A stretch of DNA of 64,000 nucleotides. Source: Tenggerimyces flavus. Lineage in GTDB: Bacteria; Actinomycetota; Actinomycetes; Propionibacteriales; Actinopolymorphaceae. This document shows, in pieces, positions 1-64,000 of this stretch. How positions within the stretch are numbered: the first letter of the stretch is position 1; each line of letters begins with the position of its first letter. Location of the stretch: NCBI RefSeq assembly GCF_016907715.1, contig NZ_JAFBCM010000001.1:6634001-6698000 (forward strand), given 5' to 3'. Under the pieces are notes generated by a model. It saw nothing but the letters and a program-made list of their open reading frames with translations. It was not told the origin of the DNA and did not search any database. Both the position numbers and the translations under genes were made by a program.

Positions 1-1
1 C

Positions 2-121
2 GCGCCCGGTGGTCAGGACTTCGGCTGGTACCGGCTGTTCCAGCGCGAGCACCTGCGCGCCGACGACGCACCGATGAAGGAGACGCCGGCGTACGTCCAC
101 GGCCAGATCGTCAACTGGTAA
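2..121 (+). CDS. C-terminal fragment of unidentified protein
   Basis: Reading frame open from the window edge and ending with TAA at 119-121, giving a 39-residue C-terminus rich in aromatic and charged residues (contains DFGWYRLFQREH and ends GQIVNW). The start lies outside the window. I do not recognise the family. Codon third positions are GC-rich like the neighbours, so it is probably the end of a real gene. It is convergent with the GntR gene at 357, with a palindromic hairpin repeat between them. Confidence 0.45.
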   Translation, partial: APGGQDFGWYRLFQREHLRADDAPMKETPAYVHGQIVNW

Positions 122-224
122 GGGGATCGCGCTCTCAGAGGCGCGCCCTAGGCCGTGTCTGTCGTGGTTGAGGGGCTTGGGATTGCGGTGTCTGAGGTGA
201 TCGGAGCGAGGTGGGCTTGCGTGT

Positions 225-345
225 GGTCGCCTTACACGGTCAGTGGCCGCTCTACCTGGCGTCTACCCGGCGTAAAGTGGCCAATGATCATGTAAACATG
301 ATCGTTGGCCCCCGGGGCCGGACCAGTCGAACCCACCGCCGGACG
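225..345. repeat. Dispersed palindromic repeat, copy 1
   Basis: About 120 bp shared with 52332-52456 (in reverse), 59675-59776 and, more loosely, 14314-14400. Its core is a hairpin at 279-310: a 14-nt arm GGCCAATGATCATG, loop TAAA and a complementary arm with one G in place of A. The flank carries the shared words GGTCGCCTTACAC, GCTCTACCTGGCG and CGGCGGTGGG (reverse strand). It lies between converging genes (ends at 121 and 357), so a bidirectional terminator or REP-like role is inferred. Confidence 0.75.
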
Positions 346-356
346 AAAGATCGAGG

Positions 357-1022
357 CTAGTCGAACGAGGAGAACAGCCGCTTCCGGGTGTACTGGTAGT
401 GCCGCCGGATAGCCTCGGTCGCGGCTGTCAGGTCCTGCGCCATCACCGCGTCAGCCATCTCCTGGTGGATCTTCCCCAGCGGCGCGGCGGTCAGGCTGCG
501 GTCGGTCTTGCTCGCGGTCACCAGCAACAGCAACGTCTGGTGTGCCATCTGCTCATACATCGTCGACAGCCGTTTGTTCTTCGCCAGCTGGACGATCGAC
601 TGATGGAACGCCTTGTCCGCCTTGACCGCGGCGTTCCAGTCCTCGCCCTGCCACGCCTCGATCATAAGGTCATACGCACGCGACACCTCGCAGATCTCCG
701 CGTCGGTGGCGATGCCGAGGCTCTCGCGGACGGCCTGCACCTCGAGCGCCTCGCGCACGGCGTAGACCTCCATGAGGTCAGCCTGGGTGATCGTGCACAC
801 GACAGTCCCTCGGCGGGGCAGGTCGGCCACCAGACCCTCGCGGGCGAGCTCGCGCAGCGCTTCCCTGACGGGTCCTCGGCTGACCCCGAACCGGCCAGCG
901 ATGTCGGTCTCGACGAGCTTGCGCCCGGCGGTCAGCTCGCCGGCGAGGATCGCCGCGCGCAGACGGTCCGCGACGATCTCCCAGGTCGACTGGACCTGGA
1001 CGAGGTCGAACTCTGAGGACAT
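357..1022 (-). CDS. FCD-family GntR transcriptional regulator
   Basis: 221-residue FadR/FCD-type GntR repressor, normal family length. Residues about 8-76 form the winged helix (DIAGRFGVSRGPVREALREL). The rest is the all-helical FCD ligand domain with the usual metal/acid-binding histidines at about 140 (KAFHQS), 186 (KIHQEM) and 208 (RRHYQY). FCD regulators typically sense small organic or sugar acids and relieve repression. It heads the cupin/SDR/aldolase/2-oxo-acid dehydrogenase region, where GTATAC-centred palindromes like those of UxuR/ExuR-type regulators lie at several promoters; these are its likely targets (inference). The effector is unknown. Confidence 0.9.
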   Translation of the reverse strand: MSSEFDLVQVQSTWEIVADRLRAAILAGELTAGRKLVETDIAGRFGVSRGPVREALRELAREGLVADLPRRGTVVCTITQADLMEVYAVREALEVQAVRESLGIATDAEICEVSRAYDLMIEAWQGEDWNAAVKADKAFHQSIVQLAKNKRLSTMYEQMAHQTLLLLVTASKTDRSLTAAPLGKIHQEMADAVMAQDLTAATEAIRRHYQYTRKRLFSSFD

Positions 1023-1063
1023 GACACCCCCGACTCATGGGATCACTGACGCGACATCGGCGG

Positions 1064-1486
1064 TCAGGCGACGAGATGCCAACCTTTCGTCGCGTCGACG
1101 CGCGGCCAGGTCGCGAGTTCCTCCTCGACTCCCTCGAGTTGGCTCATCGCACCGCCGATGCACCAGAAGATCTCGAACACCTCATCGGAGAAGTTGTGCA
1201 CACGATGCCGTCGCGTGGCTGGGATGTTGATCACGTCGCCGCTCGTCATCACGTGTCGGACGCCTTCCAGGATGATCTCGGCAGTCCCCCGGACGACGTA
1301 GTAGACCTCGTCGAACGGGTGCGCGTCCTCGTGAATCGTGGCGCCCGGCGCGATCCAGACGAAGCCCGCGCAGAGGTTCTTGGCGCCGAGGGCGTCGGCG
1401 ATCAGCACGACGTCGCGCATCCCGCCGTCGGGCGACTCGATGATCTCGGCATCGACGGTACGGATGGGCGATTCGCCAACTGTCAT
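1064..1486 (-). CDS. Small cupin-domain protein
   Basis: 140-residue single cupin. The metal-binding motif GATIHEDAHPFDEVYYVVRG is at about 48-67 (His52, His56, Glu60), with the second cupin histidines near 94-97. I chose ATG 1486 because an AAAGGA ribosome site sits 7 nt upstream; an alternative ATG at 1516 overlaps the SDR stop (ATGA). Such cupins are mononuclear metal isomerases, oxygenases or sugar-acid binding proteins; no specific reaction can be assigned. It is translated after the SDR at 1513-2355, so it probably acts in the same uronate or sugar-acid pathway. Confidence 0.8.
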   Translation of the reverse strand: MTVGESPIRTVDAEIIESPDGGMRDVVLIADALGAKNLCAGFVWIAPGATIHEDAHPFDEVYYVVRGTAEIILEGVRHVMTSGDVINIPATRRHRVHNFSDEVFEIFWCIGGAMSQLEGVEEELATWPRVDATKGWHLVA

Positions 1487-1512
1487 GGCGGTGTCCTTTC
1501 GATCGAAGTCCT

Positions 1513-2355
1513 TCATACCGGCGTCGGTGTCACGATGACGTGCCCGTCGACGACCGTCGTTCGCTGCTTCGGGCCGGAGCCGATCTCGGCACCGCCGCTC
1601 ACGACGAGCTCGGTGCCCGTGATGAACGAAGCCTTCGCGCTCGCCAGGAAGAAGCACGTATGCGCGACCTCCTCCGGCGTACCGCTGCGACCCATCCATT
1701 GCCAGCTCTCGATGACGTTGTGCAGCTCGGTCGGGTCGTCCAACGAGGACTCGAGCCGGCGGCGCGACTCGGTCACGATGTTGCCCGGCAGGACAGTGTT
1801 GACCCGGACACCGGAGTGCACCTCGTCGATCGCCACAGCCTTACTGAACGACGCGATTGCGCCCTTGGTCGCGCTATAGATCGACACGCGGTCGTGGCCG
1901 ACCAGGCCCGCGACGCTGCCGATGTTGACGATCGACCCCTTGCTCCGACGGAGGTGCGGCAACGTCGCCCTCGTCGTCAGGATGCAGCTCAGCAGGTTGG
2001 TCTTGATCTGGTCGTCGATCTCGTCGAGCGTGAACTCATCCGCGGTCTTGGCAGCGCAGCTCACACCCACGTTGTTGATGAGAACGTCGATCCGGCCGAA
2101 CTCTCCGATGGTTGCTCCTACCGTCTCGGCGATCTGGGTGGGGACCCGGACGTCGCACTCGTGGAACCGAGCGCTACCAGGACGCTGTGCGCTGAGCTCG
2201 TCCTGGAGCTTCGACCCGCCGATCGGGTCGTTCGAGCACGCCGAGACCCGGTATCCCTCCGCGGCGAACACCCTGGCACATGCGGCCCCGATCCCAGCGC
2301 TTGCGCCGGTGATCAGGACCACCGGATCGGCACTACCAGCAAATCGTCCGGCCAT
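1513..2355 (-). CDS. SDR-family NAD(P)-dependent oxidoreductase
   Basis: 280-residue classical short-chain dehydrogenase. Rossmann motif TGASAGIG at 16-23, NNVG at 94-97 and the catalytic Ser147, Tyr160 and Lys164 (YSATK) are all present. The C-terminal 25 residues after the usual VVSGG end are an extension. It likely oxidises or reduces a hydroxy or keto group of a sugar acid. It is the first gene of a leftward pair with the cupin, divergent from the aldolase at 2476. A TGTATACA palindrome at 2396-2403 lies in its promoter. Confidence 0.88.
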   Translation of the reverse strand: MAGRFAGSADPVVLITGASAGIGAACARVFAAEGYRVSACSNDPIGGSKLQDELSAQRPGSARFHECDVRVPTQIAETVGATIGEFGRIDVLINNVGVSCAAKTADEFTLDEIDDQIKTNLLSCILTTRATLPHLRRSKGSIVNIGSVAGLVGHDRVSIYSATKGAIASFSKAVAIDEVHSGVRVNTVLPGNIVTESRRRLESSLDDPTELHNVIESWQWMGRSGTPEEVAHTCFFLASAKASFITGTELVVSGGAEIGSGPKQRTTVVDGHVIVTPTPV

Positions 2356-2395
2356 GATTCCTCAAGCGGGCAAGGCCGCATGCAGCGGCAAATCG

Positions 2396-2403
2396 TGTAT
2401 ACA
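2396..2403. promoter_or_regulatory. Putative GntR operator (TGTATACA), site 1
   Basis: An 8-bp perfect palindrome in the divergent gap between the SDR (2355) and aldolase (2476). The GTATAC core recurs upstream of E1-alpha (9424-9431), between lactonase and Ldh genes (11190-11195) and upstream of the PhyH gene (12333-12344). GGTATACC is the known centre of UxuR/ExuR-type GntR boxes, so the local FCD regulator is the natural candidate to bind here. Confidence 0.5.
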
Positions 2404-2441
2404 AGCCTAGGGAGAAGCATGAGGAGTGTCAACGAGTTCGG

Positions 2442-2469
2442 TTGACAGTCTACAAGATACAGCTACGAT
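2442..2469 (+). promoter_or_regulatory. Promoter, probably giving a leaderless mRNA
   Basis: TTGACA at 2442-2447 and TACGAT at 2464-2469, spaced 16 nt. Transcription would start about 7 nt downstream, at or next to the GTG start codon at 2476. There is no Shine-Dalgarno sequence before that GTG. A leaderless transcript, common in actinobacteria, is the simplest reading. Confidence 0.55.
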
Positions 2470-2475
2470 CGAGCC

Positions 2476-3261
2476 GTGAGGCCGAATCCGTTGAAGCGAG
2501 ATCTGGCGGCTCAGCGGTCGACGTTCGGATGCTGGATCTCCCTCGCACACCCTTGGTCGACACGGATTCTGGCCCGGTCCGGGTTCGACTGGCTCACCGT
2601 GGACCTCGAGCACGCTCCTATCGGTTGGAGCGAGGCGGCCGCGATGTTCGCCATCGTCGCGGACAACGGCTGCGTTCCCTTGGCGCGCGTTCCCGCCGGC
2701 AGCCACGACCAGATCAAACGTGCGCTGGACAGTGGTGCGTGGGGCATCGTCGTCCCGGCTGTGGACTCGGCCGACCAGGCGAGGGCAGCTGTGGCCGCCG
2801 CGAAGTACCCGCCGAAAGGTGACCGCAGCACCGGCGGCGGGCTGCACGCGCTCAGCTTCGGGACCACGACAGCTGACTATTACGCGCACGCGGACGACGA
2901 GCTCGTCGTCGTCCTGCAGATCGAGAGCCCGACCGGGATCGCCAACCTGCCTGAGATCTGCGCCGTTCCTGGGATCGACGCCCTCCTCATCGGTCCCAAC
3001 GATCTCCGCGCGTTCATGCGGACACCGGCTGGCCAGCCGAGCGAGGACGAGTTCGAGGCGGCACTCGTCGAGATTCAGCGAGTAGCGGGAGAGGTGGGCG
3101 TTCCCACCGGGATCGTCACCTTCGACGCCGAGAGCGCCCTGCTGCGGTCAGCCCAGGGCATGACGATGATCGGCGTGAGCAGCGACGTCCTCATGATGAG
3201 CCACCAGGCAGACGAACTGATGACGGCGTTGAGCGCCGCACGAACGCCAAGCAGAGGATGA
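2476..3261 (+). CDS. HpcH/HpaI-family class II aldolase
   Basis: 261-residue TIM-barrel aldolase/citrate-lyase-type protein. It keeps every key residue of the HpaI family: His46 (DLEHAP), Arg71 (LARVPAG), and the divalent-metal ligands Glu150 (QIESPTG) and Asp176 (GPNDL). Family members cleave 4-hydroxy-2-oxo acids, such as 2-keto-3-deoxy-glucarate, to pyruvate plus an aldehyde. With a uronate-dehydrogenase-like gene and a lactonase in the same region, a 2-keto-3-deoxy sugar acid is a plausible substrate (inference). GTG start 2476; its stop overlaps the next ATG (ATGA at 3258). Confidence 0.88.
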   Translation: MRPNPLKRDLAAQRSTFGCWISLAHPWSTRILARSGFDWLTVDLEHAPIGWSEAAAMFAIVADNGCVPLARVPAGSHDQIKRALDSGAWGIVVPAVDSADQARAAVAAAKYPPKGDRSTGGGLHALSFGTTTADYYAHADDELVVVLQIESPTGIANLPEICAVPGIDALLIGPNDLRAFMRTPAGQPSEDEFEAALVEIQRVAGEVGVPTGIVTFDAESALLRSAQGMTMIGVSSDVLMMSHQADELMTALSAARTPSRG

Positions 3262-4463
3262 TGCCGGACGTGTTCACCTATCGACTCTCGTCGCGTTCCG
3301 GGCCGATGTCGGTCGAGGACTACCGGTACCTCGCGAAGCGCGAACTGCCCAGCATGGTGTGGGCGTTCATCGAGTACGGCGCGGAGGACCTGATCACGCT
3401 CGACGCGAACCGCAACGCGTTCAGCCGCTATGCCCTGCGCACGAAGGTGCTCACCGGCGAACGTGTCAAGGGAACCGAGGTCATGCTCGGCGGCGAGCGC
3501 CTGTCCCTGCCAGTTCTGCTCGCTCCCGCCGGCCTGGTGGGACTCGCGCACTGGACGGGAGAGCTCGGCGCGGCTCAGGCCGCCGAACGTGCCGGCACGG
3601 TGTCAGTGCTCAGCACGGCGAGCACGTACACGCTCGAGGAGGTCGCTGGCGGGACCGAGCGCGACCACTTCTTCCAGCTGTATCCGTGGACCGATCCGAC
3701 CACGGGTCGCTACGACCTCACGCACCTGCTCATCAAGCGAGCGCGCGACGCCGGGTTCACTGGCCTGTTCGTCACCGTCGACATCCAGGCGCACGGCAAC
3801 CGTGAGGGTGAGCGGAAGAACGGGATGGGCAACCCGCCCGTGCTGACACCCGCACGCATCGCCAGCGCCGCGATCAGGCCGGCGTGGTGGGCCGCGCTAC
3901 TCAAGCACCGCCGCTACACGACGCGCATCCTCAACGAGCTGGCCGAAGGCGAGTCGGCCCTTCGCGGCGTCGAGCTCCAGACCCGCATGCTGGGCGCGGA
4001 CCTCACCTGGGACGACTTCTCCTGGGTGCGCGACCACTGGTCCGGCCCCGTGTTCGTCAAAGGCATCCTCGATGCCGACGACGCCGAACGCGCGGTCGCC
4101 CTCGGCGCCGATGGCGTCGTGGTGTCCAACCACGGCGGGCGCCAGCTCGACGGTGCGGTCGCCTCGCTCGACGCCCTGCCCGCGATCGCCGCACGGATAG
4201 GCGATCGCGCAACAGTCCTGATGGACGGCGGCATCCGCCGCGGGAGTGACGTCGTCAAGGCGCTGTGTCTCGGCGCGGACGCTGTGTGCATCGGCCGGCC
4301 GTACATCTACGGTGCCGCGGTCTACGGACCGGCCGGGGTGCAACACGTGATCGAGATCCTGCGTGAAGAGATCGTGCGGGTGTTGACGCTCATGGGTGTG
4401 AGCCGGCTCGACGAGCTCGGGCCGTCGTGGTTGACTCCGGCGGACGCACCGGTCACGTTGTAG
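3258..4463 (+). CDS. FMN-dependent alpha-hydroxy-acid oxidase/dehydrogenase
   Basis: 401-residue member of the L-lactate dehydrogenase/glycolate oxidase family (LldD type), normal length. Tyr40 lies in the EYGAED segment, Lys268 in VFVKG, the catalytic His292 and Arg295 in VVSNHGGRQLDG, and the FMN-phosphate loop in MDGGIRRG (about 323-330). It oxidises an L-2-hydroxy acid to the 2-oxo acid, passing electrons to O2 or quinone. It is translationally coupled to the aldolase, so it may handle lactate, tartronate or a hydroxy acid released by cleavage. No membrane segment is obvious. Confidence 0.88.
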   Translation: MMPDVFTYRLSSRSGPMSVEDYRYLAKRELPSMVWAFIEYGAEDLITLDANRNAFSRYALRTKVLTGERVKGTEVMLGGERLSLPVLLAPAGLVGLAHWTGELGAAQAAERAGTVSVLSTASTYTLEEVAGGTERDHFFQLYPWTDPTTGRYDLTHLLIKRARDAGFTGLFVTVDIQAHGNREGERKNGMGNPPVLTPARIASAAIRPAWWAALLKHRRYTTRILNELAEGESALRGVELQTRMLGADLTWDDFSWVRDHWSGPVFVKGILDADDAERAVALGADGVVVSNHGGRQLDGAVASLDALPAIAARIGDRATVLMDGGIRRGSDVVKALCLGADAVCIGRPYIYGAAVYGPAGVQHVIEILREEIVRVLTLMGVSRLDELGPSWLTPADAPVTL

Positions 4464-4526
4464 GCCCGCTCCTGATCCCGGTCGCGCGCAGCCGGGCCCC
4501 GCTCCGTCGCAGACACGCCCCAGGCG

Positions 4527-5207
4527 TCAGTGGGTGAAGACCTTACGGAGGTCTTCGTAGTCGAACCTGGTCGCGTGGACGCGACGCTGCAGGGTGTCCT
4601 CGGCGTCCAGCACTCGTTGAGCGGCGGCAGGGACGGAGACCGCGATCCGCTCCGGTACCGACACCACACCGTTGTGGTCGCCGTGCACGATGTCTCCAGT
4701 CGAGACCGTCAATCCACCGATGGTCACGACCTCGCCGACCTCGACGACCGTCCCGTTGCCGTGCGATGCGACGGTCCCCCTCGCGAAGACCTGAAAGCCG
4801 GGAGCACGCCGGCGGACGACGTCGAGGTCTCGCGCACCGCAGTCGGTGACCAGTCCGACCGCGCCGAGCCGTTGGAGCATCGCCGCCATGAGGTCGCCCA
4901 CGACGCAGCTCCTCGCCGGATCAGGACCGATGTGGCCGCACACGACCACCACGGGCTCATCCATGGCGTGGATGATGTCGAACAGCTCGGGGAGCAGGTT
5001 CGGCTTGCTCTTCGTATCGGGCCCGTTCTCGAACCGGCAGGTCACGGCACGGCCAGCGATTGGTGCCAGATCGGGGTAGAGGCAGCGGATCGTGGAGTCG
5101 GCGAACCCATCCGTTCGCGGTCGGACGCCGAACGTCTCGATGGCGTTGGAGATCGTGGCGGAGTCGTAGCGGATGAGGTCGGCGAACACGTCGGCATCGG
5201 GAATCAC
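4527..5207 (-). CDS. RraA-like / HMG aldolase-family protein
   Basis: About 226 residues. I start it at GTG 5207 because GGAG lies 6 nt upstream and only 13 nt separate it from the VOC stop; a longer frame to 5300 would overlap that gene. The RraA/4-hydroxy-4-methyl-2-oxoglutarate aldolase signature is visible: GDLMAAMLQRLGA, then VTDCGARD (conserved Arg and Asp) and a GDIVHGDHNGV segment. Members without RNase E context usually act as oxaloacetate decarboxylases or aldolases on pyruvyl compounds. That fits the neighbouring 2-oxo-acid enzymes. Confidence 0.82.
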   Translation of the reverse strand: MIPDADVFADLIRYDSATISNAIETFGVRPRTDGFADSTIRCLYPDLAPIAGRAVTCRFENGPDTKSKPNLLPELFDIIHAMDEPVVVVCGHIGPDPARSCVVGDLMAAMLQRLGAVGLVTDCGARDLDVVRRRAPGFQVFARGTVASHGNGTVVEVGEVVTIGGLTVSTGDIVHGDHNGVVSVPERIAVSVPAAAQRVLDAEDTLQRRVHATRFDYEDLRKVFTH

Positions 5208-5220
5208 GTCGTTCTCCAAG

Positions 5221-5664
5221 TCAGATAGGGATGGCGCGAAGCTCGATGGACGCGCCGTCGACCGTACGCAGATAGGCCAGCTGCCCACCGGAAGGAACAT
5301 CGACTGGACCGTCCCCGACGGGAACCGCGCCGCAGCGAACGGCGTGCTCCCAACTGGCGCTCATGTCGTCGACATCGAAGCAGACATGGACGTTCCCGGG
5401 ATGCGCGGTTCCCGGGTCGTACGGGTCAGCGGGCTCGGAGACGTACCGCAGGAGCTCGATCGTCAACGTCTCCGACACTTTCACCGTCGCCACCTGCAGC
5501 CTGACGTCGCGGTAGTCGAGCAAGGTGGACAGATGCGGAGCGTCCACGGTCTTGATCTCGCTCGCGGTGCCGCCGGTGAGCTCGGCCCAGAACCGCACGG
5601 ACCGCGGCAGGTCGTTCACCGTGATGCCGACGTGATGGAGACGACGCGGGAACCGAACGCCCAT
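5221..5664 (-). CDS. VOC-family (glyoxalase-fold) protein
   Basis: 147 residues with two beta-alpha-beta-beta-beta modules of the vicinal-oxygen-chelate fold. Candidate metal ligands are His11 (LHHVGITV), Glu70, His93 (NVHVCFDV) and Glu141 (SIELRAIP), the typical H/E/H/E set. Family activities include glyoxalase, dioxygenase and epimerase. The pattern of four intact ligands suggests an enzyme rather than a binding protein, but the substrate cannot be read. It is the middle gene of a leftward operon from E1-alpha to RraA. Confidence 0.8.
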   Translation of the reverse strand: MGVRFPRRLHHVGITVNDLPRSVRFWAELTGGTASEIKTVDAPHLSTLLDYRDVRLQVATVKVSETLTIELLRYVSEPADPYDPGTAHPGNVHVCFDVDDMSASWEHAVRCGAVPVGDGPVDVPSGGQLAYLRTVDGASIELRAIPI

Positions 5665-5673
5665 GGATACCTC

Positions 5674-6450
5674 TCAGGTGCAGGTGTAGCCGCCGTCGAC
5701 GACGAGCACGGAGCCGGTGACATAGCTGGAGGCGTCGCTCGCGAGGAAGACCGCGGTGCCGCCGAGCTCGTCCGGCTCACCCGGCCGGCCCATCGGAACC
5801 ATCGACATCCAGGCCTCGAAGTCCGCTGGCTTCTCGTGCTTCAGCAGTTCGACGGCTGGCGACATCATGTAGCCTGGCGCGATCGCGTTGACCCGGATAC
5901 CCGTTCCCGCCCATTCGACCGCGAGCGTCTTGGTGAGCATGACGACGGCGGCCTTGGCGGCGTTGTAGCCGATGTGTTTCTGTGGATGGAGCACGTTGAG
6001 GCCGGCGATGCTCGCGATGTTGAGGACCCGCCCCCTGCCGCTCGCGACGAGCGCGTCGTAAGCGACCTGGCTGAGCTGCAACATCGCGAACAGGTCGATG
6101 TCGAAGACCCTGCGAACGTCGGACATCGCGATGGTCTCGGCCGGACCGTTGAGCGCGATGCCGGCGTTGTTGACGAGGATGTCGAGGCTCCCCCATCCGG
6201 ACGCGACCGCGTCGACGGCCTCACGGCAGGCGGCGAGGTCCGTGACGTCGCCCTCTATGTACAGGGCGTCGCGGCCGAGTTCGCGCACCCCCTGTACCGT
6301 CTTGCTGGTCGACTCGTCTGCGGCGTCGATCACAGCGACGTTCGCTCCGTGCGCGGCGAGCGCCAACGACATGGCGGCGCCCAGACCACGTCCCGCGCCA
6401 CTCACGAGCGCGTTGCGTCCGGTCAGGTCGAACAGGTCGTGGACTGTCAT
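5674..6450 (-). CDS. SDR-family oxidoreductase
   Basis: 258 residues starting at ATG 6450, whose TGA-overlapping ATGA couples it to the E2 gene. Upstream open frame to 7416 is only out-of-frame E2 sequence. Cofactor motif SGAGRGLG at 17-24, NNAG at 94-97, Ser147, Tyr162 and Lys166 (YNAAK) are present, with the PGYMMSP and VVDGGYTCT ends of sugar-acid or polyol SDRs such as gluconate 5-dehydrogenase. Probably an NAD(P)-dependent sugar or sugar-acid dehydrogenase in the operon. Confidence 0.88.
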   Translation of the reverse strand: MTVHDLFDLTGRNALVSGAGRGLGAAMSLALAAHGANVAVIDAADESTSKTVQGVRELGRDALYIEGDVTDLAACREAVDAVASGWGSLDILVNNAGIALNGPAETIAMSDVRRVFDIDLFAMLQLSQVAYDALVASGRGRVLNIASIAGLNVLHPQKHIGYNAAKAAVVMLTKTLAVEWAGTGIRVNAIAPGYMMSPAVELLKHEKPADFEAWMSMVPMGRPGEPDELGGTAVFLASDASSYVTGSVLVVDGGYTCT

Positions 6451-7400
6451 GCCGATCCTCGATTCCTTGGTGACTCGAGCCGACGGGCCAGGTCGGTGAG
6501 GAACGCCGCGGCCGCCGCCCCGTTGACGACCCGGTGATCGACGCAGAGCGTGAACGTGAGCACAGGAGCGACGACCAGTGCTCCGTCCGCCGCAACCCAA
6601 GGGTGCTGCTCGATCCGGCCCACAGTGAGGATCGCGACCTCCGGCGGGTTGAGGATCGCCGTGAAGTCGTCGACCGTGTACTTGCCCAGGTTGGAGATCG
6701 TGAAGGTCGACCCGCGCAGCGCTGCCGGAGTCAGAGCGGAGGTGCGCGCGCGGTCGGCGAGGTCGGCGACCTCGTTGGCCAGCGCTGCGGGCGACTTGAG
6801 CTGCGCCTGGCGGACCACGGGGACGAACAGCCCGTCGTCGGCCGAGATGGCGACGCCGAGGTGGACGTCTGGCCAAAGGGTGACCCGGCCGTCGGTGTAG
6901 TGGGCGTTGAGGAGGGGATGCTCCACGAGCGTGGCGGCGCAGGCTTCGAGGATGAAGCAGAGGACAGTGGCGGGCTGGGACGCACGCAACTCGCGCTGTC
7001 GCTCGAGCAGGCGGGAGGCGTCGATCGTACGGCGCAGCGCGATGTGCGGCGCCTCGGTGTAGCTGCGCTGCACCCGTTCGGCGACACGCGCCTGCATAGG
7101 ACTCAACGGAACGGCCGCCTGGGGCTCCGCGACGGCCGACGCGGCTGGCGTCGTCACGGCACCGGTGGGACGGATCGTCGCGACGACCCGTCCCACCGGA
7201 ACGACATCGCCGGCCTGCGCGCTCACCGAGTCCAGCACGCCGGACACCGGTGCCTCGATCTCGACGGTCACCTTGTCGGTCTCGATCTCCATCAGTGGGT
7301 CGCCCTCGGCGACCTCCGAGCCGACCGACCGCAGCCACTGAAGGAGTGTCGCGGACTCCTGGTCCATCTCCATCGCCGGCATGACGACCTCGTACGTCAT
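6447..7400 (-). CDS. 2-oxo-acid dehydrogenase E2 (dihydrolipoyl acyltransferase), no PSBD
   Basis: 317-residue E2. An N-terminal lipoyl domain (1-78) carries the modified Lys43 in IETDKVTVE. A Pro/Ala linker (79-97) runs straight into the acyltransferase domain, which begins at LSPMQARVAERV (about 99) and ends with DHRVVNG at 288-294 (catalytic His289). The usual 35-residue peripheral-subunit-binding domain between these parts is not there, and the DHRxxDG aspartate is Asn293. With E1-alpha and E1-beta just upstream it should form a pyruvate/acetoin/branched-chain type complex. No E3 gene is nearby. Confidence 0.88.
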   Translation of the reverse strand: MTYEVVMPAMEMDQESATLLQWLRSVGSEVAEGDPLMEIETDKVTVEIEAPVSGVLDSVSAQAGDVVPVGRVVATIRPTGAVTTPAASAVAEPQAAVPLSPMQARVAERVQRSYTEAPHIALRRTIDASRLLERQRELRASQPATVLCFILEACAATLVEHPLLNAHYTDGRVTLWPDVHLGVAISADDGLFVPVVRQAQLKSPAALANEVADLADRARTSALTPAALRGSTFTISNLGKYTVDDFTAILNPPEVAILTVGRIEQHPWVAADGALVVAPVLTFTLCVDHRVVNGAAAAAFLTDLARRLESPRNRGSA

Positions 7401-7403
7401 GGG

Positions 7404-8423
7404 CTACCGCTCCCACGCCATCAGGCCGTTGACAGCGGTCACGACCTGGTCGGCTCGCGGGATCGTCAGGTCCTCCAGCACAGGGCTGAACGGAACAGGG
7501 ACGTCCATCGCCGCGAGCCTCCGGACCGGGGCGACGAGCTCGCGGTACGCGTTCTCGGCAACGGAAGCGGCGAGCTCGGCAGTCGCGCCGAAGCGCCGGT
7601 GCCCTTCGTCCACGACGACGCAGCGGCCGGTCCGTCGTACCGAGTCGAGAACTGTGTCCAGGTCGAGCGGGCTGAGGCAGCGTACGTCGACGACCTCCGC
7701 CTCGACCGAAGCGCCAGCGAGCGTCTCGGCCGCCGACATCGCTACGCCCACCATGCTCGAGGTGGCGACGAGCGTGACGTCGCGACCATGCCTGCGTACC
7801 AACGCCTGGCCGAGCGGCACCAGATACTCGCCTCTGGGAACCGGCCCGATCTCGCGGTAGCTCAGCTTGTCCTCGAAGAACACCACGGGATCGTCGTCGC
7901 GGATCGCCGCTTTCAACATCCCCTTCGCGTCAGCGGCGTCGGAAGGCAGGACGACCTTCAGTCCAGGGATGTGCGCGACCATCGCGTGCACGCTCTGCGA
8001 GTGCTGAGCGGCTGCCCGCCGACCGGCACCGAGCGTCGTGCGGATGACCATCGGCGCATGCCAGGCGCCGCCGGACATGTACCTGATCTTCGCTGCCTGG
8101 TTGACGATCTGGTCCATCGCGAGGAACAGGAAGTCCCCGAACATGACCTCGACGACCGGGCGCCGACCTGTCATGGCGGCACCGACCGCGAGGCCGACGA
8201 TCCCAGCCTCCGAGATCGGGCTGTCGATGACGCGGCCGGCGCCGAACTCTTCGTACAACCCATCGGTGACCTTGTAGACGCCGCCGGCCGCGCCGACGTC
8301 CTCCCCGAGCAGGAACACCCGATCGTCGCGGGACATCTCCTCACGCAGGGCTTCGTTCAGCGCCGCCGCGACCGTGAGCTCGCGAGTCTCGACCTGCGTG
8401 GAACTCTCAATCAGCGTAGACAT
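7404..8423 (-). CDS. 2-oxo-acid dehydrogenase E1 beta subunit
   Basis: 339-residue transketolase-like E1-beta. ATG 8423 is chosen; it overlaps the E1-alpha end by 17 nt, and the longer frame is shadow. Visible family parts are LLGEDVGAAGGVYKVTDGL (TPP-contacting Glu near 41), DSPISEAG (67-74), the QHSQS segment and the C-terminal ferredoxin-like domain from about 210 (ECAT-like VEAEVVDVRCLSPLD). It pairs with E1-alpha in thiamine-diphosphate-dependent decarboxylation of a 2-oxo acid and reductive acylation of the E2 lipoyl group. Confidence 0.9.
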   Translation of the reverse strand: MSTLIESSTQVETRELTVAAALNEALREEMSRDDRVFLLGEDVGAAGGVYKVTDGLYEEFGAGRVIDSPISEAGIVGLAVGAAMTGRRPVVEVMFGDFLFLAMDQIVNQAAKIRYMSGGAWHAPMVIRTTLGAGRRAAAQHSQSVHAMVAHIPGLKVVLPSDAADAKGMLKAAIRDDDPVVFFEDKLSYREIGPVPRGEYLVPLGQALVRRHGRDVTLVATSSMVGVAMSAAETLAGASVEAEVVDVRCLSPLDLDTVLDSVRRTGRCVVVDEGHRRFGATAELAASVAENAYRELVAPVRRLAAMDVPVPFSPVLEDLTIPRADQVVTAVNGLMAWER

Positions 8424-9402
8424 TGCGCGACACCGCCTCGGGATCGGGAAAGGCCTCGGCGCGAGCGCTTTCGATGGCCTGTCGTATCTCGTCGGCGACC
8501 TCGGCCCGGATCGCGGCCTCATCGACGGCCATGGCGTGGCGACTGCGCAGGACCTCCGCCGCGCCGGCTATCGGATCTCGAGCACGCCACTCCGCTTCCT
8601 CCTGACGGGTGCGATAGCGCCGGTCACGGTCGCTCATGCCGTGACCGAGGAAGCGGTACGTCTCGCAAAGCAGGAACTGCGGACCTTCGCCCGCGCGAGC
8701 CTTGGCCACCGCTCCACGCGCGGCGGCACGTACGGCAAGGACGTCCATCCCGTCGACACGGCGCACTTCGACACCCAAGGCCTCCGCGCGATCGCCGAGG
8801 TCGCCGGCGGTGACCGCCTGCTTGGGCGTGTACTCACCGTATTGGTTGTCTTCGCAAACATAGACACACGGCAGCGACCAGATCGCGGCCATGTTCATCA
8901 CCTCGAGCAGGATGCCTTGGTTGGCCGCGCCGTCGCCGAAGAAGCACACAGCCACGAGCCCCGACCCGCTCAGCTTCGCGCCGAGCGCCGCGCCGGTCGC
9001 GATGCCGAGACTTCCACCGACGATCGCGTTCGCGCCGAGGTTGCCCGTGGAGGGATCGGCGATGTGCATCGAGCCGCCCTTGCCCCCGCAGTAGCCCGCC
9101 GCGCGCCCGAACAACTCGGCGAACATCCGTCCGGGGTCGGCACCCTTGGCAAGACAATGACCGTGCCCGCGGTGCGTGCTGGTGATGTAGTCATCGGCGC
9201 CGAGCGCCGAGCACACCCCGACAGGAACGGCTTCCTGCCCGATCGACACATGGGCTATGCCGAAAATCTGCGCGCGAGCGTACAGGTCCAGCGCGGCTTG
9301 TTCGAACTCCCGGATCAGCACCAGCTGGCGGTAAAGAGATCGCAACTCGTCGACCGACGGGTCGAGGTCCTCAGTTACCGCCGTGACATTCGTCGTCGCC
9401 AC
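8407..9402 (-). CDS. 2-oxo-acid dehydrogenase E1 alpha subunit
   Basis: 331 residues, GTG start 9402 preceded by a GGTGGGG site. It has the AcoA/PdhA-type arrangement: THRGHGH at 76-82, GKGGSMH at 107-113, and the TPP motif GDGAANQG at 156-163 ending in EDNQYGE. Length and motif order resemble acetoin-dehydrogenase and small PDH E1-alpha subunits. It is the first gene of the leftward operon E1-alpha, E1-beta, E2, SDR, VOC, RraA, with a TGTATACA palindrome about 22 nt upstream of its start. Confidence 0.9.
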   Translation of the reverse strand: MATTNVTAVTEDLDPSVDELRSLYRQLVLIREFEQAALDLYARAQIFGIAHVSIGQEAVPVGVCSALGADDYITSTHRGHGHCLAKGADPGRMFAELFGRAAGYCGGKGGSMHIADPSTGNLGANAIVGGSLGIATGAALGAKLSGSGLVAVCFFGDGAANQGILLEVMNMAAIWSLPCVYVCEDNQYGEYTPKQAVTAGDLGDRAEALGVEVRRVDGMDVLAVRAAARGAVAKARAGEGPQFLLCETYRFLGHGMSDRDRRYRTRQEEAEWRARDPIAGAAEVLRSRHAMAVDEAAIRAEVADEIRQAIESARAEAFPDPEAVSRNVYAD

Positions 9403-9423
9403 GGTTCCCCACCTTCGAATTCT

Positions 9424-9431
9424 TGTATACA
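9424..9431. promoter_or_regulatory. Putative GntR operator (TGTATACA), site 2
   Basis: Perfect 8-bp palindrome between the end of the uronate-dehydrogenase-like gene (9434) and the E1-alpha start (9402). It is identical to site 1 at 2396-2403 and so well placed to control the 2-oxo-acid dehydrogenase operon. Confidence 0.5.
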
Positions 9432-9433
9432 GA

Positions 9434-10264
9434 CTACTGTTGGCGATGTGCGTTGTCGATCCCTCTCACAGGAGAAGGGAGTCGGGGCGATGCGCGGTCG
9501 GCAGGTACGAAGTGGAGCTCGTCGCGCGCCCGGTCGAGACTCCACAGCAGACGGGGGTTCGCTGACGTTCCGAAGCACACAACCCAGCCGACGTCGCTGA
9601 CCAACGCGCAGCGGAACAGCTCGACGCAGTCGCGATGGCTGAGCCAGGTAGCCCGCGACCTGGCGAGTCGTTGCCGATCGTCGAGCGGAAGCCAACCCGC
9701 GCTCTGTCGGACCGTCTCGCCGTACGGGTCGTCGTCCGAGCGGACCGAGCCGATCCGCAGGCACACGACCGACAGACCGAACGCGTCATGGTAGTAGCGA
9801 CCCAGCGCCTCGCCGAAGACCTTCGAGGCGCCGTACAGCGAGTCGGGCCGGACGTCGTCCTGCTCTCGGATCACGGCCGTCGCGTCGAGCTCGTAGATGC
9901 CGGGCGCATGCGCGATCTCGTAGCCGCCGACGGTGTGATTGCTCGAGGCGAAGACCACGCGGTTGACGCCGGCGTCGAGGGCCGCCTCGTACACGTTGCG
10001 CGTTCCGACGATGTTGGCCGTGAGAACCTCCGGCCACTCGGCTTCGGTGGACGCGGCCGCGGCCAGGTGGACGACCGAGCGGCATCCCTGGAACGCCGCG
10101 CGAAGACCTGGGAGGTCGTCGAGCGCGGCGACCTCCCCGCCGGGAACCCGTTCGCGTCTGGTCACCGGACGGAGGTCGAACGAGCCCGCCAGGCCGGCAC
10201 ACAGGATCTGCCCGATCAGGCCGTTGGCGCCGGTGATGGCGACGAGCTCGCGGGGCTCAGGCAT
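9434..10264 (-). CDS. Uronate dehydrogenase-like NAD-dependent epimerase/dehydratase
   Basis: 276-residue extended-SDR protein starting at ATG 10264 (8-nt overlap with the lactonase). NAD motif TGANGLIG at 11-18, active-site Tyr144 and Lys148 (YGASK). Segments VVFASSNHTVGGY (104-115) and ATWLSHRDCVELF near the C-terminus resemble bacterial uronate dehydrogenases (Udh), which oxidise galacturonate or glucuronate to the aldaro-lactone. The lactonase directly upstream in the same operon supports this. Other sugar dehydrogenases of the family cannot be excluded. Confidence 0.78.
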   Translation of the reverse strand: MPEPRELVAITGANGLIGQILCAGLAGSFDLRPVTRRERVPGGEVAALDDLPGLRAAFQGCRSVVHLAAAASTEAEWPEVLTANIVGTRNVYEAALDAGVNRVVFASSNHTVGGYEIAHAPGIYELDATAVIREQDDVRPDSLYGASKVFGEALGRYYHDAFGLSVVCLRIGSVRSDDDPYGETVRQSAGWLPLDDRQRLARSRATWLSHRDCVELFRCALVSDVGWVVCFGTSANPRLLWSLDRARDELHFVPADRASPRLPSPVRGIDNAHRQQ

Positions 10265-11174
10265 CGATCGGCCGTGGGCGCATACCGGCGTGATAGCCGG
10301 GTTCGTCGACCCGGCACCGAAAGACCAGATGGCCGGCAGTGACGAAGAGCGTTCGCAGATCGGCATCGCCGAAGCAGCAGTTGGTGATCACGTCTTGAGG
10401 GATGTCGATGACGTCGAGCAAGCTGCCGGATGAGCTGATCACGTACACACCGGGCGGGTTGTGCCGCGTCTCTCCGCTGCTCCGTGGCGTGGCGATTCCC
10501 GCGCAAACGTAGAGGTCCCCTTTCGCGTCGAGCGCGATACCGTCCCCGCCGCGGCCGGGAGCGAAGTCGAACACCTGCCGCTGGCGAACGATCTCGCCGG
10601 CGCGATCGAGGGCGAACTCCCAGATCGTGCGGCTACCACCGGGCGCGTGGTTGGAGTCGACAACGTACAAGTGCGCGCAGTCGGGAGTGACCGTGACGCC
10701 GTTGGGTCGCTGGACGGCTGGCTGCGTGACCAGGCGGCGCAAGGTGCCGTCGGGGTCGAGCCGGTAGACCGACTCGTGCGTGAGCTCGAGGTCGTCTCGC
10801 GCACCGTACCTTGGGTCGGTGAAGAAGAGCCGTCCCAGCTCGTCGCACACGACGTCGTTGGGGCTGTTGAGCCGACGGCCTTCGTAGCGGTCGACCAGCG
10901 TCTCGACCGCACCGGTCGCGAGCGTCGTTCGCGTCAGGCGCCGCCTGCCACCTGGTCCATGCTCGGCGCCTTCGCAGGTGACCAAGCGCCCCTCGAGGTC
11001 CCACGTGTTACCTATCGCGCGGCCACTGTCCTCCCGGTACACCTCCATGCTGCCGTCCGGGCCGAACCGCAGCAGCCGGTTGGCACGGACGTCGCAGACG
11101 TACACCTCGCCGTCGAGAGTCGCGACCGGACCTTCGAGGAACGAGGCATACGAGTGAGGTCTCGCCATCAGCAC
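10257..11174 (-). CDS. SMP-30/gluconolactonase-family lactonase
   Basis: 305-residue six-bladed beta-propeller lactonase. The metal ligands expected for the family are in place: Glu14 (FLEGPVA), Asn106 in NSPNDVV, Asn158 in RPNGV and Asp211 in GGDGIALD. It would hydrolyse a sugar-acid lactone, most simply the aldarolactone made by the Udh-like enzyme encoded by the next gene, whose start it overlaps. ATG 11174 is used; ATG 11168 is an alternative. Divergent from the Ldh-family gene at 11219. Confidence 0.87.
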   Translation of the reverse strand: MLMARPHSYASFLEGPVATLDGEVYVCDVRANRLLRFGPDGSMEVYREDSGRAIGNTWDLEGRLVTCEGAEHGPGGRRRLTRTTLATGAVETLVDRYEGRRLNSPNDVVCDELGRLFFTDPRYGARDDLELTHESVYRLDPDGTLRRLVTQPAVQRPNGVTVTPDCAHLYVVDSNHAPGGSRTIWEFALDRAGEIVRQRQVFDFAPGRGGDGIALDAKGDLYVCAGIATPRSSGETRHNPPGVYVISSSGSLLDVIDIPQDVITNCCFGDADLRTLFVTAGHLVFRCRVDEPGYHAGMRPRPIDA

Positions 11175-11189
11175 CTCGATGACAGTACG

Positions 11190-11195
11190 GTATAC
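11190..11195. promoter_or_regulatory. Putative GntR operator (GTATAC), site 3
   Basis: GTATAC core within ACGGTATACGAT, in the 44-bp divergent gap between the lactonase (11174) and the Ldh-family gene (11219). It is weaker than the other three copies, with only the 6-bp core symmetric, but sits at the same kind of position. Confidence 0.4.
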
Positions 11196-11218
11196 GATCT
11201 ACAGTCGACAAGGATCTG

Positions 11219-12298
11219 ATGCCCATGTCACCCACTGCCGCGACTGTCACGGCCGACGATCTCGCCGCCTTCGTTCGAGCGATCTGCGCCGCTGCGGACG
11301 TACCGACTGACGACTCCTACCTCATCGCTGCGGCACTGGTCGAGGCCGACCTTCGCGGCGTGTCCTCGCACGGTTGCGCTCGCCTTCCAGCCTACGCGCG
11401 GGCCCTTGCCGCGCGCATCATCAATCCGAAGCCGGAGCTGAGCCGGGTGCGCGGGGGCACAGCGGTGGAGCTCCTCGACGGCGACAACGGCCTCGGGTTG
11501 GTCCTCGGCCAACGCTCCATGATGCGGGCTGTCGAGCTCGCCCAAGGAGCGGGCATCGGTGCGGTCTCCGTACGCAACAGCAACCACACCGGCATGTTGG
11601 CGATCCACCTGACCCCGGCGACGACGGCGCACATGATCGGCTTCTTCACCAGCAACGCGCCGGCCGTCATGACGCCGTACGGCGGCCGCGATCCGAAGCT
11701 CGGCAACGGGCCGTTCGCGTACGGGATCCCCACCCGCGGCGAACCGATCGTCGTGGACATGGCCTCGTCCGCGACGAATCGGGGCCGGATCCGGCTGTAC
11801 GCGAACACGGGCCGGCGGTTGCCTTCCGGCTGGGCGCTGGACGACGAGGGTGGTGCGACAATCGATCCGGCGGCTGCGCTGCGCGGACTCCTGCTGCCGA
11901 TGGCCGGCCACAAGGGCTACGGGCTCGCCGTGGTCAACGAGATCCTCGCTGGCGTGCTGGCCGGCGCGACTCTCGCGGCAGACATGCCCAGGGAGTTCCT
12001 CCGCGAGGGCTCGCGGGTGCTCGACTCGTGGCGCTCCGGGCATCTGGCGATCGCGATCGACCTCACCGCCTTCGCCGAACGGGAGACGTTCCTCGACCAG
12101 ATCGATACCTTCGCCGCGCAGCTGCGATCCGCCCGGCCGGCACTCGGGAACGACACCGTGCTTCTGCCGGGCGAGCCCGAGTCCGCCCGACGAGCGGCTC
12201 AGCTCGAGTCCGGCATCGAGCTTGGCGGAGCAGTGATCGAGGGTCTCGATGAGCTGGCCAGCGAGCTCGGTGTCGAACCACTCCCCCACCGACGTTGA
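11219..12298 (+). CDS. Ldh-family (malate/L-sulfolactate type) dehydrogenase
   Basis: 359-residue NAD(P)-dependent oxidoreductase of the LDH2/MDH2 fold, unrelated to classical LDH. Characteristic pieces are RGVSSHGCARLPAY with catalytic His51, VRNSNHTG (119-125) for cofactor binding, VVDMASSA (178-184) and GHKGYGLA (230-237). The family reduces or oxidises 2-oxo/2-hydroxy acids such as malate, sulfolactate, ureidoglycolate and 2,3-diketo-L-gulonate. ATG 11219 has AAGGA just upstream. It probably shares the sugar-acid pathway. Confidence 0.87.
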   Translation: MPMSPTAATVTADDLAAFVRAICAAADVPTDDSYLIAAALVEADLRGVSSHGCARLPAYARALAARIINPKPELSRVRGGTAVELLDGDNGLGLVLGQRSMMRAVELAQGAGIGAVSVRNSNHTGMLAIHLTPATTAHMIGFFTSNAPAVMTPYGGRDPKLGNGPFAYGIPTRGEPIVVDMASSATNRGRIRLYANTGRRLPSGWALDDEGGATIDPAAALRGLLLPMAGHKGYGLAVVNEILAGVLAGATLAADMPREFLREGSRVLDSWRSGHLAIAIDLTAFAERETFLDQIDTFAAQLRSARPALGNDTVLLPGEPESARRAAQLESGIELGGAVIEGLDELASELGVEPLPHRR

Positions 12299-12332
12299 CG
12301 ATCCACCTTCTTGACATCACCATCCAACAGAC

Positions 12333-12344
12333 ACAGTATACTGT
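12333..12344. promoter_or_regulatory. Putative GntR operator (ACAGTATACTGT), site 4
   Basis: A perfect 12-bp palindrome about 80 nt upstream of the PhyH gene, just after a TTGACA (12311-12316). It shares the GTATAC centre with sites 1-3 and would overlap the -10 region of a promoter reading into the dioxygenase and isomerase genes. Confidence 0.55.
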
Positions 12345-12423
12345 CGTCAGCCCAGGCAGCGCCCTGCCACCGTAGTCGGAGCGGTGCGGTCGAGACGTCG
12401 ACAGCGATCGAGAGGCAAGCGGG

Positions 12424-13218
12424 ATGCTTACGGACCAACAGAAGCTGCACTTCGAGACCTTTGGCTTCCTCGTACGGAAGCAGCTCTTCACACCGGAAGA
12501 GATGGCGGTTGTCAGCCAGCAGTTCGACGAGGTGCTCGAGCAGGACCGGCAGGGACGGGAGTTCCCTGGCGAGAAGCGACAGGGCGTGATGGGCTTCGTC
12601 GAGCAACGACCGGAACTCAGCAAGCTGGTCGAGGACGACCGCATCTTCGAAGCGCTCGAGGACCTGCTCGGCCGCGAGTTCGTGTGGATCGGGTCGGACG
12701 GCAACCTGTACGTGGGAGACACGCATTGGCACCCGGACGCGAGCAACTCCTACCCGCGCATCAAGGTCGCGTTCTACCTCGACCCGGTCGAGAAGGACTC
12801 GGGCTGCTTGCGGGTGATCCCGGGCTCGCACCGCGCGACGCTGCACGATCGGCTCAAGGAACAGCACCCCACCGACGAGGCGAACGAGTCCCCGTACGGC
12901 GTACCCGGCTCGGAGATCCCGGCCTTCCCGCTCGAGTCGAAGCCGGGCGATGTGGTGTTCTTCAACCAGAACCTGTGGCACTCGTCGTGGGGCGGCAGGA
13001 CCGGGCGCCGCATGTTCACGTTGAACGTCGGTGGAAAGCCCACGTCGGAAGAGCAGTACGAGTATCTGCGTCAGATGCACGAGACGAACCGGTCCAAGTT
13101 CATCAAGACCATGCAGTTCACCCAGACCGATCGGGTCTACACCGACTCGTTCCTCCAGAGCGAGTCTCCCCGGATCCGAGGCATGGTCGCCGAGCTGGTG
13201 AAGCTCGGTCTGAAGTAG
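12424..13218 (+). CDS. Phytanoyl-CoA dioxygenase (PhyH)-family protein
   Basis: 264-residue Fe(II)/2-oxoglutarate-dependent dioxygenase of the PhyH superfamily. The iron triad is readable: His103 and Asp105 in THWHPDAS, and His186 in NLWHSSWGGR, with Arg193 or 196 for 2-oxoglutarate. Bacterial PhyH proteins hydroxylate varied small molecules, so the substrate is open. It lies 16 nt before the isomerase at 13235, in one transcription unit starting after the palindrome at 12333. Confidence 0.85.
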   Translation: MLTDQQKLHFETFGFLVRKQLFTPEEMAVVSQQFDEVLEQDRQGREFPGEKRQGVMGFVEQRPELSKLVEDDRIFEALEDLLGREFVWIGSDGNLYVGDTHWHPDASNSYPRIKVAFYLDPVEKDSGCLRVIPGSHRATLHDRLKEQHPTDEANESPYGVPGSEIPAFPLESKPGDVVFFNQNLWHSSWGGRTGRRMFTLNVGGKPTSEEQYEYLRQMHETNRSKFIKTMQFTQTDRVYTDSFLQSESPRIRGMVAELVKLGLK

Positions 13219-13234
13219 CGGCAGGAGTCCTCCG

Positions 13235-14149
13235 ATGGCGACGGCGATCGCGCGAACGCGGGTGGGATCGGCACCGGACTCCTGGGGAGTCTGGTTCCCC
13301 GACGACCCCAAACAGGTGCCCTGGCAGCGGTTCCTGGACGAGCTCGCGGCGGCTGGCTACACCTGGCTCGAGCTCGGACCGTACGGCTATCTGCCGACCG
13401 ACCCCGCCCAGCTCCTCGACGAGCTCGCGCGCCGCGGCCTAAGGGTCTCCGGCGGCACGGTCGGCGGCGCCCTCCACCACCCCTCGGAATGGGACTCGGT
13501 GGTCAGCTCGGCGCGACAAGTCGCGGAGCTGACCGTCGCCGCCGGGGCCGAGTACCTCGTCTTCCTTCCCGGGGCGTACCGAGACGGGTCCACCGACGAC
13601 TACCTCGAACCGCGTCAGCTCGATGCCGAAACTTGGCGCGCTATGACGCGATCCGCCGACGCGCTCGGCAAACTCGTGCGGGAGGAGTACGGCCTGCGGC
13701 TCGTCTTCCATCCGCACGCTGACACCCATGTGCAGACCCAGGACGAGATCGAGCGTCTCCTCGACGACACCGATCCGGACCTGGTGTCACTCTGCCTGGA
13801 CACGGGACACGTTACGTACGGCGGCGGCGACAACGTCGCGTTGATACGCGCGTACGCCGACCGGATCGGCTACGTCCACATCAAGCAGATGGACCAGGCG
13901 ATCCTGGCCGACGTTCGCGCGAAGGACCTGTCCTTCGGCGAGGCAGTACGTCGCGGCGTCTCCGTCGAGCCACCCGGCGGCGACCCCGACATCGGCGCGA
14001 TCGTCGATGCCCTAGGCGAGTTGGACAACGAGTTGCTGTTCGTCATCGTCGAGCAGGACCTCTATCCCTGTGCGCCGGACGTCCCCCTGCCCATCGCGAC
14101 CAGAACCCTCAGCTACCTGCGCCGTTGCGGGCTCGGGTCCGAACTCTAG
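13235..14149 (+). CDS. IolE-like sugar-phosphate isomerase/epimerase (TIM barrel)
   Basis: 304-residue AP-endonuclease-2/xylose-isomerase-like TIM barrel. The N-terminus SAPDSWGVW and the ELGPYGYLP segment resemble inosose dehydratase (IolE). Metal ligands are suggested by LVFHPHADTHV (His pair), CLDTGHVTYGGGD and VIVEQDLY. Start ATG 13235 has AGGAG 7 nt upstream. It could act as an inosose dehydratase, or as an epimerase/isomerase on a keto-sugar acid in this cluster. No other inositol genes are nearby. Confidence 0.82.
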   Translation: MATAIARTRVGSAPDSWGVWFPDDPKQVPWQRFLDELAAAGYTWLELGPYGYLPTDPAQLLDELARRGLRVSGGTVGGALHHPSEWDSVVSSARQVAELTVAAGAEYLVFLPGAYRDGSTDDYLEPRQLDAETWRAMTRSADALGKLVREEYGLRLVFHPHADTHVQTQDEIERLLDDTDPDLVSLCLDTGHVTYGGGDNVALIRAYADRIGYVHIKQMDQAILADVRAKDLSFGEAVRRGVSVEPPGGDPDIGAIVDALGELDNELLFVIVEQDLYPCAPDVPLPIATRTLSYLRRCGLGSEL

Positions 14150-14313
14150 ACACGCGCGTTCCTGGACTGGAGGGCACAGCCCGGGTTCAGGAGCGAACGC
14201 GCACAGGAACGTGTGAGCGGCGGCGCATGCGAGGCTCCGCAGTTCGGTGGTCGGGAGCTGGCGTTTCCCGAGGCGGGCTCTTCTGTCGGAGGTGCTGGCG
14301 GATGGGCACCCGA

Positions 14314-14400
14314 TGCCGCTTTACCTGGCGAGTGGGTGCCTTACACGGGGTGTATCCCAGGTAGAGCGGCAAATGATCATGTGAACATGATCATTTGCCC
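14314..14400. repeat. Dispersed palindromic repeat, copy 2
   Basis: Hairpin at 14368-14399 with perfect 14-bp arms (GGCAAATGATCATG) and loop TGAA. Just left of it a second inverted repeat pairs GCCGCTTTACCTGG (14315-14328) with CCAGGTAGAGCGGC (14357-14370), one mismatch. It is a rearranged member of the family at 225, 52332 and 59675. The rest of the 293-bp gap 14150-14442 shows no gene. It separates converging genes ending at 14149 and 14443. Confidence 0.75.
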
Positions 14401-14442
14401 TGAACGACTGCGTACCCTGCCTCCAGGCGCGTGTCGACCTGA

Positions 14443-17400
14443 TCAGGTGAATGGCAAGGTGTCGGTGTAGACCACCCGCTCTCCGGTGGGGTGGATGCCG
14501 AGGAATGGTGCGTCGCCGGTTCGTAGCCGTTCGTACTCCTCGATGCGGAGCCGGAAGGTACCCGTGCCGGGTGCTGGCAGGATCAGTGACCATGTGAAGA
14601 GGTTTCCCGCGGGGTTGGCAGCGAACGACTGTGCGCTGCCGACCTGTGCCCAGCCGAGGTCGGGGTCGGCGATGTCGCTTCGCCGACGTTCGACGATGGC
14701 ACGCATCGAGGACTGATAGCCGGACCAGTTCTTGGTGAAGCCGCGGCCGTGGACGACGATCGTCCGACGCGAGCCGTTGGCGGTGATCGTTGCGCTGCGA
14801 CCGTTGGAGAGCTGGATGTACTCGGCGAGGAGTACCTTCGACAGATGGCAGTCGTCGAGTGAGTTCGGCTGGTAACGGGCCAGGGCGAGACGGACGTACG
14901 GGAAGTACGCCTCGAGTTCCGCGCCGTCCGATCGAGTGACGCGCAGGTCGCAGAACCACAGGTCGCGTTCGGCGTCGTAGCTCACCGGATGGCCGGCGAC
15001 CTGAACGTAGGTGCCCGGCAGTTCGGCCAGGGTGACGCCATGGTCGGTCGTCTCGGCGTCCCGCATCGGGAATGACGCGACCGATGGTCCGTCGGTGGGG
15101 AGCTGCGCCGAGAGAGTCACCGGATCCTGCCCCCAACCGGTGACGTACGGACGGACTGGTTCTGGTGCCTCGGCGACACTGCCCCACAGCACCACGCCCA
15201 GTCGTTCGCCGTCGCCGGAGGACCACCACGGCCGTTCCAGGTAGACGCGCAGTCCTCCGCCGAGCCGGCGAGAGCCGCCCGGGATGTTCTCCCACTTGAA
15301 GGTCGGCACGACGTACAGCACCTTGGGCGCAGCCGGCCTGGCCGAGTTGGGCACATCCCTGACGACCGCCACTCCCCGCCGGGTGATCGGCCCGCGGGCG
15401 AAGCTGAGCTCGACCTGCTCGTTCTCCTCGATCGCGCCGTTCGCGGTCCGCTTGATCAGCTTCGTCCCCGCGTCGACGAGGTAGTCTCCTGTCGCCGTGG
15501 CCGGGTCGGTCTGACCGCGCGGTGCCTGCTCGTAGTACCTGCCGTCGTCTTGCTGTCGTACCTTGATCGTCTCGACCGCTACGTCACCGTCGAACGGCAC
15601 GCCAGCTCCGGTCATCGCGATCGTCGTAGCTTCCCGGAAGTACTCGACGAACGGCGTCGTGGCGACGCCCTGATAGCTGACCCGCCTGTACTTGTGGTCG
15701 CCGAACTCGTGATAGCCCTGGACGTACTTCTCGACGACGTCGGCCGCCGGCCCTACGGGATGCTCAATGGCGACGGAGTATGCGGTCGCGTTGAAAGACT
15801 GCGGCTGGGTGGGGTCGGGCGCGGTCCCCGGCCCGTTGTCGACGTGCATCTGCCAGGAGCCCACGATGTCGAGGGTTCCGGTGCTCTTCTGGCTGAGGGT
15901 GAGCATACGGTCGAACACGTGTGCGTTCGTCGCTCCGACCAGACGCCCGACCGCGAGTTGCTTGAACTGCGGCGCGGACAGCGGCGTCCGAACGGCGTGA
16001 ACGAGTGCGGTCGGTCGCCATGGAGTGAACATCCAGTGGTGCCCACGCAGAGCCGCGCCTCGGACCGGAACGAGGTTCACCTGATCGGCAGGCGGCTGCG
16101 CGGCGTTCCACTCCTCGATCCACTTCCAGAGCGCCATCGCGTCGAGGTCGCCGGCGTCGAACTGGCAGGAGATGCGGAGCTCATAGATGTCGCCGGGCTC
16201 GAGCCGCACGTCGAGGACCCGGCCGCTGCGGGTCCAGGTCGCGCCACCGACCGGCGCGCGGCCGAGGACGACTCGGAACGATCGAGCGTCCGGCCAAGGC
16301 CCTTCGAGGAAGGGGACGACCTCTCGGGTTACCGGGGTGGGCGGCAGTCCGCGGATGACTGCCTTCTTGGCCACGACGTCTGGCAGGTACGGGACAGCGA
16401 GCTCATCGGTGTCGTAGTAGGCCGGGTTCTTGTGCGGATCCCACACCTGGCTCGGGTCGAGCAGATCCTCCAGTCGCTTCCCGTCGCGTTCGACGAGTGT
16501 CTGGTAGGCGCCGACGTCCATCGGCTTGCCGGACGTGGTGAGGTCGAAAGTGCCATGCCATTCGGCCATCAGCTGCGAGGTCCGCGGCGGCACGACGTGC
16601 CGTTCGGACTGCGCGTGGTCGGAACGCACTGCGATGTGCGCGGGCGACTCACCTGGCCATCGAGGCTTGCGCAACGCGACCGTCGGTGCTTCCACAGGCT
16701 CGAATCGGAGGAATGGATGGAAGGGAGTGAACGTGTCCGGTCCACCGATGGAGATGTCCTGCGTGGTGGGCGGCAGGCCGCTGTTGCCGAGATCGGCAGC
16801 ACGGGCGCGGAAGCTGTACGAGTGACCGAACCGTAGTCGTGGCAGGGTCCCGGCGGGCACGTCGAACTGGGTGGCGAACTGATAGTCCGGGTCGATGTCC
16901 TCCTCCGGCGCGCTGACCTGACCCTCGAGCCCGACGGTGTTGCCGACCCGAGGAACCGCGAGGCTCCACCCGGACCACGACGCGATCGACTCCTGCAGGT
17001 AGAGATCCTTGGCTTCGGTGTGGGCTGTCGTCGCGGCGAGGACTGTCGCGGCTTCCTCTCTTACGGGCACCTGCTGTTGTCCGGGTGGCAGTCGGAGCAG
17101 CTCGTACTGGCCCTCCCGCCGCATCAACGATCGCCACTGATCGTCGGCGGAGTCGCGAACGTCCCATCGGTACCCGCGGACGATGTCCTCCGCATACAGC
17201 CTGAGCTTCTCGGGCTCTTCGTCCGGCGGTGGTTCGTAGACGTCGTCGTTCGTGTCGAGGAGGCCCTTGAGCGCGATGAGGACCTGCGCCGCCTGCCCGA
17301 GCCGAGCGATCGACAGGCCGCCCGTCCGCAGGGCGGGGAGTGGATACTCCTCGGTGGTGCCGAGGCTTCGTCCCTTCCATTCCGTGCCAGACAGGATGTG

Positions 17401-18450
17401 GCTACGGGTAAGCGTCGCGGCGAACTGCATGGCCTTCAACGCGCCGCCGTCCGGATCGACCGTGACGGTGGTGAACAGGTCGGGATCGCCGACTCGAAGC
17501 ATGCCGCGGGACAGTTGGGTGGCAGTCCTCGGTGCCGCTTCGAATCGATGATCCCCGATCGTGCAGCGCACGAGGGCTGTCACCGACGTGGTCATCGTGG
17601 CGTCGAGTTGAGGGACGGTCAGGTTGGCAGTGCACCAAGTCTCCTGGGCTGCGCCGTCGAGCAGTGCTCGCAGTGCTGGTGTCAGCGGCGCAGTGAGCTC
17701 GACGACCAGGCCGAGCAGCCGTTGCAAAGCTCGATGGTTGGCGGTGAAGGCGACGACCTGATGGAAGTCGAGCTTCTGCCGAATCCGGATCGGCAGCGGG
17801 CTGGGGATCGTCGGCTTGGGGCGGTGATGGAAGTCGAAAAGCTGGAGGAAGGACAGGCCGCGTCCCTGGATGGTCGTTCTGTCGTTCGGGTCGTACGGCA
17901 CAGCTCCGCCGTGTTTGGTGTACCTGTCGTCCAGCTCCTTCCGGAGTCCGGCCAGCCGGTGCCATCCGCTCTTGTTCTCTTCTCGTTCGTTGAGATCCAG
18001 AAAGCCGATGTCTCGGAACGGAGCGATCAGATCGTCGAAGGTCGGGTGATCCTCCGGTTGGGTGGCGCCGATCCTGCCCCACTGCTCGGCCAGGAAGGCG
18101 TCGACGTGAGCGACGGGGTACGACGCCAGTTTGATTCCGTCGAGGTTGGGGACGGTGTGGTTGCGGACCAACGTCGCCGGCGGGAACAGCGCTCGCCATT
18201 TGGCGCTGTCTGGCGCGGTGTCGATCGACGCCGGAATCGTCAAGCCCAGATCGGGAAACACGAGCTCGACAGCCATCCCGGTGAGGGTCGCCGGCCAGTC
18301 GACGAAGTCGCCGAACTGCTGGTGCAGGGTCGCATCCGCCAAGCCGGTCGTCTGCAGCCGAGGTGCGATGTGCAGCGCGAACCGCACCCCGCCACCGTCG
18401 CCGCGGACTCCTCCCGGCAGCGTGGTCCAGGTGATCGTTTGGTTGGCCAT
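14443..18450 (-). CDS. Giant uncharacterised protein (1335 aa)
   Basis: 1335 residues with no signal peptide or clear membrane segment, and no family I can name. A fibronectin-III-like stretch lies near the middle (FGHSYSFRARAADLGNSG). Further on are RPYVTGWGQDP and a segment near the C-terminus, FPYVRLALARYQPNSL followed by CHLSKVLLAEYIQL, which look like conserved blocks. Asp, Pro and Trp are frequent, and the predicted composition is mostly beta. It is downstream of the Tat-exported protein at 18487-21720 with 36 nt between them, so the two are probably co-expressed partners. Coding bias is normal for the window. Confidence 0.8.
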   Translation of the reverse strand: MANQTITWTTLPGGVRGDGGGVRFALHIAPRLQTTGLADATLHQQFGDFVDWPATLTGMAVELVFPDLGLTIPASIDTAPDSAKWRALFPPATLVRNHTVPNLDGIKLASYPVAHVDAFLAEQWGRIGATQPEDHPTFDDLIAPFRDIGFLDLNEREENKSGWHRLAGLRKELDDRYTKHGGAVPYDPNDRTTIQGRGLSFLQLFDFHHRPKPTIPSPLPIRIRQKLDFHQVVAFTANHRALQRLLGLVVELTAPLTPALRALLDGAAQETWCTANLTVPQLDATMTTSVTALVRCTIGDHRFEAAPRTATQLSRGMLRVGDPDLFTTVTVDPDGGALKAMQFAATLTRSHILSGTEWKGRSLGTTEEYPLPALRTGGLSIARLGQAAQVLIALKGLLDTNDDVYEPPPDEEPEKLRLYAEDIVRGYRWDVRDSADDQWRSLMRREGQYELLRLPPGQQQVPVREEAATVLAATTAHTEAKDLYLQESIASWSGWSLAVPRVGNTVGLEGQVSAPEEDIDPDYQFATQFDVPAGTLPRLRFGHSYSFRARAADLGNSGLPPTTQDISIGGPDTFTPFHPFLRFEPVEAPTVALRKPRWPGESPAHIAVRSDHAQSERHVVPPRTSQLMAEWHGTFDLTTSGKPMDVGAYQTLVERDGKRLEDLLDPSQVWDPHKNPAYYDTDELAVPYLPDVVAKKAVIRGLPPTPVTREVVPFLEGPWPDARSFRVVLGRAPVGGATWTRSGRVLDVRLEPGDIYELRISCQFDAGDLDAMALWKWIEEWNAAQPPADQVNLVPVRGAALRGHHWMFTPWRPTALVHAVRTPLSAPQFKQLAVGRLVGATNAHVFDRMLTLSQKSTGTLDIVGSWQMHVDNGPGTAPDPTQPQSFNATAYSVAIEHPVGPAADVVEKYVQGYHEFGDHKYRRVSYQGVATTPFVEYFREATTIAMTGAGVPFDGDVAVETIKVRQQDDGRYYEQAPRGQTDPATATGDYLVDAGTKLIKRTANGAIEENEQVELSFARGPITRRGVAVVRDVPNSARPAAPKVLYVVPTFKWENIPGGSRRLGGGLRVYLERPWWSSGDGERLGVVLWGSVAEAPEPVRPYVTGWGQDPVTLSAQLPTDGPSVASFPMRDAETTDHGVTLAELPGTYVQVAGHPVSYDAERDLWFCDLRVTRSDGAELEAYFPYVRLALARYQPNSLDDCHLSKVLLAEYIQLSNGRSATITANGSRRTIVVHGRGFTKNWSGYQSSMRAIVERRRSDIADPDLGWAQVGSAQSFAANPAGNLFTWSLILPAPGTGTFRLRIEEYERLRTGDAPFLGIHPTGERVVYTDTLPFT

Positions 18451-18486
18451 GGCGAGTGCTCCCGGGCTGATTGCGGTGGCGTGGCT

Positions 18487-21400
18487 TTACAGGGCCGCGA
18501 ACGTCTTGCAATACGAATCCCAGTGGCCCGCGGTCATCGCGTCGCCGAACCGGATCGGCATGCCTTCGTCACCAGCGTCCAGCGCCGCCGTTCCACGCCG
18601 GCTTCTCGCGTTCGGCGCTGACAGCGCCGCGGAGCCACTGCCACGCCTGAGCTCGCGTCGGCAAGTCACCTCGACCTCGCCGCTGAAGATGAACAGATCG
18701 ATGCTCACGGTCAGCGTCGCCTCGCCGTACATGCAGTCGTCGGCCGATGAGTAGTCGAGGGACAGGTAGAACTCCAGGGACGCCGAGATCAGGCCGAGGA
18801 CGTCGAGCTCGCCGCGCATGCGGAGGTACATGGTGAAGTCGACGGTTTGGTCGGCGTCGCCACCACCGTTGTTGGAAAGCTGGTAGTAGAGCCCGCCCAT
18901 GATCTCGACAGTTCCGCTCGCGACGCCAAGGTCGATGCTCATGCCGACGCCGAACTCGAAGCTGAACTCGATCATGTCGAGTCCGTGGGCGCCGAGCTCG
19001 ACCGCCACGAACCCTGAGCCACGGAACATCATCACCTGCAAGGTGAAGGGATCTTCGCGGCTGCAGAACGCCACGCGCAGCAGCACTGGCGTGCTGTCGA
19101 AGGGGATGACCAACCCCACGGAGACCTTGATGTTCTCCAAGGCGAGGATGCCGACGGAGAGGCTGGGCAGCGGAACATCAAGCCCAATAGAGATCCGGTC
19201 CGCCGCCGGCTCGATCCATACGCCGCCTCCGTCGCCGAAGCCGCAGAGCTCAGCGAGCTCCCGAACGAAGTCGAGCTCCCCGAGGAAGCGGACGTCGCGG
19301 ATGTCGCAATCGACGTCCGGCTTCTGGTCGGAGGACGAGGCGAACCGAAGGACCCCGACCTCGACCTCGATGTAGGTGCCGTCGATGAAGCTGAGCGTGA
19401 AGTCGGTAAGCCGGCCATTGATCTCGTAGTAAGGCGGCTCGTCCTTCGCGGCAACCACGCGGGCACGCAGTTCGAGCTCACTCCCGTTGGTCTTCACGAG
19501 CGGAAGGTCGCGAAGTGTCGGCTTCCAGGACAGCCGGGTCTCGACCTTGCCGTCGCCGAGCTCGCGGCTGGTGAGCTGCGGCGCCTGTCCGGGGTTGGGG
19601 TTGGCGCCGAGCGGCGCGAGAAGGTCTCCCAACGTCACCCCGCCGAGGAGGGTGGCACCGACCGCGAACATAGCGCTGGGATCGAACTTCTCCGCGGCAG
19701 CGTTCCCGCCTGTCTCCGTGACCGGGCCACGCTTTCTAGACATCCCGCGGATGGTGAGGTTCGGCGTCGCGACGCCTCCGGAGCGATCAGTAGCGAATCC
19801 GAGTGCGGTCTCTTTGCCCTCTTCGACCTCGAGGAACACCTGACCGACGTTGACCGCGCTGAAGCCGTTGTCGAGATAGAACGTGGCGTAGGAGAACCTT
19901 GCGACCTGGGCGTCGGCCCCCGCCAACGCACGTACCTCCGGCAGATCGACGGACAGCTCGGCCACCTTGGGGTAGAACCGCGCGGTCCCCTCGGGAACGG
20001 CCCCGACGGGCTCCTCCCCCGCAAGTTGAGCAGATCGCACGAGCAGGTTCGTCGAGGCGGGATCGCTTCCAGGGTTCGCGACCACGGTGTGCTTGCGGCC
20101 GAAGTCCGCCTCGCGAAGTCCGTCGTCAGCGAAGTTGGCATACGCCTCGATGACGTCGTGTACGAGAGTGGGGTTCGTCGGTGGAGACTCGTCGGCGACG
20201 AAGACCGCCGGAGCGCGGAAGTCGACCGCACGGTCCGCATGATCTGTCCCACGGAAGAGGAACTGGAACCGATCGTCGCCGACCGCCAGAGTGGGAATGA
20301 ACGCATCGTCATGAGAGATGCTGGAGATCAACTTGGACGCCGAGGGCGCCTTCAGGTTCGGGGTGATCCTGGTCAGTACCCGTACCGTGGTGAACGGAAC
20401 TCCACGACCGTCATGCGGCATCGCGCTGTCGCCTGCGTACGACTTCGTTGGCTGCCGGACGACGATGAAATAGCGCTTCCGCAGGTAAGCGGCCCTGGTA
20501 GGCCCGGCCCCGAGCAGCTTCCGCTCGCTCAGCTCGACGAACACGGCTCGATGGCCGAAGGGGAACAAGAACCCGCGTCGAACTATGCGTACGTAGTGGT
20601 CGCGGCCCATCGTCGCTCGGTGCGTCCACGACTCCAGGTTGGTGCCAAAGGTGTCCTGGCTGGTGTCCAGGCGGGACCAGTAGCTGGACGAGTCGAGCCA
20701 ACCGCCCAGGCTGGTCAGCATCAGCAGGTCGACGTTGACCGGCTCGCGCCGGTTCGGATGGCGACGCGGCCCGAGGATCGGCTGGGTACATGCTGTCGAG
20801 GTGTCGAGAGAGGAGTCGCTCGAGAGCCGGACGATCTCGTACCGACTCTTGGCGTCCATGGCCAGGGCTGGAGGGTCGTTCGGGCCTGGACTCTGGCCCT
20901 CGGGGACCAGGTCGGGGTTGGCAAGCCACAGCGCGAACTGTGGGTACCGCGCCCACACCGCGCGGATGACCCGCCCAGCCGGGTGGATCTCGTCGACTCC
21001 CCCGGGCGCGCCCGGGTCCCGTACACCGAGTCGGGTGTGCCACAGCTCGGTCCAGCCGGACGCTCCAGTCCGAGGCGCCGTCCGGTGGGCCCATCCACCG
21101 AGCGCGATCGGCGACGTCACCAGTTTCCACGGAAGCTCGATGGCAGTCTCCGCGGCCTGCGGCTCTCTGAGGTTCGGCACGTAGCACATGGGTCGTGTGC
21201 TGGTGGCGTTCGGCGGGAGCAGCGCGACGTGGGAGTTCCAGGCCAACAGCCGCTCGATCGTCAGCGGCATCGGCAGTGAGTTGGTGATGTCGAACGCCAG
21301 CCGACTCTCCCTCGCAAGCACAGCCCGGACCGGAAGAGCAGGCAGTGGGTCGTCGTCGAGCGACGTCACCTCGGCAAGCGACTGCGGCGGGAAGTGGACG

Positions 21401-21720
21401 ATGAGCCTGGAGGGAAGGCCCGGCAGATCGATACCGCGACGGAGGGTCGTCCCATCCGGCGAGATCGTCACGTTGTCCAGTTCGAAGCGGAGATTGACGA
21501 GGTCGTCCCGCCGGCTCAGTTGGAGTGAGAACGTGAAGATCGGCAGGTCGGCTGCTGCCGCGGCGGGCCCCGCTCCCCCGACCAGCATGGCCGCGGCACC
21601 GATTCCACCGATGCCGCCGATCACCTGACGGCGCGTTGGTCCCGATCTGGCGTCCATCGCTGGATCGTCCGACTGGACCTCAGCTTCGCCTGGCTCGTCA
21701 GGTGTGGTCGGTGCCGTCAC
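18487..21720 (-). CDS. Giant Tat-exported uncharacterised protein (1077 aa)
   Basis: About 1077 residues from GTG 21720, which has GAGGGGG just upstream; ATG 21747 is possible. A twin-arginine signal runs from GPTRRQVIGG (Arg30-Arg31) through a Gly/Ala-rich hydrophobic stretch to AGPAAAAA (about 50-57), so it should be exported folded. The body is predicted mainly beta. The last 350 residues contain alternating hydrophobic strands (SISIGLDVPL-like, FSFEFGVGMSIDLG, ATLTVSIDLFIFSGEVEVTC), suggesting a large beta structure. It is not recognised as any enzyme. First gene of a two-gene unit divergent from a LAL regulator. Confidence 0.8.
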   Translation of the reverse strand: MTAPTTPDEPGEAEVQSDDPAMDARSGPTRRQVIGGIGGIGAAAMLVGGAGPAAAAADLPIFTFSLQLSRRDDLVNLRFELDNVTISPDGTTLRRGIDLPGLPSRLIVHFPPQSLAEVTSLDDDPLPALPVRAVLARESRLAFDITNSLPMPLTIERLLAWNSHVALLPPNATSTRPMCYVPNLREPQAAETAIELPWKLVTSPIALGGWAHRTAPRTGASGWTELWHTRLGVRDPGAPGGVDEIHPAGRVIRAVWARYPQFALWLANPDLVPEGQSPGPNDPPALAMDAKSRYEIVRLSSDSSLDTSTACTQPILGPRRHPNRREPVNVDLLMLTSLGGWLDSSSYWSRLDTSQDTFGTNLESWTHRATMGRDHYVRIVRRGFLFPFGHRAVFVELSERKLLGAGPTRAAYLRKRYFIVVRQPTKSYAGDSAMPHDGRGVPFTTVRVLTRITPNLKAPSASKLISSISHDDAFIPTLAVGDDRFQFLFRGTDHADRAVDFRAPAVFVADESPPTNPTLVHDVIEAYANFADDGLREADFGRKHTVVANPGSDPASTNLLVRSAQLAGEEPVGAVPEGTARFYPKVAELSVDLPEVRALAGADAQVARFSYATFYLDNGFSAVNVGQVFLEVEEGKETALGFATDRSGGVATPNLTIRGMSRKRGPVTETGGNAAAEKFDPSAMFAVGATLLGGVTLGDLLAPLGANPNPGQAPQLTSRELGDGKVETRLSWKPTLRDLPLVKTNGSELELRARVVAAKDEPPYYEINGRLTDFTLSFIDGTYIEVEVGVLRFASSSDQKPDVDCDIRDVRFLGELDFVRELAELCGFGDGGGVWIEPAADRISIGLDVPLPSLSVGILALENIKVSVGLVIPFDSTPVLLRVAFCSREDPFTLQVMMFRGSGFVAVELGAHGLDMIEFSFEFGVGMSIDLGVASGTVEIMGGLYYQLSNNGGGDADQTVDFTMYLRMRGELDVLGLISASLEFYLSLDYSSADDCMYGEATLTVSIDLFIFSGEVEVTCRRELRRGSGSAALSAPNARSRRGTAALDAGDEGMPIRFGDAMTAGHWDSYCKTFAAL

Positions 21721-21970
21721 GATGCCCCCTCGTTCCAGCTGCGTCATCTCGACGGACCGAGCCGGCGCGCGGGTGGCGCACGGGTCACAATCATCCGCGT
21801 GGCCGAGGCTAGGGACCTGTGGCCCAGCCCCGAATCGGGGATCGACCCTACAAATGCCAATGCTCCGAAAATGGCGCTTGTACCACGACTTCGCAAAATC
21901 GCGCCAAAGCACGTCATCCGAGTCGATACTTGTACGTACAGACCGGGATGATGCACCTTGGGGGTGCGCC

Positions 21971-24763
21971 GTGGCCGACGAGACGGACCTCGTCGGGCGG
22001 GACCGAGAGCTCCTGCTGCTGTCCAATGCCTTGGCGGCCGCCGCCGACGGGCCAGTGCACTGTGTCCTCCACGGCCCAGCCGGTATTGGCAAGTCGGTCC
22101 TCTGGCAGAGAACGTCCGAGGCAGCTCGTCGACGAGGCTATGTCGTGCTCGCGTGCAGACCGGCGGAGTCGGAGGCCACCTTGGCGTTCGGCGGTCTCGG
22201 CGATCTGCTGTGCGACGTCCCCAGGTCATTGCTCGAGACTTTGCCCGCGCCCCAGCGGCACGCCGTGGACGCCGCGCTTCTCCGCGCGGACCTGGCCGAG
22301 CCTGTCGCCGCGTCGCGTGCGGTCAGAATGGCCACCCTGGCGGTGGTGAGGGCGCTCGCCGTCACCTCACCCGTCGTCGTCGCAGTCGACGACCTTCAGT
22401 GGCTCGACATTCCGACCGTCGCGGCCCTCGAGTTCATGATGCGACGGCTGACGACCGAACGAGTTTGCGTCCTCGCGTCGCTCCGGTCCGACGGCGGCTA
22501 CGTCTCAGTGCCCTTCGACCTCAGCCCCAGCCTGCCCGAGCAGCGACGGATCCAGCTCGGCCTTGCCGGCCTGACGATGGGAGCGCTGCATCGGCTCATC
22601 CGCACACGAACAGGTCAAGCACTTTCTCGACCTGACCTTCGTACCGTCGCCGAAGCGTCTGGCGGTAATCCCTTCTTCGCTCTGGCGCTGTCCAGAGCAC
22701 GACGGGGAGCGAGGCAGGTCAATCACCCGCGGGGACCCCTGCCACTTCCACAAAGCCTGCAGACCGTCGTCGCGGACAGAATCGCCGAGCTTCCTCATGA
22801 CCTGATCGAGCCGCTGGCGGTCATCGCCGCTCTCGCCCAACCCCGGGTCGACCAGGTGGTGCGCGCCCTCCCGCGATCGGACGTGATCTCCAACCTCGCG
22901 AACGCCGAAGCCGCGGGCATCATCGAGATCACCGACAGCAAGATCAGGTTCACCCACCCGCTCTTCGCCTCAGCTGTCACCAGCGCGCAGTCCTCCCTGC
23001 GAGGACAAGACCTCCATGCACGCCTCGTCGACGTCGTAGACGACATCGAGCAGAAGGCGAGACACCTGGCCACCGCCGCCAACGGACCAGACCCAGCCGT
23101 CGCGGACCTCCTGGAAGAGGCAGCGCGCCAGGCCGATCGCCGCGGCGCGCCCGAGGCAGCGGCAGACCTTTGGGAGCTCGCCGGCATGCGAACCCCGCAA
23201 CGACAGGACGCCCAACGCCACGGGCGATTGGCGGCAGCCGGTGCCCGTGCCTTCCACGCCGGCGACGCACGACGCGCGGACGAGCTCCTCACCGCGGCCG
23301 TCTCACGACTTCCGGCCGGCGAGACGCGTGCTCGCGCACTCCTCGACCTCGCCGACGTCACCTTCTACTTGGGCAGTACCCCGGTCGCGGTCGCTCTCTG
23401 CTCACAGGCGCTCGACGAGGCCGGAAACAATCGCATCCTCCGCATTCAGTGCGGCCTCCATCGGGCCTGGTACGGCACCCATAACCTGCAGGGGCAACTT
23501 CAAAGCATCGAAGCGGCCGTCGAGCTCGTGCGGGACGACGACGCGCGGAACCATCCCGACCTCTACGCCTGCGCCCAACTCATGGCCGCGTACTACCGCT
23601 TCTTCAACGGTTTGGGACTCGACCGCGAAGCCATCGAGTTCGCTCGAGGTCTCGTTCGCGCGGACGACACGGCATGGGCCGCCGACTGGGCGCGCATGGT
23701 GTGGCGTTCGCTTGCCAAGTACATCGACCTCGTGGAGGTCCGCGCCGCTTACGTGACCGAGTACGACCTGTGCGCATCGGTCGGCGACGAGAGTTCCATG
23801 GGAACACTGTCGATGCACCTCGCCGAGGTCGACTGCTGGCTTGGCGACTGGAAGGTCGCACGCGACGAAGCCGAACGGTCGATGGAGATCCTGGAACAGT
23901 GCGGCCACGACAGGTGGCGCGGGTTCGCTCTCTACGCTTGGGGACTGGTGGCCGCACACCAAGGCGAGCTCGAGCCAGCAAGGAACGCCGCGCTGCAAGG
24001 ATTCGAGTTCGCCACCAGGACGAAGGATCCCTGGGTGTCCGGCATGCATCTCGGTCTGCTCGGCTTCATCGAGCTTTCGCGGCACAACATCGATACCGCC
24101 ATCGGCTACTTCGACCAAGCGGAGTCCATGCTGGACACCATCGGCCTGGCCGAGCCTGCTCGGCACCCGTTCCAGGCCGACCACCTCCAGGCAGTCCTCG
24201 CCCGGAACGACCTCGAGCGAGCATCAGCGCTGCTCCAACGACTGGAGGAGCGGATGGAGCGAGCGCCGTACCCATGGCTTGCGGCCGTGACCCTGCGGAG
24301 TCGTGGACTCGTACGCGTCGCGCATGGGGATCTCGACGGGGCCCGCGACGCGATCGACCAGGCACTCAAGGCGCACGACGAACTTCCCATGCCGTTCGAG
24401 CACGCGCGCACACTGCTCGTCCAGGGACAGCTCCTTCGCCGCGCCAAGGAGAAACGGTCCGCCCGGGCAGTCCTACTGGCCGCAAAGCGGGTGTTCGACG
24501 AGCTCGGGGCCGCGCCGTGGTCGGAGGCGACAGCCGACGAGCTGGGTCGCCTCGGGCTACGCCGAGGAACCATCGGAGAGCTCACGCCGACAGAGGAACA
24601 GATCGCCCTACTCGTCGCGCGAGGCCACACCAACCGCGAGGCGGCTGCGTCGGCCTTCGTCAGCGTCAAGTCCGTGGAAGCGAACCTCACCCGCATCTAC
24701 CGCAAGCTTGGGATCCGCACCCGCCGAGATCTCAGCCGCCTCCTCGGCGCACCGCGTTCGTAG
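21971..24763 (+). CDS. LuxR-family regulator with AAA ATPase domain (LAL type)
   Basis: 930 residues from GTG 21971 (GGGGG upstream), typical LAL length. N-terminal ATPase: LVGRDREL start, Walker A HGPAGIGKS at 34-42, Walker B VVVAVDDLQWLD near 136-146. The middle is a helical TPR-like scaffold. The C-terminal LuxR helix-turn-helix (about 865-925) contains LTPTEEQIALLVARGHTNREAA and VEANLTRIYRKLGI. LAL proteins activate adjacent or distant operons on binding an inducer. The 250-bp divergent gap makes the giant-protein operon its most likely target (inference). Confidence 0.9.
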   Translation: MADETDLVGRDRELLLLSNALAAAADGPVHCVLHGPAGIGKSVLWQRTSEAARRRGYVVLACRPAESEATLAFGGLGDLLCDVPRSLLETLPAPQRHAVDAALLRADLAEPVAASRAVRMATLAVVRALAVTSPVVVAVDDLQWLDIPTVAALEFMMRRLTTERVCVLASLRSDGGYVSVPFDLSPSLPEQRRIQLGLAGLTMGALHRLIRTRTGQALSRPDLRTVAEASGGNPFFALALSRARRGARQVNHPRGPLPLPQSLQTVVADRIAELPHDLIEPLAVIAALAQPRVDQVVRALPRSDVISNLANAEAAGIIEITDSKIRFTHPLFASAVTSAQSSLRGQDLHARLVDVVDDIEQKARHLATAANGPDPAVADLLEEAARQADRRGAPEAAADLWELAGMRTPQRQDAQRHGRLAAAGARAFHAGDARRADELLTAAVSRLPAGETRARALLDLADVTFYLGSTPVAVALCSQALDEAGNNRILRIQCGLHRAWYGTHNLQGQLQSIEAAVELVRDDDARNHPDLYACAQLMAAYYRFFNGLGLDREAIEFARGLVRADDTAWAADWARMVWRSLAKYIDLVEVRAAYVTEYDLCASVGDESSMGTLSMHLAEVDCWLGDWKVARDEAERSMEILEQCGHDRWRGFALYAWGLVAAHQGELEPARNAALQGFEFATRTKDPWVSGMHLGLLGFIELSRHNIDTAIGYFDQAESMLDTIGLAEPARHPFQADHLQAVLARNDLERASALLQRLEERMERAPYPWLAAVTLRSRGLVRVAHGDLDGARDAIDQALKAHDELPMPFEHARTLLVQGQLLRRAKEKRSARAVLLAAKRVFDELGAAPWSEATADELGRLGLRRGTIGELTPTEEQIALLVARGHTNREAAASAFVSVKSVEANLTRIYRKLGIRTRRDLSRLLGAPRS

Positions 24764-24993
24764 TCGCGCGCAGGCATGCGTGAGGTGGGGGCACGATCAA
24801 CGGTTGCGACGATGCCGTCCCGGGTGGGGGGCACCGCGCTTGCCGCTGGCTTGGACGAGGGTCGCGCATCTCCGGCCACCCGGCGGTTGCACCGTCCACT
24901 TTGCCCTAGCCTGAGTCCTAGACATGGCGTGGGTACGCGCTGAGACTAGAGCCGATCGTTGAGGCTGGACACCTGCCGAACTCATGAGGTGGG

Positions 24994-25671
24994 GTGAACG
25001 CGATGGAAGAGCCGACGGTCGCCGATGCGATGACGCACACCATGATCACTGCGTCGGCGGACACGCCGTTCAAAGAACTTGTCGGTCCGATGGTGGGTCA
25101 TGGGATCGGTGGGCTACCGGTCACCGATCCCGAGGGCCGGCCAATCGGTGTGGTGCTGGCATCTGATCTGCTCACCAAGTTCGAGTTTCGATGCGGCGAT
25201 GACAGGCCCCCTCTGTGGTCGGGCGGGAGCCCGCAGCGTCGCTGGCGGAAGTCTTGCGGCCTGGTGGCGAAGGACCTCATGTCGCAGCCTCAGACGGTCA
25301 AGGTCACGACGACGGCGCGAGTCGCGGCACATAAGCTGGCGACAGGTAACCACCGGATGCTGTGTGTCGTGGACAAGGGTGGATATCTGGTTGGCGTCGT
25401 CACCGGGCAGGACCTGGTACGACTGATGCTGCGCAGCGATAGCGCGGTACGTCATGCCGTAGAACGTGCACTCATAGCCGTCGCAGGCGGCACAGCAGCG
25501 GCAGGAGTCGGCATCGACGTCGCGGACGGTGTGGTCACCCTCGAAGGTTCGATCCCGCTCCGCAGCACCGTGCTCAGCATCGGCCACGCGGTTCACCGCA
25601 TCCGAGGTGTGGTGTTGGTACGAAGCACCCTGCGGTATGAGATGGACGATCTGATGGTCACCGGGCTCTGA
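24994..25671 (+). CDS. CBS-pair plus BON domain protein
   Basis: 225 residues. Two CBS motifs (about 10-65, with GGLPVTDPEGRPIGVVLASDLL, and 93-145, with MLCVVDKGGYLVGVVTGQDLV) are followed by a BON domain (about 150-218, GVVTLEGSIPLRSTV). CBS pairs bind adenine nucleotides; BON domains often bind membranes or carry stress roles. Such CBS-BON proteins are common in actinobacterial dormancy/hypoxia regulons, which fits the adjacent Rv0081-0087-like operon ending 15 nt away on the other strand. GTG 24994 or ATG 25003 both have GAGGTGGG upstream. Confidence 0.87.
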   Translation: MNAMEEPTVADAMTHTMITASADTPFKELVGPMVGHGIGGLPVTDPEGRPIGVVLASDLLTKFEFRCGDDRPPLWSGGSPQRRWRKSCGLVAKDLMSQPQTVKVTTTARVAAHKLATGNHRMLCVVDKGGYLVGVVTGQDLVRLMLRSDSAVRHAVERALIAVAGGTAAAGVGIDVADGVVTLEGSIPLRSTVLSIGHAVHRIRGVVLVRSTLRYEMDDLMVTGL

Positions 25672-25686
25672 TCAGCCTGCGACCCC

Positions 25687-27174
25687 CTACAGGTCGTTGC
25701 CGGCGTAGGAGAGGTTGAAACTCTTGTTGGTAAGGGGAAAGTCGGGGACGATCGTGTCGGCAAGGGCTACGGGGAGCGCAGGCCAGTTGAAGAACGACGG
25801 GTCGACGACCTTGACCCGGCGAAGTGTACGGTCCGGTGTCATCTCCACACGGTGGACGATGGTGCCTCGCCAGCCCTCGACGATTCCGGTTCCCGCGCCC
25901 GATGCCTCACGGACGGTCGGAACCGGCCGAGCATAGCCGTCGAGAAGCTGAGCGATCAGCTCGGTGGAGGTCTTGAACTCCTCGGCTCGTACGGTGAACC
26001 GCGCGAGGACATCGCCATCTGGGCTGGTGTGAACTGGAACGGATCGGTGGTAGTCGCAGAACGGATGGTCGCGGCGCGCGTCGTGATCGAGCCCGCTGGC
26101 GCGTGCTACGTAACCGAGGGTGCCGAGGTCGCGAGCCTGTTGACGGTGGAGAACGGCAGTGCCGGCGAATCGCTCACGGACGACACTGTGGCTGAGGGCG
26201 ATGTCGACGAGTTCGGCGACATCGCTAGCGATGGTCTTGAGCTGTCCACCGTCAGGTTCGGCCCGTAACACAGTGGCTCCAGGGCGGATTGCGCCGCGGA
26301 GCAGGCGATGACCGGTGAGCTGCGCGTTGATCCGGAGAAGTTGTTCGCGAACGCGCTGGGCGTGGGCATGGAGAACGCCGAAGCCGACGTCGTTGCAGAG
26401 CGCACCGAGATCGGCGATGTGGTTGTAGAGGCGTTCCAACTCCAGCAGCAGCGCCCGGTTCCGGGTGGCGTCAATCGAAGCGTCGATGCCGAGCGCCTCC
26501 TCGACCGCGAGCGTGTACGCGAGGCTGTGCCCGACCGCGGTGTCACCGCTGATGCGTTCGGCGAGCTCGATCCCGTCGTCAGGTTCGCGGCCCTGGAAGA
26601 GCTTCTCGATGCCCTTGTGCACGAACCAGAGCCGTGGCTTGAGCTTCAGGATGGTCTCTCCAACAACGGAGAAACGGAAGTGTCCGGGTTCGATGAGCCC
26701 CGCGTGCACTGGGCCGACCGGTATCTCGTAGACGCCCGGCCCCTCGACGGTGCGGAACGGATACGGCCCCTCGGGATCGTCGAAGCTGGGAATCGCACTC
26801 GCGTCCGCGCGCATCGGGAACCAGCCACGTGGCCAATGGAAGTGACGAACGAGCCGACGCGGCAGTGGGTGACCCTCGATGCCGATTCCGAACAGGTCAT
26901 GCAGCTCACGCTCGAATCGACCACCAGGGAAGGAGATCTCAGCGATGGTAGGCAGGCGGGGGTCTTGGCGGTCGAGCTGAACAGAGAGCTCGATGCGCCG
27001 GTCGGGGTTGCGTGCGACGAAGAGGTAGACGACTCGGAAACGGCCGCCAGCAGCGGCCGCGTCGTCGTGGCCGGCGATCAGTGCGAGTCGGAATCCCTCG
27101 GCGAACAAGCCGATCGTACGGTTCACCAACTCCGCGCCGGCCACCTCATGGGTGGTGGTCGCAGCTGAGTTCAT
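25687..27174 (-). CDS. HycE/HyfG-like large subunit (NuoC-NuoD fusion) lacking Ni ligands
   Basis: 495 residues: a NuoC-like N-terminus (to about 140, containing FERELHDLFGIGIEGHP) fused to a NuoD/[NiFe]-hydrogenase large-subunit fold. In true hydrogenases two CxxC motifs hold Ni-Fe. Here the first site is RISGDT (Ser209, Thr212) and the last is DPSFFN (Ser460, Asn463), so it cannot bind that metal centre. This marks an energy-converting-hydrogenase-related (Ehr) complex rather than a hydrogenase. Last gene of the operon, ATGA-coupled to HyfF. Counterpart of mycobacterial Rv0087. Confidence 0.88.
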   Translation of the reverse strand: MNSAATTTHEVAGAELVNRTIGLFAEGFRLALIAGHDDAAAAGGRFRVVYLFVARNPDRRIELSVQLDRQDPRLPTIAEISFPGGRFERELHDLFGIGIEGHPLPRRLVRHFHWPRGWFPMRADASAIPSFDDPEGPYPFRTVEGPGVYEIPVGPVHAGLIEPGHFRFSVVGETILKLKPRLWFVHKGIEKLFQGREPDDGIELAERISGDTAVGHSLAYTLAVEEALGIDASIDATRNRALLLELERLYNHIADLGALCNDVGFGVLHAHAQRVREQLLRINAQLTGHRLLRGAIRPGATVLRAEPDGGQLKTIASDVAELVDIALSHSVVRERFAGTAVLHRQQARDLGTLGYVARASGLDHDARRDHPFCDYHRSVPVHTSPDGDVLARFTVRAEEFKTSTELIAQLLDGYARPVPTVREASGAGTGIVEGWRGTIVHRVEMTPDRTLRRVKVVDPSFFNWPALPVALADTIVPDFPLTNKSFNLSYAGNDL

Positions 27175-28661
27175 GGCGTGCCTCCGGTCACCGTCGCCGC
27201 GGCCGCGCGAATCAGCGGCTCGAGGGGGCCGATGCCGATACCGACCGCCGCGCATGCAACCAGGCCGAGCACGAGCGGAACATTTGCCGTGCCCGACAAG
27301 GCTGACGTGGACGAGGTCGCATCCGGCGCCGGTCCGAGGAGGATGCGACCCGTGTGTGTGAGCAGTGCAGCCGCGATGGTGAGCATGAGGACCAGCGCCG
27401 CGGCCGTGGGCCAGGTCAGACCGGTCCCGAATCCGGCAGTGGCGATGCCGAGCGTACTTGCGAAGAGGCTGAAGGGTGGGAACCCGACGAGGGCGAGAAT
27501 CCCCAGCCCCGAGCTGGCGGCGAGCACGGGGTGTCGAGCGAGGAGTCCACGGAGATGGGCCAGCGTGCTGGTTCCGGTGACCTGCAAGGTGTGTCCGGAC
27601 CCGATGAACACGACCGACTTGGCCAGGCCGTGGCCGAGGATGTGCAGCAAGACGGCGGCGATGGCGGCCGCTGTACCCGCGGCGGCGCCGAGGGCGAGCA
27701 GCCCCATGTGTTCGATGCTGGAGTACGCGAGCATCCGCTTGTAGTCACGTTGCGCGAGCAACAACGAGGCGGACACCAGCAGCGAGGCGAGCGCGATCAC
27801 CACGAGGAGGCCTCGCGCGAAGCCGACGCCGAGAGCAGGATCGGCAATAGCCTTCACCCGGAGAATCGCGTAGAACGCGACCGACAGGAGCACCCCTGAC
27901 ATCAGCGCCGACACCGGGGCGGGAGCCTGTCCATGTGCGTCGGGCAACCACGCGTGCAGGGGAACCAGACCCGCCTTGGTACCGAAACCGACGATCAGCA
28001 GGGCTACTGCGAGGCGGGTCACGCCGGGATCGAGCTCACCGCTGACCCCAACGAGCGTGGTCCAGTCCAGACCCCTGTCCCCCGCTCCAGCGTGAAGGGC
28101 GGCGTAGTTGAGCAACACCGTCCCAAGGAACGCGAGCGCGATCCCGACCGAGCAGATGACGACGTACTTCCAAGCGGCCTCGAGCGCCGTACGGGTGCCG
28201 CGTTGCCCGACGAGGAACGCGGTCGCGATCGTCGTGGCCTCGACAGCCGCCCACAGCACGCCGAGGTTGGCCGCGAGGACGGCCACCGCCATGGCGCCGA
28301 GGAACGCCTGGACCAGGAGACTGTGCCGCCGAGCGGTCCGGTCGGTGGCTCGACCAGCGGCAATCTCGCGGGCGAGCCAACCCGGACCGGCCGCCGTGGC
28401 AAGGCTCCCGACCGCTCCGATGACGATGACCATGAACGCGCTCAGGGCATCGACGCGCAGTAGTCCGCCCAAGACTGTCACCGCGCCCCCTGTACTCACT
28501 GCGACCGCGAGGGTGATGCCGGCGGCCAGAGTGACGAGGGCGGATCCGAGCGCTACCCACCGAGTCCCCACCCGCCAGCCGATCAACGCATAGATCGAGG
28601 CGCCGAGGAGCGGAACGAGGACGGGCACCAGGGTCAGAACCACGGACATCCACGTAGTCAC
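27171..28661 (-). CDS. HyfF/NuoL-M-N-like proton-translocating membrane subunit
   Basis: 496 residues, nearly all transmembrane (about 13-14 helices). The Mrp/Nuo antiporter-type core is visible: GFGTKAGLVPLHAWLPDAHGQAP (lysine helix), then SIEHMGLLALG, and LALVGFPPF. It should form a proton (or Na+) channel subunit of the Ehr complex in the membrane. Both ends overlap neighbouring genes by 4 nt, showing tight operon structure. Corresponds to Rv0086 (HycQ). Confidence 0.9.
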   Translation of the reverse strand: MTTWMSVVLTLVPVLVPLLGASIYALIGWRVGTRWVALGSALVTLAAGITLAVAVSTGGAVTVLGGLLRVDALSAFMVIVIGAVGSLATAAGPGWLAREIAAGRATDRTARRHSLLVQAFLGAMAVAVLAANLGVLWAAVEATTIATAFLVGQRGTRTALEAAWKYVVICSVGIALAFLGTVLLNYAALHAGAGDRGLDWTTLVGVSGELDPGVTRLAVALLIVGFGTKAGLVPLHAWLPDAHGQAPAPVSALMSGVLLSVAFYAILRVKAIADPALGVGFARGLLVVIALASLLVSASLLLAQRDYKRMLAYSSIEHMGLLALGAAAGTAAAIAAVLLHILGHGLAKSVVFIGSGHTLQVTGTSTLAHLRGLLARHPVLAASSGLGILALVGFPPFSLFASTLGIATAGFGTGLTWPTAAALVLMLTIAAALLTHTGRILLGPAPDATSSTSALSGTANVPLVLGLVACAAVGIGIGPLEPLIRAAAATVTGGTP

Positions 28662-29320
28662 GTGTCGCGCAACTCCTTCAGCTCGTCCAGGTCGGCATCA
28701 CCGAAGGCGGACTGGATCCGCCCGGTGAGGAGTCGTAGCACGAGGGCGACGAACAGCACGTCCAGAGACACTGCGAGCTCCACGACCAGGGGCACTCCCG
28801 ATGTAGTGAGGAACGCCGTTGCGGTGATGCCGTTGTCGATCAGCAGGAACCCGACGATCTGCGAGACCGGACGCCGTCTGCTGACCAGCACAAGGAACCC
28901 GAGCAACACGACGGTCAAGGCGATCGGAATCGCGCGAGTGGCTGGGCTCGGCGCGAGCGCGATCAACGGCTCGGACACGACGTACGCGAGTAGCGTCAAC
29001 GCCGCCCCAGCGAGCAAGGATGAGGCAACGTTGACGAGCGGCTTGGATTCCCGCGCCTGCGACCGGTCCCCGACGGCGCGGCGGACGACGAACGGAAGCA
29101 ATACTCCGCGTAGGCCGGCTATGCCGACCGCCAACAGCGCGAGCTCGAGCGACGCGTCGTGCCAGGCGACCACACCGACGACAAGCCCGAGTGCCACCCC
29201 CTGCCCGCTGAACAACCGAATGATCGTGAACAGGTCTCGGCGCCAGAGCACCAGGACGGCGGCCAACAAGAACAGCCCACTGGTGACGTTCAATAGCGCC
29301 ACGAAGACGGTCTCGCTCAC
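28658..29320 (-). CDS. HyfE-like membrane subunit
   Basis: 220 residues from GTG 29320 (GTGA overlap with HycD). About six hydrophobic helices and a short charged C-terminus (DADLDELKELRDT). HyfE/HycP proteins are NuoK-like subunits extended with extra helices; the segment LIDNGITATAFLTTSG is typical of the NuoK-like glutamate/asparagine helix region. Part of the Ehr membrane arm. The longer frame upstream to 29593 is the shadow of HycD. Confidence 0.87.
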   Translation of the reverse strand: MSETVFVALLNVTSGLFLLAAVLVLWRRDLFTIIRLFSGQGVALGLVVGVVAWHDASLELALLAVGIAGLRGVLLPFVVRRAVGDRSQARESKPLVNVASSLLAGAALTLLAYVVSEPLIALAPSPATRAIPIALTVVLLGFLVLVSRRRPVSQIVGFLLIDNGITATAFLTTSGVPLVVELAVSLDVLFVALVLRLLTGRIQSAFGDADLDELKELRDT

Positions 29321-30291
29321 GAGACTCCCACACGAACGAAGAACGAAGCCGCGACAGCCAACAGCGCGAGCAGGAACGATCCGGCGAGCAACTCGGGCAC
29401 GCGGAACAGCCGGAGCTTCGCCATGAACACCTCGCCGACCGCGAGACCCACGGCCAGCACGACTGTCTTGGCGACGAACGCGAGAACAGCCAGGAGAAGC
29501 AAACCCACCGAGCCACCTGTGGCTATCCCCCAGGGGAACAACAGGTTCGCGAGAAGCCCGACGAACACGAGCAGGCGGGTGGCAGACGCCCACTCCACAA
29601 CGGCGAGGTCAGGACCGGAGTACTCCAGGATCATCGCCTCGTGCACCATCGTCAACTCGAGATGGGTCGACGGGTTGTCGACCGGCAGACGGCCGGTCTC
29701 CGCAATGACAGCAACGGCCAACGCGACGCCCGCCAGGAGCGTCGTCGGGGACAGGACTCGGGTCGGATCATCGAGAGTCGCGGTGACGATCGCCGCGAGA
29801 TTCGTCGATCCGACCGGAACCGACAAGGCCAGAATCGCCACCAGCAGAGTCGGTTCGACGAGGGCGAGGATGGTCATCTCCCGGCTCGCGCCCATGCCAC
29901 CGAACGCCGTCCCGGTGTCGATCCCTGCGAGCGCGAGGCTCACTGCGCCCAAGGTGAGCAGCGCGACCACGACGAACAGATCTGCTACCCCGTCGAAGGG
30001 CGATCGCGTCGACAGGAACGGACCCACAGCCACGACCATCAGGGTCGTCGCGGCGAGAACCAGCGGAGCGACGGCGAACAGCCCGCTCGTGCCGTTCGGT
30101 GTCAACCGTTCCTTGCGCAACAGCTTTGCCAGGTCGCGCCACGGCTGCACCACACCTGCGCCGACGCGGCCCTCCAACTTGGCCCGCACCTGTCGCATCA
30201 ACCCGACCAGGAGCGGTGCGCCACCTGCGATCAGCACGACTTGGGCAGCCACGCCAACGAGCGCGACGCCCATCCCGCCGCCTTCGGTCAT
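29317..30291 (-). CDS. HycD/NuoH-like membrane subunit
   Basis: 324 residues, ATG 30291 overlapping the HyfB stop. NuoH/HycD hallmarks are LEGRVGAGVVQPWRDLAKLLRKE near the N-terminus (quinone-site loop) and AETGRLPVDNPSTHLELTMVHEAMILEYSG in the middle, with about eight helices. It connects the peripheral arm (HyfI/HycE) with the proton-pumping subunits. Matches Rv0084. Confidence 0.9.
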   Translation of the reverse strand: MTEGGGMGVALVGVAAQVVLIAGGAPLLVGLMRQVRAKLEGRVGAGVVQPWRDLAKLLRKERLTPNGTSGLFAVAPLVLAATTLMVVAVGPFLSTRSPFDGVADLFVVVALLTLGAVSLALAGIDTGTAFGGMGASREMTILALVEPTLLVAILALSVPVGSTNLAAIVTATLDDPTRVLSPTTLLAGVALAVAVIAETGRLPVDNPSTHLELTMVHEAMILEYSGPDLAVVEWASATRLLVFVGLLANLLFPWGIATGGSVGLLLLAVLAFVAKTVVLAVGLAVGEVFMAKLRLFRVPELLAGSFLLALLAVAASFFVRVGVS

Positions 30292-32297
30292 CGCGTCACC
30301 GCAAGGACGACCAGAAGGACGACGAGACTGCCGAATCCATAAGCGAGGTAGCGATGCACGCTGCCGTTGGCCAGGCGCCGTCCCATCGTTCCCCACCATC
30401 GCACCATCGCGACGATCGGTCCGTACAGCCGCTGCTCGATCCGGTCCGGAACGCGGCGTCGGTACTCGATGCTGTCGACCAGGTAGCGAGACTCCGCGAC
30501 ATGGGTGACGTCGACGTCGAGCTCCGGGTCGAGGACGTCGTCGAAGACTCGCTGCAATGGTTCGGCGAACGAGGTCGCGGTGTACTCCATCCGCGCCGTC
30601 ATCGGTCCGGCACCACAGTCCCATAGCCGGGTGTTCCGCCGAACCCGTCCACCCACCGCCCGGAGCACCACCAAGACCAGCACGCAGCCGACCAACAAGC
30701 CAACCGCGAGAATCAGCGGCGACATCGACCCGACGAGATACTCCAGCCGGACGGTGATGACGCCGGACACAACCTCGTTCGTATCGGTACCGACCAGGTT
30801 CGAAGCGACGCCGCTCAACGACGGCAACAGCAGACCAGGCGCGAGGGAGAGCACCGCGATCGCGGCGACCATCACGCCAATCCCGACGAGCATGGTCGGG
30901 GGGCTCTCGACCGCGTCCTCGGCCTCGGCACTGCGAGGCTTGGCGAGGAACCCCACACCGAACGCCTTCACGAAGGTGGCCACACCGAGACCCGCCGTAA
31001 GCGCTACGGCCGCCACCGCGACAGTCATCGTGATGGCAGACGTCATGCCTCCAGCGGAGAACCCGTGGACGAAGCTCTGCAGTAACAACCACTCACTGAC
31101 GAACGCGTTTCCGGGCGGCAGCGCCGAAGCTGCCAACGCGCCGGCGCCGAACAGTGCCGTGGTCGTCGGCATCGTCGCCCGCAACCCACCCAGACGATCC
31201 AGATCGCGAACGCCGGTGCCATGCAGCACTGATCCGGCTGACAGGAACAGGACCGACTTGAACGCGGAGTGGTTGACCACATGCAAGAACGCCGCCACCA
31301 GGGCAAGCCCGGCGACAACCTCGTTGCCGTTCGCGACGAAGATCCCAGCCGCGCCGATACCGACCAACACCAGGCCGAGGTTCTCCGTTGTCGACCAGCC
31401 GAGCATCCGTTTCAGATCGGTCGCGACCACGGCCTGCAAGATCCCGTACACGGCGGAGATGGCGCCCAACGCCAAGACCAGCAACCACCACCAGACCGGG
31501 CCGCCACCGAGCAGATCGAACCCGACGCGGACGATGCCGTACGCACCGAGGTTGACCATGGCCGCGGACATCAAGGCTGACACGTGACTCGGCGCCTCCG
31601 GGTGGGCCCGTGGCAACCAGGCATGCAACGGCACGATGCCCGCCTTGGAGGCGAACCCGATGAACGTCAGCACGAAGACCACCGACCGGACCGCGGGCGA
31701 CAGCTCGCCAGAGACCGCACGTAGCTCGTCGAACGACCCACCCGCATGCGTGGCGAACACTGTCAGCCCGATGAGGATCGTCACCAGCCCGAGATGGGTC
31801 AGCACTGCGTACCACAGCCCGGCGCGGGCCACCGCTGGACGCTGTCGATGCTCGGTCAACACCAACAGGAGTGAGGTGAATGCCATCAGCTCCCAACACA
31901 ACAGGAAGGTGGCTACCGTCGACGCCGCGGGCACCAACCACAACGCCACCGCGAACATCGGCAGCACCGCCTGCATGGTGCGACCCGAACCGCGCGCGTA
32001 GCCGACGTGGTAGATGCCTGCGACAACCACCACACCGCCCGCCACCGCAACGAACAGCCCACCCAACGGATCCAGGTCCAGCCGGAATCCGAACAACGGG
32101 AGCAACCACGGCAGATCAACGACCAGGCGGCCACCCAGCACGGCCGCTCCACCGCAGACCACGGCCGCCGCTCCTGCCAACGCCACCAATCCGCCGACCA
32201 CGACCGAACGTGCGCGCGAGAGTCCTACTACCGCATAGGCCGCGGCCAATCCCGCGAGCAGGACCGCAGCACACAGACAGAGTCGGGCGATACTCAC
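30288..32297 (-). CDS. HyfB/NuoL-like proton-translocating membrane subunit
   Basis: 669 residues from GTG 32297 (GTGA overlap with HyfI). About 15-16 membrane helices. The antiporter-like core reads FIGFASKAGIVPLHAWLPRAHPEAPSH followed by MLGWSTTENLGLVLVG and HVVNHSAFKSVLFLSAG. The C-terminal 150 residues carry a helix and a soluble tail (YRRRVPDRIEQRLY). It is the largest pump subunit of the complex, corresponding to Rv0083. Confidence 0.9.
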   Translation of the reverse strand: MSIARLCLCAAVLLAGLAAAYAVVGLSRARSVVVGGLVALAGAAAVVCGGAAVLGGRLVVDLPWLLPLFGFRLDLDPLGGLFVAVAGGVVVVAGIYHVGYARGSGRTMQAVLPMFAVALWLVPAASTVATFLLCWELMAFTSLLLVLTEHRQRPAVARAGLWYAVLTHLGLVTILIGLTVFATHAGGSFDELRAVSGELSPAVRSVVFVLTFIGFASKAGIVPLHAWLPRAHPEAPSHVSALMSAAMVNLGAYGIVRVGFDLLGGGPVWWWLLVLALGAISAVYGILQAVVATDLKRMLGWSTTENLGLVLVGIGAAGIFVANGNEVVAGLALVAAFLHVVNHSAFKSVLFLSAGSVLHGTGVRDLDRLGGLRATMPTTTALFGAGALAASALPPGNAFVSEWLLLQSFVHGFSAGGMTSAITMTVAVAAVALTAGLGVATFVKAFGVGFLAKPRSAEAEDAVESPPTMLVGIGVMVAAIAVLSLAPGLLLPSLSGVASNLVGTDTNEVVSGVITVRLEYLVGSMSPLILAVGLLVGCVLVLVVLRAVGGRVRRNTRLWDCGAGPMTARMEYTATSFAEPLQRVFDDVLDPELDVDVTHVAESRYLVDSIEYRRRVPDRIEQRLYGPIVAMVRWWGTMGRRLANGSVHRYLAYGFGSLVVLLVVLAVTR

Positions 32298-32773
32298 CGG
32301 CCGGTCACGTCACGCACAGCCGCGACGATCGCATCCGGCGGCGGGGGGCAACCGGGAACCTCCACATCGACGGGCACGAAGTCACCGACTGCGCCCGCCA
32401 CTCCATATCCGCCGGCGAACACTCCGCAATTGCGCGCACAATCACCCACCGCCACGACCACCTTCGGCCCCGGCACCGCTTCGAAGGTGCGCCGCAGCGG
32501 CTCAGCCATGTTCCTCGTCACGGGACCCGTCACGAGCAGTCCATCCGCATGTCGTGGCGACGCGACCAGCCTGGCGCCATAGCGTTCCGCGTCGTAGACC
32601 GGACCGAACGCGGACCCGATCTCGACCTCACACCCGTTGCACGACCCCGCGTCGACATGCCGGAACTGCACCGACCCGCGCAGTTCCCGTACCGCCCTCT
32701 CGGCCCCACCTCGTGCGGGGCTGGGTTCGGCCACCCGGCCCGTCCGCCAGATCTTCCGCAGCAGCCTGATCAC
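32294..32773 (-). CDS. HyfI/NuoB-like 4Fe-4S subunit
   Basis: About 159 residues from GTG 32773, where the family-typical N-terminus VIRLLRKIWRTGRV begins; an earlier GTG at 32815 abuts the ArsR stop. The four ligands of the N2-type [4Fe-4S] cluster are kept: Cys45 and Cys48 (SCNGCE), Cys112/116 (GDCARNCGVF) and Cys142 (PGCPPPP). So electron transfer toward a quinone-like site is possible even though the large subunit lacks Ni ligands. Matches Rv0082. Confidence 0.85.
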   Translation of the reverse strand: MIRLLRKIWRTGRVAEPSPARGGAERAVRELRGSVQFRHVDAGSCNGCEVEIGSAFGPVYDAERYGARLVASPRHADGLLVTGPVTRNMAEPLRRTFEAVPGPKVVVAVGDCARNCGVFAGGYGVAGAVGDFVPVDVEVPGCPPPPDAIVAAVRDVTGR

Positions 32774-32815
32774 GACACCCCACCCACATTCCCCACAGCT
32801 GACGTCCGATCCCAC

Positions 32816-33187
32816 CTAACCGCGGCCGCGGCCACGGCTACGGCTACGCGTACCTGCCAAGGTGCTACTGCGCAGGTGCTCGAGCATCTCCACCTGTCCC
32901 GCCAGCACACCGGTCAAGATGGTCCTTGCCACCGCCAACAGCTCGGCAACCTCAGGACTGACCAAGGAGTAGTAGACGGTCGACCCGTCCTTGCGCGTGA
33001 CGACCAAGCCAGAACGCCGCAGCACAGCCAACTGCTGCGACAGGTGCGCCGGCTCGATCCCCACCTCCGGCAACATCTCGCCGACACTGTGCTCGCGCTC
33101 ACTCAAGAGCTCCAGCACCCGTATGCGGGCCGGATGCCCCAACGTCTTGAAGAACTCCGCCTTCAACTGATACAGGGGTGTGGTCAC
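32816..33187 (-). CDS. ArsR-family transcriptional regulator (Rv0081-like)
   Basis: 123 residues from GTG 33187 (VTTPLYQLKAEFFKTLGHPARIRVL), which matches where mycobacterial Rv0081 begins; ATG 33220 and TTG 33250 are upstream alternatives. Winged helix at about 20-85 with the recognition helix around PAHLSQQLAVLRRSGLV. No metal-binding cysteines are present. The C-terminus is Arg/Gly-rich. It heads the Ehr operon and probably represses it through the AGTTGC-N8-GCAACT element at 33233, which also appears upstream of the STAS gene. Confidence 0.88.
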   Translation of the reverse strand: MTTPLYQLKAEFFKTLGHPARIRVLELLSEREHSVGEMLPEVGIEPAHLSQQLAVLRRSGLVVTRKDGSTVYYSLVSPEVAELLAVARTILTGVLAGQVEMLEHLRSSTLAGTRSRSRGRGRG

Positions 33188-33232
33188 GGCAGCCCGACCA
33201 CGCGTATCGTTCCACGACATTCGATGCTCATC

Positions 33233-33252
33233 AGTTGCCAACCTTAGCAACT
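33233..33252. promoter_or_regulatory. Putative ArsR operator 1 (AGTTGC-N8-GCAACT)
   Basis: A 20-bp element with 6-bp inverted arms upstream of the ArsR gene. A near-identical copy (AcTTGC-N8-GCAACT, with 4 of 20 bases or fewer differing) lies at 33983-34002. The pairing of two copies at the starts of two adjacent same-strand units makes an autoregulatory site of the ArsR protein likely. It covers the TTG at 33250, arguing for a downstream translation start. Confidence 0.65.
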
Positions 33253-33280
33253 ACGAAACCGGTTGTGTCCACGTGCCCGA

Positions 33281-33586
33281 TCATGGGAACCGCGGCTCTT
33301 GAGACAGGTCCCGGTCCACGGCAACAACCCGGTCGCCTCGCATGATGCGTACCTGACGGTCACGTGTCCGATACCTCTGCGGGTCCAAGTCCACGTCGGG
33401 CACAGGAGCGACGAGCAGGTAGAGGTAGTCGTTGTCGGCGATCTCCTGACGCGACGCCACTTCAACAGCCCTCAGGTGATCCAACGACCATCGTTCGGCA
33501 GCCCCCACCGTTTCCGCGATATGCAGAAGGTCGCCGTCCCGGTCGTAGACGTACCAGGCCCAAGCCTCCCCGGGACCATGGATCAT
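33281..33586 (-). CDS. Small hypothetical protein (101 aa)
   Basis: 101 residues, acidic and aromatic at the N-terminus (EAWAWYVYDRDGDLLHIAET), no membrane segment and no recognised domain. It overlaps the STAS gene by 4 nt (ATGA) and lies 30 nt before the ArsR operator, so it belongs to the STAS transcription unit. A role linked to the Ehr operon is inferred from the shared operator only. Confidence 0.65.
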   Translation of the reverse strand: MIHGPGEAWAWYVYDRDGDLLHIAETVGAAERWSLDHLRAVEVASRQEIADNDYLYLLVAPVPDVDLDPQRYRTRDRQVRIMRGDRVVAVDRDLSQEPRFP

Positions 33587-33939
33587 GACGGGCCCATGGT
33601 GGCCAGGGCTGCACGAGCGGACGCCACGTCAGCGAACACCTCGGTTCCCAACAGTGGCCCACCGGGCGCCGACCACGATGCGGGCAGTTCCCTACCGCAC
33701 ACCGCGAATCGCCTGGCTACCTCGGCTGCCCGGGCAGCAGCCTTCAAGATCGCCCGTTCTCCACTCGAGCTCCAGCCCTGCAGCTCGCCAAGATCCAGCA
33801 CCAAGGCCTCACCGGTGAAGGTCAACGCCCACCCGACAGCCCCATCGAACTGCTCCACAGCCGCGTCGCCGAGAAACCCGACGAGCTCGACCACCGCGAC
33901 GCCATCCTCCCTCACCAGCTGCCACTGCATCGATGACAC
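33583..33939 (-). CDS. STAS-domain protein (anti-sigma-factor antagonist-like)
   Basis: About 118 residues from GTG 33939, which has GGAGG 7 nt upstream; TTG 33975 would add 12 residues. The STAS fold is visible in WQLVREDGVAVVELVGFLGD, LVLDLGELQGWSSSGERAILKAA and the C-terminal helix region. SSSGE occupies the position of the DSSG loop phosphorylated in SpoIIAA-type antagonists, so Ser phosphorylation is possible. First gene of a two-gene unit downstream of ArsR operator 2. Confidence 0.7.
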   Translation of the reverse strand: MSSMQWQLVREDGVAVVELVGFLGDAAVEQFDGAVGWALTFTGEALVLDLGELQGWSSSGERAILKAAARAAEVARRFAVCGRELPASWSAPGGPLLGTEVFADVASARAALATMGPS

Positions 33940-33982
33940 CAGGCCGCCTCCACTCGCGCACGCATCTTGCGCCAACTTCGCT

Positions 33983-34002
33983 ACTTGCGAACTTTAGCAA
34001 CT
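33983..34002. promoter_or_regulatory. Putative ArsR operator 2 (ACTTGC-N8-GCAACT)
   Basis: Second copy of the element at 33233-33252, including the shared inner word TTAGCAACT and GAAC/CAAC half. It lies 44 nt upstream of the chosen STAS start, consistent with a promoter operator that would place the STAS and 101-aa genes in the same regulon as the Ehr operon. Confidence 0.6.
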
Positions 34003-34118
34003 GCTGATCAGCGAACCCTCCTCCCCTCCCCATCTGCCCTTCGAGCGAGTCCAGATCATGGAGCGGACGGGGCATCGATGCGCTCCTGCAGCTGACCGGT
34101 GTCGCACCGATCAAGGAG

Positions 34119-34419
34119 AATCTCCGACAGATCGACGACGTCGCGTACGGCCCCCGCGAAGTCGGCCTGAATGTCGACAACATGGACGGGATCGTCGAGG
34201 AGGCGCTTCGCGGAGCCGCGCTCTGGGACAAGGTCAAGGACAAGCTCAAGCAGAGTGCGTACAGGCTTTTCTGTGGTCAGCAGCAGCCGCTCTGCATCGC
34301 CCGCACGATCGCTGTGCAGACAGGGATCATCCTCAAGGATGAGCCTTGCTCCGCCCTCGACCCGATCGCCACTGCGCGCATCGAGGATCTCATGCACCAG
34401 GTCCGGCAGCAGGACACGA
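34119..34419 (+). pseudogene. pstB: Remnant of pstB (phosphate ABC transporter ATPase)
   Basis: The frame through ATG 34182 encodes [10 protein letters not shown], then [21 protein letters not shown], a damaged signature [13 protein letters not shown], and [22 protein letters not shown]. This is the C-terminal half of PstB in order. The N-terminal half with Walker A is gone, the LSGGQQQRL signature is corrupted, and homology stops after QQDTI, before the H-loop. It is therefore a decayed fragment, not a working ATPase. No pstSCA genes are nearby. Confidence 0.8.
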
Positions 34420-34492
34420 TCGCCCCTTCCGCTCGCCGGAGGTCGCACCTTGCCGCGGGCGACTTCCCGCAAGCGGTATTCGACGATCTTCC

Positions 34493-34680
34493 CGACGTCA
34501 TCGACCTGGGGCCGCTGCGACTCGACGCCTGCTCCCGCCAGTCATGCCGGCTCGAACAACTTGAGTGTTCACATGCGTCGCATCCGGCTCCGACTCGGCG
34601 ACGACCCCCGCAACCCGCGCATCATCCTCAGCGTCCGCGGCGTGGGATATCGCCTCGTGCTTCCCGAGGCCAGCTACATC
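34493..34680 (+). pseudogene. Remnant of OmpR/PhoB-type response regulator winged helix
   Basis: The DNA-binding domain of an OmpR-family regulator survives in two frames. [14 protein letters not shown] (start of the effector domain) is in the frame of the pstB remnant. After an internal loss, [30 protein letters not shown] is in a neighbouring frame. The receiver domain is absent. Lying next to a pstB fragment, it may be debris of a phosphate-type regulatory locus. Confidence 0.7.
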
Positions 34681-34752
34681 CGCTGGCGCAACCAGCGCTG
34701 TCACCCCAAACGCCACTTCGCCATCGGCTCCAAGATCCGCCAACCCGATTAC

Positions 34753-35295
34753 CTACCCAACGTTGCTTGACGCGGCACTAGGCATTTCGGGTACAAGTGA
34801 GATCCGGGCCGGCTCGCGTACGACGTCTTGTGTCGGCTCGGATACACCTTCGGATGCGCGGCCCATGTTGCGGACCATCAGCATGAGGAGCTCGTACGAA
34901 CCGACAAGCGCGAAGGCGGGCCACGCAGCTACGAGAGCGCCGACGAGCCCGTCGGCGAGACCATGCGCGGCGTTCGCAGCAACGGTCGCCGCGATACCGA
35001 GCCCCAGGAGCCAGCGGGCAAGGGCGGGAACGGGGGTCCGACGCCGCGCGGAGTGCAGCATCACCATCGAGCTGGCGTAGATCAGGCCATCGACCGTCAG
35101 CGGCACGACGCGGGCTGTGAGGCCGTCCTCGCCATAGCTACGGACAACGTGGAAGGCGTGGCGGTAGGAGACGATCGCGGCAACGGTGGCAACGCAGACC
35201 ACAGCAGCGGCGGTCGACCATCGAATGAGCCTGTCCGTGTCGATCAGGGACAGGAACGTGCGAGGCGAGTTGTCATGAGGGGTCGCGGGCGGCAC
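34753..35295 (-). CDS. DUF2637 (Spd-like) membrane protein
   Basis: 180 residues, GTG 35295 with AAGGAG upstream. Four hydrophobic segments with the DUF2637 pattern: [68 protein letters not shown], and [18 protein letters not shown]2637 proteins are typical of actinomycete integrative-conjugative elements and plasmids, where Spd proteins help spread the element between hyphal compartments. Here it stands alone between pseudogenes and a tRNA fragment, so it is probably left from such an element. Confidence 0.82.
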
Positions 35296-35465
35296 GGATG
35301 AGCTCCTTGGAGGTCCCCTGGGCGGCCGGCCGAAGCCGACCGCCCGTTTTCACAGCCGTTTCACAGAAGGTCGAGACGGCTCCGCACTCAGGAGTACCTA
35401 GCTGGACTCCTGATGGACCAGGGGCACCGTGACCATACGCATCCGTCCCACCCGGACGGCGTACA

Positions 35466-35514
35466 CCGGACTTCTAATCCGGCGGTCGTAGGTTCGAATA
35501 CCACCGGGCGCGCC
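35466..35514 (+). tRNA. 3' half of tRNA-Arg(TCT), probable att site remnant
   Basis: The anticodon stem-loop CCGGA-CTTCTAA-TCCGG (anticodon TCT) at 35466-35482 is followed by a T-arm with GGTTCGAAT and an acceptor end GGGCGCGCCA at 35505-35514. No matching 5' acceptor or D-arm is upstream, and the T-stem has mismatches, so this is not a functional tRNA. 3' tRNA halves are the usual attachment sites of tyrosine-integrase elements. Confidence 0.6.
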
Positions 35515-35802
35515 ACGTTTTCGCAGGTCAGGGCCTCGGAAGGGCCGCGCATCGCCGGGTCCGCGCGTCCCTGCCCGGAACGCACAGTTGACTTGGCAAG
35601 ATCGCGACCTCCCCCACCCTGTGGTGTCTCAGGACATGGGACCCTCCGAACCTATCGGGCCGGGTATTGCTTTGTGGCTGGTAGTCGCCGGTGGCTCGAG
35701 GGTCGGGCCTCTGGCAGGGCGGCGCGGTGCCTCGACAGCGATTGCTGCAAGCTCCATCCACGGCGCGGCACCCTCTCGGTCCGATTGCGGACCTCCCGTC
35801 TT
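35515..35802. other. Non-coding stretch, nothing recognised
   Basis: Between the tRNA fragment and the LacI-type box I see no convincing gene. Open frames here on both strands lack ribosome sites and protein-like composition. The segment may be flank of the old integrated element plus the promoter region of the 35890 operon. Confidence 0.5.
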
Positions 35803-35816
35803 GCCAAGCGCTTGCA
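35803..35816. promoter_or_regulatory. Putative LacI-family operator, site 1 (CAAGCGCTTG)
   Basis: 10-bp palindrome CAAGCGCTTG at 35805-35814, about 75 nt upstream of the 35890 gene. The same AAGCGCTT core lies at 47136-47147, 51309-51318 and, with one change, 51242-51251. LacI/GalR repressors bind this CG-centred palindrome; the LacI gene at 51334 is the likely regulator. Confidence 0.6.
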
Positions 35817-35889
35817 GTTTGCTGCAACATAATGCACAGACTCAAGGCATCGGTCCTCCGCGCAACGACGAGACCCTGTGAGGGTTGCC

Positions 35890-36930
35890 ATGACGAGACG
35901 CCCGCATGCTTCGACACCGAAAGCGTTTTCCCGGCGCCAGGCCCTGACCTTGGGCGCCACGATCACCGGCGCGGCGATGATGTCCGTCGCTGGGCTTCCC
36001 GAGGCGGCCAGCGCCAGTCCGGTGTGCTCGCTCGCTGGGACCAACCGGCCCTTCATCCTGCACTTCTCCTGGAACGTGCCGCCGCTCACGACGTACGGCG
36101 CGGGCACGTTCATGTGCGTCAACTGGTGGGCGTCGCGGCACTTCCCGTCGCAAATCCAGGCCGTGCGCGCGAACGACTGCGAGGTCGTCGAGTACACGCT
36201 CCCGGTCAGCGACTACCCGTACGACGATGGCACCAACAGCGGCGTCGAGGAGATGGTGCTGTTCTACACCGGCGGGTCGGGCGACGTGTACCGGCGCCGG
36301 GACATTCCGCTGAACTGGTACTGGGATCCGTCCAACCCCGATCGCGTGACCGTCCCCAACTACTCGGCGCGGATGATGGACATTCGGGCGAACAGTGCGT
36401 TCTTCCACCACCTGCTCGAGGACTACTACCCGGCCAGGCTCGCGAACCCGAACTGGAAGCTGGACGGGTTCTTCCTCGACGTCCTCGGCGACGGCTACCT
36501 CGCCTACATGACCGGCGCGTCGGCCGCCGAGCAGGAGGAGATGCGCGCGGGGATGCGCTGGTTCGTCGCGCAGCTGCGCGACGTCGTCGGCGACGAGTGC
36601 ATTCTCATCAACAACAACTACTGGCTGAACGACAACTTCGACGTCGACGGCATCATGCTGGAGAACCACGTCGAGCCGACGAATGCCGTGTGGCCGCCGA
36701 TCCTCGCGCGCACGAAGCGGGGCGTACGCCGGCGCAACCTCACCACCAACCCGACGGCGGAGCTCGCCTGCGGCTGGGCGCAGATCGACGGCGTGGACCA
36801 GGCGGGCTTCCACCCGACCGACTACAACATCGGGCCACCCGTGCCGTACGGCGACTGCGGAATCGGCAACAACGGTTGGCCGGCCTCGGCCCACCACCTC
36901 CACCTGTGGGACTCCACCACAGCTGTCTGA
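35890..36930 (+). CDS. Tat-exported putative glycoside hydrolase-like protein
   Basis: 346 residues from ATG 35890 with GAGGG upstream. A twin-arginine signal (SRRQALTLG, Arg15-Arg16, hydrophobic to about 35, Ala-rich cleavage near PEAASASP) predicts export. The mature part looks like a TIM barrel with acidic ends of strands: WKLDGFFLDVLGDGY, DECILINNNYW and VDGIMLENH, as in putative glycosyl-hydrolase (GHL/GH114-like) families. I cannot name the family or substrate. First gene of a three-gene unit behind a LacI box in a pectin locus. Confidence 0.75.
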   Translation: MTRRPHASTPKAFSRRQALTLGATITGAAMMSVAGLPEAASASPVCSLAGTNRPFILHFSWNVPPLTTYGAGTFMCVNWWASRHFPSQIQAVRANDCEVVEYTLPVSDYPYDDGTNSGVEEMVLFYTGGSGDVYRRRDIPLNWYWDPSNPDRVTVPNYSARMMDIRANSAFFHHLLEDYYPARLANPNWKLDGFFLDVLGDGYLAYMTGASAAEQEEMRAGMRWFVAQLRDVVGDECILINNNYWLNDNFDVDGIMLENHVEPTNAVWPPILARTKRGVRRRNLTTNPTAELACGWAQIDGVDQAGFHPTDYNIGPPVPYGDCGIGNNGWPASAHHLHLWDSTTAV

Positions 36931-36946
36931 ACGAGGGGGATCACTC

Positions 36947-39031
36947 GTGGCCAGCAGGCCCGCCACCGCCACCTGGTTGACCGAAGCACGCACGCTGATC
37001 CTCGAGTCGTATTCGCCGCCGCTCTACCCTGACCTCGAGTACGAGCCCGACCGGCTCGTCGCCACGATGAGGTCCCTGAACGCCGACACCGTCCGGTTCG
37101 GGGCGATCGGGTACTGGGCGAACTATCCGAGCAAGCGGTTCCCGGTGCACCCGGGCCTCGGCGATCGGGACCTGGTGCGGGAGACGATCGACGCGTGTCG
37201 TGCGGCGGGCCTGCGCTGCGTCGTCTACCTCCCGCTGTCGCACCCGATGATCGAGCCGGCGCTGGACTCGCGCGCGCACTGGCTGCAGCGCACCGAGTCC
37301 GGCGACCGGCACGAATGCGACTACCACGTAGGCGACTTCGCTCGGCCGTACATGTGGTACATCTGCTCGCGCGGGCCCTACCGGGCGGCAGCCGCGGAGA
37401 TCACCCGCGAGATCGTCGAGGGCTACGACGTCGACGGGATGTACTTCGACGGACCGCACTACTACCGGCCCTGCTACTGCGAAGGGTGCCGGGAGTCGTT
37501 CAAGGAGTACTGCGGGAGCGAGCTGCCGAGCATCCGGATGGGCCAGGAGTACGCCCTGGACTGGAACGATCCCGCCATTCCGGCGTACTTTCGGTGGATC
37601 GGTGACACCGACCACGACGTCCTGCAGGAGCAGCTCGACGTCATCAGGAGCGTCCGCCCGGACCTGCCCGTGCTCTCGCATGGCGGTCCGGTGCTCCACA
37701 CGCTCTACAAGCAACCGCACCAACGGCTGCTCGAGCAGGTCGACGGGACGTTGTTCGAGACCGGGTCGAGCCTCGTGCACCGGCATCTGATCGCGGGGCT
37801 CACCCGTTCGGCCGGTCGGCTGATGTGGTCGTACACCGGCGGGTACAACAACCATCCGCGCATCGTCGGGCAGGGCGTCGAGTGGGCGCTCGAGGGCTTC
37901 AGCAGCCTGTCGATCGGTGGCAGCCCGCTGATCTCCGCGGGAGGCCGTTTCTACTACGACACCAGGGGATCTGAGCACGTGCGGGAGGTGTACGACTTCC
38001 AGCAGGAGCACCGCGAGCTGTACGCGGGCCTCGAGCCAGAGCCGTTCCTCGCGCTCCCGTACTCGCAGGCGACCGCGGAACGCTTCACCCACGCCGACCC
38101 GATCAACCGCTACAACCATCCGTGGACGGCCGCGCACGATCTCCTGCAGAGCGTCAACCTGCAGACGAACCCCGTCTTCGAGACCGTCCTCGACTCCCCC
38201 GAGCGGCTGTCCGAGTACCGCGTGCTCTACCTGCCGAACGTCGCCGTGCTCACGCCGTCGCAACGCGAGAACGTCCGTGCGTACGTGGCGAACGGCGGCG
38301 GGCTGATCGCCGCCGGCATCACCGCGGCGACCGATCCCGAGCTGTACGGCGTGGAGGTACGCTCCGACGAATGGGCCGGGCACGACGTCTACCTCGACGT
38401 CCCCGACAGCGCCGACGCGACGATTCCAGGGCTCGCGCAGGGCGGGCTGCTGCCGGTGCAACGGCACGCGTTGGTCGCCGCGCACGACGAGGCCTCGGTG
38501 CTCGCGACTCTCCAGCGGGGTTGGGCTTCCACGTCGTACCCCGGCATCGTGGCGCGCCGTCATGGCGACGGCCGCGTGGTCTATCTGGCGGGTGCGCCGG
38601 AGGATGCGTTCGTCGGCTGGATCCACAAGCACGACCCGTCCGTGCCGGGGCCGTTGGTCCGGCAGCGGATGGGGTACGACCACCTGCCGGAGCTGGCGCG
38701 GCTGATGGCGGCCGCCGTCCGCTGGGCGTGTCGCGAGCAGCTGCCGTACGAGCTCGACGCCGATCCCGACCTGCTTGTCGTCCTGGCGCGGAAGGGCGGC
38801 GCGAAGGTGCTGAGCCTGATCAACCTGTCCGGGCCGCGGTACGAGTCCGGGCGCTGCGTGCTCGACCACGTACGACCGCGCCGCGACGTGCGGGTGCGGG
38901 TCCGCGCGAGGGCCGACGCGTCGTTTCGCCTGCTGCGGGCAGGCGTGGTGCCGCGGACGGTGCGGCACGGCGACTACGTCGAGGTGGTCGTCCCCGAGCT
39001 CACGACGTACGAAGCCGTTCTCGTGCACTGA
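36947..39031 (+). CDS. Putative glycosyl hydrolase (GHL6-like) with beta-galactosidase-trimerisation-like domain
   Basis: 694 residues from GTG 36947, GAGGGGG 7 nt upstream. The N-terminal TIM barrel (1-400) has TVRFGAIGYWANYP, GYDVDGMYFDGPHYYRPCYCEGC (acidic strand end plus a CxC...C cluster) and LFETGSS. The middle part (about 400-600) has YRVLYLPNVAVLTPSQ and VRAYVANGGGLIAAG, like the trimerisation domain of GH42-type enzymes, followed by a beta domain. No signal peptide, so it acts on imported oligosaccharides. Substrate unknown. Confidence 0.75.
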   Translation: MASRPATATWLTEARTLILESYSPPLYPDLEYEPDRLVATMRSLNADTVRFGAIGYWANYPSKRFPVHPGLGDRDLVRETIDACRAAGLRCVVYLPLSHPMIEPALDSRAHWLQRTESGDRHECDYHVGDFARPYMWYICSRGPYRAAAAEITREIVEGYDVDGMYFDGPHYYRPCYCEGCRESFKEYCGSELPSIRMGQEYALDWNDPAIPAYFRWIGDTDHDVLQEQLDVIRSVRPDLPVLSHGGPVLHTLYKQPHQRLLEQVDGTLFETGSSLVHRHLIAGLTRSAGRLMWSYTGGYNNHPRIVGQGVEWALEGFSSLSIGGSPLISAGGRFYYDTRGSEHVREVYDFQQEHRELYAGLEPEPFLALPYSQATAERFTHADPINRYNHPWTAAHDLLQSVNLQTNPVFETVLDSPERLSEYRVLYLPNVAVLTPSQRENVRAYVANGGGLIAAGITAATDPELYGVEVRSDEWAGHDVYLDVPDSADATIPGLAQGGLLPVQRHALVAAHDEASVLATLQRGWASTSYPGIVARRHGDGRVVYLAGAPEDAFVGWIHKHDPSVPGPLVRQRMGYDHLPELARLMAAAVRWACREQLPYELDADPDLLVVLARKGGAKVLSLINLSGPRYESGRCVLDHVRPRRDVRVRVRARADASFRLLRAGVVPRTVRHGDYVEVVVPELTTYEAVLVH

Positions 39032-39045
39032 CGACCGGAGGACTC

Positions 39046-39954
39046 ATGCCCAGGAAGGTTCGTGTCGCGACGCTGTCGTTCATCTACGCCGGTGGGACGA
39101 CGATCGAGGAGAATCGCGACCGTGCATGCGAGTTCGTCGAGATGGTGGGTTCCTCGCGGCCGGACCTGGTCTGCCTGCCGGAGAACTACCTCTTCACCAA
39201 CCTCCGTGGGCCCGCCCGTACGCCGGAGCCCCTCGACGGGCCGACCACCTCGGCACTGGGAAAGCTGGCGCGCAAGTACGGTACCTGGATCGTTGGCGGG
39301 CTGCTGACCGAGGACGCCGAGGGCGTGATCCGCAACCATGCGGTCGTGCTCGACCGTCAAGGCGAGCTTGCGGGCGCGTACGCCAAGACGCACCCGACGG
39401 TCGAGGAGTGCGAGGACCGGAAAATCGTTCCCGGGTCGCTCGACCCGTTCGTGCTCGAGACCGACTTCGGGCGGCTGGGGCTGGCGATCTGCTTCGACAT
39501 CGGCTGGCCGGCGCAGTGGGCGGGATTGCGCTCTGCCGGAGCCGAGCTGGTCGTGTGGCCGTCCGCGTACGACGGCGGCTTCCCGTTGCAGGCTTACGCG
39601 TGGCTGCACCAGTACTACGTGGTCTCCTCGGTGCGCAGCTTCCACAGCAAGATCATCGACCTCACCGGCGAGGTGCTGGCCTCCACCAGCCAGTGGCACC
39701 GGGCCGCGGTCGAGACGATCGACCTGGAGAAGCGGGTGTTCCACATCGACCAGCAGTACCTCAAGCTCCAAGACGTCCAGCGCGACCTCGGGGCGGGCGT
39801 GACGATCCGGACGGGGAGCCAGGAGAACATCTTCACGCTGGAGAGCAACGACGACGCGTGGCCGCTCGATCGGATCATGGAGACGTACGGGCTGGTGGAC
39901 CTCACCACCTACCTCGCCCGCTCCACGGAGGTACAGGACAAGCACCGCGCCTAA
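39046..39954 (+). CDS. Carbon-nitrogen hydrolase (nitrilase superfamily)
   Basis: 302 residues from ATG 39046 with CGGAGG upstream. The catalytic triad is Glu46 (CLPENYLF), Lys114 (AYAKTHP) and Cys149 (AICFDIGWP). Family members hydrolyse amides, ureas or nitriles. In a polysaccharide locus it might remove N-acyl or amide groups from a substituted uronate, but this is inference. It is 14 nt after the preceding gene and ends the rightward unit. Confidence 0.87.
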   Translation: MPRKVRVATLSFIYAGGTTIEENRDRACEFVEMVGSSRPDLVCLPENYLFTNLRGPARTPEPLDGPTTSALGKLARKYGTWIVGGLLTEDAEGVIRNHAVVLDRQGELAGAYAKTHPTVEECEDRKIVPGSLDPFVLETDFGRLGLAICFDIGWPAQWAGLRSAGAELVVWPSAYDGGFPLQAYAWLHQYYVVSSVRSFHSKIIDLTGEVLASTSQWHRAAVETIDLEKRVFHIDQQYLKLQDVQRDLGAGVTIRTGSQENIFTLESNDDAWPLDRIMETYGLVDLTTYLARSTEVQDKHRA

Positions 39955-39980
39955 CCACCGGTCGGCACGGGTTTCGTTTG

Positions 39981-40481
39981 GAATGAAGGGCACCTTCATT
40001 CGAACCTATTGAATGAAGGTGCCCTTCATTCAAAACAGGGGACGGAAGACCCGGCTTCATCTAAACCACAAGAAGCCAGGGGCCCCACAAGCAACGCGAG
40101 CACGGCAACAAACCCAGCAAGAAGGAACCTCCCCCGGGACACCTGTTCCGGGGGCAGGGGCGGCGCGTGAAAAACAGGTGGCCGGGCCGGGGCGAGTCAA
40201 GGGCCGCTCCGCGGTCGCGAAGCGACGTCGCCCCTCTGCGAAGCCGCCGCGACGCCCTTGACGCGCCCCGGACCGGCCACCACACTCGGACGCCGCCACA
40301 GACCCCGAGAGCACCAAACCCCAGGACAGCCTGCGAAGAACACTGCACCAAGACAGCACCAGACCCAGAAGAGCTTCGCCAAGAACATGCCGCACCCGCC
40401 GCGCAAGACGGCGCCACGCCGAGATCCTTCGAATGAAGGGCACCTTCATCTCAACCTGTTGAATGAAGGTGCCCTTCATTC
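39981..40481. repeat. Direct-repeat-flanked block with nested inverted repeats
   Basis: Two 51-bp near-identical copies (39981-40031 and 40431-40481), each a pair of opposed hairpins GAATGAAGG-CACCTTCATTC type around a GAACCTATT/CAACCTGTT spacer, flank about 400 bp. Inside, 28-bp arms at 40177-40204 and 40254-40281 (two mismatches) make a large hairpin; a smaller CCCCCGG hairpin precedes it. A diverged third hairpin pair is at 40504-40542. No gene is credible in 39955-40708. It could be a non-autonomous element inserted in a terminator, or stacked terminators. Confidence 0.65.
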
Positions 40482-40570
40482 AAGCGGCGCGGCAGCTGGG
40501 TCGGGGGCACCCTGGTCCGAACCTACGGGACGAGGGTGCCCCTCACCCCAACCTCGGCGCCACCCACCCA

Positions 40571-40643
40571 TGATCATGAACGTGATCATGAAGGCGAACC
40601 GTCGCATACGATCAGTTAGGCTTCACGATCACGTTCATGATCA
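40571..40643. terminator. Long inverted repeat in a convergent gap
   Basis: 23-bp arms (40571-40593 and 40621-40643) with one mismatch around a 27-nt loop, built of TGATCATGAACGTGATCATG-like sequence. It shares the TGATCATG word with the hairpin family at 279, 14368, 52371 and 59727, and like them lies between converging genes (39954 and 40709). A bidirectional terminator role is likely; there is no T-run. Confidence 0.6.
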
Positions 40644-40708
40644 CGGGCCTGAGCGCACCCAGCGGATGGCCCGGGCCACCCCGGCACAGGGGGCCCTCAG
40701 CCGAGAGC

Positions 40709-41473
40709 TCAGGGTGCGTCCGCCAGCAGCGGTCGTAGGGTGGTGAAGCTGCGGGCAATGCTGGCGAACGGGTCGTCGGCGCAATGGTCCTGTTCGACCA
40801 CGTACCACTGCACGCCGGCCTTCTCGCAGGCGGTCACGACCGCCGGCCAGCTGACCTCGCCCTCGCCGACCGCTACCGTCTGGACGGACGTTCCGCTCCC
40901 CCGTACGTCCTTCGCGTGCACGAGCGGCACCCGTCCGGACAACGTGCCCAACCAGGCGACCGGGTCGTCGCCGGCGGCGTGCACCCAGCCGATGTCGATC
41001 AGCGCCTGGAGGTCCTCAGAAGCGTTCTCCCACAGCACATCGAACATCCGCAGACCGGACTCGTCGCGCTCGAACTCGTAGCGGTGGTTGTGGAAAGCGA
41101 GCCCCAGACCCTCCACCGCGAGCTGCCGAGCCACCTCCGACGCACGGCGGGCGAACGTCACGGCTCCGGAAACGCTGCGGAACTCCGCCGGCACGTTGGC
41201 CAACACGATCCAGCGCCCGCCCATCGCGTGGCAGTCCTTCGCCGCGCCGGCGACATCGGCCTCGAGGCGGGTGAAGTCCAGGTGATGCGTCAGCAACCGC
41301 AGTCCGGCGTCACGTACGACCGAGGCGAAGCGGGACAGTCCGAACCGTTCTGCCAGCTCGACGTACGGCTCCACACCGGAGTATCCGATCTCGCGCACCC
41401 GCCGCAACGTCTCGGCGAGCTCGGACTCGGACGCCAAAGCATGCCGAAGCGTATAGAGCTGCAGGCCGATCAC
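40709..41473 (-). CDS. Sugar-phosphate isomerase/epimerase (AP2-like TIM barrel)
   Basis: 254 residues, compact TIM barrel. Metal-ligand-type positions appear at YSGVEPYVELAE, GLAFHNHRYEFER (His pair), LIDIGWVHAAGDDP, LVHAKDVRG and WYVVEQDHC, the usual E/H/D/H/E set of this family. It likely epimerises or isomerises a keto-sugar. It is the last gene of the LplABC importer operon, 13 nt after the permease, in the LacI/pectin locus. Confidence 0.85.
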   Translation of the reverse strand: MIGLQLYTLRHALASESELAETLRRVREIGYSGVEPYVELAERFGLSRFASVVRDAGLRLLTHHLDFTRLEADVAGAAKDCHAMGGRWIVLANVPAEFRSVSGAVTFARRASEVARQLAVEGLGLAFHNHRYEFERDESGLRMFDVLWENASEDLQALIDIGWVHAAGDDPVAWLGTLSGRVPLVHAKDVRGSGTSVQTVAVGEGEVSWPAVVTACEKAGVQWYVVEQDHCADDPFASIARSFTTLRPLLADAP

Positions 41474-41486
41474 CAGAGAATCCCCT

Positions 41487-42473
41487 TCACCACAAGCTGG
41501 AGTCCGTCATCCACCGCGCGATCCGGTTCGCCGCCACGATGAGCACCAGGCCGACGACCGACTGGAACACGCCGATCGCCGCCCCGTACGAGAACTGCGG
41601 CACCTGCGAGCCCAGACCGACCTGGTAGACGTAGGTGTCGATCACCTGCGACGAGTCGAGGTTCAAGGCGTTCTGCATCAGCAGCACCTTCTCGAATCCG
41701 GTCGACAGCGTCGACCCCATCGACAAGATCAGCAGGATGATCGCGACCGGCGCGATCCCGGGGAGGTCGATGTGCCACACCCGACGGATCCGCGACGCTC
41801 CGTCGACGGTCGCGGCCTCGTGCAGCTCGGGGTCGATGCCGGCGAGCGCGGCCAGGTAGACGATCGCGGAGAAGCCCATCGTCTGCCACGCGCCAGACCA
41901 GACGTACACATGGCGGAACCACAACGGATCCGACAGGAAGTCCGGTACGGGAACGCCGAGCTTCTCCAACGCCAGAACGTAGATCCCGCTGTTCGGATCG
42001 AGGATCGCGAACAGGATCCCGACCACGACGACCGTCGGGATGAAGTGTGGAGCGTACGTGATCATCTGCACGACGCGTGAGAACCAGCGGCGCTTCACAT
42101 AGTTGAGCGCCAGCGCGAGGATGATCGGCAGCGGGAACGTCGCGACCAGCGCGTAGAAGTGCAGGACCAGCGTGTTCTTGATGACCGGCCAGAACAGGTA
42201 CGAGTTCATGAACGTCTCGAAGTTCGCGACCCCCACCCACGGACTCCCCCACATCCCACCCGCGGGGTTGTAGCTGCGGAAGGCGATCTGGATGCCGATC
42301 ATCGGCCAGTAGTTGAAGATCGCGAGGTACGCGACCGGAAGCACGAGCATCGCGTAGAGCTGCCACCGGCGCAGGACTCGCCGGCTAGTCATCCGGGCAC
42401 GCGACGGTGGAGCCGGTGCGGCCGGGGACGCGGTTTCCCGTACGAGGGCGGCGGCGTCGGGCTGAGCGGTCAT
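41487..42473 (-). CDS. ABC transporter permease, LplB-type
   Basis: 328 residues, six predicted helices. The EAA loop reads YLAALAGIDPELHEAATVDGASRIRRVWHIDLPGI, the ATPase contact motif of carbohydrate permeases. N-terminal LYAMLVLPVAYLAIFNYWPMIGIQIAF is typical of the LplB subfamily, which imports oligo-uronates and complex saccharides. It pairs with the LplC-type permease 6 nt upstream. As usual for these systems no ATPase gene is here; a shared MsmK-type ATPase elsewhere is expected. Confidence 0.9.
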   Translation of the reverse strand: MTAQPDAAALVRETASPAAPAPPSRARMTSRRVLRRWQLYAMLVLPVAYLAIFNYWPMIGIQIAFRSYNPAGGMWGSPWVGVANFETFMNSYLFWPVIKNTLVLHFYALVATFPLPIILALALNYVKRRWFSRVVQMITYAPHFIPTVVVVGILFAILDPNSGIYVLALEKLGVPVPDFLSDPLWFRHVYVWSGAWQTMGFSAIVYLAALAGIDPELHEAATVDGASRIRRVWHIDLPGIAPVAIILLILSMGSTLSTGFEKVLLMQNALNLDSSQVIDTYVYQVGLGSQVPQFSYGAAIGVFQSVVGLVLIVAANRIARWMTDSSLW

Positions 42474-42479
42474 TCGCCA

Positions 42480-43388
42480 TCACCCCTTGAGCGATCCGAT
42501 GCGGACACCGCGGACGAACTGCTTCTGCACGAACGGGTACGCGAGCAGCGGCGGCAGGCTGGCGATCACGATCACCGCGTACTTCAGCAGGTCGCGAATG
42601 TCCTCCTTCGTATTGCCTTCGGCGATCGCCTGCACCTGCGAGGGATCCACGGTGTTCTGGATGAGGATCTGGCGGAGCACGAGCTGTAACGGAAAGAGCT
42701 GGTCGTTCGTGAGATAGATCAGAGCGTTGAACCAGGAGTTCCACTGCGCCACGCCGTAGAACAACGCGTTCACCGCGATGATCGGCTTGGAGAGTGGCAG
42801 CACGATCCGCAGGAAGAACCGGAAGTCCGAGCAGCCATCCATGTGCGCGGCGTCGAGCAGCTCGTTCGGGATCGTGATCTGGAAGAACGTGCGCGTGATG
42901 ATGACGTTCCAGACCGCGACCACGCCCGGGATGATCAACGCCCAACGAGTGTTGAGCATCCCGAGCTCGCGGACGACCAGGTAGGTCGGGATCATCCCAC
43001 CGCTGAAGACCATCGGGATGACGAAGAACACCATGATCACGTTGCGGGCGGGAAGATCCTTGCGGGACAGGGGATACGCCGCCAGCAGCGTGAGCGAGAC
43101 CGCGAACGCCGTGCCGCCGACCGTGTAGATGGCGGAGTTGACGAAGCCGGTCACGATCGTCTGGTACTCGAACACGGTCTCGTACGCCCGGGTCGTCACA
43201 TCGACCGGCCACAGCCACATCTGGCCGGAGGTGATGGCGTCCGGGCTGCTGAACGACGCCGACAGGACGTAGATCAGCGGATACAGCACCGAGGCGGCGA
43301 ACAGCCCGAGGACGACCGCGCTCACCCGCCCAACGGCGCGGTCGCCTCGAGTATCCCGGATGCTCCTATTCTCCTGGACGCTGCTCAT
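42480..43388 (-). CDS. Carbohydrate ABC transporter permease, LplC-type
   Basis: 302 residues, six helices. The EAA-like loop is FFQITIPNELLDAAHMDGCSDFRFFLRIVLPLSKPI, and the C-terminus FVQKQFVRGVRIGSLKG is characteristic of MalG/LplC permeases. Its ATG at 43388 overlaps the binding-protein stop by 23 nt; a GTG at 43325 is a shorter alternative. Forms the heterodimeric channel with the next gene product. Confidence 0.9.
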   Translation of the reverse strand: MSSVQENRSIRDTRGDRAVGRVSAVVLGLFAASVLYPLIYVLSASFSSPDAITSGQMWLWPVDVTTRAYETVFEYQTIVTGFVNSAIYTVGGTAFAVSLTLLAAYPLSRKDLPARNVIMVFFVIPMVFSGGMIPTYLVVRELGMLNTRWALIIPGVVAVWNVIITRTFFQITIPNELLDAAHMDGCSDFRFFLRIVLPLSKPIIAVNALFYGVAQWNSWFNALIYLTNDQLFPLQLVLRQILIQNTVDPSQVQAIAEGNTKEDIRDLLKYAVIVIASLPPLLAYPFVQKQFVRGVRIGSLKG

Positions 43389-45105
43389 ACGACCGCTGGT
43401 TGAGCTCGAGGTAGTCGCTCAGGTGCATCTTCTGAAGGGTGTCGGTGTAGTCGGTCCAGTCACCGTCGTTGTTCGGATCGACCTCGCCCATGACGAACTT
43501 GGCCTCCATCTGCGTGACGTAGTTGTTGATCGTCGTCGACAGGTCGCCAGCCTGGGCCGAGTCGGCCTCGGACATCGTGAGCGGTGGCACCTGCAGTTCC
43601 TCGGGCTGCCGGTGCGGGTAGTACGCGCTGTTCGTGTCCTCGTAGAGCTTCTTCTCGTGCTCGGGCTTCTTGGGGTCGATCGCCGAGCTCATGAACCAGT
43701 CCTTCGACCAGTAGAGAACCCCGTCCTGGTACCAGGACTGCCCCGGCTTCGCGGGTGGCGGCTGGAGGTACTTGTACACGGCCTGCCGGCCGTCGATGCC
43801 GACCTCGCCCTTCTTCGCCCACGTCCAGCCCACGCCTTCCGGGCCGAGGTACGCGCGGTTGAGCGACTCCAGCTCGTACTGGCTGTCCGCCCACATCGCG
43901 GCGATCTCCGGGATCTTGCAGGCCTTCGTGATCACGAAGTTCCCGATGTAGTAGGAGCTGTAGTAGTCCCAGGTCGTCTGCCGGAATCCGTTCGGCCCCT
44001 TAAGCGGCGCGATCGGGGAGTACTCCCAGTAGCGCGGCGTGTCGACGGTGAGGAAGCCCCGCCGGCCGACGACGGTCCCGAGCGTCACGACCTTCGCCGT
44101 TCCGAGCTTCTTCATCTGGTCCGACGTCTGGGTGAACGTCTGCTTCGGGACGAGACCCTGCTGGTAGAGCTTGTTGAGGTAGCGCAGACCCTCGCGCCAC
44201 TCGTCCTTGTCGAAGACGCAGTCGACCTTGCCCTCGTTCAGTGCCAGCCACGGCGAGCCGGGGTTGTACATGAACGAGCCCATGATGAACGAGTCCAACG
44301 TCACCTGGGACATCTGCGTGGTGAGCGGGATCTCGTCGGCCTTGCCGTTCTTGTTCGGGTCGCCGTTCTTGAACTCCACCAGCATGTTCTCGAACTCGTC
44401 GAGCGACTCCGGCACCTTCAGCCCCACCTGGTCCAGCCACGGCTGGTAGACGAACGCGCCGGCGTTGTGCGTGTGACAGTGGAAACAGTCGTTCACGCTG
44501 GGCATGCAGTAGATGTTGCCGTCGGGCGAGGTGATGACCTTCTTGGCGTCGGGATACGCGTCGAAGATCCGCTTCGTCTCGACGCAGTACTCGTCGATGA
44601 TCTTGTTGAGCGGAACGAACAGCTTCTGCTGCGAGCCGTAGATGCTCAGCTGGGACGGCGTGAACCCGGACCACGGGAACATGAAGATGTCTGGCAGGTT
44701 GCCGGAGCTGATCATCGCGTTGACCTTGGTCATGGTGTCGCTGCCGCCGCTCGCCATGACCTGGAACTTCACCTTGACGCCCGTACGCTTCGTGAACCAG
44801 TCGGTGAACGCGTTCTTGTTCCAGTCCCCGACGGTGATGTCCGCGGGCACCGCGACGGTGAGCGTGGCGGGCTCGGTGGTGATCGGGCCCTTGGTCGACG
44901 CGATGGGTCCGATGTATCCCTGCGGATAGAGGACGTTCGGGTTCGGCGTGGTCTTCGGGCCCCCCGCGACCGGCTTGCCGGCGGCGGCATGAGAGCCGCC
45001 GCTGGCACCCGAATCACCACCGTTGCACGCGGCGATCGTCGGTACGGCGACCGCGGAAGCCGCCGCCGCCTTGAGGAATCCGCGTCGCGACAGGTGCGTC
45101 GCCAT
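43366..45105 (-). CDS. LplA-type extracellular solute-binding lipoprotein
   Basis: 579 residues, the large class of sugar-binding proteins paired with LplBC. The N-terminus LSRRGFLKAAAASAVAVPTIAAC has a twin-arginine start and a lipobox ending in Cys27, so a Tat-exported, lipid-anchored protein. The segment LPDIFMFPWSGFTPSQ and a DPNKNGKADEIPLTT loop (EF-hand-like calcium motif) are typical. It probably captures oligogalacturonides, as the PL22 lyase gene lies 18 nt upstream in the same unit. Confidence 0.9.
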   Translation of the reverse strand: MATHLSRRGFLKAAAASAVAVPTIAACNGGDSGASGGSHAAAGKPVAGGPKTTPNPNVLYPQGYIGPIASTKGPITTEPATLTVAVPADITVGDWNKNAFTDWFTKRTGVKVKFQVMASGGSDTMTKVNAMISSGNLPDIFMFPWSGFTPSQLSIYGSQQKLFVPLNKIIDEYCVETKRIFDAYPDAKKVITSPDGNIYCMPSVNDCFHCHTHNAGAFVYQPWLDQVGLKVPESLDEFENMLVEFKNGDPNKNGKADEIPLTTQMSQVTLDSFIMGSFMYNPGSPWLALNEGKVDCVFDKDEWREGLRYLNKLYQQGLVPKQTFTQTSDQMKKLGTAKVVTLGTVVGRRGFLTVDTPRYWEYSPIAPLKGPNGFRQTTWDYYSSYYIGNFVITKACKIPEIAAMWADSQYELESLNRAYLGPEGVGWTWAKKGEVGIDGRQAVYKYLQPPPAKPGQSWYQDGVLYWSKDWFMSSAIDPKKPEHEKKLYEDTNSAYYPHRQPEELQVPPLTMSEADSAQAGDLSTTINNYVTQMEAKFVMGEVDPNNDGDWTDYTDTLQKMHLSDYLELNQRSYEQRPGE

Positions 45106-45123
45106 GTTGCCTCCTGAGGTGAG

Positions 45124-46290
45124 CTACCTGGGGCGTTCGTGAACGGGAAGCGCCTCCACGTCGTCGGGAACGTCGATCAGGAACACGTTCCCGTAACCGT
45201 TGTGGTCGCTGGTGAACACGATCTGGTTGCCTGCGGCGTTGAACCGCGGATGAACGTGCACGTGCTGCACGTGGAACGAGCCTCGGTGCGTGTGCAACGT
45301 CCGAGGCTTGTCCCACGCGTCGCCGGTGGAGCGCCACAACACCAGCTGCGGGAAGTCGCGCTGCCCGTCGCCGACGACGAGACCGACGTCATTGGAGTGG
45401 CAGTGCTGGACCGAGACGGTCTCCATCTCCTGCTGGTCGGTGTTGTCGTAGTTGATCGAGCCGAGGAACGGCCTGCCCTGGAGCGTCCCGTGGTAGCCGA
45501 TGTGCTCGCCGTCGGCCTGCCAGTACTCGTGGCCGACGCGTTCGCCCGGCTCGGTCGGGCGGATCTTCCAGGCCTTCCCGTTCTCGATGTCGAGGCCCCA
45601 GATCCGGTGGTCCACCAGGTCCCACGGGCCTTCGTGGCAGAACGTCAGCAGATCGGCGCGGCCGGGTGAGGTGTTGATGTGCCCGATCCAGTGGTTCTCC
45701 TCCCAAGCCACGTTGGGCGGAGAGCCGTCGACGGGGATGCGGACGACCTGCGAGAGCGGATGCAGGTCGACGTGTTCGGCGAAGCCCGGATACAGCGACA
45801 GCCGGTGGTAGTCCGGGCCGAGCATCGCGGCGAGCTTGTCGTTGACGTCCTCGGTCACGTTCACGCAGACGTAGCGGCCGTCCGCGGTGACGTTGGTGCA
45901 CCCGCTGCCCTTGAAACCCTCGGGCACCTCGTAGAGAACCCGCTCCTCGAGCGTGTCGAGGTCCAGGGCGACGAGTCGGCCGCGGAACCAGTAGTACGCC
46001 TCGTCGCGGGCCGGGTTGACGCTCGTCGAGAGGAACGTGCCGGAACCGGCGTCCGGCAGGTCCGTCAGCTGCCGAAGCTCACCGCTCTCGAGGTCGACGC
46101 CGTAGAGGTTCGTCGCGTTCTGCCGGTCCGAGCCGACGACGAGCTTCCGGCCGCCGTCGTACCAACCGGCGTTGGTGAAGTAGAGGTGGTGGCTGTTGCC
46201 CTTGTGGTTCGTGAGCTGTTGCACGCGGGCGTCGGTCTCGACGTCGCGGAACTCGATCCGTTCCGACGGGAAGGCATCGCCTTTGGCCAT
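45124..46290 (-). CDS. Oligogalacturonate lyase (PL22 family)
   Basis: 388-residue beta-propeller lyase. Recognisable PL22/Ogl blocks are NSHHLYFTNAGWYDGG, WIGHINTSP, LLTFCHEGPWD, RIWGLDIENG, the run PGERVGHEYWQADGEHIGYHG, VSVQHCHSND and VQHVHVHPRFN. The last two carry the histidines that bind Mn2+ in the family. Cytoplasmic; it splits (unsaturated) digalacturonate by beta-elimination to 5-keto-4-deoxyuronate. It anchors the interpretation of the whole 35890-52320 locus as pectin use. Confidence 0.9.
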   Translation of the reverse strand: MAKGDAFPSERIEFRDVETDARVQQLTNHKGNSHHLYFTNAGWYDGGRKLVVGSDRQNATNLYGVDLESGELRQLTDLPDAGSGTFLSTSVNPARDEAYYWFRGRLVALDLDTLEERVLYEVPEGFKGSGCTNVTADGRYVCVNVTEDVNDKLAAMLGPDYHRLSLYPGFAEHVDLHPLSQVVRIPVDGSPPNVAWEENHWIGHINTSPGRADLLTFCHEGPWDLVDHRIWGLDIENGKAWKIRPTEPGERVGHEYWQADGEHIGYHGTLQGRPFLGSINYDNTDQQEMETVSVQHCHSNDVGLVVGDGQRDFPQLVLWRSTGDAWDKPRTLHTHRGSFHVQHVHVHPRFNAAGNQIVFTSDHNGYGNVFLIDVPDDVEALPVHERPR

Positions 46291-46297
46291 GGTCGGT

Positions 46298-47086
46298 TCA
46301 TCCCTCCCGGTCCAGCAGCGAGGCGGACTCCGGGTCCAGAAACAGCACGGCGTTGCCCTGACGGCGCAGCGCGGTCGCCGGGCAGGAGTTGTCGACGGGC
46401 GCGGTCAGCGCGGCGCGGACGGCTTCGGCCTTCCTCCGTTCGGGAACGGCGACCTGGAGGGAGCGCGCGGAAAGTAGAGCCGGAACGGTGAGCGAGATCG
46501 CCGTCTCGGGTACGGACTCGATGCCGGCGAAGTGTCCTTCGTCGACCTGCTGCTTACGCGACCTGTCATCGAGTGAGACGACCCTGGCCCACCGTTCGTC
46601 GGCGAAGTCAGCCTGGTACGGCTCGTTGAACGCGAGGTGGCCGTTCTCCCCGATCCCCATGCAGACAAGGTCGATCGGCTTCTCCCTGAGCAGGTCCTCG
46701 TACCTCGCGGCCTCCGCGGACGGGCTCGCGGCCCGACCGTCGAGGTAGTGCACGCGGGCGGGGGCGAGTGGCCGCTCGAGGTTCTCGGCGATCCAGCGCT
46801 GGAAGCTCGCCGGGTGGTCGGGGCCGATCCCGACGTACTCGTCCATGTGGAAGACCGTGACCGCGTGCCAGGGAACGTCGGCCACGTCCACCAGTGCTTT
46901 CACGAACGGGAGCTGCGAGTTTCCCGTGGCCATGACGACCCGAGCCTCGCCACGCTCGCGGACGCTCGCCCGCACCACCTCCGCGGTGTGCGCCGCGGCC
47001 GCCTGTCCCAACGCGCGCTGCGAGGACAGCACCCGCACACGCAGGGACTCCGCGGCGAACTCCCAGCTCGCTCCGCCGTCCGCCAT
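46298..47086 (-). CDS. NagB-like sugar-phosphate deaminase/isomerase
   Basis: 262 residues from ATG 47086, GGAGAGG upstream. Glucosamine-6-phosphate deaminase fold: VVMATGNSQLPF (phosphate loop, about 50-61), VFHMDEYVG (Asp82, Glu83) and MGIGENGHLAFNEP (143-156). True NagB has D-G-H at the last motif; here it is N148-G-H, a variant found in paralogues of unclear substrate. It starts the leftward operon NagB-like, PL22, LplABC, isomerase, just after a perfect LacI-type palindrome. An amino-sugar substrate is possible. Confidence 0.82.
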   Translation of the reverse strand: MADGGASWEFAAESLRVRVLSSQRALGQAAAAHTAEVVRASVRERGEARVVMATGNSQLPFVKALVDVADVPWHAVTVFHMDEYVGIGPDHPASFQRWIAENLERPLAPARVHYLDGRAASPSAEAARYEDLLREKPIDLVCMGIGENGHLAFNEPYQADFADERWARVVSLDDRSRKQQVDEGHFAGIESVPETAISLTVPALLSARSLQVAVPERRKAEAVRAALTAPVDNSCPATALRRQGNAVLFLDPESASLLDREG

Positions 47087-47135
47087 TCCGTCGCCTCTCC
47101 TCGGGCCCGTTCGCCTACTGTCGCACGACAATAAC

Positions 47136-47147
47136 GCAAGCGCTTGC
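47136..47147. promoter_or_regulatory. Putative LacI-family operator, site 2 (GCAAGCGCTTGC)
   Basis: A perfect 12-bp palindrome 50 nt upstream of the NagB-like/PL22/LplABC operon. It is the best copy of the AAGCGCTT box in the window and should control the lyase and importer. Confidence 0.7.
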
Positions 47148-47249
47148 ATTGAGGAAGACTCGTGCTGGGTAAGTGTGGTCGACGACTCGTCCAGATGCGG
47201 TCATCGCGCCAGTTTGCAGGATCTTGCAGCACCCGCGCCGACGGGCACC

Positions 47250-47987
47250 TCAGGCGATCACGGACGGGTACGGGGTGCGGGGTGCGTCGCCGATGTGGTG
47301 GTGGTCCGGGCCGAAATAGCTCATCGTCACGGCACGGCGAGGCGAGCCGGACTGGTTGGCCGCGGTGGCGTGGACGAGCAGACTGTGGAAGAACAGCCCG
47401 GTGCCGCGCGCCATCGGGACGTGTACGAGCTTGTCCACGTCGTAGTGCGTCTGCGGCACCACGTAGTCGTGCGCCGTGTTCTCGTGCGGCAGCGCGCCGG
47501 CGCGGTGGCTTCCCGGGACGACCATCATGCAACCGTTGTCGATCGTCGCGTCGTCGAACGGAATCCAGCACGACCAGAGCGACATCGGCTCGATGGGCCA
47601 GTACGGCGAGTCCTGGTGCACGCCCTTCTCCGATCCCACCGATGGCGGCTTCATGAGCGCGTCGGCGCGGTACAGCCGGAGGTCGCCGCCGACGAGCGCG
47701 CGGACGCGCCCGGTGATCTCCTCGGACGAGATCAGCGAACGGAACAGGTCGTCGCCCCACAGCCCGCTGATCTTGCGGATGTCGAGCCCGTCGGCTTGCT
47801 GCCGGGCGAGTGGCTCGCGCTGCAGCTCCACCCCTGCCGGCAACGGGCGCGAGCCCGCCGCGTACTCCTGTAGCCTGTCCGCGAACCGCGCACAGTCCGC
47901 GGCGGAGATCAGCTCCTCGACCAGGAAGAAGCCGTCGCGATCCACGTTCTCGACCGGCACCTCATGATGGATCCGCGAAGCAGTCAT
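47250..47987 (-). CDS. Phytanoyl-CoA dioxygenase (PhyH)-family protein
   Basis: 245 residues from ATG 47987. Iron ligands His124 and Asp126 (GVHQDSPYW) and His206 (HSLLVHATAANQS), with Arg217/218 for 2-oxoglutarate. Only distantly similar to the PhyH protein at 12424. It is divergent from the AraC gene, which probably regulates it. Substrate unknown; an unusual partner for pectin genes. Confidence 0.85.
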   Translation of the reverse strand: MTASRIHHEVPVENVDRDGFFLVEELISAADCARFADRLQEYAAGSRPLPAGVELQREPLARQQADGLDIRKISGLWGDDLFRSLISSEEITGRVRALVGGDLRLYRADALMKPPSVGSEKGVHQDSPYWPIEPMSLWSCWIPFDDATIDNGCMMVVPGSHRAGALPHENTAHDYVVPQTHYDVDKLVHVPMARGTGLFFHSLLVHATAANQSGSPRRAVTMSYFGPDHHHIGDAPRTPYPSVIA

Positions 47988-48051
47988 GGTGATTCTCCGT
48001 CCGTGAGAGCAGCACTTACCTGCAGTCTCGCCAGGGACTCGCGCCAGTGGT

Positions 48052-48918
48052 ATGGACGTTCGCGCTGGATGGCTGGACGTTCCGGAGCGGCACCCGATGG
48101 TCGATGAACGGTCCGACGTCTCCGTCGCCGCCCTGGCCGGCGCGTTCTTCGCCTGCCCGCCCTCGTGGTCGCTCGGCGAACGCACCCGGCCGCACTACCA
48201 GCTGTGGCTGGTCTGCGGCGGCGAGGTGACCTTTACGATCGACGGCCGATCGGTCCGTACGGTCGGCGAGCGATCGGCCCTGCTGCTCTCCCCCGGCCTC
48301 CGACATCGCGCCGAGCATCGCCCCGACCGGCCATTGCACTGCTACGTCGTCCACTTCGTCGGACGGAGCTACGGCCTGCCGACGGCAATGCTCTGGGACC
48401 CGTACGCGATCTGCGAGGTCGAGCAGACCGCCTGGACGGCGATCGCCGGCTCGGCACGCGAGCTGTGCACCGAGCTGGCCGATCCCAAGCCCGGCAGCAC
48501 ATTGCTGGCGAACGCCGCACTGACCCGCGCCCTCGGCCTGTTGCAGCGAAATGCGGTGGACGTCGAGTCGCTGGCGTACGGCGAACGCACGGTGGCGGCC
48601 GTCGCGGCCGTCGTCGAGCACATCACCGCGCACTACCGCGACGACCTGTCGCTGCGCGACCTCGCCGGAGTGGCGAACGCCAGCCCTGCCCACCTCAGCC
48701 GGCTGTTCCGCCGCACGCTCGGGCTGTCGCCGATCCAGTACTTGCGTCGCCATCGGCTCGACCACGCGAAGCGGCTGTTGACCGACACCGACCTGGCCGT
48801 CGCCCAGGTCGCAGCTGCCGTGGGCTATGCCGACGGCTTCTACTTCAGCCGCACGTTCCGTCGCGCCGAAGGCATGTCGCCCACGCAGTACCGGCACGCG
48901 AGGCGGCCCGGCCTCTGA
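48052..48918 (+). CDS. AraC-family transcriptional regulator
   Basis: 288 residues. N-terminal cupin-like sensing domain (about 20-120, with HYQLWLVCGGEVTFTIDG and LLLSPGLRHRAEHRP). The C-terminal double helix-turn-helix (about 185-285) contains LSLRDLAGVANASPAHLSRLFRRTLG and VAQVAAAVGYADGFYFSRTFRRAEG. Typical activator of sugar-utilisation genes. The 64-bp divergent gap to the PhyH gene suggests that target. Ends 4 nt from the convergent Gfo/Idh gene. Confidence 0.9.
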   Translation: MDVRAGWLDVPERHPMVDERSDVSVAALAGAFFACPPSWSLGERTRPHYQLWLVCGGEVTFTIDGRSVRTVGERSALLLSPGLRHRAEHRPDRPLHCYVVHFVGRSYGLPTAMLWDPYAICEVEQTAWTAIAGSARELCTELADPKPGSTLLANAALTRALGLLQRNAVDVESLAYGERTVAAVAAVVEHITAHYRDDLSLRDLAGVANASPAHLSRLFRRTLGLSPIQYLRRHRLDHAKRLLTDTDLAVAQVAAAVGYADGFYFSRTFRRAEGMSPTQYRHARRPGL

Positions 48919-48922
48919 CGCG

Positions 48923-50191
48923 TCAGTCGAACTCGCCCAGCAGCTCGGCGAGCTCGTACGCGCGGTTGTCGCGCACCGAGCGCCAGATCGCCTCGCCGGT
49001 CGCCACCGCGTACGCGCCCGCCCGTCCGTCGGCGACGATGCCCAGCTCGACCGACTCCTCCGACGGTCCCGCGAACAGGTCGTGCCGCAGCCGTGGGTCG
49101 GCCCCTCCATGCCCGCCAGCCGCGGCCGGCACGACGTACGACACGGGCTGGCCGAACATCGGATAGTGCGTGATCCGCGCCGACTCCGGCGTCTCTCCCC
49201 CGCCGTCGCGGAACGTCACGTCGGACGCCTCGATCCGGCCGTGCGTCCCGCTGATGCCGAGCCGGTAGCCCTCCCACGGACCGGAGAAGCTCAGCGTGTA
49301 CGTCATCGAAGCTCCACGCTGGAAGCGGATCACGGCCGCATACGTGTCCTCGATGTCGATGGCCTCGTCGTAGATGTAGCGCTGCTCGTCCGGCGGGTAC
49401 TGCACGTCGTACGGCAGATCCGCCGCCGCGCTGGCGGTGGCCCAGCGCCGCTGGTACGGGCAGCGCTGGCGCTGCTCACTCGGCGAGAGGTCCTTGCCGG
49501 GATTGTGTGGGCTGTCCGGCCCGTAGTAGTTGAGCGCGCCGTACGCGAACACTTGCCGCGGCACGTCGTCGACGAGCCAGTTGACCAGGTCGAGATGGTG
49601 GCAGGACTTGTGCACCGAAAGGCCGCCGGACAGCGCGCGTTGCCGGTTCCAGCGGTGGAAGTAGCTGGCGCCGTGGCAGGTGTCGACGCTCCACAGCAGG
49701 TCGACGTTCGTCACCCTGCCGACGAGCCCGTCGCGCACCATCCGCTTGAGCTGCCGGTTGCGCGCGGTGTGCCGGACGTTGTGCGCGACGCGGATCGAAC
49801 CGCTGCTGGCACGTTCGGCGGCGAGCATGGCGCGGGCCTGCGCGCAGTCCGCGGTCATCGGCTTCTCGGTGATGACGTCGAGTCCGCGTTCGAGCGCCGC
49901 GATCGCGTACTGCGCGTGGCTGTGGTCCGGCGAGGCCACGATCACCACGTGCGGCTTGGTCTCGTCCACCATCCGGTCGAACGCGTCGGAGACGTAGCAC
50001 GGCACGTTCACCGCGTGCCGTTCGGCGAACGCCGCCATTCGCCCCTTGTCGACGTCGGTGACGGAGACCAGCTGCCCGTACGCCGACAGGTCGTCGGCGG
50101 GATCGCCGCTGGCGGGCCGGCCCAGCAGCGGCAGCGCGAACATGTCCAGGCCGCGTTTGCTCAAGCCCACCAGGGCGTAGCGCGTGCTCAT
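48923..50191 (-). CDS. Gfo/Idh/MocA-family oxidoreductase
   Basis: 422 residues. N-terminal Rossmann fold with YALVGLSKRG, VIVASPDHSHAQ and the diagnostic EKPM at 109-112. The C-terminal alpha/beta domain includes SGGLSVHKSCHHLDLVNWL, whose Lys/His residues are in the catalytic region. It oxidises or reduces a sugar or sugar acid with NAD(P). ATG 50191 overlaps the hydrolase stop, so the two genes are coupled. Confidence 0.88.
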   Translation of the reverse strand: MSTRYALVGLSKRGLDMFALPLLGRPASGDPADDLSAYGQLVSVTDVDKGRMAAFAERHAVNVPCYVSDAFDRMVDETKPHVVIVASPDHSHAQYAIAALERGLDVITEKPMTADCAQARAMLAAERASSGSIRVAHNVRHTARNRQLKRMVRDGLVGRVTNVDLLWSVDTCHGASYFHRWNRQRALSGGLSVHKSCHHLDLVNWLVDDVPRQVFAYGALNYYGPDSPHNPGKDLSPSEQRQRCPYQRRWATASAAADLPYDVQYPPDEQRYIYDEAIDIEDTYAAVIRFQRGASMTYTLSFSGPWEGYRLGISGTHGRIEASDVTFRDGGGETPESARITHYPMFGQPVSYVVPAAAGGHGGADPRLRHDLFAGPSEESVELGIVADGRAGAYAVATGEAIWRSVRDNRAYELAELLGEFD

Positions 50192-51225
50192 GCAGTCTCC
50201 AGGGCTCGGGCGAAGAACTCGGCGGATCCGTGCGGGTCGAACCGGTGCCCGCCGGCGAACAGGTTCAGCTCGAGCCGCTCGGCGGCGCCTGCCGCCGCGT
50301 AGATCTCGCGGACCCGCTGGTGGCAGGCGAGTGCGGAGTCGACGAGGAAGCACTCGTCGTGCGCGCCGATGTCGACCAGCAGCGGCAGCGGCGCGAGCAG
50401 GCCTTGCAGGTCGGGGACGTCGACGAGCTCGTAGAGGCCTGGCGTGACCTGCGAGCCGCAGTAGTTGGCGTCGCGGTAGGCGAAGTCGGCGAACAGGTCG
50501 CTGTAGCAGACGATCTCCGCGGCCCTCAGCCGTTCGTCCAGGAGCGCGCTCCACAGCGTGAGCGTGCCGCCGCCGGACAGGCCGACGACGCCGAGCCGGT
50601 CCGGGTCGACGAACGGCAGCTCGCTGGCGAAGTCGACCAGCTTCCGGCCGTACGCGAGGTTCATGCCGAGCGGCGTCATCCCGAGCATCGTCGCGTGCAG
50701 GTAGTACAGGTCGCACCGGTCGTGGCCGCCGCCGACGGCGCGGTGGTGCGGCTTGCGGTCGTCGGCGAGGTCGCCGTACCCCATCCAGTCGATGGCGAAC
50801 GTGACGAAGCCGGCCTCGGCGAGGTGGCGGCCGTAGCCGCGGTGCACGTCTTCGCCGGGCTCGCCCATCACCGGCTCCTTGCCCGCCGCGGTGTGGCCGT
50901 GCCAGCAGAGGATGCCCGGGCGTCGTTCTCCGCGGGTGAGATCGGCGGGGCGGTTCACGTACGCGACGGCGGACAGCCCGGGCTGGACGTCGAGGTGCCA
51001 GCGCTGCCGGAGGAGCGGACCGTCCCGCCATTCGGCGACCAGCTCGGGATGCGGGTCGACCTGGGCGGGGAGCCTGCCGAGAGTGGCCAGAACGGCCGGC
51101 TTGGCCCGCGTTCGCCAGGCCGGGAAGGCGCCGGCGAACCGGTACCGTGGCAGGTGCGAGCGTGCGGTCGCGAGGAACAGCTCGTACGGGCTGAAGTTCC
51201 GGCGCGCCTCCGCACTCCGCTCCAT
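50188..51225 (-). CDS. Alpha/beta hydrolase, acetyl-esterase-like
   Basis: 345 residues from ATG 51225. Alpha/beta hydrolase with the oxyanion region ILCWHGHTAAG (106-116), DWMGYGD, nucleophile Ser217 in GLSGGGTLT, an acid near DIGAHDE and His in GGHRFDP. It resembles the AXE1/abhydrolase-7 esterases that deacetylate polysaccharide fragments. Pectin is often acetylated, so a deacetylase fits. A longer start at 51270 would cover the imperfect LacI box at 51242, so I prefer the shorter start. Confidence 0.83.
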   Translation of the reverse strand: MERSAEARRNFSPYELFLATARSHLPRYRFAGAFPAWRTRAKPAVLATLGRLPAQVDPHPELVAEWRDGPLLRQRWHLDVQPGLSAVAYVNRPADLTRGERRPGILCWHGHTAAGKEPVMGEPGEDVHRGYGRHLAEAGFVTFAIDWMGYGDLADDRKPHHRAVGGGHDRCDLYYLHATMLGMTPLGMNLAYGRKLVDFASELPFVDPDRLGVVGLSGGGTLTLWSALLDERLRAAEIVCYSDLFADFAYRDANYCGSQVTPGLYELVDVPDLQGLLAPLPLLVDIGAHDECFLVDSALACHQRVREIYAAAGAAERLELNLFAGGHRFDPHGSAEFFARALETA

Positions 51226-51241
51226 CGCCCGGACGCTACCA

Positions 51242-51251
51242 CAACCGCTTG
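51242..51251. promoter_or_regulatory. Putative LacI-family half-site/operator (CAACCGCTTG)
   Basis: An imperfect copy (one central change) of the CAAGCGCTTG box, 17 nt upstream of the hydrolase start and 58 nt from the perfect copy at 51309. Two sites in one divergent region would allow looping by a LacI tetramer or independent control of both directions. Confidence 0.4.
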
Positions 51252-51308
51252 CAGCACGTGCAGTGCTCATGCGGCGGACTCTCCTGTGGAGTGTCCCGTC
51301 TCCTGGCA

Positions 51309-51318
51309 CAAGCGCTTG
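51309..51318. promoter_or_regulatory. Putative LacI-family operator, site 3 (CAAGCGCTTG)
   Basis: Perfect 10-bp palindrome just 15 nt before the LacI-family start codon at 51334, positioned for autorepression. Same word as at 35805-35814. Confidence 0.65.
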
Positions 51319-51333
51319 CCGTACGATCACGTC

Positions 51334-52320
51334 ATGAGCGTGACCCTCGCCGACGTCGCGGCTGCTTGCGGGATCTCACCGTCCACGGTGTCGCGGGCCC
51401 TGTCCGACCCCGACAAGGTCAACGCCGCTACCCGGAAGCGGGTCCAGCAGGTGGCCAACAGGATGGGCTACACGCCGAGCCGAGCCGCCCGTTCGCTGTC
51501 GATCGGGCGCACCGGCACGATCGGGCTGATCGTGCCCGACATCGCGAACCCGTTCTTCCCGCCCTTGATCAAGACCGTGCAGTCGCGCGCGACTGCACGG
51601 GCGAACGCGGTGCTGCTCGCCGACACCGACGAGCACGTCGCGGACGAGCTGCCGCGCGCGCGGGCGATGCGCAAGGACGTGGACGGGCTGATCATGGTGT
51701 CGCCGCGCACGTCGGAGGCGCGGATGGAGGAGCTCATCCAGCTCGGCCCGATCGTGTTCGTCAACCGGCAGGTGCCCGGCGCGACGTGTGTGACGATCGA
51801 GAGCGCGAACGGCATCAACGACGCGATCGAGCACCTCAGCGCGCTCGGGCACAGGAACATCTGCTACCTGAACGGGCCGCGCCGTTCGTGGTCGAACGCC
51901 CAACGCCACAAGGCGATCCGCGCGGCGTGCAAGTCGCGCGGCGTCGAGCTGACCGAGTTCGGCCCGTTCGAGGCACAGGTCCAGGCCGGTGTCCGGGCGG
52001 CCGACCTCGTCCTCGCGAGCGACGCCACCGCGGTGCTCGCGTACGACGATCTGATCGCACTGGGCGTGATGGGCCGGATCGCCGAGCGCGGGCTGCGCGT
52101 CGGCCACGACGTCAGCGTCATCGGCATCGACGACAGCCCGATGTCGAGCGTGATGTACCCGACGCTGACCTCGATCCACGTTCCGAACGCCGAGGCCGGA
52201 GCACTCGCCGTCGACCTCCTGCTCGACCTCCTCGAGGGCGTCGAGGGCGTGGACCCGGACGAGACCGAGCTGGAGACCCACCTCGTGATCCGCGGCTCCA
52301 CCGGCCCGGTCCCGGCCTAG
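51334..52320 (+). CDS. LacI-family transcriptional repressor
   Basis: 328 residues from ATG 51334. N-terminal helix-turn-helix and hinge: TLADVAAACGISPSTVSRAL and MGYTPSRAARSL (1-55). The periplasmic-binding-protein-like sensor follows, with GTIGLIVPDIANPFFP, SVIGIDDSPMSS and TSIHVPNAEAG. The hinge and recognition helix are of the type that binds CG-centred palindromes such as AAGCGCTT, present in its own promoter and before two other operons of the locus. The inducer is probably a (oligo)galacturonate metabolite. Confidence 0.92.
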   Translation: MSVTLADVAAACGISPSTVSRALSDPDKVNAATRKRVQQVANRMGYTPSRAARSLSIGRTGTIGLIVPDIANPFFPPLIKTVQSRATARANAVLLADTDEHVADELPRARAMRKDVDGLIMVSPRTSEARMEELIQLGPIVFVNRQVPGATCVTIESANGINDAIEHLSALGHRNICYLNGPRRSWSNAQRHKAIRAACKSRGVELTEFGPFEAQVQAGVRAADLVLASDATAVLAYDDLIALGVMGRIAERGLRVGHDVSVIGIDDSPMSSVMYPTLTSIHVPNAEAGALAVDLLLDLLEGVEGVDPDETELETHLVIRGSTGPVPA

Positions 52321-52331
52321 CCTCGACCTCT

Positions 52332-52456
52332 CGTCCGGCGGTGGGTTCGCCCCGGCCGGCCCTGCCCTGGGGCCAATGATCATGTTTACATGATCATTTG
52401 CCGCTTTACGTGGGGTGGACGCCAGGTAGAGCGGTCACTGGCCGGGTAAGGCGACC
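52332..52456. repeat. Dispersed palindromic repeat, copy 3
   Basis: 125-bp copy, reverse orientation to copy 1, with the same outer words (CGTCCGGCGGTGGGTTCG and GGTAAGGCGACC). Hairpin 52371-52402: arms GGCCAATGATCATG and CATGATCATTTGCC (one mismatch), loop TTTA. Next to it CCGCTTTACGTGG and CCAGGTAGAGCGG form a second imperfect inverted repeat. Lies between converging LacI (52320) and serine hydrolase (52477) genes. Confidence 0.75.
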
Positions 52457-52476
52457 ACGACGCTGAGCCGATGCGG

Positions 52477-53616
52477 TCAGGCCTCGTCGGCTCCCGCACG
52501 GAACGCACTCTCGCCGGGAACGGCGGTGAGGAGCAGGTCCGCTCCGGCCAGCTCGCTGCCGCGATCGGTCAGGACGAGTGGATCACCCTGCCAGTCGAGC
52601 CCGGCCAACGTTCGGTTCCTTGCACGGCCAGCGAACAAGGGAAAGGGCCACATCGACTCGGCTATGAGGAGCTCCACCTCGTTCCCCGAGCGGACCTCCA
52701 TGACCTCCTGGCCGTCCAGCCACCAGGAGCGAACGACCTCCCGGCGCTGCCAGCGCTCGACCGCTTCATCGCGAAGCACGCGGTGGTCCACAGCCGCGTT
52801 GGCGACCAGGACCGATGCGCCACGTCGCGGCCAGACGAGAACGCAGGTGGTGTGCCCGAGGATCGTCCCTGAACTCATGAGGGTCAGGTGGGCTCCCTCC
52901 CGGTGGATGCGAAGGCCGGCACCGAGTGCCCCGCCTGACCCATCGGCGACCGCGCATTCGAGGAGCAGCTCGATCATCTTCCCGGAAACCACGTCCGGTC
53001 GATGCCCAGCGAGGGCGGCAGCGAGCCCGACCAGGTCTCGCGTGGTCGACCGCAGGTCCCCCGCGGGCGCCGCAGCGCCCAGCACCCCGGGAGGTTCGTC
53101 GACTCCGCGCGAGAACGACGTCGCGTGCATGTCCAGCGGCGCCAGCACCTGGTGGAGCAAGAGGTCAGCGAAGGGCTGATCGACGAGTTGCTCCAGGCGA
53201 AGCGCCGCCAGTCCGTACGCGGCGTTGGAGTAGTGCCACGTCAACGGCGGCATCCACAGTGACGGCGTACGACTGAGAGCGGTCGTCAACTCGTCTCGGA
53301 AAGGTCCAGCCGAGAACCAATGGTCCGGTCGAAGCTCGAACGGGAGACGCGAGGTGTGGTTGAGCAGGGACCGCCAGGTGATACCCGACGACGGTGCGAT
53401 CGGATCGGACCAGCCCAACACGCCGTCCACCGCCAACCGTGCGACCACGAGCGCGGTCAAGGTCTTCGTCACCGACGCGATCGGGAAGCGATCGTCGAGT
53501 CCGATCGGCCCGCTCGCGTCGAGAATCGTGCCGTCGTCGCCAGCGTGGACGCGGGTGAGGGCCAGACGGTCATCGGCAAGGTCGTGGCTTCGGACGGAGT
53601 GCATGGTCAGGATCAT
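52477..53616 (-). CDS. Serine hydrolase (beta-lactamase/PBP class C family)
   Basis: 379 residues. The active-site motif SVTK at 48-51 (SxxK) and YSN at 129-131 (YxN) are present; a third-motif HTG/KTG equivalent is likely LGHTT. No signal peptide, so cytoplasmic, as for many esterase/aminopeptidase members of the family. It is divergent from the Dpp-type transporter at 53720 and may trim imported peptides or esters. ATG 53616 used; ATG 53604 is possible. Confidence 0.85.
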   Translation of the reverse strand: MILTMHSVRSHDLADDRLALTRVHAGDDGTILDASGPIGLDDRFPIASVTKTLTALVVARLAVDGVLGWSDPIAPSSGITWRSLLNHTSRLPFELRPDHWFSAGPFRDELTTALSRTPSLWMPPLTWHYSNAAYGLAALRLEQLVDQPFADLLLHQVLAPLDMHATSFSRGVDEPPGVLGAAAPAGDLRSTTRDLVGLAAALAGHRPDVVSGKMIELLLECAVADGSGGALGAGLRIHREGAHLTLMSSGTILGHTTCVLVWPRRGASVLVANAAVDHRVLRDEAVERWQRREVVRSWWLDGQEVMEVRSGNEVELLIAESMWPFPLFAGRARNRTLAGLDWQGDPLVLTDRGSELAGADLLLTAVPGESAFRAGADEA

Positions 53617-53719
53617 ACGAAGCTGACACCTCGTTGCGTAGCATACTTACGTACTTCGATGAATTTTTTGAACCAGAATCCATGGACGCTTCGTTATTTA
53701 ATGACGTAGATTCCGTGTC
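53617..53719. promoter_or_regulatory. AT-rich divergent promoter region
   Basis: 103-bp gap that is strikingly AT-rich for this genome (for example GAATTTTTTGAAC and GTTATTTAATGACG). It must contain the promoters of the serine hydrolase and the transporter operon; I could not place -35/-10 pairs with good spacing. It is a natural binding place for the RpiR-type regulator at 59752. Confidence 0.45.
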
Positions 53720-54826
53720 ATGCCGACCAACGGCGCGCAGACGGCCTCGCCAAGCGCACGGGACCGCGACCAAGGCGCCAGCCGCCGCGCCTCGGGGTTC
53801 GGGGTGGTTCGGCAGCTCGCCGCGTTCCTGGTGCGGGCCGTCCTCAGAACCGTCCTGATGCTCTGGTTGGTCGCCAGTGTCACGTTCCTGGCGATCCGGG
53901 CACTGCCCGGCAATCCGGTCGACGTCTGGGTCCAGGACATGCAGGGCACCGGAATGACCGCGGCCCAAGCCGAGAAGCAGGCAACGCGCCTGCTGAACAT
54001 CGACGTCAACGAATCGCTGTGGAGTCAGTACGTCAGCTACCTGAACAACCTGCTCCGGGGGGACCTGGGGCAATCGGTCATTCTCTCGCCCGGCACGCCC
54101 GTCAGCGAAATGATCGGCGACCGGCTCGGCTGGACGCTCTTCAGCGTCGGGTTCGCCCTCATCATCGGCTTCTTCATCGGGCTGTACCTGGGCGGCATCG
54201 CGGCCTACCGCCGCGGGAGCTGGCTCGACCGGGTCATCACGAACGGCAGCGCGCTGATGGATTCGATCCCACCGGTCCTCCTCGGGATCCTGCTCACGTT
54301 CTACCTGAGTGTCGTGTGGGATCTGGTGCCGGTTCAGAACCTTCGGGGCGCGTACTCGCCCGACGTGCAGCCCGGCCCCAACCTCGACTTCGTCCTGAGT
54401 GCCTTGGCCCACGTCATCGCGCCGGGCACGGTGTACATCCTCACCAGCGTCGGCGCATGGGCGCTGATCATGCGGAGCAGCGCCCTCAGCGTGCTGGGTG
54501 ACGACTACGTGAAGCAGGGGCGTGCTCGCGGATTGTCCGAACGGACGATTCGAGTGTCGTACGTGCAGCGCAACGCCCGGCTCCCCCTGGTGACGGGCTT
54601 CGCCATCAGCATGGGCTTCGTCGTTTCCGGGTCCGTCCTGGTCGAGGAGATCTTCGTCTATCCAGGTGTCGGCCAGCTCCTGGCCGACGCCCTTGCCCGA
54701 CGCGACTACACCGTCATGCAGGGCGTGGTCATCGCCACCACCATCACGGTCCTCATCGCGACCGCCGTCGCCGACGCTCTGTACGGCTGGCTCGACCCTC
54801 GAACCCGGATCGAGGTGAGCTCGTGA
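53720..54826 (+). CDS. Dpp/Opp-type ABC transporter permease (DppB-like)
   Basis: 368 residues, with about 35 extra charged residues before the first helix. Six helices. Typical pieces are VTFLAIRALPGNPVD near helix 1, and the C-terminal EEIFVYPGVGQLLADALARRDYTVMQG block of DppB/OppB proteins. It forms the membrane channel with the next permease for peptides, nickel or oligosaccharides. Its stop overlaps the next GTG (GTGA at 54823). Confidence 0.9.
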   Translation: MPTNGAQTASPSARDRDQGASRRASGFGVVRQLAAFLVRAVLRTVLMLWLVASVTFLAIRALPGNPVDVWVQDMQGTGMTAAQAEKQATRLLNIDVNESLWSQYVSYLNNLLRGDLGQSVILSPGTPVSEMIGDRLGWTLFSVGFALIIGFFIGLYLGGIAAYRRGSWLDRVITNGSALMDSIPPVLLGILLTFYLSVVWDLVPVQNLRGAYSPDVQPGPNLDFVLSALAHVIAPGTVYILTSVGAWALIMRSSALSVLGDDYVKQGRARGLSERTIRVSYVQRNARLPLVTGFAISMGFVVSGSVLVEEIFVYPGVGQLLADALARRDYTVMQGVVIATTITVLIATAVADALYGWLDPRTRIEVSS

Positions 54827-55743
54827 ACGATCTGGTGGATCGGCACACGGCGGGTCCGCCAGCCGACGGCAGTCCGGGCGATCACACCGCGGTTCCGAGG
54901 CGACGCCCGGTCCGCGGATGGATACGTCGCCTGGGGTTCGGCGGGACGTTCGGCGTCACCGGCCTGCTCGCACTGGTGCTCACGTGTGCCTACGGACGCT
55001 TCGGGTTGGAAGTCCCGTCCACCGACCTGAATGCGATCGCCCAGGCGCCCAGCGCGGATCACCCGATCGGCACTGACTTCGTCGGCCGCGACAATCTCGT
55101 CCTCCTGATCCGTGGCGGCTGGGACATGCTCGAGCTGGCGTTCGTCGCCGGCACCCTGATGTCGGCGATCGCCGTCGCCGTGGGCCTCCTCGGGGCGTTC
55201 GCAGGTGGCGTCGTCGACCGCGTCCTGGTGACCGTCACCGACGTCTGGCTGACGGTCCCGCGGTTCATCCTGCTACTCGTGATCGCAAGCCTGTTCCGTG
55301 TCGGATCGACAGTCGCGCTCGCCGTCCTCATCGCGCTGTTCGGCTGGCCCTACCTGGCGCGTCAGATCCGCTCTCAGGCGCTGTCGCTCCGCAGTCGTGA
55401 GTACGTGGAATCGGCACGTCTTCTCCAGCTTCGGACCGTCCACATCATGGTGCGATACCTGGTCCCCGCCGTGGCGCCGTTCGTCGTCATCGCGACGATC
55501 CAGGCCATGACCTCCGCGATCTATCAGCAAGTGGGCTTGGCGTTCTTCGGACTGGTACCGCTCGAGGACAACTGGGGCGTGCTGTTCAGCGTCGCGTACG
55601 GCCAGAACGCGCTCTATCTCCCCGCGGCCGCCTGGAGCATGCTCGCGCCCGTCGCGGCGATCTGCTTCCTCCAGTTCTGTCTCGTGCTCGCCTCGCGTTC
55701 GCTGGAGGAAGTCTTCGACCCGCGATTGAGGGGCGGTCGGTGA
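54823..55743 (+). CDS. Dpp/Opp-type ABC transporter permease (DppC-like)
   Basis: 306 residues. DppC features are the N-terminal helix, HPIGTDFVGRDNLVLLIRGG (family HPLGTDxxGRD) and the EAA loop SLRSREYVESARLLQLRTVHIMVRYLVP. The usual C-terminal FDPRL is present. Translationally coupled on both sides. Partner of the DppB-like permease. Confidence 0.9.
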   Translation: MNDLVDRHTAGPPADGSPGDHTAVPRRRPVRGWIRRLGFGGTFGVTGLLALVLTCAYGRFGLEVPSTDLNAIAQAPSADHPIGTDFVGRDNLVLLIRGGWDMLELAFVAGTLMSAIAVAVGLLGAFAGGVVDRVLVTVTDVWLTVPRFILLLVIASLFRVGSTVALAVLIALFGWPYLARQIRSQALSLRSREYVESARLLQLRTVHIMVRYLVPAVAPFVVIATIQAMTSAIYQQVGLAFFGLVPLEDNWGVLFSVAYGQNALYLPAAAWSMLAPVAAICFLQFCLVLASRSLEEVFDPRLRGGR

Positions 55744-56780
55744 TGACTGCGGACGCGATCGACACGACAGCACTCGGAGATCCGCCGACGTCTGTCGTTC
55801 TCGAGGTCGAGAGACTGACGGTGCGGTACCAAGAGGGGGACCGAACGGTCGAGGCGGTCACAGATCTGTCCCTCTCCCTCCGGCGAGGTCGCACGGTTGT
55901 CCTGATCGGAGAATCGGGTTGTGGCAAGACGACCGCCGCTCTCGCCATCCTGGGAATGCTCCCGCAGACGGCGACCATCCCTTCAGGTCGGATCAGGATC
56001 GACGCGGGTGGCAGATCGGTCGACATGCTCTCGGTCCCCGACGCGGAGCTGCGCTCCCTGCGTTGGAACCATGTCGCGTACGTACCGCAGAGCTCGATCA
56101 GTGCGTTCAACCCCATCCAACGCATCGGGCAGCACTTCCGACAGACCGCGGACGCCCATCGCATGGCACGAGGAGCCGCGGAGGCGAGAGCATCTGAACT
56201 GCTCGCCGCGGTCCACCTGGACCCGCACCGGGTGTGGCACTCGTACCCGCACGAGTTGAGCGGCGGCACCAGGCAGCGGGTTGCCATCGCGTTGGCGATG
56301 CTGCTCGACCCGGCCGTGATCATCCTTGACGAACCCACAACCGCGCTCGATGTGCTCACGCAGGATGCGGTGTTGCGGACCCTGCTCGAGCTCCAGGAGT
56401 CCACTGGCGTGAGCTATTTGGCGATCACCCACGACCTCGCCGTGGCAGCCGCCCTTGCGGACGACCTCGTCACCATGTACGCCGGCCGCGCCGTGGAGGT
56501 GGGCCAGGCGGCAGACGTGCTGGCCGAACCCCTTCACCCGTACACGCGCGGGCTCCTGCGGTCGATGCCGTCGGTCGATTCGCACGCCGCCGCCGAACCC
56601 ATCGGTGGATACCCGCCGAGCATGGCCAACCTGCCACCAGGGTGTGCGTTCCACCCGCGTTGCGCCCTCGCCGAGCAGAGCTGTCGAAGCGGACCGTCGC
56701 CAGACCTCGTCCGGTTCGCGGGCCGGTCGGTTGCCTGCCCGATCGTCGCCACCGCGCAGGGTCCAGGTGAAGGCCGATGA
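55743..56780 (+). CDS. ABC transporter ATP-binding protein (DppD-like)
   Basis: 345 residues from ATG 55743 (GTG 55740 also possible). Walker A GESGCGKTT at 56-64, the signature LSGGTRQRV, Walker B VIILDEPTTALD, and the C-terminal oligopeptide-transporter segment PPGCAFHPRCALAEQSC, whose cysteines bind an Fe-S cluster in some DppD proteins. One of two ATPases of the importer. Confidence 0.92.
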   Translation: MTADAIDTTALGDPPTSVVLEVERLTVRYQEGDRTVEAVTDLSLSLRRGRTVVLIGESGCGKTTAALAILGMLPQTATIPSGRIRIDAGGRSVDMLSVPDAELRSLRWNHVAYVPQSSISAFNPIQRIGQHFRQTADAHRMARGAAEARASELLAAVHLDPHRVWHSYPHELSGGTRQRVAIALAMLLDPAVIILDEPTTALDVLTQDAVLRTLLELQESTGVSYLAITHDLAVAAALADDLVTMYAGRAVEVGQAADVLAEPLHPYTRGLLRSMPSVDSHAAAEPIGGYPPSMANLPPGCAFHPRCALAEQSCRSGPSPDLVRFAGRSVACPIVATAQGPGEGR

Positions 56781-57628
56781 ACGGACTCGTCTTCCTTTCC
56801 GACATCTCCAAGGTGTACCGGAGTCGCCGACGGGAAGTGACGGCTGTCGACCGGGTGACCCTCGGTCTCGATCCTGGTCAGATCGTCTGCCTGGTAGGCG
56901 AATCCGGGTCTGGAAAGAGCACCATCGGTCGGATCGTCACCGGGTTGACCGACCCGACCGCTGGCGACCTGCGGTACGGCGGAGTGTCCGCGCGGTCGAT
57001 GTCGCGGCGCGAGTTGAAGGCCAGTCGACTCGCTGTCCAGCTGATCCATCAGGACCCCTATGCCTCGCTCAACCCCGGAATGACCGTCGGCGCGACGCTT
57101 GCCGCGCCGCTCAAACGACACGAGGGACTGTCCGGAACCGAGCTCTCGCGTCGAATCAGGACCCTGCTGGAGGACGTGGGGCTGACGCCATCAGGGCTCT
57201 TCGAACCCAAACTCCCCCACGAGCTGTCCGGCGGGCAACGGCAGCGGGTGGTCATCGCCCGGTCCCTGACTGTCGACCCCAAGGTGCTCGTCGCCGACGA
57301 GGCGCTCTCGATGTTGGACGTCTCGATCCGAGTGAGCGTTCTTCAGATGCTTCGCGGGCTTTGCGACGACCGCGAGCTTGCTGTCCTGTTCATCACGCAT
57401 GACCTCGCCGTCGCCCGCCAGTTCGGCGACGGCCACACCGTAGCGGTCATGCAGCAAGGGCGGATCGTCGAGCACCGCGACACCGCGACGCTCGTGGCGA
57501 ATCCGGAGCACGACTACACCAGAGATCTGCTCCGCGCCGCTCGACACGAAGGCCTGCGATCCAGGCACTCGCCGCACCCGCAGTCGGTACCCGCGACAAA
57601 CGCGCCGGCGATGCCGCCCGGACGTTAG
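56777..57628 (+). CDS. ABC transporter ATP-binding protein (DppF-like)
   Basis: 283 residues. Walker A GESGSGKST at 41-49, LSGGQRQRVVIARSL, Walker B KVLVADEALSMLDVS, and the switch His in FITHDLA. It has Ala at DEALS where most have DEPVS, a common DppF variant. It is shorter than DppF with the C-terminal cysteine segment. Overlaps DppD by 4 nt. Confidence 0.9.
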   Translation: MNGLVFLSDISKVYRSRRREVTAVDRVTLGLDPGQIVCLVGESGSGKSTIGRIVTGLTDPTAGDLRYGGVSARSMSRRELKASRLAVQLIHQDPYASLNPGMTVGATLAAPLKRHEGLSGTELSRRIRTLLEDVGLTPSGLFEPKLPHELSGGQRQRVVIARSLTVDPKVLVADEALSMLDVSIRVSVLQMLRGLCDDRELAVLFITHDLAVARQFGDGHTVAVMQQGRIVEHRDTATLVANPEHDYTRDLLRAARHEGLRSRHSPHPQSVPATNAPAMPPGR

Positions 57629-57702
57629 GCAGCGACTTCGACAGCTCAACCCTCCGCCGCATGAGGTGCGACGGTGCTCTACCCAAAATCTGAGGAGTAC
57701 CG

Positions 57703-59586
57703 ATGACCAGAACCAAGCTCCGGTCGGCCGTTCTCGGCCTCACCATGGTGGTCCTTTCTTCGTTGGCCGCCGCATGCGTCGGAGATGCGAACGGCAACAA
57801 CGACAAGGATTCGCCGAACAAAGAGGTGGGGACACTGGAGTTGGTCTCGGCTGAGCAACCGGCGCAACTGCCCGGAAAGGTAGCCGAAGGCACGAAGTTC
57901 GTCATCACCGTGAATCTCAAGGACGACATCGGATGGTCGGACGGTACGCCGCTCACCTCTCGCGACTTCGTCGGACTCTACGACGTGAAGTGGGCGCAGC
58001 AAGACCCCGTGTGGGAGTCGTTGACCGAGGTGCGGGCACCGACCGACACCACCCTGGTGTTCGAAACGCGTGAGCTGTCGCCCAACATCATGCAGCGGCT
58101 CGTGCGCTGGAATCAGCCGGCGTCCTCATCCCAGTACGGCGAAATCTACAAGGCGCTCGGAGAACTGCGGGCCAAGGGCACCGCTCCCGACAGCACAGAA
58201 GTGGCTTCGGTTCTCAAGAACCTGGACGGCCTCAAGCCCGAGAGCACCATCGCGTACGGGCCCTACGTTGTGGACCCCAGCGCGGTGACAGCGCAGCAAA
58301 TGACGATGGTGAAAAACGAACACGGCTACAACGCCGACAAGTTGGCCTTCGAACGAGTCGATGTCACCTGGGGATCAACCCAGCAGACGGTTCCCCTGCT
58401 GCTCCAGAACCAGCTGGACTACACGACGGACGCCTTCACACCGACCGACGTCCAGGCGCTCAGCGCGAACAAGAACATCGAGTTCATCCGCTCACCCCTC
58501 AGCACAGGAACCGGCATCTGGTTCAACGAGACCATCAAACCGTTCGGCGACAAGCGGTTCCGACAGGCGATCGCACTGATCATCGACAGGAAGCGAAACG
58601 CGAAGGTCGCGCTGGGAGATGCCGCCAAGCCTGTCGAGCACATGGTCGGGTTCAGCGACGTCTATGTCGCTGACTGGCTACCCGCGGAGGTCGTCAGCGA
58701 GCTCAACCCGTACGACCGGAACCTCGACGCGGCGGAGAGCCTGCTCACCGAGGTTGGGCTCACCAGGTCTGGGGATTCCTGGTCCTATGGCGGTGAGAAG
58801 TACGGGTTCGAGATCACCGCACCCTCCGACTTCCCCGACTTCCTCGCTTCCGCGAAGGACGTCAGCGCACAGTTGAACGAGTTCGGATTCGACACCCACG
58901 TGCGCGGCATCCCCGCAGCCAACCGTCCCGACACGATCAAGCAGGGACGGTACAAGGTCATGCTCGACTTCGGCATGGTCTCGACGCCGTCGCACCCTGC
59001 GAGCAGCCTCAACTGGAACATGGCCGAGGGGTACTTCGGCACCAACAATCCCGAGAGCACCGGCTCGAAGGGCCTCGCGTGGCCATGGCGCCAGACAGCA
59101 GCGGACGGAACCAAGGTCTACATCCCTGACCTCCTGGACGAAGCAGTCGAGGGCATGGACGTGGCGCCGCAGCGGAAGGCAGTCGAGACGCTGGCGCAGA
59201 TCTTCAACGACCAGCTCCCCGTCGTTCCGATCTTCGAGCGGTACACCACCGACCCGATCGCCCACGGTCCGCGGGTCACCGGCTGGTTGCCGAAGGACCA
59301 TCCGGTGTACAAGAACAACCAGGGCAGCGATCCGTACGTGTCGATCCAGCTCCTGGAGGGCGTCCTGAAGCCCGTCGAAGGTGGGGACGGCACGTTCCGA
59401 ACCAGCGCTCCCTACGCCCAGCCTCCCAACTTCTCCTGGAACTACTACGGGGCGAACAGCATGTTCTCCACCATGACGTCGCCGTCCTACGACATCGCCT
59501 TCCCACCGTTGTTCTGGTACTCGCAGGCCAAACGCGCCTATGTGCCAAGCGTGGGCAAGTCGTACTCGGTCGCCGAGGTCGGCTAG
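57703..59586 (+). CDS. Family 5 extracellular solute-binding lipoprotein, N-lobe shortened
   Basis: 627 residues with a lipobox LAAAC (Cys25), so lipid-anchored outside. The SBP-5 core starts only about 45 residues later at FVITVNLKDDIGWSDGTPLTSRDF, whereas normal family members have about 100 residues of N-terminal lobe first. The rest, including [20 protein letters not shown] and [16 protein letters not shown], is complete. It should deliver substrate to the DppBCDF-like importer. It closely resembles the C-terminal 575 residues of the protein at 59752-62304, which is encoded tail to tail. Confidence 0.87.
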   Translation: MTRTKLRSAVLGLTMVVLSSLAAACVGDANGNNDKDSPNKEVGTLELVSAEQPAQLPGKVAEGTKFVITVNLKDDIGWSDGTPLTSRDFVGLYDVKWAQQDPVWESLTEVRAPTDTTLVFETRELSPNIMQRLVRWNQPASSSQYGEIYKALGELRAKGTAPDSTEVASVLKNLDGLKPESTIAYGPYVVDPSAVTAQQMTMVKNEHGYNADKLAFERVDVTWGSTQQTVPLLLQNQLDYTTDAFTPTDVQALSANKNIEFIRSPLSTGTGIWFNETIKPFGDKRFRQAIALIIDRKRNAKVALGDAAKPVEHMVGFSDVYVADWLPAEVVSELNPYDRNLDAAESLLTEVGLTRSGDSWSYGGEKYGFEITAPSDFPDFLASAKDVSAQLNEFGFDTHVRGIPAANRPDTIKQGRYKVMLDFGMVSTPSHPASSLNWNMAEGYFGTNNPESTGSKGLAWPWRQTAADGTKVYIPDLLDEAVEGMDVAPQRKAVETLAQIFNDQLPVVPIFERYTTDPIAHGPRVTGWLPKDHPVYKNNQGSDPYVSIQLLEGVLKPVEGGDGTFRTSAPYAQPPNFSWNYYGANSMFSTMTSPSYDIAFPPLFWYSQAKRAYVPSVGKSYSVAEVG

Positions 59587-59674
59587 CCGGACGTGCCTGC
59601 CCTCCTGGGGAGACTTGGGATGGCGACGTCTCGAGTGATCTGGGGCGGAAGGCACTCCGTGGCTGAGACGTCTC

Positions 59675-59776
59675 GGTCGCCTTACCCGGCCAGTGGCCGC
59701 TCTACCTGGCGTCCACCCCACGTAAAGGGGCCAATGATCATGTAAACATGATCATTGGCCCCAGGGCGGGCCGGGG
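59675..59776. repeat. Dispersed palindromic repeat, copy 4
   Basis: The longest hairpin of the family: perfect 16-bp arms GGGGCCAATGATCATG (59727-59742) and its complement (59747-59762) around TAAA. The left flank repeats GGTCGCCTTACCCGGCCAGTGG and GCTCTACCTGGCGTCCACCCC of copies 1 and 3. It lies between converging genes; the right arm contains the TGA of the RpiR-SBP gene and the flank encodes its last residues (GPPWGQ). Confidence 0.8.
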
Positions 59777-62304
59777 ATCGGCGATCCGTCGACCTTGGCC
59801 ACCGAGTACGACTCTCCAACTGCCGGGATGTAGGCGTCGATCGCCTCGCCGTACCAGAACAGTGGCGGCAGGGTGATGTCGTACGACGGCGAGGTCATCG
59901 TGGCGTAGATGCTGTGGGCGGCGAACTGGTTCAACACGTAGGTCGGCGGCTGGGCGTACGGGGCGCTGGTACGGAACGAGCCGTCGCTGCCGTCCGCGGG
60001 CTGGAGGATCCCCTCCAGGAACTGGATCGACACGTAGTTGTCGCTGCCCTGGTTGTTCTTGTAGACGTAGACCGGATGGTCCTTGGGCAGCCAGCCGGTG
60101 ACGCGGGGACCGTGGGCGATCGGGTCGGTGGTGTACCGCTCGAAGATCGGAACGACGGGGAGCTGGTCGTTGAAGATCTGCGCCAGCTTCTCGACGGCAC
60201 GCTTCTGCCGCTCTTGGTCGAACCCGGCGACCGCCTGGTTCAGCAGATCGGGAATGTAGACCCCTGTCCCGTCCGCGGCCCGCTGGTGCCACGGCCAGTT
60301 GAGCCCCTTGGGTCCGCTCGCCTCGGGCTTGTTCGTACCGAAGTGTCCTTCGGCCAGGTTCCAGCCGAGGCTGGTCGCCGGGTGGGAGGGGGTGGAGACC
60401 ATGCTGAAGTCGAGCATGACCTCGTACCTGGCCTGCGCGATCGTGTCGGGTCGGTGCGCGGCCGGGATACCGCGTACGCGAGTGTCGAACCCGAACGCGT
60501 TGAGCTGCTCGCTCACGTCCTTGCCCGAGGCGAGGAAGTCGGGGAAGTCCGACGGTGCCGTGATCTCGAACCCGAAGGCCTCGCCCTCATAGGTCCAGGT
60601 GTCCTTGTCCTTCGACAAACCGACCTCCACCAGAAGGCGAGCGGCGGCGTCGAGGTCCCGGGGGTAGGTGTCGAGGCCGGCGACCACCTCGTCGGAGAGC
60701 CATCCGTCGACGTAGGTGTCGCTGAACCCGACCATGTACTCCACCGGCTTGGCAGCCTCACCCAGGGCGACCTTGGCGTTGCGGTCCCGGTCGATGATCA
60801 GCGCGATCGCCTGCCGGAACCGCTTGTCGTCGAACGGCCGGATGGACTCGTTGAACCAGATCCCGGTGCCCGTGCTGAGCGGGGTCCGAATCAGTTCGAG
60901 GTGAGGGTTCGCCTCGAGTGCCTTGACGTCGGTCGGGGTGAACGCGTCGGTCGTGTAGTCGAGCTCGTTCCGCAGCAGCAGCGGCACGGTTTGCTCCGAC
61001 CGGCCCCAGACCACGTCGACGTGGTCGAAGGTGATCTTGTCGCCGTTGTAGCCGCCGTCGTTCTTGACCATGCGCAGCTGCTGCGTGGTGACCGAGCTCG
61101 GGTCGATGACGTACGGACCGTACGTCACGGCCCGGTCCACCTCCAGAGCCTCGAGGTCGTCGAGCACAGCCTGGACCTTGGCGTCTCCCGGGGAGGCGCC
61201 CACCGCGCGCAACTGACCGAGCCGGTCGTAGATGTCGCCGAACAGCGACGATGGCGCCGGCTGGTACCAGCGAAGGAGTTGCTGCAGGAGGTTCGGCGAG
61301 AGGTCGCGGGTCTCGTACACCAGCTGCGTGTCCGACGAGGCCTTCACGTCCGTGAGCGACGCCCAACTCGGGTCCTGTTGCGCCCATTTCACGTTCCACA
61401 GGCCGACGAAGTCGTGGGCGGTGAGCCTCGTCCCGTCCGACCACTCGATGCCGGGCTTGAGGTTGACGGTGATCGCGGTGTTGACGCGTTGTTGGGCAAC
61501 GAGGACGAAGATGACCTCGACGAGGGCGAGCTGAGCGATCCGACTGGCCATGGCGCCGGATCGGAACGTGGTCTCGCGCGCCGCCGTCGTCAGGACGATG
61601 TCCGCCCGACGAGCGATCGGGGCGCGCGGGTAGTTCGTGACGGCGACGGTCGTCGCGCCACTCTTGGCGGCCGCCTCGAGGTAGCGGATCGTGTCCTTGG
61701 TGGAGCCGGAGTGCGACAGACCCACAGCCACGTCATTGCTGCCGAGCGTGCCCGCCGAGTCGATCGCGAAATGCGGATCGGCGAAGCTGTGGCTCATCAA
61801 CCCCAGGCGATGCAGTTTGGACTGCAGCTCCTGGGCAGCGAAGGAGCTCGCACCGGCGCCGAAGAGGTCGATACGTCGTGCCGCCACGATCGCCCGTGCG
61901 ACTTCCTCGAGGCTCCGAGTCGACACCTGCTCTGCTGTTTCGGTGATCGCGCGCGCGTCAGCGCCCGCCACCTTGCGGACGATCTGAGCCGTGGTGTCGT
62001 CCGGCAGGATCTCGCCGGAGAGCTGCTCTTCGTTCCTGTTCGCCGCAGCCGCGGCCGCCAAGGCGAGCCGGAACTCGGGGTAGCCGTTGAACCCGATCGT
62101 GCGACACAGCCGAATCACCGTGGTCTCGGAGGTGTTGCAGCGGCGCGCCAGCTCGGCGATCGTCGACGCCGCCGTACCTTCGGGATGGTCGAGCGCCGTC
62201 CGGGCGACGCGGGCCTCCGACCGCGAGAGGTTGGGCAGGATGCCGCGCAGCGTCGCGAGCACCGTACGGTCGACCGGCTCGTGCTTGGCAGCGGACTTGG
62301 ACAT
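59752..62304 (-). CDS. RpiR/MurR regulator fused to a family 5 solute-binding domain
   Basis: 850 residues in one open frame. Residues 1-85 are the RpiR HTH ([37 protein letters not shown]). Residues about 120-260 are a SIS domain ([27 protein letters not shown]). At about 272-278 the sequence passes directly into an SBP-5 domain ([22 protein letters not shown]) running to the end. No signal peptide, so it is cytoplasmic. The SBP part is a close paralogue of the binding protein at 57703 and lacks the same N-terminal lobe. It could be a regulator that senses the transported ligand directly, a recent recombination product, or an assembly join. Confidence 0.8.
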
Positions 62305-62516
62305 CTTCCCCTCTCACCCCTCTCGTCGTTCGGGGATCGTATCTGAGCCGACGGCGCACAGCTGGGAAGCCGCAACCATGGCTCCTCGAGCTCCTACATG
62401 CTTGCCTGGCGCTCAGATGGGTGTCGCACCTGATGGTCGGGAGCGCCGCCACGGCGAAGACTTGGGCTGTGAGCATCTTCGGGCAGCTGGACAGTCGGGC
62501 CGATCGGGTTGGTGCC

Positions 62517-62975
62517 ATGCGGGCAAGTGATATCGCCGTGAACGTGCCGACTGTCACTGTGGACGATCAGGTGGCGAAGGCTGTCCGGGTGATGGTGGTG
62601 AGTCGGCTTCCGGGGCTCGTTGTCGTGGACGAACGATCGCGGCCGTCGATCGTGCTCCCTGGTACGCAGGTGTTGCGGTTGGCGGTTCCGGGGTCCTACC
62701 AGGAGGACCCCAAGCTGGCGCACGTCGTCGACGAGTCCTACGCCGACAGCTTCTGGCAGGAGCTGGGTGACCGGACCGTGGGCGAGTCCCTTCCCGCGAA
62801 GCCGACGAAGCCCGTGACGGTTCCCGCGGACGCCACGTTGCTCGAGGTGGCGGCGTTGATGGCACGCCAGCACAGTCCGCTCGTGGCGGTGGTCGACCGC
62901 GATGGCGTGCTGGTGGGCGCGATCACTCTCGAACGGTTGATCACGAGCCTGGCGGTCCTCGGCAACGACGAGTGA
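62517..62975 (+). CDS. CBS-domain pair protein
   Basis: 152 residues from ATG 62517; GTG 62469 would add 16. The first CBS motif spans about 1-60 ([35 protein letters not shown]) and the second about 105-150 ([37 protein letters not shown]). CBS pairs bind AMP/ATP and gate transporters or enzymes. It is about 95 nt before the permease gene on the same strand, so it may regulate that transporter. Confidence 0.82.
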
Positions 62976-63069
62976 ACGACGTCCGCCGCTAGTCGACACG
63001 AACGATCACGTGCTGTGGGGAGGTCGCGCCCGTGTGCCCGAAGCCAAGCAGGACGGCGCGGCATGAACG

Positions 63070-64000
63070 ATGACAGCCGTTGCCGCGTTGACGATCTTCC
63101 TGATCGCGTTCTACTTCATCGCCACCGAGAAGGCGAACAAGGTCACGGTCGTCCTGATCGCGTCCGGCGCGATGGCCGTGCTGGGGTTGGTGCCTGGCTC
63201 GGAGGTGTTCTTCTCCGAGCACGAGGGGATCGACTGGAACGTCATCTTCCTCCTCCTCGGCATGATGGTGATCGTCGGAATCATCAAGCAGACAGGCGTT
63301 TTCGAGTTTCTCGCCATCTGGGCGGCGAAGAGGGCGCGCGGTAAGCCGTATCGGCTCATGGTGATGCTGATGGTCATCACCGCGATCGCCTCACCGTTCC
63401 TCGACAACGTCACCACGATCATGTTGGTGGCGCCCGTGACCGTGGTCGTCTGCGGCCGGCTGCGCATCCCGGCGCAGCCGTACCTGATCGCGGAGGTGCT
63501 CGCGTCGAACATCGGCGGCGCCGCCACGCTGATCGGCGATCCTCCGAACATCATCATCGGCAGCCGGGGCGGGCTCACGTTCACCGACTTCCTCGTCCAC
63601 ATGGCGCCGATCGTCGTGGTGGTCTTCGTCTTGTTCGTGATCTTCGCGAGGTTCCTCTTCCGCAAGGCCTTCCAGCACGCCCCCGAGGAGCTGGAAGCGG
63701 TGATGGCGTTGCAGGAACGACGGGCGATCACCGATCCGGCGATGCTGCGGCGGTGCCTGATCGTCTTCGGTGCCGTCGTGATCGGGTTCGGGCTGCACGC
63801 CGTGGTCCACATCGACCCGGCGATCGTCGCTCTCGTAGGTGCGGGCCTGATGTTGCTGGTCACGAAGGCGGACGTCTCCGATGTCCTGGCCGAGATCGAG
63901 TGGCCGACGCTGGTCTTCTTCATGGGCCTGTTCGTGATGGTCGCCGGCCTGGTGCACACCGGTGTGATCGCCACCATCGGCACCTGGGCGGCGGGGGCGT
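63070..64000 (+). CDS. ArsB/NhaD-family (SLC13-like) ion permease, truncated by window
   Basis: At least 310 residues, continuing beyond 64000. Start ATG 63070. Multiple membrane helices, with SPFLDNVTTIMLVAPVTVVV and ASNIGGAATLIGDPPNIIIGS, the re-entrant substrate and ion-binding motifs of the ArsB/NhaD/citrate permease superfamily. Candidate substrates are anions, citrate, arsenite or Na+/H+; nothing nearby decides. Pairs with the CBS protein upstream. Confidence 0.87.
   Translation, partial: MTAVAALTIFLIAFYFIATEKANKVTVVLIASGAMAVLGLVPGSEVFFSEHEGIDWNVIFLLLGMMVIVGIIKQTGVFEFLAIWAAKRARGKPYRLMVMLMVITAIASPFLDNVTTIMLVAPVTVVVCGRLRIPAQPYLIAEVLASNIGGAATLIGDPPNIIIGSRGGLTFTDFLVHMAPIVVVVFVLFVIFARFLFRKAFQHAPEELEAVMALQERRAITDPAMLRRCLIVFGAVVIGFGLHAVVHIDPAIVALVGAGLMLLVTKADVSDVLAEIEWPTLVFFMGLFVMVAGLVHTGVIATIGTWAAGA

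Follow-up and report, generated by a model that had tools for sequence, protein, structure and literature searches.

The fused gene and the importer locus

The stretch of DNA analysed here, 64,000 nucleotides of the Tenggerimyces flavus genome (the window), carries on its minus strand a single open frame, 59752..62304, which encodes a protein of 850 aa consisting of a MurR/RpiR-type regulator and a solute-binding domain of the SBP_bac_5 type with an apparently permuted chain order. Pfam analysis of the fused protein revealed an HTH_6 DNA-binding domain at residues 16-87 (62044..62259, minus strand; E 1.7e-16, 60.4 bits against a curated cut-off of 28.3), a SIS domain at residues 140-267 (61504..61887, minus strand; E 1.3e-22, 80.5 bits against a cut-off of 25, profile positions 3-130 of 131) and a match to SBP_bac_5 (PF00496) at residues 275-649 (E 7.6e-42, 144.2 bits against a cut-off of 32.4, profile positions 16-360 of 368). 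The SBP_bac_5 domain of the fusion extends over residues 278-839 (59788..61473, minus strand). Thus HTH and SBP_bac_5 are combined in one chain without an export signal in front, and the domain order HTH, SIS and SBP-5, which had been proposed by an earlier reading made from the letters of the window (the sequence-only reading), is borne out. The SIS domain of the MurR/RpiR family is marked by a motif of the SxSGxT type, and the alignment showed that this motif is retained in the fused protein as SHSGST. The best NCBIfam match of the regulator half was the MurR/RpiR model NF008458 (2.8e-58, residues 10-277), with a score under the NCBIfam equivalog cut-offs (197.2 against 378 bits). At E<=0.001, Pfam gave only HTH_6, SIS, SIS_2 and SBP_bac_5 in the fused protein and no SgrR_N, the defining domain of the regulator SgrR. 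The DNA-binding domain of SgrR and DsvR is not HTH_6, and these regulators are not known to have a SIS domain. Because the fused protein has an N-terminal HTH and no export signal before its SBP half, we infer that it should be cytoplasmic.

The fused gene is convergent with the gene of SBP1 (P0002; 57703..59586, plus strand), a protein of 627 aa with an N-terminal signal-like segment, recognised by eye. This gene comes after the four importer genes identified by Pfam on the plus strand, dppB (53720-54826), dppC (54823-55743), dppD (55740-56780) and dppF (56777-57628). The SBP half of the fusion is 70-71% identical to SBP1, in agreement with the earlier claim that it is a paralogue of the binding protein of the adjacent importer. 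On the minus strand, at 52477..53616, lies a gene for a beta-lactamase-family serine hydrolase, for which the nearest NCBIfam name is AmpH, at a score below the cut-off of that model. No tRNA gene was found in the window, and no Rfam match was obtained for its part 52000-64000.

Relatives, junction and 3' boundary

A class sample of 394 genomes was searched with SBP1 (E<=1e-80) and with the regulator half (E<=1e-85). Two genomes, designated G487 and G497, carry close relatives of SBP1 (71% and 67%, respectively) and relatives of the regulator half (75% and 73%, respectively). In both of them the orthologues are separate genes: the regulators are 296 aa long and have their own stop, the SBPs are 630 and 622 aa long and have their own N-terminus, and in G487 the two genes are on different contigs. 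The genus is covered by one genome, which is the window's own. No comparable protein was found in the other genomes of the family (8 genomes) or in any other genome of an order sample of 391 genomes (E<=1e-90), and among 22 genomes of the family to which G497 belongs (E<=1e-85) only G487 and G497 carry close relatives. The genome samples are subsets of larger groups and overlap. Looser relatives, namely canonical separate SBPs (about 30-35%) and regulators (51-54%), are present in 8 of the 8 family genomes and were not counted. An exact-word search of genome contigs, in which records near the window's genome may be left out, returned 10 regulator-like loci (22-28%) and no SBP relative; a plasmid search returned 2 distant SBPs, and two viral-collection scans returned one SBP locus of one contig (L072, identical with L073). 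The gene adjoining the locus on its right, by eye an ArsB/transporter-like frame, has relatives in each of 7 genomes of the family; in two of these genomes, no other window frame matched with more than 90 bits within the 19.5 kb around that relative.

Since regulator and SBP are separate in both relatives found, the comparison indicates that the fusion is a derived state, found in one genome among those searched, and it may be recent. The sequence-only reading had pointed to related genomes as the place to look for the three domains in one protein; in the two relatives found they are distributed over separate genes, which makes the fusion derived and leaves it real in the present genome. It had also argued from the unbroken frame that the fusion is kept. 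The frame is indeed open throughout, but it is no proof of retention, because a derived fusion may be of recent date. The distances among the four SBP sequences are compatible with either of the two copies, the fused one or SBP1, having been resident for longer.

By codon comparison the fusion junction was assigned to A277/I278 (61465..61485, minus strand). The fused chain tracks the regulators up to A277 and the SBPs from I278, and the boundary between codons 277 and 278 corresponds to base 61474/61473, close to the position near 61480 (residue about 275) given by the sequence-only reading. The last 19-20 residues of both orthologous regulators have no counterpart in the regulator half, so its chain does not end after the SIS domain as theirs do, and a stretch of 573 residues stands in their place. 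From the SBP half, 62-70 residues are missing that form the signal and linker at the start of SBP1 and of both orthologous SBPs; the half begins at the first core strand, directly behind the regulator, and the absence of a signal peptide noted earlier is thereby confirmed. No long homology was seen at the break in the codon comparison, and a deletion would be the simplest cause of the junction. It is very improbable that two separate genes were misjoined here by assembly or sequencing. The fusion is known from the assembly of a single genome, but this genome is a single contig of 8,519,422 bases, the two halves are joined in frame at the edge of a domain, and long homology at the break is lacking. 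Moreover, the second-best copies in the genome are only 51% identical to the regulator half and 70% identical to the SBP half; therefore, no near-identical repeat was available for a false join. The in-frame fusion is present in the sequence.

At the other end of the SBP half, the stop of the orthologues is lost in the fused gene. The frame goes on past the orthologues' end for 11 codons and a stop (59752..59787, minus strand), terminating within a 36-base palindrome (59727..59762, plus strand) which lies between the two convergent genes and is part of a dispersed repeat. This repeat is about 100 bases long (estimated by eye) and has its palindromic end around AATGATCATGTAAACATGATCATT. With up to 2 mismatches, its 24-base core occurs 176 times in forward and 188 times in reverse orientation in the genome (a site may count on both strands) and is absent from six other genomes, i.e. 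four of the family together with G487 and G497. Copies in the window are at 283 (+), 14372 (+), 52375 (-) and 59733 (+), and the repeat could be a REP- or MITE-like element. From this repeat at the 3' end together with the broken 5' end we infer that the SBP half has probably been through a rearrangement. The repeats at 52375 and 59733, which are in opposite orientation, flank the beta-lactamase-family gene, dppBCDF and SBP1; the segment 52369-59762 could in principle be inverted by recombination between its two repeats.

Over 560 codons shared with the SBP of G487, the fused SBP is 75.5% identical to it (dN 0.154, dS 0.785) and SBP1 is 74.3% identical (dN 0.173, dS 1.183). Compared with each of the three other SBPs, the fused SBP gave dN/dS ratios of 0.20, 0.25 and 0.36. 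Unique departures in the main part of the SBP amounted to 33/308 in the fused copy compared with 38/313, 18/293 and 48/323 in the others, and those in the C-terminal tail to 10/36, which is within the range of the others (3/29 to 12/38). The tail differs from that of G487 at 23 of 65 positions in the fused copy and at 13 of 65 in SBP1 (Fisher p 0.077), and unique changes are slightly in excess in the regulator half (31/208 against 20/197 and 24/201). Neither a stop nor a frameshift interrupts the core of about 560 codons of the fused SBP, and amino-acid changes are not clearly in excess there; this conservation may largely predate the fusion.

Chain order of the binding-protein half

The sequence-only reading overlooked what the sequence evidence points to, namely a circularly permuted SBP in the fusion. 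In canonical SBPs, the first 65 or so mature residues are part of lobe I. The four proteins of this family (SBP1, both orthologues and the fused copy) all lack a block of about 65 residues before the first canonical core strand, and all have about 65 extra C-terminal residues in comparison with canonical SBP_bac_5 proteins. Profile and window comparisons suggested that the equivalent of the canonical N-terminal block (N-block) is located at the C-terminus of the SBP half (59788..59982, minus strand); in SBP1 it would correspond to residues 563-627 (59389-59583, plus strand). Just ahead of this block, the fused SBP has a two-residue in-frame duplication, VYVY (window 60061-60072), which is found in this copy only.

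For these comparisons an N-block model was made from 16 of the 20 canonical rows; L044-L047, which are without the motif used for cutting, were left out. Run against the four whole proteins, the model gave weak matches to the tails of G497 (i-Evalue 0.0021), SBP1 (0.02) and G487 (0.097). Compared as profiles, the tail and the N-block scored 14.3, a value reached by none of 300 column shuffles (mean 1.9, maximum 12.65). When the tail was slid over the canonical alignment in 26 windows, scores of 19.7 and 19.8 were obtained at the N-block (over 59 and 64 columns, respectively), 6.0-11.2 in 4 windows partly overlapping the N-block, and no more than 3.4 in the remaining 20. Alignments of single tail sequences gave z values of 5.6-8.9 for the best pair of each protein, over 59-64 residues, and with 4 to 9 of the 21 targets the score was not reached by any of 200 shuffles. 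With the tail moved to the front in silico, the match to the canonical model improved by 12.9 bits for SBP1, 8.2 for G487 and 14.3 for G497, whereas 20 shuffled tails for each of these proteins changed the score by -0.2 to +1.2 bits on average and by 4.8 at most. For the fused copy the gain was only 1.1 bits, which is inside the range of its shuffles and not significant for this copy alone.

The tail might instead be an added domain unrelated to the N-block, a question which concerns the nature of the domain and not the fusion. The family comprises only 4 sequences, and structure prediction of SBP1 from a two-row alignment, with the fused SBP half as the second row, gave a mean pLDDT of 34.1 and a pTM of 0.25. 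The identity of the tail to canonical N-blocks is low, about 15% and up to 25% in one alignment, the median z over the 21 targets is just 1.8-3.0, and the N-block model misses the fused copy's tail, which gets an i-Evalue of 0.21. We nevertheless consider an unrelated tail quite unlikely, as the best canonical N-blocks align with it over their full 59-64 residues and specifically at that block, no shuffle attains the observed score, and the N-block is missing from the place where it is expected. By sequence, the SBPs of this locus seem to be circular permutants that carry the canonical N-terminal block at the C-terminus.

The permuted family is rare: a C-terminal tail alignment found it in 3 of 383 genomes of a class sample (E<=1e-12) and in 1 of 391 genomes of a phylum sample (E<=1e-10), the latter being the window's own. 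TpMglB-2 (Tp0684) of Treponema pallidum, termed 'Type Ic / Cluster Bc', is described as an ABC binding protein that is circularly permuted in nature: N-lobe strands usually near the N-terminus sit near the C-terminus (PMC4990184). TpMglB-2 belongs to the sugar-binding proteins of type I and its crystal structure has been solved, whereas the protein proposed here to be permuted is an SBP_bac_5 protein known by its sequence, one copy of which is fused to a regulator. No precedent for a permuted SBP_bac_5 was found in the open-licence literature searched.

The chain order bears on what the fusion retained. Since the segment lost by the SBP half would, in a permuted family, comprise the export signal, the linker and a short overlap, the fusion appears to have kept a complete permuted domain, and the chimera could fold as a regulator plus a complete binding domain.

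Possible function, alternatives and significance

The neighbourhood in the relatives gives a clue to the substrate of the importer. The dppBCDF orthologues of the two relatives match at 68-80%, and the orthologue of the serine hydrolase adjoins the regulator gene in G487 and lies close to dppB in G497. The order of genes in G497 is a beta-lactamase-family hydrolase (minus strand), NlpC/P60, dppBCDF, SBP, murQ, a class A beta-lactamase-like gene (minus strand), the MurR/RpiR-type regulator and an M19 dipeptidase. There, murQ (L058 11507-12400, with the start codon chosen by us) starts 4 bases past the permuted SBP gene, and its product is an N-acetylmuramic acid 6-phosphate etherase by NCBIfam (4.6e-86). 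Relatives of murQ, M19 and NlpC/P60 were found neither in the retrieved G487 stretches nor in the window; elsewhere in the window's genome, at about 3.07 Mb, another RpiR-type gene adjoins a MurQ-like gene (46% to the MurQ of G497). Among solved structures, the best match of SBP1, a weak one, was MppA (1.8e-08), one of the murein-peptide-binding proteins. MppA/OppA-type murein-peptide and oligopeptide binding proteins are SBP_bac_5 relatives of SBP1; they are free exported proteins with the canonical chain order. Because dppBCDF, the SBP gene and murQ are clustered in G497 with a MurR/RpiR gene and cell-wall peptidases, the importer is probably a muropeptide or wall-fragment importer, an assignment that draws mainly on G497. 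The sequence-only reading had called it Dpp-type; dppBCDF are present, but in the light of murQ in G497 a probable muropeptide importer is the better description.

Just upstream of dppB, at 53692..53709 (plus strand), lies the box TTNATGACGTAG, a candidate operator, which is found upstream of dppB in all three genomes (the window's, G487 and G497). With up to 1 mismatch it has one match in the window, where 0.22 would be expected by chance, and three further one-mismatch matches occur elsewhere in the retrieved stretches of the relatives. No copy of the box turned up ahead of the fused gene, and the box may be common to the dppB upstream regions by descent for another reason. As HTH and SIS are nearly complete and the box is common to three genomes, control of the importer by the fused regulator through this candidate operator is plausible.

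SgrR of E. coli and DsvR/Vca0578 of V. cholerae are described as regulators that carry an HTH at the N-terminus and an SBP_bac_5 domain at the C-terminus (PMC13060122), and the order HTH, then SBP_bac_5, is the same in the fused protein. The latter differs from them in its apparently permuted SBP, in the paralogue of this SBP in the adjacent importer, and in its regulator of the MurR/RpiR type. With the MurR/RpiR family (NF008458; E. coli MurR, NF012026) it shares HTH_6 and SIS, and its orthologue in G497 is near murQ, whereas its scores fall below the equivalog cut-offs and its C-terminus is replaced. An earlier fusion of RpiR-SIS to a pathway protein, judged from model name and matched positions, is the bifunctional RpiR regulator/glucokinase (NF010701), of which the partner is an enzyme and not a binding protein and stands, by profile positions, ahead of the regulator half. 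No precedent for RpiR-SIS joined to SBP_bac_5, or for RpiR with a solute-binding domain, was found in the open-licence literature searched. The 'new architecture' announced by the sequence-only reading is therefore new, as far as these searches go, in its RpiR-SIS partner, but not in placing SBP_bac_5 behind an HTH, which is already known from SgrR and DsvR. The fusion brings together known parts, one of which, the binding domain, is unexpectedly of an apparently permuted kind; no precedent for this combination was found in the open-licence literature searched.

Our best explanation of these results is that a MurR/RpiR regulator fused to a copy of the importer's SBP works as a two-input cytoplasmic regulator of the probable muropeptide locus; we hold it tentatively, at somewhat less than an even chance. 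A deletion would have joined the MurR/RpiR-type regulator gene in frame to a second copy of the SBP gene of the importer. If the permuted fold starts almost at the break, the product would be a near-complete regulator with a complete, unexported binding domain. The chimera would remain in the cytoplasm and, dimerised through SIS, bind DNA close to the promoter of the importer; the SIS domain would respond to a sugar phosphate, for which MurNAc-6-phosphate is a guess, and the binding domain would add, on the model of SgrR, a response to a second ligand, namely a cell-wall peptide taken up by the importer. The deletion event, the location, the operator, both ligands and the second input are the parts of this explanation that go beyond the observed sequence. 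It is supported by the architecture, by separate genes in 2 of the 2 relatives found, by linkage to murQ in 1 of the 2, by the weak match of SBP1 to murein-peptide-binding proteins, by the sequence evidence for permutation, by the lack of a clear excess of change in the SBP core and by the precedent of SgrR and DsvR; against it count the single genome, the muropeptide link coming mainly from G497, the faster tail, the lost stop, the slightly raised number of unique changes in the regulator half, the gain of just 1.1 bits on reordering of the fused copy and the absence of the box upstream of the fused gene. A fuller version, in which this two-input regulator is seen at its birth, with SIS reading the sugar phosphate and the captured permuted SBP reading the imported wall peptide, and in which the permutation let one deletion make a sensor, is rather doubtful.

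The SBP half may also be an inert passenger of a recent fusion, in which the regulator half works and the SBP half is conserved from its time as a free SBP. This is almost as probable as the two-input reading, likewise at less than even odds: among the genomes searched the fusion occurs in 1 only, the codons around the break are still near those of both parents, and the SBP half is disturbed at both ends, by the 5' break and by the 3' dispersed repeat with the lost stop. A domain of this size that has remained free of stops, frameshifts and clear amino-acid excess over about 560 codons argues in the other direction. An outright remnant, i.e. a decaying gene whose regulator was inactivated by the rearrangement while the importer came under another regulator or none, is unlikely. 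The 19-20 regulator residues lost at the junction, the bulky tail, the lost stop, the faster tail, the slight excess of change in the regulator half and the second RpiR-type gene beside a MurQ-like gene elsewhere in the genome would fit with decay, but the SIS and HTH_6 domains still match their profiles at 1.3e-22 (positions 3-130 of 131) and 1.7e-16, no disruptive change is present, and the dN/dS values of the fused SBP are those given above (0.20 to 0.36).

The fused gene illustrates how SgrR-like regulators could arise from the SBP of a transporter, the state before fusion still being visible in the relatives. By its sequence, it also points to a natural circular permutation within the SBP_bac_5 class, the sole natural precedent that we found, TpMglB-2, being of another class. 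If, as in the two-input reading, the chimera senses peptides, one recognition domain would be common to the regulator and the importer, and a regulator of cell-wall recycling would read both halves of the muropeptide, the sugar and the peptide.
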